Positions 1 to 36,626 of a stretch of DNA of 36,626 nucleotides are shown here, one piece after another. A model generated the notes under the pieces. That model did no database searches and was not told the origin of the DNA. It saw only the letters and a program-made list of their open reading frames with translations. Origin of the DNA: Balneolia bacterium (GTDB taxonomy: Bacteria > Bacteroidota > Rhodothermia > Balneolales > Cyclonatronaceae); assembly GCA_022565795.1 (NCBI GenBank), contig JAIUMA010000031.1, positions 1 through 36,626 on the forward strand, written 5' to 3'. The number at the start of each line of letters is the position of its first letter. Positions within the stretch are counted from its first letter, which is position 1. A program made the position numbers and the translations under genes.

Positions 1-1
1 G

Positions 2-916
2 TACCCTGAAGTTGGTCTTGCAGGCGGTGCGTGCGAAGGCTACGGACTGCTGCTCGACATCACCGATCCGGCCAACCCGTTTCGCCTTGACGCAGTTGCC
101 GATTCTAACTTTGCTTACTGGCATTCCGCTACCTTCAATAACGACGGAACAACAGTTGTGTTTACCGATGAGTGGGGCGGCGGAACGCAGGCCAAGTGCC
201 GCGATACCGATCCGATGGAATGGGGCGCCAACGCTATTTTCACTATTGAAGACGGTAAAATGGTGTTTCAGAGCTACTTCAAGATGCCTGCTCCGCAAAC
301 CCATCAGGAAAACTGTGTAGCCCATAACGGCTCGCTTATTCCGATTCCGGGACGCGATATTATGGTTCAGGGCTGGTATCAGGGTGGCGTGAATATTTTC
401 GACTTCACCGATCCGGCCAATCCTATTGAGATTGCCTACCACGATCGCGGACCGATTACCGACGAGCGTCTTGAAGTTGCCGGCAGCTGGTCCATCTACT
501 GGTACAACGGCGTTCTGGTGAATTCCGAGATCGCCCGCGGACTCGATATTTTTGAAGTCATTCCGAGTGAATTTATCACGCAGAATGAGATCGATGCGTC
601 AAACACCGTGCGTCTGGATGTATTCAACCCGCAGGGGCAGCCGATGTTCAAGTGGCCTGCTTCCTTCTCTCTGGCCAAAGCCTACCTCGATCAGCTCGAG
701 CGCGATCGTCAGCTTGATATGGGTAGCATCAGCGGTTTACGCGCTGATATCGCCCGCGTTGAGAACATGAGCGGCTCGCGTCAGCGCAACCGCCTGATGA
801 ACCTGGCTGAAGAAGCCGAAGCGCTTGCGTCTGTCTCATCCAACGGAGATAAGGTGATGAGCATCGCGCAGACGCTCAGGGACCTGGCTCAGGGTCAAAA
901 CGTGGCCGGAATGTAG
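2..916 (+). CDS. LVIVD-repeat protein, 3' part (5' end outside window)
   Basis: The frame is open from the first bases of the window and stops with TAG at 914-916, leaving 304 visible residues. Two copies of a D-[IF]-T-D-P-A-N-P motif (LLLDITDPANP near residue 20 and IFDFTDPANP near residue 135) are typical of LVIVD-repeat beta-propeller proteins, which are usually exported and often of unknown role. Between them are H-rich and W-rich strands (FAYWHSATFN, HQENCVAHNGS). The last roughly 80 residues (from about 220) are Arg/Glu/Leu rich, probably helical and outside the propeller. Seen: repeats and length. Known: the family fold. Inferred: extracytoplasmic location, because the signal peptide would lie upstream of the window. 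Transcription probably ends at the hairpin that starts about 35 bases downstream. Confidence 0.75.
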   Translation, partial: YPEVGLAGGACEGYGLLLDITDPANPFRLDAVADSNFAYWHSATFNNDGTTVVFTDEWGGGTQAKCRDTDPMEWGANAIFTIEDGKMVFQSYFKMPAPQTHQENCVAHNGSLIPIPGRDIMVQGWYQGGVNIFDFTDPANPIEIAYHDRGPITDERLEVAGSWSIYWYNGVLVNSEIARGLDIFEVIPSEFITQNEIDASNTVRLDVFNPQGQPMFKWPASFSLAKAYLDQLERDRQLDMGSISGLRADIARVENMSGSRQRNRLMNLAEEAEALASVSSNGDKVMSIAQTLRDLAQGQNVAGM

Positions 917-950
917 AACACAGGCTACATCAATATTGAATAAGAGCATT

Positions 951-990
951 AAAGGCCTGCAGGGATTGTATCTTGCAGGCCTTCTTTTTG
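951..990 (+). terminator. Rho-independent terminator of the LVIVD-repeat gene
   Basis: A perfect 10-bp stem (AAGGCCTGCA at 952-961 with TGCAGGCCTT at 974-983) has a 12-base loop and is followed by a T-rich run (CTTTTTG). It lies 35 bases after the stop codon. Confidence 0.9.
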
Positions 991-1064
991 TTTGATATAC
1001 TATTGTAGCTTAAAGGTTTAGTTAGTCAAGTTTACTAATCATTCTAACTGTTAATACTGCGAAT

Positions 1065-1529
1065 ATGAACTTTCAGACTCTGTTTAAAACAAATGATATA
1101 CCTGGCTATTGGATAATCCGCATAGTGCTGGGCTATGTTTTCCTGGTTGCCGGTTTCCAGAAATTTATTTTCCCCGATGATATGGGGCCGGGCAGGTTTG
1201 CCGAAATGGGTTTTCCAATGCCAGTTTTTACGGCCTATTTCACTGGTTTTTTTGAAGTGCTCTGTGCGGTTCTGATTCTTGTGGGGCTTGCTTCCCGCCT
1301 GGCCTCAGTGCCCCTTATCATAATTATGCTTACGGCAATAATCACTACCAAAATTCCCGGTCTGGGTGATGGATTTTGGGACTTTGCACACTCCGTGAGG
1401 CTCGACTTCTCTATGCTGATGGCTGCATTATTTGTGTTTGTGAATGGTTCGGACCAAAGCTCTTTGGATAAAAAGCTTTTTGGTGGAAAAGCAGATGATG
1501 ACGAAAATGAACCTTCCGGAGGCTTATAG
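1065..1529 (+). CDS. DoxX family membrane protein
   Basis: 154-residue protein with about four hydrophobic helices (roughly residues 15-35, 50-72, 75-95 and 108-130). Features typical of DoxX are the N-terminal WIIRIVLGYVFLVAGFQKF stretch and the segment FFEVLCAVLILVGLASRLAS, where a helix carrying an acidic residue is followed by G-x-x-x-R. DoxX proteins are inner-membrane proteins linked to thiol or quinone redox reactions, but the substrate of this one cannot be told from sequence. The charged C-terminus (KADDDENEPSGGL) is probably cytoplasmic. It stands alone between a terminator upstream and a convergent gene only 12 bases downstream. No Shine-Dalgarno is obvious before the ATG. Confidence 0.85.
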   Translation: MNFQTLFKTNDIPGYWIIRIVLGYVFLVAGFQKFIFPDDMGPGRFAEMGFPMPVFTAYFTGFFEVLCAVLILVGLASRLASVPLIIIMLTAIITTKIPGLGDGFWDFAHSVRLDFSMLMAALFVFVNGSDQSSLDKKLFGGKADDDENEPSGGL

Positions 1530-1541
1530 CCGGGACTTCCT

Positions 1542-2009
1542 TTATACTGGAATTTGGCCCCTTTTCCCCAGCCACCATTTTGTGCAGGAATGGAAAATAT
1601 CAACCGGCTCGATGTACATAAGCGGACAACCGCCGACTATTGGTTCTGTTCCCGCTTTACGGCATGTTTCAATCGCTTTTTCCGAGACGCTGCCCTCACC
1701 AAATGAGCGGTGAAACCAGACCTTTGTGATTCCCAGCTCCGCACACTGCTCTGCTATAGCCGCAGACTGATCCGGGTGCGTGGCAATCATCACCGCATCT
1801 ACGGGATTTGGAATGCTTTTCAAATCGGGATAGCATTTCAGCCCGTCGATTTCGTCTGCGTGCGGGTTAACAGGAACGGGCTCATAGCCACTTTTGAGCA
1901 GCTTTTTCAGGATGAAGCTTGCCGCGGTATCACCTTTCCGCGATACGCCCGCAACGGCAATACGTTTTCCCTCCAGAAATGATGCAATAGACTCAGGGAC
2001 AGTTTTCAT
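1542..2009 (-). CDS. CoA-binding domain protein (YccU-like)
   Basis: 155 residues when started at the ATG read from 2009; a longer frame exists upstream, but this ATG has a GGAGG ribosome site (2017-2021 on the minus strand) seven bases ahead. The protein is a single Rossmann-type CoA-binding domain: IAVAGVSRKGDTAASFILKK near residue 15 is the nucleotide loop, followed by GYEPVPVNP, the PVDAVMIATHP strand, and the GITKVWFHRSFGEGS segment typical of the CoA_binding_2 family. The conserved C-terminal part contains GGCPLMYIEP. Members are small cytosolic proteins of uncertain function, resembling the CoA-binding domain of succinyl-CoA synthetase. It is transcribed convergently with the DoxX gene and divergently from hutH. 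Confidence 0.88.
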   Translation of the reverse strand: MKTVPESIASFLEGKRIAVAGVSRKGDTAASFILKKLLKSGYEPVPVNPHADEIDGLKCYPDLKSIPNPVDAVMIATHPDQSAAIAEQCAELGITKVWFHRSFGEGSVSEKAIETCRKAGTEPIVGGCPLMYIEPVDIFHSCTKWWLGKRGQIPV

Positions 2010-2324
2010 AATCAATCCTCCGTGCTTATCTGTGGGTAATCTGTGCCAATCCGTGACCTTCCGGATCAAGAGTCCACTTTTGAAGGACACAGATTATCAC
2101 GGATTTAAGCACAGATTTACGCAGATTTAGATATATCAAATTTTAGCTAATACGCATTGATACAATTTATGTAAACCATCATCATAAAGCATTAGCCGGT
2201 GCGTGGATTATACGCCAATAGCCTAATATTTCCATCCCCGTTTTACGCCAAAATTTCTTAGGTTTAGGATATCACTGCTTATATATCTGCCTGATAAAAG
2301 GCGCGTATCATTAATTCTATTCGA
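2010..2324. other. Divergent intergenic region with a degenerate CTGTG/CCGTG repeat
   Basis: 315 bases between the CoA-binding gene and hutH. About 2026-2130 holds an imperfect inverted repeat: the left arm has AATCTGTG and AATCCGTG units, and the right arm has CACAGATT, CACGGATTT and CGCAGATTT units. The same degenerate words recur near 25470, 33425 and 35935. From about 2130 to 2324 the sequence is AT-rich and must hold the hutH promoter, but I see no convincing -35/-10 pair. Confidence 0.6.
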
Positions 2325-3842
2325 TTGTCTGACATCAATTTATATTCCATCAGGCTGAGTCATTTGTATGATGATCTCGCCACCCGTCTCCGCGAGCTTG
2401 AGAAAGACGCCCCGGAAGTGCGTATCTCCCGCAGGATTGTTGAGGACGCCCTCAAAAAGGGCGGAGCCCACTACGGCATCAATACCGGTTTCGGAGGACT
2501 GGCCAATCAGCGGATTTCGGACTCTGATTTGTCTCAGCTGCAGCAGAATCTCATTTTATCGCACGCGGTTGGCGTGGGCGATCCGGTTCCCAAAGAGATC
2601 ACCCGGCTGATGCTTCAGCTGAAGATTCATGCGTTGGCTCAGGGGTATTCAGGCGTTTCTGAGGAAACCTTTGGTCTGCTTCAGGCTTTTGCTCAGAAAG
2701 ATCTGATTCCCGTTGTGCCATCGAAGGGCAGCCTCGGCGCTTCCGGTGATTTAGCGCCTCTGGCCCATTTATCGCTGCCCTTAATTGGCTACGGACACTT
2801 TTGGGATGATGAGGGCATCACCCATTTACCGGCAGAAAAGGTACTACGTGAGCATGATTTGGAACCTGTGAAGCTGCAGGCTAAGGATGGGCTCTCGCTC
2901 ATCAACGGTACGCAGCTTATGAGCTCGTACGGCGCGTGGGTTTTGGAAAAGAGCATCAGGCTGCAGAAAACGGCGGATATTATTTCGGCCGTAAGCCTGG
3001 AAGCACTTCAAGGCAGCATCACTCCGTTTGATGAGCGCATTCATTATTTGCGGCCACATGCGGGTCAGGCAATCGTTTCTGCTAATATCCGCAAGCTATT
3101 GCAGGGCAGCGAAATACTTGAGTCACACCGCCACTGCGGGAAGGTTCAGGATCCGTACAGCCTGAGGTGCGTGCCTCAGGTTCATGGGGCGAGCAGGGGT
3201 GCGCTTTCTCACGCATCTGATGTAGTCGAAACCGAACTCAACAGCGTTACCGACAATCCCCTGGTGTTTCGCAATGGTGATATCGTGAGCGGCGGTAATT
3301 TTCACGGTCAGCCGCTTGCCTACGCCCTGGATTATTCGGCCATTGCGCTTGCTGAGCTGGGCAGCATATCCGAACGCCGCACCTATTTGCTGCTCGAAGG
3401 GCACGACGGCCTCCCAAAGCTTCTTATGGCCCATACCGGTATCAATTCCGGCTTCATGATTCCGCAGTATACTTCGGCCTCGCTGGTTTCGGAGAATAAG
3501 GTGCTGTGTCATCCGGCTTCGGTCGATTCGATTCCCTCGAGTCTGGGGCAGGAGGATCATGTGAGCATGGGCAGCATCAGCGCGACCAAATTGCTTCAGG
3601 TGTTCAGAAACGTGGAGCACATCTTGTCGATTGAGCTTTTAACAGCCGTTCAGGCGCTGGATTTCCGCAGGCCGCTCAAGCCCGGCCGGGGCGTACAGCT
3701 GTTTCACGAATTTGTACGGGATCATATTCCGCATGCCGAGCAGGACACCTATTTCAAAACCTATATGGAAAAAAGCCTGGATCTGATTCAGAAGGCCGAT
3801 TACATCACTCTGATTGAGGATGAACTTGGCGAGATTCTGTAA
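2325..3842 (+). CDS. hutH: Histidine ammonia-lyase (histidase)
   Basis: 505 residues, the normal length for HutH. The enzyme removes ammonia from L-histidine to give urocanate, the first step of histidine breakdown in the cytosol. Seen: YGINTGFGG at residue 50, and GSLGASGDLAPLAHL around residue 136-149, whose Ala139-Ser140-Gly141 is the triad that cyclises into the MIO electrophile. Also present are NGTQLM, SVTDNPL, NFHGQPLAYALD and the SIPSSLGQEDHVSMG stretch of the aromatic ammonia-lyase fold. The frame has no ATG before the conserved part. It begins at TTG (2325), which places the YGINTGFG block at the usual distance from the N-terminus; an in-frame stop lies at 2295. hutI follows after 35 bases, so the two are probably cotranscribed. 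hutU and hutG are not in the window. Confidence 0.97.
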   Translation: MSDINLYSIRLSHLYDDLATRLRELEKDAPEVRISRRIVEDALKKGGAHYGINTGFGGLANQRISDSDLSQLQQNLILSHAVGVGDPVPKEITRLMLQLKIHALAQGYSGVSEETFGLLQAFAQKDLIPVVPSKGSLGASGDLAPLAHLSLPLIGYGHFWDDEGITHLPAEKVLREHDLEPVKLQAKDGLSLINGTQLMSSYGAWVLEKSIRLQKTADIISAVSLEALQGSITPFDERIHYLRPHAGQAIVSANIRKLLQGSEILESHRHCGKVQDPYSLRCVPQVHGASRGALSHASDVVETELNSVTDNPLVFRNGDIVSGGNFHGQPLAYALDYSAIALAELGSISERRTYLLLEGHDGLPKLLMAHTGINSGFMIPQYTSASLVSENKVLCHPASVDSIPSSLGQEDHVSMGSISATKLLQVFRNVEHILSIELLTAVQALDFRRPLKPGRGVQLFHEFVRDHIPHAEQDTYFKTYMEKSLDLIQKADYITLIEDELGEIL

Positions 3843-3877
3843 GCTGATCAGAAACCATCACCCTAAAAAACACCAGC

Positions 3878-5092
3878 ATGCCCGTTTTAACCAATATTGG
3901 AATTCTGTACACCTGTGCCTATGAGGGCGGTCAAGCTGAGGCTCACCCAATAAAAAACGCCGCGATTGTGTGGGAAAAAGACAAGATTGAGTGGGTAGGA
4001 CGGGAAACGGATTTACCCGATCAGTATCAGCATGAAGAAGCGGTTGATGCCAATGGCGGAATGGTTATTCCCGGGCTGGTGGAGTGCCATACGCATCTGG
4101 CGTTCGGCGGATGGAGAGCCGATGAGTATGAGCTGCGGTCACTTGGGCGCCCGTATATTGAAATTGCCAAAGCGGGGGGCGGTATTTTAAGCACGGTTCG
4201 GGCTACGCGCGCCGCTTCGGAAGACGAGCTGGTCGAAAAAAGCCTGGGTCACCTGCAGGAGATGAAGAAGCTTGGTATTACCACCGTAGAGTGCAAAAGC
4301 GGCTATGGATTGAACAAGGATGATGAAATCAAGCTATTGAACGTCTACCGCAGGCTGGACGTGATGCAGCCGCTGGATATCATATCCACCTTTCTGGGCG
4401 CGCACATGGTTCCGCCGGAGTATGCCGATAAGCGGGCCGATTACATTACCCTGCTCATCAAAGAGATGATTCCTTACGTGGCCGATAATCAGCTGGCGCA
4501 GTTTTGTGATATTTTTATTGAGGAAACGGCCTTCACCATAGATGAAGCCTATACGATTTTATCCAATGCGCTGGATTACGGCCTGATGCTCAAGCTTCAT
4601 GTGGATCAGCTGAGCGCCGGTGGGGGAGCTGAACTGGCTGCCGAGCTAGGTGCTGTTTCTGCCGATCACCTTGAGTACGTTTCTGAAAAAGGTATTCTAT
4701 CCATGGCAAATACGGGCGTTGTTGCCGTGAGTTTGCCTCTTGCCAGCTTTTATTTGCGTCAGCCTGCCATTCCGGCGCGTAAGCTCATCGAAGCCGGCGT
4801 TGATGTGGCCGTCTCGACCGATTTTAATCCGGGATCGGCTCCGAGCTATCATCTGCCGTATGCCATGACCCTCGCCTGCACGCTTCAGCACATGAGTCCT
4901 GCGGAGGTCCTTAAGGGCGCGACCATCAACGCAGCAAAGGCATTGTCGATGCACGGAGACATCGGCTCTCTGGAAGCCGGCAAGCGCGCCGATTTTGCCA
5001 TCATCGATGCGCCATCGGTAAATCAGTGGCTCTACAACTTCAGAGGCAACCAATGCACGGCCGTCTGGAAAGACGGGATACAGATCGTTTGA
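3878..5092 (+). CDS. hutI: Imidazolonepropionase
   Basis: 404 residues, normal for HutI, an amidohydrolase-superfamily metalloenzyme that opens the imidazolone ring (imidazolone-propanoate to N-formimino-L-glutamate), the third step of histidine degradation. Seen: the metal-binding H-x-H of VECHTHLAFGG (His71 and His73), the substrate-side R-A-D-E-Y-E-L-R segment just after it, KSGYGLN, the LKLHVDQLSAGGG histidine, the ADHLEYVS histidine and the VSTDFNPGSAPS aspartate. The C-terminal part (GDIGSLEAGKRADFAIID) is the small beta-sandwich typical of the superfamily. It lies 35 bases after hutH on the same strand. The intermediate enzyme urocanase (HutU) must be encoded elsewhere. Confidence 0.97.
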   Translation: MPVLTNIGILYTCAYEGGQAEAHPIKNAAIVWEKDKIEWVGRETDLPDQYQHEEAVDANGGMVIPGLVECHTHLAFGGWRADEYELRSLGRPYIEIAKAGGGILSTVRATRAASEDELVEKSLGHLQEMKKLGITTVECKSGYGLNKDDEIKLLNVYRRLDVMQPLDIISTFLGAHMVPPEYADKRADYITLLIKEMIPYVADNQLAQFCDIFIEETAFTIDEAYTILSNALDYGLMLKLHVDQLSAGGGAELAAELGAVSADHLEYVSEKGILSMANTGVVAVSLPLASFYLRQPAIPARKLIEAGVDVAVSTDFNPGSAPSYHLPYAMTLACTLQHMSPAEVLKGATINAAKALSMHGDIGSLEAGKRADFAIIDAPSVNQWLYNFRGNQCTAVWKDGIQIV

Positions 5093-5131
5093 TATCTGAT
5101 ATGCGATATTCGATATGCGATTTTTGAATGA

Positions 5132-5607
5132 TTGGTTTCGGGGCATTTTAGTTCATCCTACCCCGAACAATCCTGTTCATCATAAACTTCGTGAAAATCA
5201 TGGTCGTCCTGAGGAAGGTGAAGTAAGCACCGAGCTCGAATTGTGCAGGTGAAGCAGATTATTGGTTACTACGGCTGACCATGATTTATGGGGTTTGGGG
5301 ATTAGCGTGATGGTTTTCGTGGCTAATTACTAAATCCCGCCCTGTACAATCCTGTTCCTCACAAACATCGGGAAATTCATGGTCGTCCTGAGGAAGGTGA
5401 AGTAAGCACCGAGCTCGAATTGTGCAGGTGAAGCAGATTATTGGTTACTACGGCTGACCATGATTTATGGGATTTGGGGATTAGCATGATGGTTTTCGTG
5501 GCAATATGATAAATCCCGCTGCGAACAATCCTGATCATCACAAACATCGGGAAAATCATGGTCGTCCTGAGAAAGGTGAAGAAAGCACCGAACTCGATTT
5601 AGGTAGG
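5132..5607. repeat. 179-bp tandem repeat, two full units and a partial third
   Basis: The landmark CATGGTCGTCCTGAG begins at 5199, 5378 and (as CATGGTCGTCCTGAGA) 5557, an exact 179-base spacing. Units one and two are almost identical for over 100 bases. The third decays after about 5600. Each full unit contains an 11-bp inverted repeat, AAATCATGGTC (5195-5205 in unit one) with GACCATGATTT (5277-5287). Unit ends carry AATCCTGTTCATCA-like words found in dispersed intergenic repeats of this group of bacteria. Confidence 0.9.
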
Positions 5608-5677
5608 GGCCATTCTTCTCTTGTCACTACCACTGTCTGTTATACCTATCGGGGAATTCCCTATAGCTCTGTCCAAT

Positions 5678-5720
5678 TCACAATTCAAAACTCAAAATTC
5701 AACATTGGGAGCGAAAGCGA
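5678..5720 (-). repeat. Dispersed GAATTGTGAA-type repeat, copy 1
   Basis: Read on the minus strand this is GTCGCTTTCGCTCCCAATG, then degenerate TTGAATTTTGAG and TTGAATTGTGAATTGG units. The copy at 27312-27361 on the plus strand has the same GTCGCT.TCGCTCCCAAT leader followed by the same kind of units, so the two are the same element in opposite orientation. Confidence 0.8.
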
Positions 5721-5848
5721 CCGAGACCACCTTTGTTTATTCTTCATAAAGTTTTGTTATTTTAAGAGGCTATAGACAACACTTTCGATTCGCAGCACGT
5801 TTTTTTCAGCACAGCATAATTCAGCACATTCAAGTAATAAGTACAAGC

Positions 5849-7735
5849 ATGTCTTCCCCGATTTCCCGATATAACGTTATTGTAGTAGGTGGCGGTCACG
5901 CCGGAAGTGAAGCCGCTGCTGCCGCTGCCAGAATGGGAGCCCGTACGCTTCTCGTTTCCATGAATCTGAACGCCATTGGCCAAATGTCGTGCAACCCTGC
6001 AATGGGGGGAGTTGCCAAAGGTCAGCTTGTGCGCGAGATTGATGCGTTAGGTGGTATCTCCGGTATTGTTACAGATCAGACCGGTGTACAGTTCCGGATG
6101 CTCAATCGCAGTAAAGGACCTGCAATGTGGTCTCCAAGAGCGCAGAGCGACCGCATGCTATATGCCCAAAAGCTACGTGAGCAGCTCGAAGCTATTCCTA
6201 CTTTACACTTTCGTCAGGACAATGTAACCCAGATACTTATAAACGATAAAAAAGAAGCTTACGGAGTTCTTACCCAAACCGGTCAGGAGCTTTTAGCTAA
6301 TGCTGTTATCGTAACCAGCGGGACCTTTCTTAACGGTCTCATCCATATTGGAGAAAAGAACTACGGAGGCGGTCGTTCAGGGGAACGTGCCTCTAAAGGT
6401 ATTACCGAGTGCCTTATTGAGCAGGGATTTGAAGCTGGTCGTCTCAAGACAGGGACACCTCCACGAGTTGATGGCCGCTCTGTTAATTACGATAAGCTTG
6501 AAGAGCAGTTTGGTGATGATGATCCCTCACCTTTCTCTTTCTTGACGGATAAACTGCCAGGTAAAGAAGAACAGCTTTCCTGCTGGATTGGGTATACCGA
6601 TCCTGATGTACATGATATGCTCCGTACAGGTTTTGATCGCAGTCCAATGTTTAACGGCGCTATTAAATCTACGGGTCCAAGATACTGCCCGAGTATTGAG
6701 GATAAAATCAATCGCTTTGCCGACAGAGACAGACATCAGTTATTTCTGGAGCCGGAGGGGTGGAATACCTATGAAATGTATCTTAACGGTTTTTCCACTT
6801 CACTTCCCGAAGATGTTCAGTATAAAGCACTTCGCTCTATAGCTGGTTTTGAAGAAGTTATCATGATACGTCCCGGTTATGCCATTGAGTATGATTACTT
6901 CCCGCCTCATCAAATTCACCGAAATATGGAAACCAAACTTGTTTCTAACCTGTTCTTTGCGGGGCAGATTAATGGTACTACGGGTTATGAGGAAGCAGCT
7001 TGTCAGGGCCTCATGGCGGGTATTAACGCGGCCCGAAAGATTAAAGGTGAAGATGAAGTCGTTCTCTCGCGTGCTCAGGCTTATATCGGCGTTTTGATTG
7101 ATGATTTGGTTAACAAGGGTACAGAAGAACCTTACCGGATGTTTACCTCACGCGCCGAGCACCGCATACTGCTGCGTCAGGATAATGCTGACCTCAGACT
7201 TACCCAAATTGGTCGTGATATAGGATTAGCTACAGACGAGCGCTACAATCGGTATACAAAACGTCGTTCAGATATTGACGACTTAACCAAAGTTTTCCAG
7301 GATCACAGCGTGCGTCCTGAAGTATACAATGCACTGCTCGAGAAGCTTGATACTACGCCATTAAAGCAGCCTATCAAATTTCCAAACCTTATTACCCGAC
7401 CGCAGCTTAATATGTGGGATATGCTTGAAGTTGATGCTGAGCTGAAGGAAAAGGTTTTTGCTGTTTCAAGCTCTAAAACCGAAATCGAGCAGTGCGAGAT
7501 TCAGTTCAAGTATGCCGGTTATATTCAGAAAGAGTTCGAAATGGCTGAGGAGATGAGTAAAAAAGAGGATATGCGTATTCCAACTTATCTTCAGTACGAT
7601 CGGATTCACAGTCTTTCATCCGAAGGTCGCCTCAAGCTTGAGAAAGTTCGTCCTGAGACAATTGGTCAGGCCGGTCGTATTAGTGGCGTCTCTGCCAGTG
7701 ACCTTGCTGTCCTAATGGTTTATCTTAAAAATTAA
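5849..7735 (+). CDS. mnmG: tRNA U34 5-carboxymethylaminomethyl-modifying enzyme MnmG (GidA)
   Basis: 628 residues, matching the usual 620-630. MnmG acts with MnmE to install the (carboxymethyl)aminomethyl group on wobble uridine 34 of certain tRNAs, using FAD, NADH and methylene-tetrahydrofolate. Seen: the N-terminal FAD-binding loop VVGGGHAGSE (about residues 13-21), the MnmG signature SCNPAMGGVAKGQLVREIDALGG, GTFLNGLIHIG, the GRLKTGTPPR block, the catalytic-cysteine region GPRYCPSIEDKI, and MIRPGYAIEYDYFPP. The C-terminal helical part (GAD-like, IPTYLQYDRIHSLSSEGRLKLEKVRP) is complete. rsmG follows after 99 bases on the same strand, the classical gidA-gidB order found near many replication origins. 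The ATG at 5849 has no good Shine-Dalgarno. Confidence 0.98.
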   Translation: MSSPISRYNVIVVGGGHAGSEAAAAAARMGARTLLVSMNLNAIGQMSCNPAMGGVAKGQLVREIDALGGISGIVTDQTGVQFRMLNRSKGPAMWSPRAQSDRMLYAQKLREQLEAIPTLHFRQDNVTQILINDKKEAYGVLTQTGQELLANAVIVTSGTFLNGLIHIGEKNYGGGRSGERASKGITECLIEQGFEAGRLKTGTPPRVDGRSVNYDKLEEQFGDDDPSPFSFLTDKLPGKEEQLSCWIGYTDPDVHDMLRTGFDRSPMFNGAIKSTGPRYCPSIEDKINRFADRDRHQLFLEPEGWNTYEMYLNGFSTSLPEDVQYKALRSIAGFEEVIMIRPGYAIEYDYFPPHQIHRNMETKLVSNLFFAGQINGTTGYEEAACQGLMAGINAARKIKGEDEVVLSRAQAYIGVLIDDLVNKGTEEPYRMFTSRAEHRILLRQDNADLRLTQIGRDIGLATDERYNRYTKRRSDIDDLTKVFQDHSVRPEVYNALLEKLDTTPLKQPIKFPNLITRPQLNMWDMLEVDAELKEKVFAVSSSKTEIEQCEIQFKYAGYIQKEFEMAEEMSKKEDMRIPTYLQYDRIHSLSSEGRLKLEKVRPETIGQAGRISGVSASDLAVLMVYLKN

Positions 7736-7834
7736 GCCAGGCCTCTTTCTTATTTAGCTGTTTATCTTTCTGTTGAAGGAAATGTTGTTATATTGTTGTC
7801 ATTATTCTGACACTATAACCAACCATGCATTTCT

Positions 7835-8479
7835 ATGTCATATTCCGTAGTGCCTAAGTATTTCACTCAGGAAACGCTGGAGTATATCAATTCCCTTATT
7901 GAAGCCTTCGAGCCAAAGCTCACGGCTTATGCCAAGCAGCTATTGTGGTGGAATCAAAAAGTAAATCTTTTGAGCCGTAATACCGACCTGTCAACTGTTG
8001 AGAAACATATTGTCCATAGCCTGCTCATAGCTTCAGTTGGCAGTTTTGCCCGTGAGAAGGTATTGGTTGATATTGGCAGCGGCGGCGGACTTCCCGGCAT
8101 TCCACTTGCGATATGTTTTCCTGAAAAGAAGTTCTTACTGCTAGACCGCGTATCAAGAAAATGCGCGGCCATGAATGATATGGCCGGCAAGCTTGGGTTG
8201 AAAAATGTTGAGGTTGTTAATGATGATCTCAAGATGTTTCACGTGAAACATGACTCATTTGGATGGATGAGTAAGCATGCCGTAAAGCTGGATGACTTTT
8301 ATAAAGCGACAGCACATCAGCCTAAAGCCAAGGCATATTTCCTGAAAGGTGATGACTTTAGGGAAGAACTGGATGAACTTACTAATGATGTTAAGGTACA
8401 TGAATATCCCATTGATGAGTATCTTACTGATCCGTTCTATTCCGGAAAGAGGGTGCTGATGCTCGAGCTGCCAAGTTAA
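7835..8479 (+). CDS. rsmG: 16S rRNA (guanine-527-N7)-methyltransferase RsmG (GidB), divergent
   Basis: 214 residues, normal for RsmG. It methylates N7 of G527 (E. coli numbering) in 16S rRNA with S-adenosylmethionine. Seen: the RsmG N-terminal helix pair with LLWWNQKVNLLSRN, and the SAM-binding loop VDIGSGGGLPGIPLAI at about residues 78-92, followed by FLLLDRVSRKCAAM. The region after strand four, where family members normally have a conserved S-R-A, reads MSKHAVKLD, so the C-terminal half is diverged. A perfect parS palindrome (8235-8250) is embedded in the frame and encodes the MFHVKH stretch; the centromere site may have shaped this part of the protein. It lies downstream of mnmG and 26 bases upstream of the WYL regulator. 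Confidence 0.93.
   Translation: MSYSVVPKYFTQETLEYINSLIEAFEPKLTAYAKQLLWWNQKVNLLSRNTDLSTVEKHIVHSLLIASVGSFAREKVLVDIGSGGGLPGIPLAICFPEKKFLLLDRVSRKCAAMNDMAGKLGLKNVEVVNDDLKMFHVKHDSFGWMSKHAVKLDDFYKATAHQPKAKAYFLKGDDFREELDELTNDVKVHEYPIDEYLTDPFYSGKRVLMLELPS
8235..8250. promoter_or_regulatory. parS: parS, chromosomal ParB-binding site (perfect)
   Basis: TGTTTCACGTGAAACA matches the widely conserved bacterial parS 16-mer exactly. Flanking A and T extend the palindrome to 18 bp (8234-8251). It lies inside rsmG. ParB loads here and helps origin segregation. parA and parB themselves are not in the window. Confidence 0.93.
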
Positions 8480-8505
8480 CCGCATTTACTATAAAATGAA
8501 CTGAT

Positions 8506-9453
8506 ATGAATTCGACTGAGAGAAGACTTAATATTCTTGTATTACTTCAAAGCAATCAGAATTGGAATGTGGATCAGATGGCTGACCATTTTGGTGTAAG
8601 TAGAAGAACCATTTTCAGAGACCTGAAAACCTTTTCTGAACTGAATCTCCCTGTGACCTATGATAAAGATTCTGGTTACGGAATGATGAAGGGATTTTCC
8701 ATTCCGCCTATCATGTTTAGTCCAAAAGAGCTTTCTACTATATTGATTGGTCTGTCCTTTGTTGAGTCCCAGGTCGACGAAACTATGGTTAAGGATGCTC
8801 AAGCGGTACAGTATAAAATCAATTCTGTTTTGCCAACTGATGAGCTTAAGCAGTTCATGAGAAGTTTGGGTGATAAAACTATCGTTGATCCATATAAAAA
8901 ATATGCTGCTGATAAACGGAAGGGTGGTGACTGGTTTACTATTGCCAACGCGATTGCCAAGCAGCATGAAATACTTTTTGATTACACATCAGCTCGTTCT
9001 GGAGAAAAAAGCAGACGTCGCGTAAAACCATATTTGATTGTTTATTTCACCGACCACTGGACACTAATTGGATATTGTACAGAACGAAAGGGGATCAGGA
9101 GTTTTAGGTTAGATCGTTTATCGGGTGTTGAGCTAACCCCTCAATCGTTTTCGCTAAAACGGGTTCCCGGTGAAAAAGCACTTCTTTTTCGTACAGCTGA
9201 AGATGCTCAAATCATTAAGGTCAGAATACATAACGATCAGCTTATGCGCTTCAAAACTTCTCTTCCTGCAGTAATTGAAAAGGAAACTGCAGTCAAGAAC
9301 TCTGATCATACTGAAATATCTTTTCTTTTCGACAACCTTGATTTCATAAATACCTGGTTATTTTCTTTTCATAATGATGTTAAAGTTCTTGAGCCCAAAG
9401 AGCTCATTGAGAAAAGGGTTATTCTGATTCGCGACATGCTGCGCAACATATAG
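8506..9453 (+). CDS. HTH-WYL family transcriptional regulator
   Basis: 315 residues with the YafY/WYL layout. An N-terminal DeoR-like winged helix spans about residues 1-60 (NSTERRLNILVLLQSN, then FGVSRRTIFRDLKTFSELNLPV as recognition helix and wing). A WYL domain spans about residues 150-215, including RRRVKPYLIVYFTDHWTLIGYCTERKGIRSFRLDRLSGVEL, where the usual W-Y-L core reads W-T-L. A C-terminal WCX-like segment follows. WYL domains sense nucleic-acid or nucleotide ligands in several defence and DNA-damage regulators; the target of this one is unknown. It starts 26 bases after rsmG and may be cotranscribed with it. A second parS lies seven bases after its stop. Confidence 0.88.
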   Translation: MNSTERRLNILVLLQSNQNWNVDQMADHFGVSRRTIFRDLKTFSELNLPVTYDKDSGYGMMKGFSIPPIMFSPKELSTILIGLSFVESQVDETMVKDAQAVQYKINSVLPTDELKQFMRSLGDKTIVDPYKKYAADKRKGGDWFTIANAIAKQHEILFDYTSARSGEKSRRRVKPYLIVYFTDHWTLIGYCTERKGIRSFRLDRLSGVELTPQSFSLKRVPGEKALLFRTAEDAQIIKVRIHNDQLMRFKTSLPAVIEKETAVKNSDHTEISFLFDNLDFINTWLFSFHNDVKVLEPKELIEKRVILIRDMLRNI

Positions 9454-9459
9454 CTGGAA

Positions 9460-9475
9460 TGTTTCACGTGAAACG
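9460..9475. promoter_or_regulatory. parS: parS, second copy (one mismatch)
   Basis: TGTTTCACGTGAAACG matches the parS consensus at 15 of 16 positions; only the last base differs. It lies directly after the stop of the WYL regulator and 1225 bases from the perfect site. Clustered parS sites near gidA-gidB are a usual origin-proximal arrangement. Confidence 0.88.
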
Positions 9476-9513
9476 TGTGGGTTGAGGCGGGGCAGAAGTG
9501 CTAACAATTGGGC

Positions 9514-9548
9514 ACAAAAAAAGGAGAACCGGCAAGCCAGTTCTCCTT
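9514..9548 (-). terminator. Rho-independent terminator on the minus strand
   Basis: On the minus strand AAGGAGAAC pairs with GTTCTCCTT (9-bp stem, extended by a U-G and two G-C pairs to a CTTG loop) and is followed by TTTTTTT. The plus strand has no T-run after the hairpin, so the direction is clear. No annotated minus-strand gene lies upstream. Confidence 0.8.
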
Positions 9549-9672
9549 ACGATCTTAATCTTATGTGTCATTCGCCGAATCGGTAGGGCGCCAAGAAAAA
9601 AATTAGGTGCAAACTCTTGAGACAACATTCTGCTCGAGCTTTTTCACGGCTCGTAAATATGATTAAATATCG
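9514..9672 (-). ncRNA. Candidate small RNA, about 160 nt, family unknown
   Basis: On the minus strand a promoter-like pair (TTGCTG at 9707-9702, 17-base spacer, TAATAT at 9684-9679) lies ahead of a region ending in a strong hairpin plus seven T. Just inside the predicted 5' end, CGAT and TTAATC can pair with GATTAA and ATCG immediately before the terminator hairpin, making a closing stem of about ten pairs. The enclosed part can form small hairpins (CGAGC with GCTCG; CGCC with GGCG). No gene follows on this strand, so a riboswitch leader is unlikely. I do not recognise 6S, SRP, tmRNA or RNase P signatures. The 5' end is only predicted. Confidence 0.45.
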
Positions 9673-9678
9673 AAACGC

Positions 9679-9707
9679 ATATTAGTGAAATCATTCTAAA
9701 ACAGCAA
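9679..9707 (-). promoter_or_regulatory. Possible sigma-70-type promoter of the candidate small RNA
   Basis: TTGCTG and TAATAT on the minus strand, separated by exactly 17 bases. It points toward the terminator at 9514-9548. Judged by eye only. Confidence 0.35.
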
Positions 9708-9893
9708 GATGAACTTGATTAGCTAAAATTAGAATTTCTTGATAATTGATTGATAGCCAATATTTTGATAGAAGTGCAGCTGCTACTCAATTGACGAGTT
9801 AGAGAAAGGGGCGATCTTCATCTCATAGGAGTATTCAGTAAAATTAGTACATTGTAATAACTATAAGCATCATCATTAAAATTTGATTCATTT

Positions 9894-11738
9894 ATGCAGT
9901 TAGTTGGCTTTTGTGTTCCTGATCGGTTTAGTACCGTGTTGAAGGAATTGGCTTCCGGGTTTGAGATGGAGCTGGTTCAGGCAAATAGCGGGGAAGATCT
10001 TAATTCACTAGATGAACTGCGCTGTAAATGTGTGATCGCATTTGATTACAAGGGAGATGTAGAAAACAGACTGAAACTAAAATCAGGTGCAAATGCCATC
10101 ATTGTTTGGTTTAGAGAGGGTGAATCAAAGCTGACTGAAATAGAGCAGGCCCGTTTAAATTCCGGTAGTCAACGCTTTGTGTACAGTGCTGCAGGCACAC
10201 CGGAAGAGTTTAGGGTTGTCGTGGAAAATGTGTTGAAAGACAGAGATCTGGTAAGGCGTATGGAGCACCAGGAGAAAACACTGCTTCGTTTAAATTTGAT
10301 TCATGAACTCACAAGGACGGCACTTAGCCTGGGAAGTGAAGTGGAAATAAGAGAGTTTGTGATGAACAGAATGGCAACCTTCTACAACGCGCCCAGCTGT
10401 ACATATCTGGAATACGGTGCAGATAATGAGCTGTATGTAGTATCTCAGTTAAATTCACGTGGTGTAACACGCCATGGCTTGAACAGGAAAATCAGTGATA
10501 AAAAAAGCTATGAAGAGTGTGTGCGTTGCGGCGACCCTATTATAAATTGCTCAAGCGGAGAAGATAATCAAAAAGGTTTCTTTTGCGCTCCGGTAATAAG
10601 TGATGATAAAACAGTCGGGCTTATTAGAATCAGGTATGTGTCGCCAAAGGTAGAAATTGCTGTTGATCGAATGGTATTACGTGTAGCCGCTGATATTCTT
10701 GCAGCTGCTAAAATCAGGCAGTCGGCTCAAATAGCACTCAGGGCAAGTGAGCAGAAAGCTTCAACAATATTGGATACAACCGTAGATGCTATCATCACAA
10801 TAAATAGCCGGGGAAGTATACAAACGTTTAATCAGGCTGCTGAGGATTTGTTCGGTTATAAGATGGGTGAAGTAGCAGGAAAGAATGTTCATGTATTGAT
10901 GCCATCACCCTATAAAGAAGAGCACGACGGTTATATGAAGAACTATCAGCGGACCGGGGAGAGGCAGATTATCGGTATTGGCCGTGAGGTAACCGGAAGG
11001 CGCAAGGATGGTTCTACGTTCCCGATGTATTTGGCCGTTAGTGAGTACGAAGTTGAGGGAAAACAGATGTTTACGGGAGTTGTACGAGATATGACCGAAG
11101 AGCGGCAGCTGGAGCAGGAGGTCATGAGAATAAGCGAGCATGAGCGACACAGAATAGGTCAGGACCTGCATGATGGACTGGGTCAGATGCTGAGCGGTAT
11201 TGGACTGTTAAGCAGAAGAGTTGCCAATAAGCTGGAAACTGAGGGACATGAGCTTGCCGATGATATGAATGAAATACGGGATCTGATTAAAGAAGCCGAT
11301 GAGTATTCCCGTGGTTTGGCTCGCGGTCTGGTGAAGATAGATTTGGACCGCGGTGGATTTACAGCTGCCATTGAAAAACTGGTGAGACAATCTGAGAGAC
11401 TTTTCAGAATAAAGTGTGAACTGTCCGTAGCGGATGAGGTGGATATTAGCGAGCGTACCAGAGCTGAGCACGTGTACAGGATTATTCAGGAGGCCATAAA
11501 CAATGCGGTAAAACACGGTGAGGCTTCTGAAGTTAAGGTAATCATGACTATGGGGCATCATCTCCTGCGAATCAGTATAAAAGATAATGGCACTGGATTT
11601 CCTAAAAACTGGCGCTCTCAGCAGGGGCTTGGAGTGCGTATAATGGAGTTCAGGTCAAGATTAATCGGAGCACATTTTGAGCAGCACAACCACTCTGAGG
11701 GTGGTGCGATAATAACATGCTCTGTACCGAATCCTTAG
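9894..11738 (+). CDS. Sensor histidine kinase: receiver-like, Cys-rich GAF, FixL-like PAS, HisKA_3
   Basis: 614 residues without transmembrane segments, so cytosolic. Order: a receiver-like N-terminal domain (about 1-115), a short coiled coil, a GAF-like domain (about 140-265), PAS (about 285-405), then HisKA_3 with phospho-acceptor His426 (GQDLHDGLGQ) and an ATPase domain (INNAVKHGE, DNGTGFP, GLGVRIMEFRSRL). The GAF part carries Cys209-x2-Cys212-x6-Cys219-x11-Cys231, a possible metal, Fe-S or disulfide site. The PAS closely resembles FixL. His344 (EEHDGYM) sits where FixL has its haem-binding histidine, and Arg364 (IIGIGR) lies 20 residues later as FixL Arg220 does. The FixL Arg206 position is Asn, and many non-haem PAS domains also keep this motif. 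The NarL-type regulator follows after 19 bases. Oxygen or redox sensing is an inference. Confidence 0.92.
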   Translation: MQLVGFCVPDRFSTVLKELASGFEMELVQANSGEDLNSLDELRCKCVIAFDYKGDVENRLKLKSGANAIIVWFREGESKLTEIEQARLNSGSQRFVYSAAGTPEEFRVVVENVLKDRDLVRRMEHQEKTLLRLNLIHELTRTALSLGSEVEIREFVMNRMATFYNAPSCTYLEYGADNELYVVSQLNSRGVTRHGLNRKISDKKSYEECVRCGDPIINCSSGEDNQKGFFCAPVISDDKTVGLIRIRYVSPKVEIAVDRMVLRVAADILAAAKIRQSAQIALRASEQKASTILDTTVDAIITINSRGSIQTFNQAAEDLFGYKMGEVAGKNVHVLMPSPYKEEHDGYMKNYQRTGERQIIGIGREVTGRRKDGSTFPMYLAVSEYEVEGKQMFTGVVRDMTEERQLEQEVMRISEHERHRIGQDLHDGLGQMLSGIGLLSRRVANKLETEGHELADDMNEIRDLIKEADEYSRGLARGLVKIDLDRGGFTAAIEKLVRQSERLFRIKCELSVADEVDISERTRAEHVYRIIQEAINNAVKHGEASEVKVIMTMGHHLLRISIKDNGTGFPKNWRSQQGLGVRIMEFRSRLIGAHFEQHNHSEGGAIITCSVPNP

Positions 11739-11757
11739 ATAATTTGTATATTCGCAC

Positions 11758-12399
11758 ATGAAAAAAAGAATCTTACTTGTAGATGACCATCCGCTGATCC
11801 GAAAAGGAATCGGGCTTACTCTTGAGGAGTCTCTGTATTATGAAGTGTGCTGTCAGCTCTCTTCAGCCGAAGAGACGATTAACCGAATTGGTGAACTGAA
11901 GCCCGACGGAGCCGTAATCGATATTTCCCTGACCGGAATGAACGGCATAGAATTGGTTAAGCACATCAGAACGATGGACAAAGAGATGAAGATTCTGATG
12001 GTCTCAAGGCATGATGAAGATTTGTATGCCGAAAGAGCACTGCGCGCAGGGGCAAACGGTTATCTGATGAAACAGGTAGCCGCCGAGGAGCTTAACAATG
12101 CCCTGGATAAAATATTTAATGGCGGAATATATCTGAGTGAGGAAATCAGTTCGCGCATGCTTCAGCAGGCAATGGGGAAAGGGCCTAAAGGAGAGCAGTC
12201 ACCGCTGGAAGTGCTGAGTGACAGAGAACTTGAAGTGTTTGAGCTAACGGGTGTGGGTCAGTCTACTAAGGAGATTGCCGACAGAATGCATGTGTCTGCA
12301 AAAACCGTTGAAACCTACAAAGCGAGAATAAGAGAAAAGCTGGGACATGAAAACAGCCACGAGCTCGCAAGGGCGGCTATGAAGTGGGTTGAGGGATAA
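11758..12399 (+). CDS. NarL/FixJ-family response regulator
   Basis: 213 residues. The receiver domain (about 1-120) has the acidic pair in LLVDDHPLIRKG, phospho-acceptor Asp55 in GAVIDISLTGMNG, and the Lys of GYLMKQV. A LuxR/NarL helix-turn-helix (about 145-210) follows: LSDRELEVFELTGVGQSTKEIADRMHVSAKTVETYKARIREKL, with the recognition helix at VSAKTVETYKARI. It is encoded 19 bases after the sensor kinase, so the two form a standard two-component pair. NarL-family regulators commonly bind inverted heptamers such as TACCCCT or GTAGGG. Such a palindrome plus two extra half-sites occurs at 12643-12708, ahead of the next gene, making the porin and YceI genes its probable targets (inference). Confidence 0.96.
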   Translation: MKKRILLVDDHPLIRKGIGLTLEESLYYEVCCQLSSAEETINRIGELKPDGAVIDISLTGMNGIELVKHIRTMDKEMKILMVSRHDEDLYAERALRAGANGYLMKQVAAEELNNALDKIFNGGIYLSEEISSRMLQQAMGKGPKGEQSPLEVLSDRELEVFELTGVGQSTKEIADRMHVSAKTVETYKARIREKLGHENSHELARAAMKWVEG

Positions 12400-12830
12400 A
12401 GAGAAGTAGCCACAGCTTCCTAATTCTTGATTGCATCAACAGCTTTGTGTATAGTTGCAAACCGTTTAATGCACTACACGCCGCCCTTCCAACATTGTGC
12501 ATCAGTCGTATTTCATTAAATAAGTCTGTTTTGCAATTATATACCCGACAGACTGCGTACCCGGGAATAGTGCCCCAGTTTACTTTAAAAGACATTTTAG
12601 AGTCTAATAGTGAATGCAGCCCATTCGGTATTCGCAGCGTAATGTAGGGGAAACCCCTACAAGCTATTAATCCACTCCCCTACAAAAGGAAGGCGAGTAA
12701 ACCCTACAATGATAATCTAATATTAGTCTTATAATATGAGTGTTGATTGGCAAAGCAGTTAGCATAGCAAAATCACAGATTTTTTAAACAACACGAAAGA
12801 ACAATAAACACTCTCTTAAATTTCAATACT
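12400..12830. other. Intergenic regulatory region upstream of the porin-like gene
   Basis: 431 bases with no credible gene. The main content is the operator-like array at 12643-12708. Downstream of it is an AT-rich stretch (12711-12830) expected to hold the promoter and a leader of some length. The 12447-12647 frame has no protein character. Confidence 0.6.
12643..12708. promoter_or_regulatory. Operator array: NarL/NreC-like palindrome plus two direct half-sites
   Basis: TGTAGGGGAAACCCCTACA (12643-12661) is a perfect palindrome of two 8-base arms around AAA. The half-site CCCCTACA recurs at 12677-12684 and as ACCCTACA at 12701-12708. The start-to-start spacings are 23 and 24 bases, close to two helical turns and regular. 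The motif resembles sites of NarL-family regulators such as NreC (GTAGGG-N4-CCCTAC, from memory). A NarL-type regulator is encoded directly upstream. Confidence 0.65.
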
Positions 12831-14102
12831 ATGAAATCAATTGTAACGAAAATCACTCTCCTGGTTGTAGCCATTTCGATGATGGCCGTTAGCGTTTACG
12901 CGCAGCAGTCACGCGACCTTCAGTACTTCCGGGCACCAGATCAAACCGGTATCAACATATTTGAAGCTCCGGCTGAAACAGATGTTGAGTTTAACGGCGT
13001 AAACGTTCGCATAGGCGGATCAAACACGCTTCAGTTCCAGGCGCTGGATCACTCCACAGACGGAACAGCAGACATCTTCTCAATTGGTCCAAACTTTAAC
13101 CTGGCTACATCTAACCTTGATATAGATGCACAGCTGGCTCCGGGCATGAGAATGCACCTGAGAACCTACCTCTCTTCAAGACACCACGCGCAGCCATACG
13201 TTAAAGGTGGTTACCTTCAGGTGGACCGACTGGACTTCATCCAGGAAGACTTCCTTGCAGAGTACATGCAGTACCTGCAAATCAAGTTTGGTCACATGGA
13301 AATCAACTATGGTGATGCTCACTTCAGAAGAAGCGATAACGGACAAACGATCTTTAACCCATTCGTAGGTAACCTGATTATGGATGCCTTTACTACTGAG
13401 GTTGGTGGTGAAATTCTGTTCAGAAATAATGGCTGGCTGGCAATGGTTGGAATGACCAATGGTAAACTGAACCAAAACGTAATTGAGCCGGCTGAAGGCC
13501 AGCTTGCAACTCACGTATCGTTAGTGGGTAAATTAGGCTGGGACAAGCAGATTAACGAAGACCTGCGCGTACGTCTTACAGGTTCTGTGTATCACACGGG
13601 CCGCTCTGCAAGAACCTATCTGTATGCTGGTGACCGTGCAGGATCGCGCTACTACAACATCCTTACCGAAAACTCTGGTGAGTTCCGTATCCCCCGTTTC
13701 GACCCTGCATTCAACAACGAGCTTACATCTATAATGATCAACCCGTTCGTTCGCTACAAAGGTCTTGAGTTCTTCGGCGTAATCGAAACTTCCAGCGGTA
13801 AAGCTCGTGCAGAAGACAGCAGAAGAAACTTCCAGCAATACGCTGCAGACCTTCTATACCGTTTCGGGAATAACGACGATTTCTACATCGGCGGACGTTA
13901 CAACCTGGTAACTGGCGAAACCAACGCAGGCGAAGATGTAGATATCACGCGCTTCAACATTGGCGGCGGCTGGTTTATGACCAAAAACGTACTTACAAAA
14001 GTAGAGTATGTGAACCAGAAGTACGACGGATTCAACCAGGCTTCAGTTTTCAACGGCGGTGAATTCAGCGGTCTGATGATCGAAGCTGTAATCAGCTTCT
14101 AA
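12831..14102 (+). CDS. Porin-like outer-membrane beta-barrel protein
   Basis: 423 residues. A signal peptide with hydrophobic core LLVVAISMMAVS and likely cleavage after VYA (about residue 24) begins the protein. The remainder is made of alternating amphipathic strands, often ending in aromatic residues (DFYIGGRYNLVTGE, FNIGGGWFMTKNVLTKVEYVNQKY), and it ends in ...VISF, the terminal Phe expected of BAM-assembled barrels. I do not recognise a named family; it looks like a specific channel or phosphate-selective-porin-type barrel. Substrate unknown. It follows the two-component genes by a long leader with the operator array, and a terminator and a YceI gene come next. The codon choice looks more uniform than in its neighbours, suggestive of good expression, but I could not quantify it. 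Confidence 0.8.
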   Translation: MKSIVTKITLLVVAISMMAVSVYAQQSRDLQYFRAPDQTGINIFEAPAETDVEFNGVNVRIGGSNTLQFQALDHSTDGTADIFSIGPNFNLATSNLDIDAQLAPGMRMHLRTYLSSRHHAQPYVKGGYLQVDRLDFIQEDFLAEYMQYLQIKFGHMEINYGDAHFRRSDNGQTIFNPFVGNLIMDAFTTEVGGEILFRNNGWLAMVGMTNGKLNQNVIEPAEGQLATHVSLVGKLGWDKQINEDLRVRLTGSVYHTGRSARTYLYAGDRAGSRYYNILTENSGEFRIPRFDPAFNNELTSIMINPFVRYKGLEFFGVIETSSGKARAEDSRRNFQQYAADLLYRFGNNDDFYIGGRYNLVTGETNAGEDVDITRFNIGGGWFMTKNVLTKVEYVNQKYDGFNQASVFNGGEFSGLMIEAVISF

Positions 14103-14123
14103 AGCAACACCAGAAAAAGAATA

Positions 14124-14153
14124 AAACCTGCCGGCGCCTAAGCCGGCAGGTTT
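14124..14153 (+). terminator. Terminator-like hairpin after the porin-like gene
   Basis: AAACCTGCCGGC (14124-14135) pairs perfectly with GCCGGCAGGTTT (14142-14153) around a 6-base loop. Only three T end the stem, followed by AACAAAAAAGAGG, so read-through into the YceI gene 21 bases later is possible. It may act as a partial terminator or an mRNA 3' stabiliser. Confidence 0.75.
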
Positions 14154-14174
14154 AACAAAAAAGAGGACAAAGAA

Positions 14175-14786
14175 ATGAAATTACTAAGCACACTTCTTCT
14201 AATTATAGCACTACCCGTCGCACTTGTGGCACAGCCGGCAAACGACGTGGCAAAAACGACTTTCGTAATAGATAACGGCAGCAGCACTATGGTAATCGAA
14301 GGTGGATCAACCGTAGGAAGCTGGGATGCCGATGTAAAGGTACTTGAAGGTGAATTTAAGATAGATATGGAGGCACTTGGCAACGGTGTTAATGGTAACG
14401 GAATCTTTGAGCTTTCCACATTCAGCGTGCCGGTTGGTAATATTGAGTCAGACAGCCGCAGAATGAACCGCAATATCTACAGCTACCTAAAAGAAGATGA
14501 TCATCCCAACATCACATTTACAATGACCAGCGCTGAAGTTACAGAAAACAACGGCAGTTCGTATGAAGTACTGGTGAACGGTGTGATTAACGCAGCAGGA
14601 GCTGATCACGAGGTAAGCTTCACCACTGAAGTAACAATAAACGGTAACGGCAGCCTGGTAATAAACGGGAAAAAGCCACTTAATTTCAGTGACTTTGGAA
14701 TAGATCGCCCTTCAGCTATGCTGGGTACCGTGCGTGCCGATGAAGAGATTGAGATTGTGTATAACCTCGTGCTAACAAGCAGATAA
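14175..14786 (+). CDS. YceI family periplasmic protein 1
   Basis: 203 residues with a signal peptide (MKLLSTLLLIIALPVALVA, likely cut near residue 19). The rest is one YceI lipocalin-like domain: the N-terminal FVIDNGSSTMVIEGGSTVGSWDADV (where many members have S-x-V-x-F or H), the SDSRRMNRNIYSYLKEDDHPNITF block typical of the family, and LNFSDFGIDRPSAMLGTVRADEEIEIVYNL at the end. YceI proteins bind isoprenoids or amides in the periplasm; some are linked to quinone or stress biology, and the ligand here is unknown. A GAGG ribosome site lies about 8 bases before the ATG. It follows the porin gene and precedes a second YceI gene on the same strand. Confidence 0.92.
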   Translation: MKLLSTLLLIIALPVALVAQPANDVAKTTFVIDNGSSTMVIEGGSTVGSWDADVKVLEGEFKIDMEALGNGVNGNGIFELSTFSVPVGNIESDSRRMNRNIYSYLKEDDHPNITFTMTSAEVTENNGSSYEVLVNGVINAAGADHEVSFTTEVTINGNGSLVINGKKPLNFSDFGIDRPSAMLGTVRADEEIEIVYNLVLTSR

Positions 14787-14830
14787 GAGAAAGAAGTATA
14801 AGAAACACAAAGCAGTACAGAAGTATCTTT

Positions 14831-14888
14831 GACCTCATAAAGTGGGGAAGTCCGGTAGGGTAACATCAACCGGCTCCCCCTTTAGGTC
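14831..14888. other. Long imperfect hairpin between the two YceI genes
   Basis: GACCT (14831-14835) pairs with AGGTC (14884-14888). Inside, an AAAGTGGGGAAGTCCGGT-type arm pairs imperfectly with ACCGGCTCCCCCTTT around a loop of about 12 bases. No T-run follows on the plus strand, so an RNA-processing or attenuator hairpin is as likely as a terminator. Confidence 0.5.
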
Positions 14889-14924
14889 GAAACAGAAACA
14901 GCCCGAACCCAAAGCCATACAGCC

Positions 14925-15581
14925 ATGAAACCTACAGCCCTTAGACTACGCCTTATTTTTATAGCGATTGTGTTTGGAATAGCAGCTTTTCTGGCGGGGC
15001 AGGTGAATGCGCAGGTATCGGGTAACATTCAGCTAGTGGCTTCTGAAAGCAAGCTCTGGATAGAAGGCTCCTCAACGGTACATGATTTCAACTGCGAGGC
15101 CGGGCATATAGTGGCCTACGCCAATATTGGACAGCCGAATGTGGAGACGCTCGAAGACGGAACAACAATTAGCAACGACAACGGCAGCGTAACGCTCGAT
15201 ATTCCGGTATACGATTTCGACTGTGGAAGAAACCGGATGAACCGAGACTTTTACGGAGCCTTGAGGGCAGAAGATCACCCTTCCATAAATTTTGAGTATT
15301 ACTCTTCCAGACTGATAACGAATATTGGCCCCTACTGCCATCCGTTTCAGCTGAAAGTTAAAGGCCGTCTGTCGGTTGCCGGCAATGGTCAGGACATTGA
15401 AGTACTTGTAGATATTGAGCCCTGTGAGGAAAACAGATTCCTGTTAACAGGCTCTAAAGTGATAAACATGCTCGACTTTGGCATTGAGCCACCGAGCGCA
15501 ATGATGGGCTTAATCCGGGCAAATGAGGAGCTGAAGGTGTTCTTTTCACTAACAGCAGAGCAAACCCCGGAAGAAGAGTAA
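14925..15581 (+). CDS. YceI family periplasmic protein 2, Cys-containing
   Basis: 218 residues. The N-terminal hydrophobic stretch LRLIFIAIVFGIAAFLAGQVNA is a signal peptide, probably cut near residue 29. The YceI domain follows: LWIEGSSTVHDFNCEAG, then CGRNRMNRDFYGALRAEDHPSINFEY and VINMLDFGIEPPSAMMGLIRANEELKVFFSLT. Unlike YceI 1 it keeps the S-T-V-H-D-F-N-C start and has four cysteines (FNC, FDCGRN, GPYCHP, IEPCEE), which could form periplasmic disulfides. The two paralogues share only the family core. It is separated from YceI 1 by 138 bases with a long hairpin, and may have its own control. The acidic C-terminus (EQTPEEE) is not part of the fold. Confidence 0.92.
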   Translation: MKPTALRLRLIFIAIVFGIAAFLAGQVNAQVSGNIQLVASESKLWIEGSSTVHDFNCEAGHIVAYANIGQPNVETLEDGTTISNDNGSVTLDIPVYDFDCGRNRMNRDFYGALRAEDHPSINFEYYSSRLITNIGPYCHPFQLKVKGRLSVAGNGQDIEVLVDIEPCEENRFLLTGSKVINMLDFGIEPPSAMMGLIRANEELKVFFSLTAEQTPEEE

Positions 15582-15666
15582 AAGAGTTTGTTAGGTGCAA
15601 ACGCGGCTTTAGGCTGAACTGAACTGAATTTTAAAATCAAACGCGGAAACCAGGTAACAAAAACGG

Positions 15667-16500
15667 ATGCACGGCGGAGAACTTGCATATAACCCATCTA
15701 AGCTTAAAGGCAATACTGCCGTCGAAAAGCTCAGGTATTTCCTGACGGAAGCAAAAAGCAGGCTTCGGGAAAAAGGGCTGGACTCAGGCAGTAAGGTGAG
15801 ATTCAGAGGGGATGTGCTTGAAGTTTCAGTAGACCGGAGTGAATTGACCAGCAAGCAAGATGAAGCGGCAAGTGATTCACTTATATACATTAAAACAGGT
15901 CTGCTAATATCGGTACTCGGGAAATTAATCTCAGAGGCAGGCTACAAACCGGTAGTGAGAACCTTTCCCCGTTTCGATGAGCCGGACCTGGTTGGTTTTG
16001 TCTATATCGGAAATAACATGGACAGCCAGAAACGTACCAGACAAAAAGAGAATAACGTAAATAAGATCGATGGTTACGAACTGTATCTGGCCGAGCGGAT
16101 TGCCTCGAAAAGATCACTTAGTCTTACTCTTGTAGATAACAGCAGTGACCTCAAAAAAATGAGGGATACACTGATAGAAGGATTAGAATGCTGCAAAGAC
16201 TCAGACATGAGCCATACTGTTAAAGCGGAAATTAAAGCTGCGACATCAAAAACAGAGCATATAAAAACAAATCAGAATGTGATTATAGTGAGCTCAAGGC
16301 AGAACACGCCGACGTCATGGATAGGAACCGGATTCTTTTTTGGAGAAATGATGGAGGAAATGAGCATGCTGAACAGGGCGGTAAAGGCATTAAGCCTCAA
16401 GAGCTGTCCGGCACATTTCCAGCCGATGCTTCAGTCGATTACCCAGGGAAGCGCACGGCATCCGCAGCTTGTATTTGTGATTGAGCCATCACAACAATGA
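15667..16500 (+). CDS. Nitroreductase-fold protein resembling the Acg family
   Basis: 277 residues with no signal peptide. The pattern suits the Acg-like branch of the nitroreductase fold: VRFRGDVLEVSVDRSEL (about residues 44-60), DSLIYIKTGLLISVLGKLISEAGYKPVVRTFPRFDEPDLVGFVYIG (about 75-120), YELYLAERIASKRSLSLT near residue 143, and WIGTGFFFGEMMEEMSMLNRAVKALSLKSCPAHFQPM near the C-terminus, matching the 'W-x-x-x-G...A...L' helix of the family. It is shorter than typical Acg proteins (about 330 residues). The substrate is unknown, and FMN binding is not assured. Mycobacterial Acg is controlled by DosR, a NarL-family regulator, which fits the neighbouring two-component genes. Assignment is by motif spacing only. 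Confidence 0.55.
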   Translation: MHGGELAYNPSKLKGNTAVEKLRYFLTEAKSRLREKGLDSGSKVRFRGDVLEVSVDRSELTSKQDEAASDSLIYIKTGLLISVLGKLISEAGYKPVVRTFPRFDEPDLVGFVYIGNNMDSQKRTRQKENNVNKIDGYELYLAERIASKRSLSLTLVDNSSDLKKMRDTLIEGLECCKDSDMSHTVKAEIKAATSKTEHIKTNQNVIIVSSRQNTPTSWIGTGFFFGEMMEEMSMLNRAVKALSLKSCPAHFQPMLQSITQGSARHPQLVFVIEPSQQ

Positions 16501-16591
16501 AATTCCATGAGCAGGAATAGAGAGTAAAAAAGTAGTTGAGTTAGTTAGTAGTTAGTTAGTTGACGTTGAAAAAACTAGACATCAAAAGAAA

Positions 16592-16628
16592 AAGGGCTGC
16601 ACCCGAGAGGATGCAGCCCTTACTTTTT
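16592..16628. terminator. Bidirectional terminator between the Acg-like gene and gyrA
   Basis: AAGGGCTGCA (16592-16601) pairs with TGCAGCCCTT (16612-16621) around a 10-base loop. T-rich tracts lie on both sides (ACTTTTTC on plus; TTTCTTTTG on minus), suiting the two convergent genes. Confidence 0.88.
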
Positions 16629-16654
16629 CAGACTAACTGAAACGATGCTTCAGA

Positions 16655-19213
16655 TTAAAGCCCGAGATCCGGTTGACTGTTGTCAGAACCTGATTCGCCT
16701 TCCGGGCCGCTGTCATCTGCCGGGCCTTCGAAGGTCGGGGTGATATCATTTCCATTATCAGAGTCGGCATCCTCATCTTTGGCCACGCGGGTAACTCCGG
16801 AGATGGAGTCGCCGTCGCCAAGCCTCATGATGCGCACGCCCTGGGTATTGCGGCCCATAGAGCGGATATCTGAGCAGTGCATCCGAATGATTTTGCCTTT
16901 CTCGGTAATCACCATCAGATCGTCGCCGTCGCTCACTTCCTTGAGGGCAACCAGGTCGCCGGTCTTTTCTGTGCGCTTCAGGGTGATCACACCTTTACCC
17001 CCACGGCTTTGCTCGCGGTAGTCGTCTACCAGGCTGCGTTTACCGTAGCCGTGTTCGGAGATGGCAAGCACGGTGGCTTCGTTGGTGTTCTGGATGACAA
17101 CCATATCGACCACTTCATCCTTACTGTGATCCAGGCTGATACCCCTCACGCCGCGGGTATTACGACCCATTTCGCGCACATCGCTTTCGAGGAAGCGAAT
17201 GGCACGGCCGTTTTTAGCCCCAAGTATGATGGTGCTGTTACCGTTTGTAAGGCTGGCTCCGAGCAGCGTATCATCATCATCGATCTTAATGGCAATGATA
17301 CCGTTTTTACGCGGGCGGCTGTAATCGGCAAGACTGCTCTTTTTAACAACGCCTTTCTTGGTGGCCATAATGATGTTGTGATTCTTCACATAGTCCTCAT
17401 CATCCAGCGTTTTCACCGGAACAAAGGTCTTGATGGAATCATCTTTTTCAATCTGGATCAGGTTCACGATGGCACGACCACGGCTTAAGCGGGTTCCTTC
17501 CGGAATCTCATAGACCTTCAGCCAGTAGCAGTTACCTTTTTCGGTGAAGAAGAGAATGTAGTTGTGGTTTGTGGCCACAAACAGATGCTCTACGTACTCT
17601 TCATCCTTCGTAGTGGCTCCCTTCATGCCGGTACCGCCTCGTTTCTGTCGACGGAAGCCGCTCACAGGGGTACGCTTGATGTAGCCATTGTTAGAAATAG
17701 TAACCACAACGTCTTCATCGGCAATCATATCCTCGATGTTGAAGTCATCTGCGGAGTAAACAATCTTGGTACGACGCTCATCACCATAACGCTCCTGCAT
17801 TTCATCAAGCTCTTGCTTAATGATGTCTTTCTGCGCTTCGGTGCTGCCAAGAATGCGGCGGAACTCGGCAATCTGCTCGAGAATTTCGCGGTATTCCATG
17901 TCGATTTTGTCGCGCTCCAGAGCCGTAAGCTTCTGCAGACGCATATCCAGAATCGCTTTGGCCTGAAGATCGGTAAGCGCGAATCTTCTGCGAAGTGAGT
18001 TGTTCGCTTCCGGTACGTTTTTCGAGGCGCGGATGGTTTTGATTACCTCATCGAGGTTGTCAACGCCAATCTTGAGACCTTCCAGAATATGGGCACGGGC
18101 TTCAGCCTGATCCAAATCATAAATCGTACGCCTGATGATTACTTCAAGACGGTGATTTACGAAGTGCTTAATCAGATCTTTGATGTGCATTACCTGCGGG
18201 CGACCCTTAACGAGCGCCAGGTTAATTACACCAAAGGTGTGCTGCATCTGGGTGTACTTGTAGAGCTGGTTTAGCACAACGCTTGGAATCGCGCCGCGCT
18301 TCAGCATAATTACGATACGCATACCGTCACGGTCAGACTCGTCGCGAACGTCGGAAATCTCCGTGATTTTATCGATGTGTACCAGCTCGGCAATCTTCTG
18401 GATGAGAGTCGCCTTATTAACCTGGTATGGAATTTCGGTAACAACAATCTGCTCACGTCCGCCGCGAAGCTCCTCAACAGTAGCGAGGGCACGCATCACA
18501 ACGCGACCGCGACCGGTTTTATAAGCTTCCTTAACGCCATCGTAGCCATAAATGATACCACCGGTCGGGAAATCCGGAGCGGTGATATGCTTCATGATTT
18601 CATCGATTTCGATATCGGGATTGTCGATGTAGGCCTTGGTGCCTTTAATAACCTCGGTCATGTTGTGAGGCGGCATGTTGGTGGCCATACCTACGGCAAT
18701 ACCGGAAGAACCGTTAACCAGAAGGTTAGGAAACATCGATGGCAGTACCGAGGGCTCGGTAAGCGTATCATCGAAGTTTGGCTGAAAATCTACGGTGTTC
18801 TTGTTCAGGTCGGAAAGCAGCTCTTCGGCAATACGCTTCATACGGGATTCCGTATAACGCATGGCCGCTGCGGAGTCGCCATCTACCGATCCGAAGTTAC
18901 CCTGACCATCGACCAGCGGATAGCGCAGGGAGAAATCCTGAACCATACGAACGATGGTGTCGTACACAGCAGAGTCGCCGTGCGGGTGATACTTACCAAG
19001 AACTTCCCCTACAATACGTGCACTCTTTTTGTAAGCACGATTGTGCAGCATCCCGAGTTCGCTCATACCGTAAAGCACGCGTCTGTGCACCGGTTTCAGA
19101 CCGTCTCTAACGTCGGGCAGGGCACGGGATACAATAACCGACATCGAATAATCGATGTACGACGACTGCATCTCGTTTTCAATGCTGACTTTTATAATAT
19201 TATCACGAGCCAT
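16655..19213 (-). CDS. gyrA: DNA gyrase subunit A
   Basis: 852 residues. GyrA cuts and rejoins DNA in the A2B2 gyrase that introduces negative supercoils. Seen: the winged-helix and tower region with [23 protein letters not shown] (quinolone-resistance region, Ser81 at the E. coli Ser83 place), catalytic Tyr120 in [11 protein letters not shown], and the C-terminal beta-pinwheel with repeated G-x-x-x-R-x-x-L/V blades. The GyrA-box, needed for DNA wrapping, reads QSRGGKG instead of QRRGGKG, an acceptable variant. A strongly acidic tail ([11 protein letters not shown]...) ends the protein, as in many gyrases. It is encoded 64 bases after gyrB on the minus strand, probably as one operon, and ends at the bidirectional terminator. 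Confidence 0.97.
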
Positions 19214-19277
19214 TTAAATGGTGTTTTAATGAAATATGAAAAATAGTGTTTGGTGATGGAGGCCTGGCTGCCGCCTG

Positions 19278-21233
<1,956 letters not shown>

Positions 21234-21342
21234 TCAAAAGATTGCCCAAAATAGCCTTATAACAGACAAAATCAAAAAAAAGGATATGGATATCGGGTTC
21301 TTTTACGATGATTCATTACAGGGCAAATCAAGCGCGTCAAAA

Positions 21343-21351
21343 TGTGGATAA
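21343..21351 (-). promoter_or_regulatory. Single consensus DnaA box upstream of gyrB
   Basis: TGTGGATAA on plus, which is TTATCCACA on minus. It lies about 140 bases ahead of gyrB. A lone box could serve DnaA control of gyrB; I see no box cluster or AT-rich unwinding element that would mark an origin here. Confidence 0.5.
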
Positions 21352-21444
21352 GTTCGGAAGGTGAAGCCTTGACTTCCACACCTGAAAATCAGGTCCCGGA
21401 GGGGGGTGTTCAACGTATATTCAGAAACGGGCGTTTTGAGCACA

Positions 21445-22071
21445 CTAGCGACGGATTTTTTCCATCACCCAGACGTCGTACACAAAATGAGCCACCATGG
21501 CTGAAATCAGTCCGACCTGGGCGAACAGAAGCCCGAGCACAAAACTGAGCACAAGCATGAAAAATCCGAAGAAAAAATGATAGCGTGTGCTGAATTTAAA
21601 GTAGCCGTGCACAGCCACAAAAAGCACTGATGTAATCCAGATGCCAAGCAGCGGCTGAAGGGCAGCCCTAAACAACCATTCTTCGGTGGTGCCTGCTATA
21701 AACGATATCTGAATGACATCATTGCGCCTGAGTCCGGCTCTGCGAATCACGCGGACAACCTGCAGATCTTCCGAAACCTCCCTGAAGCCTGGTATGCTAA
21801 TCAGTCTTCCGCCTGAGTACCCGAACACGGAGCCAAGAACGACGCCCGCGGCAAGCTGCTCCCAGATTGGATTGCCCGAAAGAAGCAGCTCGTGCATAGA
21901 TGTATGGTGCCAGACCCAGATGATAAAGGTGCCCAAAGCTATCCAGGCCAGTCCGGACAAAAATGAAATCCGCAGCAGCGTTTCACGGCTGACATCGGTG
22001 TTTCGGGGCTCCGGCTTCGTTTCGCCGGGAGGCTGAGTGTCTTCGGTATGAGATTCGGATTCTGAGGTCAT
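21445..22071 (-). CDS. CPBP-family intramembrane protease-like protein
   Basis: 208 residues if started at the second ATG (22071); a start five codons earlier is possible. After a charged, proline-rich N-terminus (about 35 residues), several hydrophobic helices are seen (ISFLSGLAWIALGTFIIWVW, LAAGVVLGSVFGY, LLGIWITSVLFVAVHGYF, FFFGFFMLVLSFVLGLLFAQVGLIS). The CPBP/Abi motifs are present: TTEEWLFRAALQPLLG (the E-E-x-x-x-R motif 1), VAVHGYF (conserved His) and VAHFVYD (motif with His). The family includes CAAX-prenyl proteases and bacteriocin-immunity proteins; a real substrate cannot be named. The N-terminus contains D-V-S-R-E-T, which is what a parS-like sequence encodes in this frame, but the DNA there is degenerate. 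Confidence 0.88.
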   Translation of the reverse strand: MTSESESHTEDTQPPGETKPEPRNTDVSRETLLRISFLSGLAWIALGTFIIWVWHHTSMHELLLSGNPIWEQLAAGVVLGSVFGYSGGRLISIPGFREVSEDLQVVRVIRRAGLRRNDVIQISFIAGTTEEWLFRAALQPLLGIWITSVLFVAVHGYFKFSTRYHFFFGFFMLVLSFVLGLLFAQVGLISAMVAHFVYDVWVMEKIRR

Positions 22072-22201
22072 CACCCTAATATACAAAGCCGGGTGTAAAT
22101 CTTCTGAAACGCGTTTTACTTACCTTCAGTTATGGCATTTTCCGGCTTAAAAAAACTTACGTACTTTTGGTCACCCGAAAAGAATAACAAACGCCTGTTT
22201 G

Positions 22202-23467
22202 ATGAAATCACCTTTTGCTATCCGCTCTCTGCTGCTTCTTCTAATGATTATGCTTACTGCCGCCGGCTGCGGTGCACCCGAAACAGGAGAGGATGATGCG
22301 CGACCGGATGCCTTCACCGAAGAGGAGGCGCAGCTGTTCGCCGAAATGCGCGAAACCGGCATTCTCTTCTGGACCCCTGAAATGCAGCTTCTGGGCTACC
22401 GTAATCCGGGCGAAATTAATCCCATTCGCTTGCTTGATGCCGCAGAAGAGCCTTTTCCGCTTCCCGACGCCGAAAAAAAGATTGAAGAAGTTCTTTATCT
22501 GTATGATAACGGCGTCCGTGACCTGGACTACTACATGGAGGAAATGAACGCTGCGGGCCTGCTGGTAATCAAAGACGGCGAGATTGTGCTGGAGGAATAC
22601 CGCTATGGCAACGAGCCTGATACGCCCTGGATCTCATTTTCGGTAACTAAATCCGTGCTTTCGATGATGTTCGGCCTGGCGATAGAAGACGGTTACATCA
22701 GCAGTGTGGACGATCTGGTCGTGGAATACCTGCCGGAGCTTGAAGATACGGCCTACGACGGAGTAACCATCCGGCACATGCTTTGGATGTCGTCAGGCGT
22801 GAGCTGGAATGAGGACTACGCCGATCCGGATTCAGACGTTTCGGCCATGCAGTACATGCGTTCAGAAGCGGATCTGATTGAATATGTGAGCAGACTCGAC
22901 CGCGCTGCGGAGCCGGGCACGCGCTTCAACTACAACACGGCGGAAACCAATCTGGCCGGATCTGTACTGAAAGCCGCCACCGGAATGTATCTCACCGAAT
23001 ATGCGAACGAGCGCATCTGGCAGGCGTTTGGAATGGAGCACGACGCAAGCTGGAACCTGATGGGCGAAAATGATATCGAGCATGGCGGATGCTGCATCAA
23101 CGCCAGCCTGCGGGATTATGGCCGGATCGGACTTATGGCGCTGAATAATGGTGTGAATTCGCAGGGTGATGCGCTGCTGCCCGAAGGCTGGATGGAGCAG
23201 TCGCTCGAACCCGCGCCATCATTTGAGGGATACGGCCACTTCTGGTGGCTGCATGATGCAGGCCGGTACTCGGCAACCGGCATTTTTGGCCAGCATATAC
23301 ACATCAATGCGGATGAAAACCTGATTATCGCCATGCACGGCAAGTGGGAGCAGGCCACCGGATCAGAACTAAGCGCGCACAGACGGGCATTTATAGAAGG
23401 CCTCACCGACGTGGCCCGGAATCTGTCGGGCGAGATCTGCTGCAGTGAAGGTGCTGGTGTAGAGTAG
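22202..23467 (+). CDS. Serine hydrolase lipoprotein, beta-lactamase class C / 6-aminohexanoate hydrolase-like
   Basis: 421 residues from the ATG at 22202 (a TTG one codon earlier is possible). A lipoprotein signal with hydrophobic run and lipobox LTAAGC places Cys23 at the mature N-terminus, so it is probably membrane-anchored in the periplasm. PF00144 motifs: the nucleophile motif SVTK (Ser147-x-x-Lys150, in WISFSVTKSV) and the tyrosine motif FNYNTAETNLAGSVLKAATG (Tyr244). Y-N-T rather than Y-x-N, followed by a glycine-rich helix, recalls the NylB-like branch. A GHFWWLHDAGRYSATGIFGQHIHI segment near the end holds the third active-site region (usual K-T-G replaced by an H-based form). Substrate unknown. 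The last 90 or so bases and 50 bases beyond the stop are repeated at 24330-24470. Confidence 0.9.
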   Translation: MKSPFAIRSLLLLLMIMLTAAGCGAPETGEDDARPDAFTEEEAQLFAEMRETGILFWTPEMQLLGYRNPGEINPIRLLDAAEEPFPLPDAEKKIEEVLYLYDNGVRDLDYYMEEMNAAGLLVIKDGEIVLEEYRYGNEPDTPWISFSVTKSVLSMMFGLAIEDGYISSVDDLVVEYLPELEDTAYDGVTIRHMLWMSSGVSWNEDYADPDSDVSAMQYMRSEADLIEYVSRLDRAAEPGTRFNYNTAETNLAGSVLKAATGMYLTEYANERIWQAFGMEHDASWNLMGENDIEHGGCCINASLRDYGRIGLMALNNGVNSQGDALLPEGWMEQSLEPAPSFEGYGHFWWLHDAGRYSATGIFGQHIHINADENLIIAMHGKWEQATGSELSAHRRAFIEGLTDVARNLSGEICCSEGAGVE

Positions 23468-23512
23468 AATAGGGCGTACTTCCGGAAGCGTTTCACGCTA
23501 AATAAATCCGTT
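23372..23512 (+). repeat. Direct repeat, copy 1: 3' end of serine hydrolase plus tail
   Basis: 141 bases without gaps align to 24330-24470 with roughly 14 mismatches (about 90% identity by hand count). This copy contains the last 32 codons and stop of the intact hydrolase gene and about 45 bases beyond. Confidence 0.93.
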
Positions 23513-23596
23513 CCGCAGAGGTTTGCGTGTGGTGATAATACAAATTAGCCTGGAATAGGCATTCTCTTGTAGTCCAATTTTTCTGAAGCCATGGTT

Positions 23597-23833
23597 TTAT
23601 AGTTTATCAAAGGGTTCGGGTTCGGAGTCGGGTACTTTGTCTAACAGTTTTCTGAAATCACTCAGATTCGCCTGTCTGGCTCGTTCGTTGAGGTAGTCTA
23701 CGGTCATTAGCGATGATAATTTCTCAGAAACGGCCAAACTGATAAGCTGATTCATTGAAACACCTTCCTTTTCGGCCATCTCTTTGAGTTTACGATGGAC
23801 GGATTCGGGTAATCTGACGCTTAGGGTACTCAT
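23597..23833 (-). CDS. Ribbon-helix-helix antitoxin (HicB/CopG-like)
   Basis: 78 residues. The first half is a ribbon-helix-helix DNA-binding domain: MSTLSVRLPESVHRKLKEMAEKEGVSMNQLISLAVSEKL, where LSVRLPESVH is the beta strand and SMNQLISLAVSEK the second helix. The acidic C-terminal part (SDFRKLLDKVPDSEPEPFDKL) is likely the segment that wraps the toxin. Its start codon overlaps the stop of the PIN-domain gene by four bases (23830-23833), so both are translated together. Such antitoxins repress their own promoter. The order is toxin first, antitoxin second, the reverse of most VapBC operons but common for PIN_3/HicB-like pairs. Confidence 0.9.
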   Translation of the reverse strand: MSTLSVRLPESVHRKLKEMAEKEGVSMNQLISLAVSEKLSSLMTVDYLNERARQANLSDFRKLLDKVPDSEPEPFDKL

Positions 23834-24258
23834 GGTAATTCTCCGGTTATTTCTAAAAATTCGCGGGCATCAACAATGTTGATGCCAAATGAATCAACGC
23901 CCGCAAAATCCTGCTTGTTGTAAGTAACTATATAGCTGCAGTTAGCTTTTATAGCTAATTCCAGTATCAAATCATCCCCTGGATCATTAAGAAAAGGTCT
24001 CCACAGATAGAACACATCATGGCGATTAGCCATGGCGCAGAGATTATCCAATAATTGATCCAGTTCTATTGTCGTGAAACTCAATTCATTTTTCGATCTC
24101 TTTAAGACATCCTCATATTCAAGTATCAGTGGTACTGATACGTTTAACGTAAACTTTTCACTCGGCAGTAATGACAACAACAGAAAAGCTGCTCCATTCC
24201 GTGAACGAAGAGCAGAATAGAGTACATTTGTATCAAGTATGATTTGAATAGGCACCAT
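23830..24258 (-). CDS. PIN-domain toxin (VapC-like, PIN_3 type)
   Basis: 142 residues forming a single PIN nuclease domain: IILDTNVLYSALRS at the N-terminus (first catalytic Asp in LDTN), LILEYEDVLKRSKNEL (conserved Glu), NDPGDDLILELAIKANCSYIVTYNKQDF (central acidic residues), and a final hydrophobic strand with INIVDAREFL. PIN toxins cleave RNA in a Mg-dependent manner and are neutralised by the partner antitoxin. The layout D..E..DD..D is present, so it is probably active. It is on the minus strand, overlaps the antitoxin gene by four bases, and is bracketed by a direct repeat derived from the neighbouring hydrolase gene. Confidence 0.92.
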   Translation of the reverse strand: MVPIQIILDTNVLYSALRSRNGAAFLLLSLLPSEKFTLNVSVPLILEYEDVLKRSKNELSFTTIELDQLLDNLCAMANRHDVFYLWRPFLNDPGDDLILELAIKANCSYIVTYNKQDFAGVDSFGINIVDAREFLEITGELP

Positions 24259-24329
24259 TTGGTATTATATATACTACCATAATAAAAGGCAAGGTTAAAT
24301 ACCGCACTAAAATAAAGAGGAGAAGGTTC

Positions 24330-24470
24330 AGCGCGCACAGACGGGCATTTATCGAAGGTATTACCAATGCGGCCCGAAATCTGTCGGGCGAGACGTGCTG
24401 TAGTGAAGGTGGTGGTGTAGAGTAGAATAGGGCGTACTTCCGGAAGGGTTTCAAGCTAAATAAATCCGTT
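24330..24470 (+). pseudogene. Remnant of a second serine-hydrolase gene (direct repeat, copy 2)
   Basis: Aligned to 23372-23512 without gaps. In the hydrolase frame it still reads SAHRRAFIEGITNAARNLSGE... to a TAG stop, and about half of the codon differences from copy 1 are synonymous, the others mostly conservative (Leu/Ile, Asp/Asn, Val/Ala). No body of a hydrolase gene precedes it. The pattern suggests the tail of a diverged tandem paralogue, cut off when the toxin-antitoxin genes arrived or when the intervening part was lost. Confidence 0.75.
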
Positions 24471-24538
24471 CTAAAGCCTGTTCTGCTTAGATTATATGTA
24501 TAGTTTACAGCTAATCAGCAGTGATGATATATAATCAA

Positions 24539-24554
24539 CGTTTCACGTGAATCC
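24539..24554. promoter_or_regulatory. Possible degenerate parS
   Basis: CGTTTCACGTGAATCC matches the parS consensus at 13 of 16 positions and keeps the central GTTTCACGTGAA. It lies 18 bases before the ZIP transporter ATG. It could be a weak ParB site, or chance. Confidence 0.3.
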
Positions 24555-24572
24555 GGGAGAGGGTGCAGCGGT

Positions 24573-25466
24573 ATGAAGCCGAAGAATAAGGACGGGAAGA
24601 AGGAACCTGGCAGGGGAGCCAAGAGGCGTCGCCTCGATATGGTAGTGGCTACAGTGCTTATTCTGCTTGTTTTGGTTTCCTCGGTTTGGGTAGGAAAAAT
24701 GACGGCCGCCGGAGCGATAACAACCTGGCTGGTATTTATTGCCGCATTCATTACGGCTCTGACCACCGGTTTTGGCGCACTTCCGTTTCTGTTCACCAAA
24801 AATATTAGCAAAAGCTGGTTGGGGTACGGGAACGCCATGGCTGCCGGACTGATGCTGGGCGCCAGCATCGGTTTGCTCTGGGAAGGAACTGAAATTGAGG
24901 GTGTGAGCGTACCTGCACTGCGGACCGCAGTGGGAGCCGTAATCGGCGGTGTGCTTGTATATGTTATCCACGGGGCGCTGGAAAAGCGGAAGGAGAACTT
25001 CTCGATTGGCGAAATTCGCGGCGCCAATGCTGTAAAAATGCTGATGATTGTCGGCATCATGACCGCCCACTCTTTTGCTGAGGGCATTGGCGTTGGCGTT
25101 TCTTACGGCGAAAGCAGCTCCTTCGGCGTGTTTATCACCATTGCTATTGCGATTCATAACATCCCGGAAGGTCTGGCCATCAGCTTAATTCTCATACCGC
25201 GCGGAAGCAGCGTGAGGGCTGCAGCCGGCTGGAGCATTTTCAGCAGCCTTCCCCAGCCGCTGATGGCAGTACCGGCATTCTGGTTCGTGCTGGCGTTCAA
25301 ACCATTTCTGCCATTTGGTCTCGGTCTGGCAGCCGGTGCTATGCTTTGGATGGTCGTCAAAGAGCTCATCCCCGAAGCAAAAGCAGAATTGAGCGCCGCG
25401 AAAGTCTACACAATGATGACCCTCACAGCCCTGGCCATGATCGCTTTCCAGCTGGTTATCCATTAG
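24573..25466 (+). CDS. ZIP-family metal transporter
   Basis: 297 residues with about eight membrane helices. A basic N-terminal tail (KPKNKDGKKEPGRGAKRRR) is cytoplasmic. The two metal-binding signature helices are present: MTAHSFAEGIGVGVSYGE (His166, Glu170) and IAIHNIPEGLAISLIL (His195, Glu199), typical of ZupT/GufA-type carriers that import Zn, Fe or other divalent metals across the inner membrane. Metal choice cannot be told. It starts downstream of the hydrolase remnant, 18 bases after a parS-like site, and is followed by about 0.8 kb of repeats, so it is a single-gene unit. Confidence 0.93.
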   Translation: MKPKNKDGKKEPGRGAKRRRLDMVVATVLILLVLVSSVWVGKMTAAGAITTWLVFIAAFITALTTGFGALPFLFTKNISKSWLGYGNAMAAGLMLGASIGLLWEGTEIEGVSVPALRTAVGAVIGGVLVYVIHGALEKRKENFSIGEIRGANAVKMLMIVGIMTAHSFAEGIGVGVSYGESSSFGVFITIAIAIHNIPEGLAISLILIPRGSSVRAAAGWSIFSSLPQPLMAVPAFWFVLAFKPFLPFGLGLAAGAMLWMVVKELIPEAKAELSAAKVYTMMTLTALAMIAFQLVIH

Positions 25467-25635
25467 GAAGGACAGGACGCGGAGGTACGCAGATTACAAC
25501 GCAGAGATTGCACAAAGAAAATTATTTGCCAACCCGAATGAAGCTACCTCGAGATGGTAATCTGTCATATTCCACGAAAACAATCCTGCATATCAATTAA
25601 TACCTCCATCTTGTCCCGATAGGAAGAGTTGCCAG

Positions 25636-25677
25636 TCCCCGGTCCCTGAGCGGAGACGAAGGACCGGGGAGGTTTTT
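25636..25677 (+). terminator. Terminator-like hairpin
   Basis: TCCCCGGTCC (25636-25645) pairs perfectly with GGACCGGGGA (25661-25670), then GG and TTTTT. It could end the ZIP transcript or be part of a dispersed element, because similar GGGGAGG(C)TTTT ends recur at 25973-25982. Confidence 0.55.
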
Positions 25678-25739
25678 ACGGGAATTAGCGCAACTTGTCC
25701 CGGCTCCGCCTTGGTGGATGTCGGGAGATTAAATGGATT

Positions 25740-25786
25740 GGGCGGCGCAAAAACACGCATTCATCAAATGTATCAGTGCGCCGCCC
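25740..25786. repeat. Inverted repeat GGGCGGCGCA / TGCGCCGCCC
   Basis: Perfect 10-bp arms (25740-25749 and 25777-25786) around a 27-base interior. TGTTTT follows on the plus strand. No gene contact is seen. Confidence 0.7.
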
Positions 25787-26256
25787 TGTTTTCTAAAATG
25801 AAGCTGTCATCTCGACTGAAGGGCTCAGCGAGCCACTGCACGCTGAACCCGGAATGGAGAGATCTCGCTTTATCTGGCGGGATATTGCCTGGGATTTCAG
25901 CACTGTAGTTGCCCCCATTCGGTTCCTCCGCAAGCTGCGAAGGAGCTGCTTCAGATAAGCTCAGGGAGCGGGGAGGCTTTTACTATAACAGTTATTGATA
26001 GATCAGAATCACTTTGTCCGTTACCTTCGTGTTTCTTCGTGATTTTGAGGTTTCGTGGTAAAAAAAGAAGGCCGGAAAATGCTTTTTACGAAAGATTCGC
26101 AATAAAAACACGAGGACTTGCCTGCGGGACTTTATATCCCGGTAGTTCAGCCTTGCTGGAAAAAATCAGATGACAACAGATCAACATGCGTTTCTAATCA
26201 CTACATTAGAGCAGGCTCCAAACCAATCAACACGAATCAGACGCCAAATGAAGAAC

Positions 26257-26430
26257 ATGAAAAAGGATATTACTGTGATTATCGGCGTTGCGGTTGTATT
26301 TATACTGCTGAATGAGTTTACGACCATTGGCTTCATCAGCTGGATCAGCTATCTGATATTTCTGGGCGGCTATTTTCTGGGAAGGTCTATCGATCGCTGG
26401 TGGGGATTGATGCGCTTTTTAAAAGGGTAA
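26257..26430 (+). CDS. Small hypothetical membrane protein
   Basis: 57 residues from the ATG at 26257 (the frame is open to 26170 and an alternative ATG lies at 26248, but residues before it look like non-coding DNA). The protein has a Lys-rich start, two hydrophobic segments (TVIIGVAVVFILLNEF and ISWISYLIFLGGYFLG) and a basic/aromatic tail (RSIDRWWGLMRFLKG). I do not recognise a family. It stands alone between repeats and the SDR gene, and may be spurious, though its strongly membrane-like composition argues for a real small protein. Confidence 0.5.
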   Translation: MKKDITVIIGVAVVFILLNEFTTIGFISWISYLIFLGGYFLGRSIDRWWGLMRFLKG

Positions 26431-26541
26431 GATGTGCAGAAAGAATAACGAAGTACCACAAAATTCTTATATTGCTATTAGATTATTGAATCACCCTTAA
26501 AAATATCATCCTGTTACAACGTAAAACGAAGAGGTGACCTT

Positions 26542-27312
26542 ATGAGACTACAAGATAAAGTGATCGTAATTACCGGTGGAGCCGGTGGCATTGGTCTGGC
26601 CAGTGCAGAATTGTTTCTAAAGCAAGGTGCCAAAGGCGTGCACCTTGTAGACCTGGATGAAGACGCTCTTCGTGAGGCCGCAGAAACGCTCAAAGCAGAT
26701 AAGCGCATAAGCTGGACCGCAGCCGACGTAAGCAGAGCAGAAGATGTGAAGCGCTATACCGATGAAGCCGTAAAAGCCTACGGCAAAATTGACGTGCTTT
26801 TTCTCAACGCCGGTATTGAGGGCAAGGTGATGCCCATCACCGAATACCCAGAAGAGCTGTTCGACAAACTGATGGCCGTAAACGTTAAGAGCCTTTTTCT
26901 CGGCATGAAGTACGGTTTTCCGGAATTGAAAAAAAACGGAGGCGGAAGCATGATTATCACCTCCTCGGTTGCCGGCCACAGGGGAACACCAAACGTGAGC
27001 GCCTACATCACCAGTAAACACGCCACGGTGGGCATCATGAAAACCGGGGCCCTGGAAGGCGCTGCCGACGGCATTCGCGTAAACAGCATTCATCCGTCGC
27101 CGGTCGACAACCGTATGATGCGCTCACTGGAGGACGGTTTTGCACCCGGAGCCGGTGCAGAGGCTAAAAAAGGCTTCGAACAGGCCATTCCGCTGGGTCG
27201 TTACGCAAAAAACGAAGAAATTGCGAATCTTGCGCTATTCCTGGCATCCGATGAAAGCAGCTTCATAACGGGATCCGAATACGTAATAGACGGTGGCATG
27301 ACGGCGAAATAG
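26542..27312 (+). CDS. Short-chain dehydrogenase/reductase
   Basis: 256 residues, typical classical SDR. Seen: nucleotide-binding TGGAGGIGLA (about residues 11-20), an acidic residue at the end of strand two (VDLDED) that favours NAD over NADP, the NAG motif in FLNAGIEG, and the catalytic set Asn114 (MAVNVKS), Ser141/142 (IITSSVAG), Tyr155 and Lys159 (YITSKHA). The C-terminal SDESSFITGSEYVIDGGM is standard. A GAGGTG ribosome site precedes the ATG. The substrate is unknown; the closest broad type is the FabG-like or glucose-dehydrogenase-like oxidoreductases. It stands alone and is convergent with the FAD dehydrogenase. Confidence 0.95.
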   Translation: MRLQDKVIVITGGAGGIGLASAELFLKQGAKGVHLVDLDEDALREAAETLKADKRISWTAADVSRAEDVKRYTDEAVKAYGKIDVLFLNAGIEGKVMPITEYPEELFDKLMAVNVKSLFLGMKYGFPELKKNGGGSMIITSSVAGHRGTPNVSAYITSKHATVGIMKTGALEGAADGIRVNSIHPSPVDNRMMRSLEDGFAPGAGAEAKKGFEQAIPLGRYAKNEEIANLALFLASDESSFITGSEYVIDGGMTAK

Positions 27313-27361
27313 GTCGCTGTCGCTCCCAATTGTGAATGGTGAATGTTGAATTTTGAATTGG
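27312..27361 (+). repeat. Dispersed GAATTGTGAA-type repeat, copy 2
   Basis: The GTCGCTGTCGCTCCCAAT leader followed by TTGTGAATGGTGAATG and TTGAATTTTGAATTGG units. It is the plus-strand counterpart of the copy at 5678-5720. A partial inverted counterpart (TTCACCATTCAAAATT) lies at about 27457-27475, so the 27312-27480 stretch can fold back on itself. Confidence 0.75.
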
Positions 27362-27519
27362 TGTCGATCCCTGAATTAGGTAATCATAGCTTCATTTTGA
27401 ATTCCAAAAGCCTTCTGTGGCAGATGCTAAAGAGGCAGAATCAGCCTATGATTGTAATTCACCATTCAAAATTTATAAAACTGCTAACCACTTCAACCGG
27501 TCGTCAAATCCATCAGGGC

Positions 27520-29082
27520 CTATTTGCCAGCCAAAACCGCAATGGCGTTGGCAACCCGCTCGCCATCCATGGCTGCGGAGACAATTCCGCCCGCGTAGCC
27601 TGCGCCTTCGCCGCAGGGGTACAAGCCTTTAACGCGGATATGCTCGAGATTTTCACGATTCCGAGGAATACGAACCGGCGATGAGGTACGTGATTCCGGT
27701 GCATGAACAACGGCATCGTTGGTGAGATAGCCTTTCATGGAGCGGTCGAAAAGCTTAAAGCCTCTTCGAAGCGCTTCGGTGATGTATTCCGGAAAGAGGT
27801 CGCCTACCTGAGCGGGCGTAATGCCGGGTGCGTATGAGCTTGAGGGAAGATCAACCGACATACGCTTGTTTACAAAATCATCCAGGCGCTGAGCCGGTGC
27901 GGTTTGGGTCTTGCCTCCCGCCTCCCAGGCCTTCACTTCAATATGCTTCTGATACTGCATGGCCGCCAGGGCGCCATACTTCTCAAAGGGCAGGAAATCT
28001 TCCGGACGCAGCTCTACAACAATGCCTGAGTTGGCTGTTGAGCGGGCGCGGCGGGAAGATGACCAGCCGTTGGTCACAATTTCGCCTGGCTCGGTGGCGC
28101 AGGGCGCAATCACGCCGCCGGGGCACATGCAGAACGAATAGACGCCTCTGCCGTTAACCTGTCGTGTAATGCTGTAGGCTGATGGCGGTAAATACGGACC
28201 GCGATCTGTTCCGCAGCTGTATTGTATGGTATCAATCAGCGTTTGAGGATGCTCCACGCGTACGCCGATTGCCAGCGGCTTCAGCTCGATTTCGATGCCT
28301 TTTTCGTGAAGCAGGGTGAAGATATCCCGGGCGGAGTGACCCGTGGCAAGAATGGTTTGCCGGGCACGGAACACATCACCCTTTAACGTACGCACGCCGA
28401 CCAGCGCATCGCCTTCCAGCAGGAAATCGGTCACCCGGGTGTTGAAGTGGATTTCGCCTCCGTGCGCCAGTATGCACTCCCTCATTTTGGCGATGATGCC
28501 GGGAAGTTTATTCGTCCCGATATGGGGATGCGCTTCGACCAGAATGTCTTTAACGGCACCAAAACCAACAAGCAGCTCCAGAATTCTATTTACATCGCCG
28601 CGCTTTTTGGATCGTGTGTAAAGCTTTCCATCGGAATAGGTTCCGGCGCCGCCTTCGCCAAAGCAATAGTTCGAATCTGGATTAACGATATGCTTTACAT
28701 TGATGCCCTTCAGGTCTTTAATGCGCTCTTTTACGTCTTTGCCACGCTCGAGGATTACGGGCTTTTTACCGAGCTCAATCAGCCGGAGGGCCGCAAAAAG
28801 GCCGGCCGGACCTGCGCCTATCACAATTACCTCGGGGGCATTAGCGACATTCTTATAATCGGGAAGAGTGATCTCTTCTGAGGTGTAATTCTCGCCCACA
28901 TAAACCTCAAGCTGCAGGTTTATAGCCACGCTTTTTCCCCGGGCATCAATGGAGCGGCGCTGTACCTCAACATGCGTGATTTCAGTCGGTGCCACGTTCA
29001 GCTTCCTGGCTGCAGCGCGCTTCAGACGGTCCGGTTCTCCGGCTGTTACAGGGTTGGTTCTGATCTGAAGCTTATGAATCAT
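27520..29082 (-). CDS. FAD-dependent dehydrogenase (COG2509-type)
   Basis: 520 residues. After an N-terminal region of about 80 residues (IHKLQIRTNPVT..., an alpha/beta cap typical of this group) comes an FAD-binding Rossmann loop VIVIGAGPAGLFAALRLIELG (about residues 85-105) ending in an acidic ILERG. A cofactor loop follows (NYCFGEGGAGTYSDGKLYTR), then ILATGHSARDIF, and near the C-terminus GLYPCGEGAGYAGGIVSAAMDG, the second FAD contact. This matches the conserved, poorly characterised family often annotated as NAD(P)/FAD-dependent oxidoreductase. The electron donor and substrate are unknown. It is on the minus strand, convergent with the SDR gene and divergent from the hybrid kinase. Confidence 0.92.
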   Translation of the reverse strand: MIHKLQIRTNPVTAGEPDRLKRAAARKLNVAPTEITHVEVQRRSIDARGKSVAINLQLEVYVGENYTSEEITLPDYKNVANAPEVIVIGAGPAGLFAALRLIELGKKPVILERGKDVKERIKDLKGINVKHIVNPDSNYCFGEGGAGTYSDGKLYTRSKKRGDVNRILELLVGFGAVKDILVEAHPHIGTNKLPGIIAKMRECILAHGGEIHFNTRVTDFLLEGDALVGVRTLKGDVFRARQTILATGHSARDIFTLLHEKGIEIELKPLAIGVRVEHPQTLIDTIQYSCGTDRGPYLPPSAYSITRQVNGRGVYSFCMCPGGVIAPCATEPGEIVTNGWSSSRRARSTANSGIVVELRPEDFLPFEKYGALAAMQYQKHIEVKAWEAGGKTQTAPAQRLDDFVNKRMSVDLPSSSYAPGITPAQVGDLFPEYITEALRRGFKLFDRSMKGYLTNDAVVHAPESRTSSPVRIPRNRENLEHIRVKGLYPCGEGAGYAGGIVSAAMDGERVANAIAVLAGK

Positions 29083-29375
29083 CGGGGCAGGTTTACGAAT
29101 TAAAGTAATGTGTGACGGGCGCCTAAGTTAAGCATTCTTTGTATAAAGAGGGTGAATGCACTGATTGTATTCATTCGGTAGTTAATTGGTTCATAAAAGG
29201 CTAAAGGGAATCGGGCCAAAGGGTTGCGCTTTAGGTAATTAGAAACAATTTAATTGGTTATAACTGGGATTAGTGATAATTTAAAATTCATTAATAAATT
29301 CGGTATTTGGGAGCCGGATTGTCTTGGTTATTAAGGTTTGATTTTGATTTGATTCGATCATTTGAGTGGTGAGAT

Positions 29376-31793
29376 ATGAATCCGGAGCTAAAAGATACTT
29401 TTTATGGCATAGTTCGTGAAAATGCCGCTTTGTATGAGCTTGCCTTTCGCGAGCACATCATGGGATTTGGCCTGTTTGAATTCCCGGATTGCTCTGTTTA
29501 TAAAACGGCTCCAAAACCTGAAAAGCCCTCAATATGGCTGAGCCCGCCGCTTGAACAAAGTCTGAAAGCAGCTCGCGATAAGCAGGAGTTTATCGAGCGA
29601 CTGGTATCCGATGAAATAAGAAAAAAAGCCATTGAACTCTGCGGTTCGGAGCAGAACTCAGACCCTCATATGTGTCAGTTCAGACTCGACTTCTCTCCTC
29701 TGTTTTCAGCTCCGGTTGTTATTCAGGGTGATATTGTACTGATTCATCCGAATTCTAATCCCGACCGCACGCTTGTTCTGGCGATGTTCGAGCAGATAGA
29801 ATCTATTCCAAGAGCGATTGAAGCCGCTCAGGAGCTGCGTAAAACCAAGCGAATGCTTCAACAGATTTCGGAAGTGGCCCGCGTTGGCGGCTGGGAAATC
29901 GACCTTGAACGCAATACCATGTACTGGTCTCCGGTTACCCGGGAAATTCATGAGGTTGATGATGCCTTCATCCCTGACAGAAAAAGCGTAATTGAGTTCT
30001 ACAAGGAAGGTCATAGCAGAGCCACCATGATACGCCTGAGCCGGAACGCCATGAGGTACGGTCAGTCGCTTGACGAAGAGTTTCAAATCATAACGCGCTC
30101 GGGACGTGAAGTATGGGTAAAAGTTATCGCCTATGCGGATTTCAGGGGAGGAAAGTGCACGCGTCTGTATGGCACGATTCAGGATATTGATGAAGACAAG
30201 AAGTTTGAGCTGGAGCTCCTAAAGTCGAAAAAACTGGCCGAAGCCGCTAACGTGGCGAAGTCGGAATTTCTGGCAAACATGAGCCATGAAATCAGGACCC
30301 CTCTGAACAGCATTATTGGGTTTTCGGAGCTGCTGATGCAGACAAAGCTTAGCCAAACCCAGCATCAATACATGAAGGCCGTTTTCCAGTCGGGTAACGT
30401 GCTGATTGACCTGATCAACGATATCCTTGACTTCTCAAAGATTGAGGCCGGTAAGCTCGAACTTTTCGAAGAAGAAACCAATATAGTGGAGCTTTGTGAA
30501 GTGGTGGCCGATATGCTTCGGTTCCGAACTGCTGAAAAAGACCTGGAGTTTCTGCTCGATGTAAGTCCTCGCGTTCCTCCGCTGCTTTGGCTCGATCCCG
30601 TTAGGCTGAAGCAGGTGCTCATCAACCTTCTTAGCAATGCGATTAAATTTACAAAAGAGGGGGAAGTACGTCTAAAGGTTCGTTTAAGGGATATCCGCGA
30701 AGCTGACGGTAAAAAAGTAGCAGTAATTACTTTTTTTGTAATTGACACTGGTATAGGAATAGCTGAAGATAAGCAGGCTAAAGTATTTGAGGCATTTCAG
30801 CAGGCTGATGGTTCGACCACCCGAAGGTTCGGCGGCACCGGACTGGGTTTGGCAATTTCAAACCGTCTCCTGGCGCTTATGGACAGCAGGCTTGAGCTGG
30901 AAAGCGAAGAGGGCAAAGGAAGCACATTTTACTTTACCGTTGAGGTTCCCGTTCAGCAAGGCGAATTTAATCAGCCAACGCTTGAAGGAATAAACAGAGT
31001 GCTTATACTGGATGATAACCTCAATAATGCTAACATCATCGCGAGGATGCTCGATGCGAGGGGTATTAGACATGAAACTTGCTACAGCGGAAAAGATGCC
31101 ATTGATCTGTTGCGTAAAGATGCCGGTCGTTTTGATATGCTGATTTCGGACTACCACATGCCGGAAATGGACGGGATGGAGGTGATAAAAACGATTCGGG
31201 AAGATCTTAAAATTGATGCGGCTCAGCTTCTGATTTTGCTGCTCCACAGCCATGCCAACGATCCTGAAATCGCTGAGGGAATACGAAAGTATGAGATTCA
31301 GAAGCAGCTCAGCAAGCCCATAAGCAGTAATCAGCTTTTTGATGCACTGGCAAAGTTAAAAGGCAACGTGCAGCGTCTGAATTTGGAGATTGAAGAGAAG
31401 CGTTGGCAGAGCAGCAGCAGGCCGGTGGTACTTATAGCAGACGACAACGCTGCCAATGTGCTGTTAACCCGAACGCTTGTGAAAAAATACGTGCCGGGCA
31501 GCATAATTGTGCAGGCAGCAGACGGTGCCGAGGCAGTGCAGCTCTATAGTGAGAACAATCCCGATCTTATCTTCATGGACATTCAAATGCCAAAAATGAG
31601 CGGCTATGAAGCGACAACGCGGATTCGGAGTAAATTCCGGGACGAGAAAACCATCATCATTGCGCTAACGGCCGGAACCGTAAAAGGTGAACGCACCAAG
31701 TGCCTGCGTGCGGGAATGAATGACTATATCAGCAAACCAATTCGGCTTGAGGATATGGAGCGCGTTTTAAGACAGTATCTATCCGACGACTGA
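29376..31793 (+). CDS. Hybrid sensor histidine kinase with two receiver domains
   Basis: 805 residues, no clear membrane helix. The N-terminal 160 residues match no domain I recognise. A PAS domain follows (about 165-280, [30 protein letters not shown]..., ending in [13 protein letters not shown]). HisKA has phospho-acceptor His304 ([12 protein letters not shown]), and the ATPase domain has [31 protein letters not shown]. Two receivers come next: the first with Asp592 ([12 protein letters not shown]) and a reduced switch region (LLLHSHAND), the second with Asp735 ([12 protein letters not shown]), ALTAG and SKPIR. No DNA-binding output is present, so phosphate likely passes to a separate partner (Hpt or regulator) not encoded nearby. 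The gene is a single unit, divergent from the FAD dehydrogenase. Confidence 0.93.
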
Positions 31794-31878
31794 TTCATGC
31801 TGCCGGCTGTGCATACCTCCAGGGCCGCATTCAAAAAAAGATTTGCTGAATAAACAATACAAGCTGAATACTGATTTT

Positions 31879-31914
31879 ATTCATTTGGTTCAATAAATAT
31901 TGAACCAAATGAAT
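31879..31914. promoter_or_regulatory. 36-bp palindromic operator upstream of the GbsR-type gene
   Basis: ATTCATTTGGTTCAATA (31879-31895) is mirrored exactly by TATTGAACCAAATGAAT (31898-31914) with only AA between. It ends 21 bases before the regulator ATG. The right arm carries the TTGAAC -35 element of the promoter noted next, so binding would block it. Autoregulation by the encoded MarR-fold protein is inferred. Confidence 0.88.
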
Positions 31915-31928
31915 TGTCTTTGTATATT
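31900..31928 (+). promoter_or_regulatory. Sigma-70-type promoter of the GbsR-type regulator
   Basis: TTGAAC (31900-31905), 17-base spacer, TATATT (31923-31928). The start codon follows after 7 bases, so the mRNA would be leaderless or nearly so. The -35 overlaps the right operator arm. Confidence 0.5.
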
Positions 31929-31935
31929 CTAAGCA

Positions 31936-32391
31936 ATGGATAACAACAAACTCAACTTTATTGAAGAGTCCGGGCTCTTCTTCGAAAAGCTCGGATTAAC
32001 CCGGATGGCGGGTCGTGCCATGGGATTCCTGATGATCTGCGACCGGGATGCGGTTTCATTCGATGACATTCAGCAGGCGCTCGGAGCCAGCAAGGGCAGC
32101 ATTAGCGGAACCATGAAAATGCTGCTACACTCTGGACTTGTGGATGCGGTATCGCTGCCGGGAGACCGGAAGACCTACTACCGCATTAGCCGCAAGCGGG
32201 TAGGTGAAATGCTCAGGTCGCGGATGAAGCTGTTTGAAGCTTTTAGTGAGCTGTTGCTTAAGGGAAATTCACTGAAAGAAAAAACGGATGAAACAACAGA
32301 GTGGCTGGATGAAACGGCCCGGTTTTACAGCTGGATACAGACAGAGATCGGTGAATTAATCGATAAATGGGAGGAAAAGAACCAGCGTTAA
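31936..32391 (+). CDS. GbsR/MarR-family transcriptional regulator
   Basis: 151 residues. The layout is the GbsR-like MarR fold: an N-terminal helix (NFIEESGLFFEKLGLTRMAGRAMGFLMICD, about 6-37), a winged helix-turn-helix with recognition helix ALGASKGSISGTMKMLLHSGL (about 53-73), a wing with LPGDRKTYYRIS, and C-terminal helices for dimerisation and ligand sensing. GbsR-type proteins regulate osmoprotectant or envelope genes in some bacteria. The palindromic operator directly ahead of this gene makes autoregulation likely. The LolA-like gene follows 148 bases downstream on the same strand and then the ABC genes, probably the regulated set. A ribosome site is not apparent. Confidence 0.9.
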   Translation: MDNNKLNFIEESGLFFEKLGLTRMAGRAMGFLMICDRDAVSFDDIQQALGASKGSISGTMKMLLHSGLVDAVSLPGDRKTYYRISRKRVGEMLRSRMKLFEAFSELLLKGNSLKEKTDETTEWLDETARFYSWIQTEIGELIDKWEEKNQR

Positions 32392-32539
32392 ATAATAAAG
32401 CTGCCGCGGTAAGAAAAAGAAGAAACCGCAGGCGCACCTTCACGTAATAAGCTTATGTATCTGAAAAGAAAAAAACGGATCCGATCGTTATGGAATATGA
32501 AGAAAAAAAGTGATCCGCAGTAAATAATTGGAAAGCACT

Positions 32540-33355
32540 ATGAAGACAACAGCGCCGCTAAAAGGCAAATACATTGAGAAAATTGTGGGAGCAATAATTA
32601 TAGTCGTATTGCTCAGTTTAAGCGCGTATGCAGGAAGTTTTAATTCAGAAATTAAAGCTGGTTCAGATCAGCCGGATGCGCGGGAAATAATCCGAATCGT
32701 AGATGAGAACATGCGCGGAGAATCAAGCTACAGCGAAATGACCATGACAATCGAGCGGCCCCGCTACACCCGCGAGGTGAGCCTTCGAAGCTGGGCGCTG
32801 GGCACCGACTATTCGATGATTCTGATAACTGCACCATCTCGTGATGCGGGCACAACCTTTCTGAAAAGGGGTAACGAAATCTGGAACTACGTGCCCAACG
32901 TGGACCGCACCATTAAAATGCCGCCTTCTATGATGTCACAGTCCTGGATGGGATCGGACTTTACAAATGATGATCTGGTGCGCGAAAGTTCAATTGTAGA
33001 TGACTACACCCACGAGATTATCCGCACCGAAGAATACGAAGGACGCGATGCCTGGGTAATCGAAATGATCCCGCACGAGGACGCGGCCGTAGTTTGGGGC
33101 AAAGTACTAGTTTGGGTCTGTCAGCAGGATAACATCCAGCTGCGGGTTGAGAATTATGATCAATCCGGCGAACTGGCACAAACCATGGAGCTGGACCGAA
33201 TCAAAGAGCTCGGGGGGCGCATGATCCCATCCCGGATGACAATGATCCCCGCCGATAAAGACCAGCAAACCGTGCTCGAATACAAAACCCTGGAGTTCGG
33301 CATAGACGAGGGCGAAGACTTTTTCACCCAAAGAAATATGCAAAGAATAAGGTGA
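32540..33355 (+). CDS. Outer-membrane lipoprotein-sorting protein (LolA-like)
   Basis: 271 residues from the ATG at 32540 (a TTG four codons earlier is less likely). The N-terminus has a long signal-like segment (KIVGAIIIVVLLSLSAYAGS, likely cut near residue 30). The mature part fits the LolA/LolB-like 'outer membrane lipoprotein-sorting' family: REIIRIVDENMRGESSYSEMTMTIERP, LRSWALGTDYSMILITAPSRDAGTTFLKRGNEIWNYVPNVDRTIKMPPSMMSQSWMGSDFTNDDLV, then EEYEGRDAWVIEMIP and a C-terminal MIPSRMTMIPADKDQQTVLEYKTLEF strand. Such proteins sit beside FtsX-type permeases and probably shuttle a lipid-linked cargo. It is followed by two permeases and an ATPase, supporting a four-part envelope export system. 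Cargo unknown. Confidence 0.9.
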   Translation: MKTTAPLKGKYIEKIVGAIIIVVLLSLSAYAGSFNSEIKAGSDQPDAREIIRIVDENMRGESSYSEMTMTIERPRYTREVSLRSWALGTDYSMILITAPSRDAGTTFLKRGNEIWNYVPNVDRTIKMPPSMMSQSWMGSDFTNDDLVRESSIVDDYTHEIIRTEEYEGRDAWVIEMIPHEDAAVVWGKVLVWVCQQDNIQLRVENYDQSGELAQTMELDRIKELGGRMIPSRMTMIPADKDQQTVLEYKTLEFGIDEGEDFFTQRNMQRIR

Positions 33356-33483
33356 CCGGCAAGGCCGGAATTGTGAATGTTGAATGTTGAATTGTGAATT
33401 GTGAATTGTGAATTGGCCGGACCAGAAAACTCTGCGATAATCCGCGAATAATCTGCGCTAATAATCTGCGTCCTGCTTTTAAA
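33356..33483. repeat. Dispersed repeats between the LolA-like gene and permease 1
   Basis: CCGGCAAGGCCGG at 33357-33369 is followed by TTGTGAATGTTGAATG and GAATTGTGAATT units to GGCCGG at about 33420, a third copy of the GAATTGTGAA family. CTGCGATAATCCGCG and TAATCTGCGTCCTGC words follow at 33430-33475, a member of the CTGTG/CTGCG family. No promoter is evident. Confidence 0.75.
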
Positions 33484-34713
33484 ATGATGCTTATGTATTT
33501 GAAATTAGCCTGGCGAAATCTGTGGCGAAACCGTAAACGGACTCTCATTACCGTTTCGGCTATCGTGTTTGCGGTGGTGGTGGCGGTGTTTATGCAGTCG
33601 ATCAACCGTGGTTCGCACGAGCAGATGATCGACAACATGGTACGGTTTCATACCGGCTATGTGCAATTGCAGGATTATCGTTTTGAGGATGAGCCTTCCC
33701 TCGACAACAGCTTCCCGTTTACGGAGGAGCATATCGCCAGAGCCTTTGAAGCCGATGAGCGCATAACGCAGGTGATTCCGCGCATCGAAACCTTCATGCT
33801 GGCCGGAAACGATCACTCCACCCGCGGCGCTTTTGTGCTGGGTATCGATCCGGAGAAAGAGCATGACTTCAATGAGATCAGGGATCACATAGTTGACGGG
33901 CGTTTTTTCGAGGCTGATGAGCAGAGCGCAGTCGTTAGCGAAGGTCTGGCAAACCGGCTACAGCTGAGCGTCGGTGACGAAATTGTGCTTTTGGGTCAGG
34001 GCCGGTTCGGCATGTCGGCAAGCGGACTTTATAAAATAAAGGGAATCATGAAGCACCCGCTTCTTGACCTCAACAATCAGCTGGTCTACCTGCCGCTGCA
34101 GGAAGCGCAGTACATGCTCTCGGCCGATGAACATGCCACCGCAGTGCTGATTGGACTCGGTAACGAGCGCCACTCATCGCCCGTTGCCGAAAACCTGCAA
34201 TCCGTTTTTTCGGATGATGAGCTCATCACCAAAACATGGCCCGAGCTGATGCCCGAACTGCTGCAGCTGCTGGAATTCGACCTCATCGGCGCCTACTTCA
34301 TGGCGGGCGTGCTCTATATCGTAATTGGATTCGGCTTTTTCGGCACCATCCTCACCATGACGCTCGAACGCATGCGGGAATTTGGCGTGCTGCTTTCCGT
34401 CGGGATGAAGCGCACCCGTCTGGCCGCCGTGCTGCTTATTGAAACCGTACTGATAAGCCTGATGGGCGTACTATCGGGTATGGGCATGGCGTGGTTGCTG
34501 CTCTACTATTTTCACCTCAATCCGATTGAATTGACGGGCGACCTGGCCGAAACGGTCATCGAAATGGGATGGGAGCCGGTGTTCCCCATGTCGTTCGCAG
34601 CCGATCAGTTTTATCAGCAGGGGATTATTGTATTTGTGATTGCGATGCTGGTCTATCTGTTTCCGCTCATTAAAGTGATGCGCCTCAATATTCTGGACGC
34701 AGCAAGGAGCTAA
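33484..34713 (+). CDS. FtsX-type ABC transporter permease 1
   Basis: 409 residues. The layout is the MacB/LolE type: a first helix (about 20-42, LITVSAIVFAVVVAVFM) after LKLAWRNLWRNRKRT, a large periplasmic domain (about 43-265), and three helices near the C-terminus (about 275-300 with GVLYIVIGFGFFGTILTM; about 318-345 with LLIETVLISLMGVLSGMGMAWLL; about 380-400 with IIVFVIAMLVYLFPL). The FtsX-typical MTLERMREFGVLLSVGMKRTRL precedes the middle helix. It pairs with the second permease, whose start is five bases after this stop, and with the ATPase downstream, to move a lipophilic or lipoprotein cargo out of the inner membrane. Confidence 0.93.
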   Translation: MMLMYLKLAWRNLWRNRKRTLITVSAIVFAVVVAVFMQSINRGSHEQMIDNMVRFHTGYVQLQDYRFEDEPSLDNSFPFTEEHIARAFEADERITQVIPRIETFMLAGNDHSTRGAFVLGIDPEKEHDFNEIRDHIVDGRFFEADEQSAVVSEGLANRLQLSVGDEIVLLGQGRFGMSASGLYKIKGIMKHPLLDLNNQLVYLPLQEAQYMLSADEHATAVLIGLGNERHSSPVAENLQSVFSDDELITKTWPELMPELLQLLEFDLIGAYFMAGVLYIVIGFGFFGTILTMTLERMREFGVLLSVGMKRTRLAAVLLIETVLISLMGVLSGMGMAWLLLYYFHLNPIELTGDLAETVIEMGWEPVFPMSFAADQFYQQGIIVFVIAMLVYLFPLIKVMRLNILDAARS

Positions 34714-34718
34714 GATTT

Positions 34719-35930
34719 ATGAAGACACTGTTTACGCTTGCATGGAGAAACATTTGGCGCCATCCCGGCCGCAGCGGGGTGCTTTTGGCCGCAATCATTG
34801 CCGGACTCTGGGCCGGAGTGGTAACCGTTGGCACCATGAACGGCATGCTGGAGCAGCGGGTGAACTACTTGATTGAAAGCGAGATTACGCATCTTCAGGT
34901 GCATCATCCGGAATTCCGGGTGGAGCGCAGGCCGACTGATTACATTCCGGAAGCGGAGCAAATCACCAATTGGCTGGAGGGTGATGAGCGCGTAGCCGCA
35001 TGGAGTCCGAGGGTAATTGCGGAAGGCATGGTGCAGAGTCCCGTAAAAAGCTCGGGCGTGCGTATCCGCGGTATCGATATCGAAAAGGAAAACCGAACCA
35101 CAACTTTCCACGAGAATATGGTGGAGGGTGATTATATCGATGTCGAAATCCGGAATCCGGTTATTATCGGAAAAGCGCTGGCAGGTGATCATAACCTGCG
35201 TATCGGCAACCGTATCGTGCTAACCTTCGAAGATTTGTCGGGTGATCTGACCTCAGCATCATTCAACATTTCCGGTTTTTTCCGGTCTGCATCCACCGAT
35301 TATGATGAGACCAACGTGTTTGTGCGTTCAGATGACCTCAAGCAGCTGTTAGGCTCAGATGCCATCACCCATGAAATTGCGGTGCTGCTGCACGATGTGG
35401 ACGACGCCCGGGCGGTGGCAGCAGGTTTGAATGAGGAGTTTACGGACATCGAAGCCAGAACCTGGACCGAAATCTCGCCGGAGCTGAGCACGCTGGTGCA
35501 GCTTGGCGGACTGATGCTGTACGTGGTAACGGGCATCATCATGCTGGCATTGGCTTTCGGAATTCTGAACACCATGCTGATGGCCCTGTTCGAACGTCTG
35601 CGCGAAATCGGCATGCTTATTTCCATCGGGATGAGCCGCGCCCGTGTGTTTGTGATGATTATGATGGAGGCGGTGATGCTCACTCTGGCCGGTGCCGGAA
35701 CGGGCATACTGCTGGCCTGGCTGTCGATTGGCTACCTTGGCGATTCGGGCGTGAACTTCGGAAGATTCGCTGAAGGCATAGCCGAAATCGGCTGGGATCC
35801 GGTCGTTTACCCGAGCCTGAGTGCAAATGAATATATAGCGATACTGGCTGTGGTAATCGTAATAAGCCTCGGAGCTTCACTGTATCCGGCCATTAAAGCA
35901 ATCCGGATAAACCCGCTCGAAGAAAAATAA
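34719..35930 (+). CDS. FtsX-type ABC transporter permease 2
   Basis: 403 residues, same architecture as permease 1: LAWRNIWRHPGRSGVLLAAIIAGLWAGVVTVG (helix about 17-40), a periplasmic domain (about 41-255), then LMLYVVTGIIMLALAFGILNTMLMALFERLREIGMLISIGMSRARVF (helix plus FtsX cytoplasmic motif), MIMMEAVMLTLAGAGTGILLAWLSIGYLG, and a last helix AILAVVIVISLGASLYPAIKAIRINPLEE. The F-E-R-L-R-E-I-G-M-L-x-S-I-G motif is the usual contact with the ATPase. Two similar but non-identical permeases suggest a heterodimer like LolC-LolE. It is followed by about 100 bases of dispersed repeats and then the ATPase gene. Confidence 0.94.
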   Translation: MKTLFTLAWRNIWRHPGRSGVLLAAIIAGLWAGVVTVGTMNGMLEQRVNYLIESEITHLQVHHPEFRVERRPTDYIPEAEQITNWLEGDERVAAWSPRVIAEGMVQSPVKSSGVRIRGIDIEKENRTTTFHENMVEGDYIDVEIRNPVIIGKALAGDHNLRIGNRIVLTFEDLSGDLTSASFNISGFFRSASTDYDETNVFVRSDDLKQLLGSDAITHEIAVLLHDVDDARAVAAGLNEEFTDIEARTWTEISPELSTLVQLGGLMLYVVTGIIMLALAFGILNTMLMALFERLREIGMLISIGMSRARVFVMIMMEAVMLTLAGAGTGILLAWLSIGYLGDSGVNFGRFAEGIAEIGWDPVVYPSLSANEYIAILAVVIVISLGASLYPAIKAIRINPLEEK

Positions 35931-36031
35931 AAACTGCGAAAATCTGCGGTATAATCCGTGAAAATCTGTGTCCTTCAGGTTGAACCACAATGTCACAAAG
36001 GCACGAAGAATGAATGTAAAGGTGAACAACA
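35931..36031. repeat. Degenerate CTGTG/CTGCG repeat and CACAAAGGCACGAAG units
   Basis: From 35935, CTGCGAAAATCTGCGG, TAATCCGTG and AAATCTGTGTCCTTC follow one another; the last word also occurs on the minus strand at about 2079-2094. ACCACAATGTCACAAAGGCACGAAG (35984-36008) belongs to a second family whose minus-strand relative is near 26022-26062. Confidence 0.75.
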
Positions 36032-36626
36032 ATGAATGAAATCATAAAAGCTGAAAACCTCAGTAAGGTCTACAATCCGGATACGATTCCTGTTCATGCG
36101 CTGAAGGATGTGAGTCTTTCGGTGGAGAAGGGGGAGTTTACGGCCGTTGTGGGTCCGTCGGGATCGGGGAAGACCACGCTATTGAATATGATTGGAGGGC
36201 TCGATAAACCAAGCTCAGGCACGGTTGAAATAGATGGAGAGATAATCACCGGGATGAAAGACAGCGAGCTGATTGACTTCCGGCTTCAGAACATTGGATT
36301 TGTGTTTCAGCACTATAATCTGATTCCGGTATTTACGGCCCTGGAGAACGTCTCTTTCATCATGCTGCTGCAGAAGCGCGATAAAAAGGAGATGGAGGAG
36401 AGGGCGATGCAGCTGCTGGAAGCCGTTGGTATTGGCGACCGGCCGGATGCGCGTCCGAAGCAGCTTTCGGGTGGTCAGCAGCAGCGCGTGGCCGTTGCGC
36501 GGGCGCTGGCATCGGAACCCAAGTTTATTCTGGCCGACGAGCCCACCGCCAACCTGGATTCCGCATCGGCTATGAATCTGCTCGACATCATGGAAAAAAT
36601 GAACCGGGAGCAGGAGATCACCTTCA
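36032..36626 (+). CDS. ABC transporter ATP-binding protein (3' end outside window)
   Basis: The first 198 residues are visible, starting at ATG 36032 (MNEIIKAENLSKVYNPD). Seen: Walker A GPSGSGKTTLLN, Q-loop FVFQHYNLIP, signature LSGGQQQRVAVARAL, and Walker B ILADEPTANLD with the D-loop. This is the MacB/LolD-type ATPase that drives FtsX-type permeases. It belongs with the two permeases and the LolA-like gene upstream. The frame stays open at the window edge, so the C-terminal part, normally about 30 more residues, lies beyond. Confidence 0.95.
   Translation, partial: MNEIIKAENLSKVYNPDTIPVHALKDVSLSVEKGEFTAVVGPSGSGKTTLLNMIGGLDKPSSGTVEIDGEIITGMKDSELIDFRLQNIGFVFQHYNLIPVFTALENVSFIMLLQKRDKKEMEERAMQLLEAVGIGDRPDARPKQLSGGQQQRVAVARALASEPKFILADEPTANLDSASAMNLLDIMEKMNREQEITF

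Follow-up and report, generated by a model that had tools for sequence, protein, structure and literature searches.

A candidate heme-gated two-component switch next to a porin-YceI-YceI-Acg-like operon in Balneolales

Introduction

Does a sensor kinase and response regulator pair encoded next to genes for outer-envelope proteins control those genes, and which signal would it read? The question is raised by a 36,626-nucleotide stretch of DNA from a Balneolia bacterium (GenBank assembly GCA_022565795.1, contig JAIUMA010000031.1), referred to here as the window. A sequence-only reading had proposed that six adjacent genes in the window form an oxygen- or redox-responsive envelope module. Here we examined this proposal by computational analysis of gene conservation, protein domains and folds, and the regulatory region ahead of the porin gene.

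Results

The six genes are kept together in Balneolales

The six open reading frames named in the sequence-only reading were all found where it had placed them (Table 1). Co-conservation of the six genes had been set beforehand as a point on which the module idea could fail. At least 15 Balneolales genomes, representing several families of the order, show the gene order kinase, regulator, porin, YceI, YceI, Acg-like, so the idea withstood this check. Genes within the operon are closely spaced, and in most of these genomes 180-540 bp separate regulator and porin. The kinase-regulator pair thus keeps its place beside the operon. A hairpin between the Acg-like gene and the convergent gyrA gene is a plausible end of the operon; an Rfam search of the window gave no RNA families.

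Table 1. Features of the locus, numbered from the first nucleotide of the window
Feature	Position	Strand	Basis or remark
Sensor histidine kinase, soluble, 614 aa	9894..11738	+	PAS, HisKA_3 and HATPase_c by Pfam
NarL/DosR-type response regulator	11758..12399	+	Receiver and GerE HTH by Pfam
Predicted primary operator, perfect 19-bp palindrome TGTAGGGGAAACCCCTACA	12643..12661		Window and genome scans
Second half-site CCCCTACA	12677..12684	+	23 bp downstream of the first
Third half-site CCCTACA	12702..12708	+	24 bp further than the second
TATAAT, possible -10 element	12730..12735	+	Stretch shared with nearest relatives
Outer-membrane porin-fold protein, 423 aa	12831..14102	+	Structural matches of the model
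Intercistronic hairpin	14124..14153	+	12-bp stem, -24.7 kcal/mol, z -6.4; between porin and YceI genes
First YceI lipocalin-like protein	14175..14786	+	PF04264
Second YceI protein	14925..15581	+	PF04264
Diverged Acg-fold protein, 277 aa	15667..16500	+	Fold match of the model, profile comparison
Hairpin, plausible operon end	16592..16621		Between Acg-like gene and convergent gyrA

Among the 60 relatives surveyed, the porin was found in 42 genomes and a kinase ortholog in 20. When the label 'kinase present' was mapped onto the porin tree it was clustered, with about 9 changes needed compared with 21 expected for shuffled labels. A single origin of the kinase-linked porins is thus not supported, and the changes point to an association that was gained or lost several times, or to exchange of porins (gain, loss, paralogy or replacement).

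The kinase carries a FixL-type PAS domain

The PAS domain of the kinase matches FixL at E 4.9e-45 (NCBIfam) and can be aligned to FixL heme domains of known structure over residues 281 to 401-412; the limits of the FixL-type PAS were taken as residues about 281-409. In this alignment His344 and Arg364 fall on the FixL proximal heme His and distal Arg, and the pair is kept in 13 of 14 compared kinases. The earlier assignment of a FixL-like PAS in a cytosolic kinase thus held on both counts, as the largest 19-residue Kyte-Doolittle mean of 1.3 leaves no membrane-spanning stretch. The predicted phospho-acceptor of the HisKA_3 domain is His426. Against the full-length FixL equivalog NF041777 the kinase scored 154 with a cut-off of 850, the match being limited to the PAS part; having a HisKA_3 rather than a HisKA core, it is predicted to sense like FixL while differing from FixL itself.

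The N-terminal region, previously described as a Cys-rich GAF, presented a mixed picture. No Pfam GAF match was found at E up to 1, comparison with the true GAF of the f3 kinases gave no profile match, and a PDB profile search with the region returned a chance match only. The cysteines stood up better: Cys209, Cys212, Cys219 and Cys231 form a CX2CX6CX11C motif that is invariant among window-type (family f1) kinases. Kinase N-termini differ between groups, with four Cys in f1, a Pfam GAF in f3 and a receiver-like domain in a Rhodohalobacter-like clade, and the FixL-type PAS is common to all three. These comparisons bear on a different sensing mechanism, in which the two-component system controls the operon via the palindrome described below, the four-Cys region acts as the main sensor (as an Fe-S cluster or a zinc/thiol switch) and the PAS is structural. 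We regard this as unlikely: although the motif is kept in G004, a genome whose f1 kinase has lost both the heme His and the Arg, the four-Cys region is confined to f1 kinases, and the PAS shared by all is the better candidate for a common signal. As a separate observation, the genes just past the kinase in f3 genomes, assigned by visual inspection of their sequences, include ones for a HemN-like protein and a universal stress protein, a setting typical of oxygen-responsive loci.

The regulator is DosR-like and adjoins a conserved predicted operator

The regulator retains the conserved phospho-acceptor Asp55. Among solved structures, DevR/DosR of M. tuberculosis is its nearest relative (E 3.7e-26), and its scores with NarL/DevR-type models are far above those with FixJ. 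The receiver and GerE HTH domains bear out the proposed NarL-type regulator, and the best solved match identifies it as DosR-like.

NarL-like half-sites had been reported at 12643-12708, and we found there a perfect palindrome followed by two further half-sites (Table 1). Even at 3 mismatches only 0.65 matches to the palindrome are expected by chance in the window, whereas the observed site has 0. If TATAAT is the -10 element, the -35 region would coincide in part with the third half-site. In the 3.6-Mb genome TGTAGGGGAAACCCCTACA occurs as a single exact copy. Allowing 2 mismatches gave 5 extra places compared with 9 for a reversed control; a large regulon in the window genome was ruled out, since these weaker matches are at control level and mostly inside genes.

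A survey of the operator in 34 relatives revealed that, in kinase-positive genomes, almost all sites with 0-1 mismatch precede the porin gene, a related porin gene (h34), or both. Kinase-negative genomes have few sites with 1 mismatch or fewer, none of them placed before the porin. At the level of loci, an operator with up to 3 mismatches lies before the porin in 17 of 24 kinase-positive loci versus 2 of 88 others (Fisher p 9.5e-13, a value that overstates independence because the loci are related). The two exceptions are L102, where the contig ends just upstream and kinase status is not readable, and G009, which has operator and operon with no kinase ortholog found in an 88% complete genome. 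Because the operator is unique and tracks kinase-positive porin loci, its distribution favours a dedicated local circuit over a global regulon. The binding region proposed earlier thus corresponds to a conserved predicted operator that tracks the two-component system, and the palindrome is the candidate site of the regulator.

Departures from the strict pattern were also recorded. The Rhodohalobacter-like clade has a degenerate palindrome, often with 4 mismatches and with a relaxed outer TGTA/TACA, and a recognition helix that reads ESHRAN compared with ETYKAR; within this single clade, the helix and operator changes agree with co-evolution. G004, with its heme His and Arg lost, keeps the operon and has a degenerate operator, and this joint loss of heme residues and intact operator is, as one case, only suggestive. 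In the f3 family, weaker tandem copies are repeatedly found 24 bp apart, and a second palindrome lies ahead of the Acg-like gene in L100 and L104 and ahead of a short diverged ORF at the Acg-like position in L103. GGG...CCC matches before Flavobacteriaceae porins were set aside, as the YceI-porin gap is usually 20-50 bp and the matches therefore lie within YceI coding sequence; a stricter scan in Flavobacteriaceae gave none in front of the porin.

The palindrome could instead be bound by another factor, with kinase and operator merely marking the same type of locus; in one such scheme an unrelated regulator binds it and the kinase-regulator pair is a neighbour that controls genes elsewhere. 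Other regulators do adjoin the porin-YceI genes elsewhere, as with the Rrf2-type regulator that follows them in Marinilabiliaceae, and the co-occurrence of kinase and operator is partly phylogenetic. However, there is about one site per genome, located between the regulator gene and its neighbour; the palindromic GGG...CCC form is that of DosR and OsdR boxes; and the site is also present before isolated porin paralogs in the kinase-positive genomes G015 and G031. An unrelated regulator is thus very improbable in our assessment, and binding by the adjacent DosR-like regulator is the preferred reading.

The porin and two YceI genes form a widespread trio

The porin matched no NCBIfam model and scored above threshold with no Pfam family. 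Its AlphaFold model (pLDDT 78) gave 255 PDB matches below 0.001, those listed being porins or designs based on one, with a TM-score of about 0.6 to OprO/OprP; the porin-like barrel suggested from sequence is therefore upheld at the level of fold. The protein is about 57-62% identical in distant Bacteroidota, at least 588 relatives were found in GTDB genomes, and in a sample of 296 genomes from the phylum 81 encode one. Of the 113 loci examined, 102 carry two or more YceI genes next to the porin, usually as YceI-porin-YceI in Flavobacteriaceae and Marinilabiliaceae. Several of the loci lacking two YceI genes are contig ends and some are real (e.g. L086 and L093).

The trio is far more widespread than the two-component system, and the kinase is absent from trio loci of Flavobacteriaceae and Marinilabiliaceae. 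Its absence beside most Bacteroidota trios suggests that porin and YceI are the core unit and that the heme-type two-component system was either added in Balneolales or retained there as a variant. As most of these units occur without such a kinase, the basic function of the trio products need not be tied to oxygen. A search of the open-access literature, where absence is not proof, found no description of the porin-YceI unit or of oxygen sensing in Balneolales.

Both YceI assignments were confirmed, with PF04264 scores of 47.1 and 33.4 bits against a gathering score of 23.7. Each protein has a signal-like N-terminal sequence; the first is cysteine-free and the second has four cysteines. YceI lipocalins bind ubiquinone-8, and one acts in lipid peroxyl-radical detoxification (PMC9113575); by analogy, menaquinone or another polyisoprenoid would be a reasonable cargo here.

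The hairpin between the porin and first YceI genes is strong in nearly every kinase-linked relative with a usable gap, and its structure is preserved (z -3.1 to -7.4, 11 tested) although the stem sequences vary. The absence of a U-run on the operon strand of the window hairpin makes a role in transcript processing or stability more likely than full termination. T-rich tails follow the hairpin in some relatives.

The Acg-like protein lacks an N-terminal flavin segment

The last gene of the operon was described as encoding an Acg-like nitroreductase-fold protein. No Pfam match was found, and the protein scored 12.9 bits on the curated model NF047509 (cut-off 199). Its AlphaFold model (pLDDT 84) matched M. 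smegmatis Acg (2ymv, E 5.9e-8), the sole PDB fold match below E 0.001, with about 10% identity over the structural alignment. In nitroreductase-fold proteins an N-terminal RAPSxxNxQPW-type segment contributes to FMN binding. This segment is kept in 2ymv and in the f9 Acg relatives and is absent from the window protein (f14), which aligns to f9 by hhalign (98.7%) starting only after it; the central FPRF-EP and W...G segments are kept. The Acg-type fold thus stands, but because the FMN motif of its relatives is missing, the label 'nitroreductase' is not warranted. Mycobacterial Acg itself showed no detectable nitroreductase activity (PMC3110807).

Comparison of relatives revealed three forms at the same operon position, f9, f14 and f50. 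The f9 form is a recognisable Acg, with NF047509 matches down to 1.9e-31 (below the curated cut-off), 2ymv at 1.6e-14 and RAPSxxNxQPW present; in the shorter f50 form, the Trp is all that is left of the segment. With two forms devoid of the FMN-contributing segment, flavin binding may have been lost in two lineages that nevertheless retained the gene within the operon. It is doubtful that the window protein uses other residues to bind FMN or a different flavin and is an active reductase or flavin-binding protein: the fold match to 2ymv and the two retained central segments are compatible with such binding, but both the window protein, whose alignment to f9 begins past the segment, and the short f50 version lack all or most of RAPSxxNxQPW. 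We therefore treat the protein as a probable non-enzymatic relative of a flavin-binding protein.

Discussion

Taken together, these data make it likely that the locus encodes a dedicated, local, heme-gated two-component switch controlling the porin-YceI-YceI-Acg-like operon. The soluble kinase would bind heme in its FixL-type PAS, and gain or loss of a gas ligand, most likely O2 and possibly NO or CO, would set its activity. The kinase would phosphorylate the DosR-like regulator, which is predicted to bind the palindrome and extend along the half-sites, spaced 23-24 bp apart, as far as the promoter. Activation of the transcription unit, rather than repression, is suggested by half-sites that lead to a possible promoter and by analogy with DosR. 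The hairpin after the porin gene may set the level or stability of porin mRNA apart from that of the downstream genes. The products would remodel the envelope under a changed oxygen or redox state, with the porin changing permeability and the YceI proteins carrying isoprenoid quinone or another polyisoprenoid lipid in the periplasm.

If this is correct, heme-gated control of the DosR/FixL kind extends to a defined outer-envelope operon in Bacteroidota relatives; the predicted operator is exact and hence directly testable. Members of the unnamed porin family remain about 60% identical between distant Bacteroidota and are accompanied by two YceI genes; as a conserved partner of YceI lipocalins, the family offers a way into their unsettled function. 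The true Acg and the two decayed forms in the same operon position represent a natural experiment on the role of Acg. More speculatively, the trio may be an undescribed Bacteroidota-wide YceI-porin-YceI system that moves or buffers isoprenoid quinone or a similar lipid between periplasm and outer membrane; in Balneolales, this system and an Acg-derived protein devoid of flavin binding would have come under the control of a heme-gated, DosR-like switch. We hold this broader reading only tentatively.

The closest known circuits are DosS/DosT-DosR of mycobacteria and OsdK-OsdR of Streptomyces, which likewise combine a HisKA_3 heme sensor kinase with a NarL-family regulator, use palindromic GGG...CCC boxes (TTSGGGACTWWAGTCCCSAA for DosR and AGGGCCGATCGGCCCT for OsdR) and include an Acg-family protein among their targets. 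In contrast to both, the Balneolales kinase has a FixL-type PAS in place of a heme GAF, the operator has an outer TGTA...TACA, and the targets are a porin, two YceI proteins and an Acg-like protein without the usual N-terminal flavin motif; the DosR regulon comprises about 50 genes, compared with one local operon here. FixL-FixJ of rhizobia shares the heme PAS with the FixL His and Arg but has a HisKA-type kinase, a regulator of another type and different targets. The BcnA/LcoA system of Burkholderia also has YceI lipocalins encoded in a stress-responsive envelope operon (PMC9113575), but here a porin and an Acg-like gene replace the cytochrome b561 gene and a heme-sensor two-component system lies upstream. 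Acg of Mycobacterium smegmatis shares the fold but retains the segment missing here, and OprP/OprO and general porins share the barrel at about 11-12% identity, a match from which substrate is not readable. Thus, the circuit would work like DosS/T-DosR and OsdK-OsdR and sense like FixL, as a switch for one operon, and the part farthest from known systems is the porin-YceI trio.

Operator, porin and kinase variants among relatives

The palindrome predicted as the regulator's operator upstream of the operon porin gene was also identified, in L075, L068 and L069, ahead of genes of h34, a second, distant porin-like family encoded near the operon or away from it. In L074 (G048), the palindrome preceded a YceI-YceI-Acg arrangement from which the porin was absent; a search of this genome for a kinase ortholog at E 1e-60 found none. 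In the porin tree, the kinase-linked porin of L087 (G044) clustered with porins from its own family that have no linked kinase, and this placement suggests that the porin within this operon was replaced by another. The strong hairpin that follows the porin gene in the window and in relatives was constant in structure, while its sequence varied freely from genome to genome. The kinase of L077 (G004) retained the four Cys, but both the heme His and the distal Arg have been lost, and the operator of this locus was degenerate. The L078 (G008) kinase gene, from a draft genome, contained an in-frame stop.

Coordinates of features in the window and related loci
Feature	Locus	Position	Observation
h34 porin-like gene	L075	11243-12607	palindrome upstream, as at operon porin
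h34 porin-like gene	L068	9016-10314	palindrome upstream, as at operon porin
h34 porin-like gene	L069	1058-2350	palindrome upstream, as at operon porin
h34 porin-like gene	L090	9707-10999	
YceI-YceI-Acg	L074	8942-11315	
Hairpin	window	14124-14153	counterparts in relatives
Kinase	L077	5677-7539	
Kinase gene	L078	about 13515-14879	

Other regulators near the porin-YceI trio

Sinomicrobium and one Flavobacteriaceae MAG (L115, L122, L130, L155) carried a CoA-transferase-like gene and genes for a PAS kinase and response regulator close to the trio, in some cases also a UspA-like gene. The PAS domain of this kinase likewise had a His, within an NHDQH segment. In Marinilabiliaceae (L116, L118-L121, L123-L125), an Rrf2-family regulator with several Cys followed the YceI-porin-YceI trio, and is another redox-type regulator adjoining the same genes.
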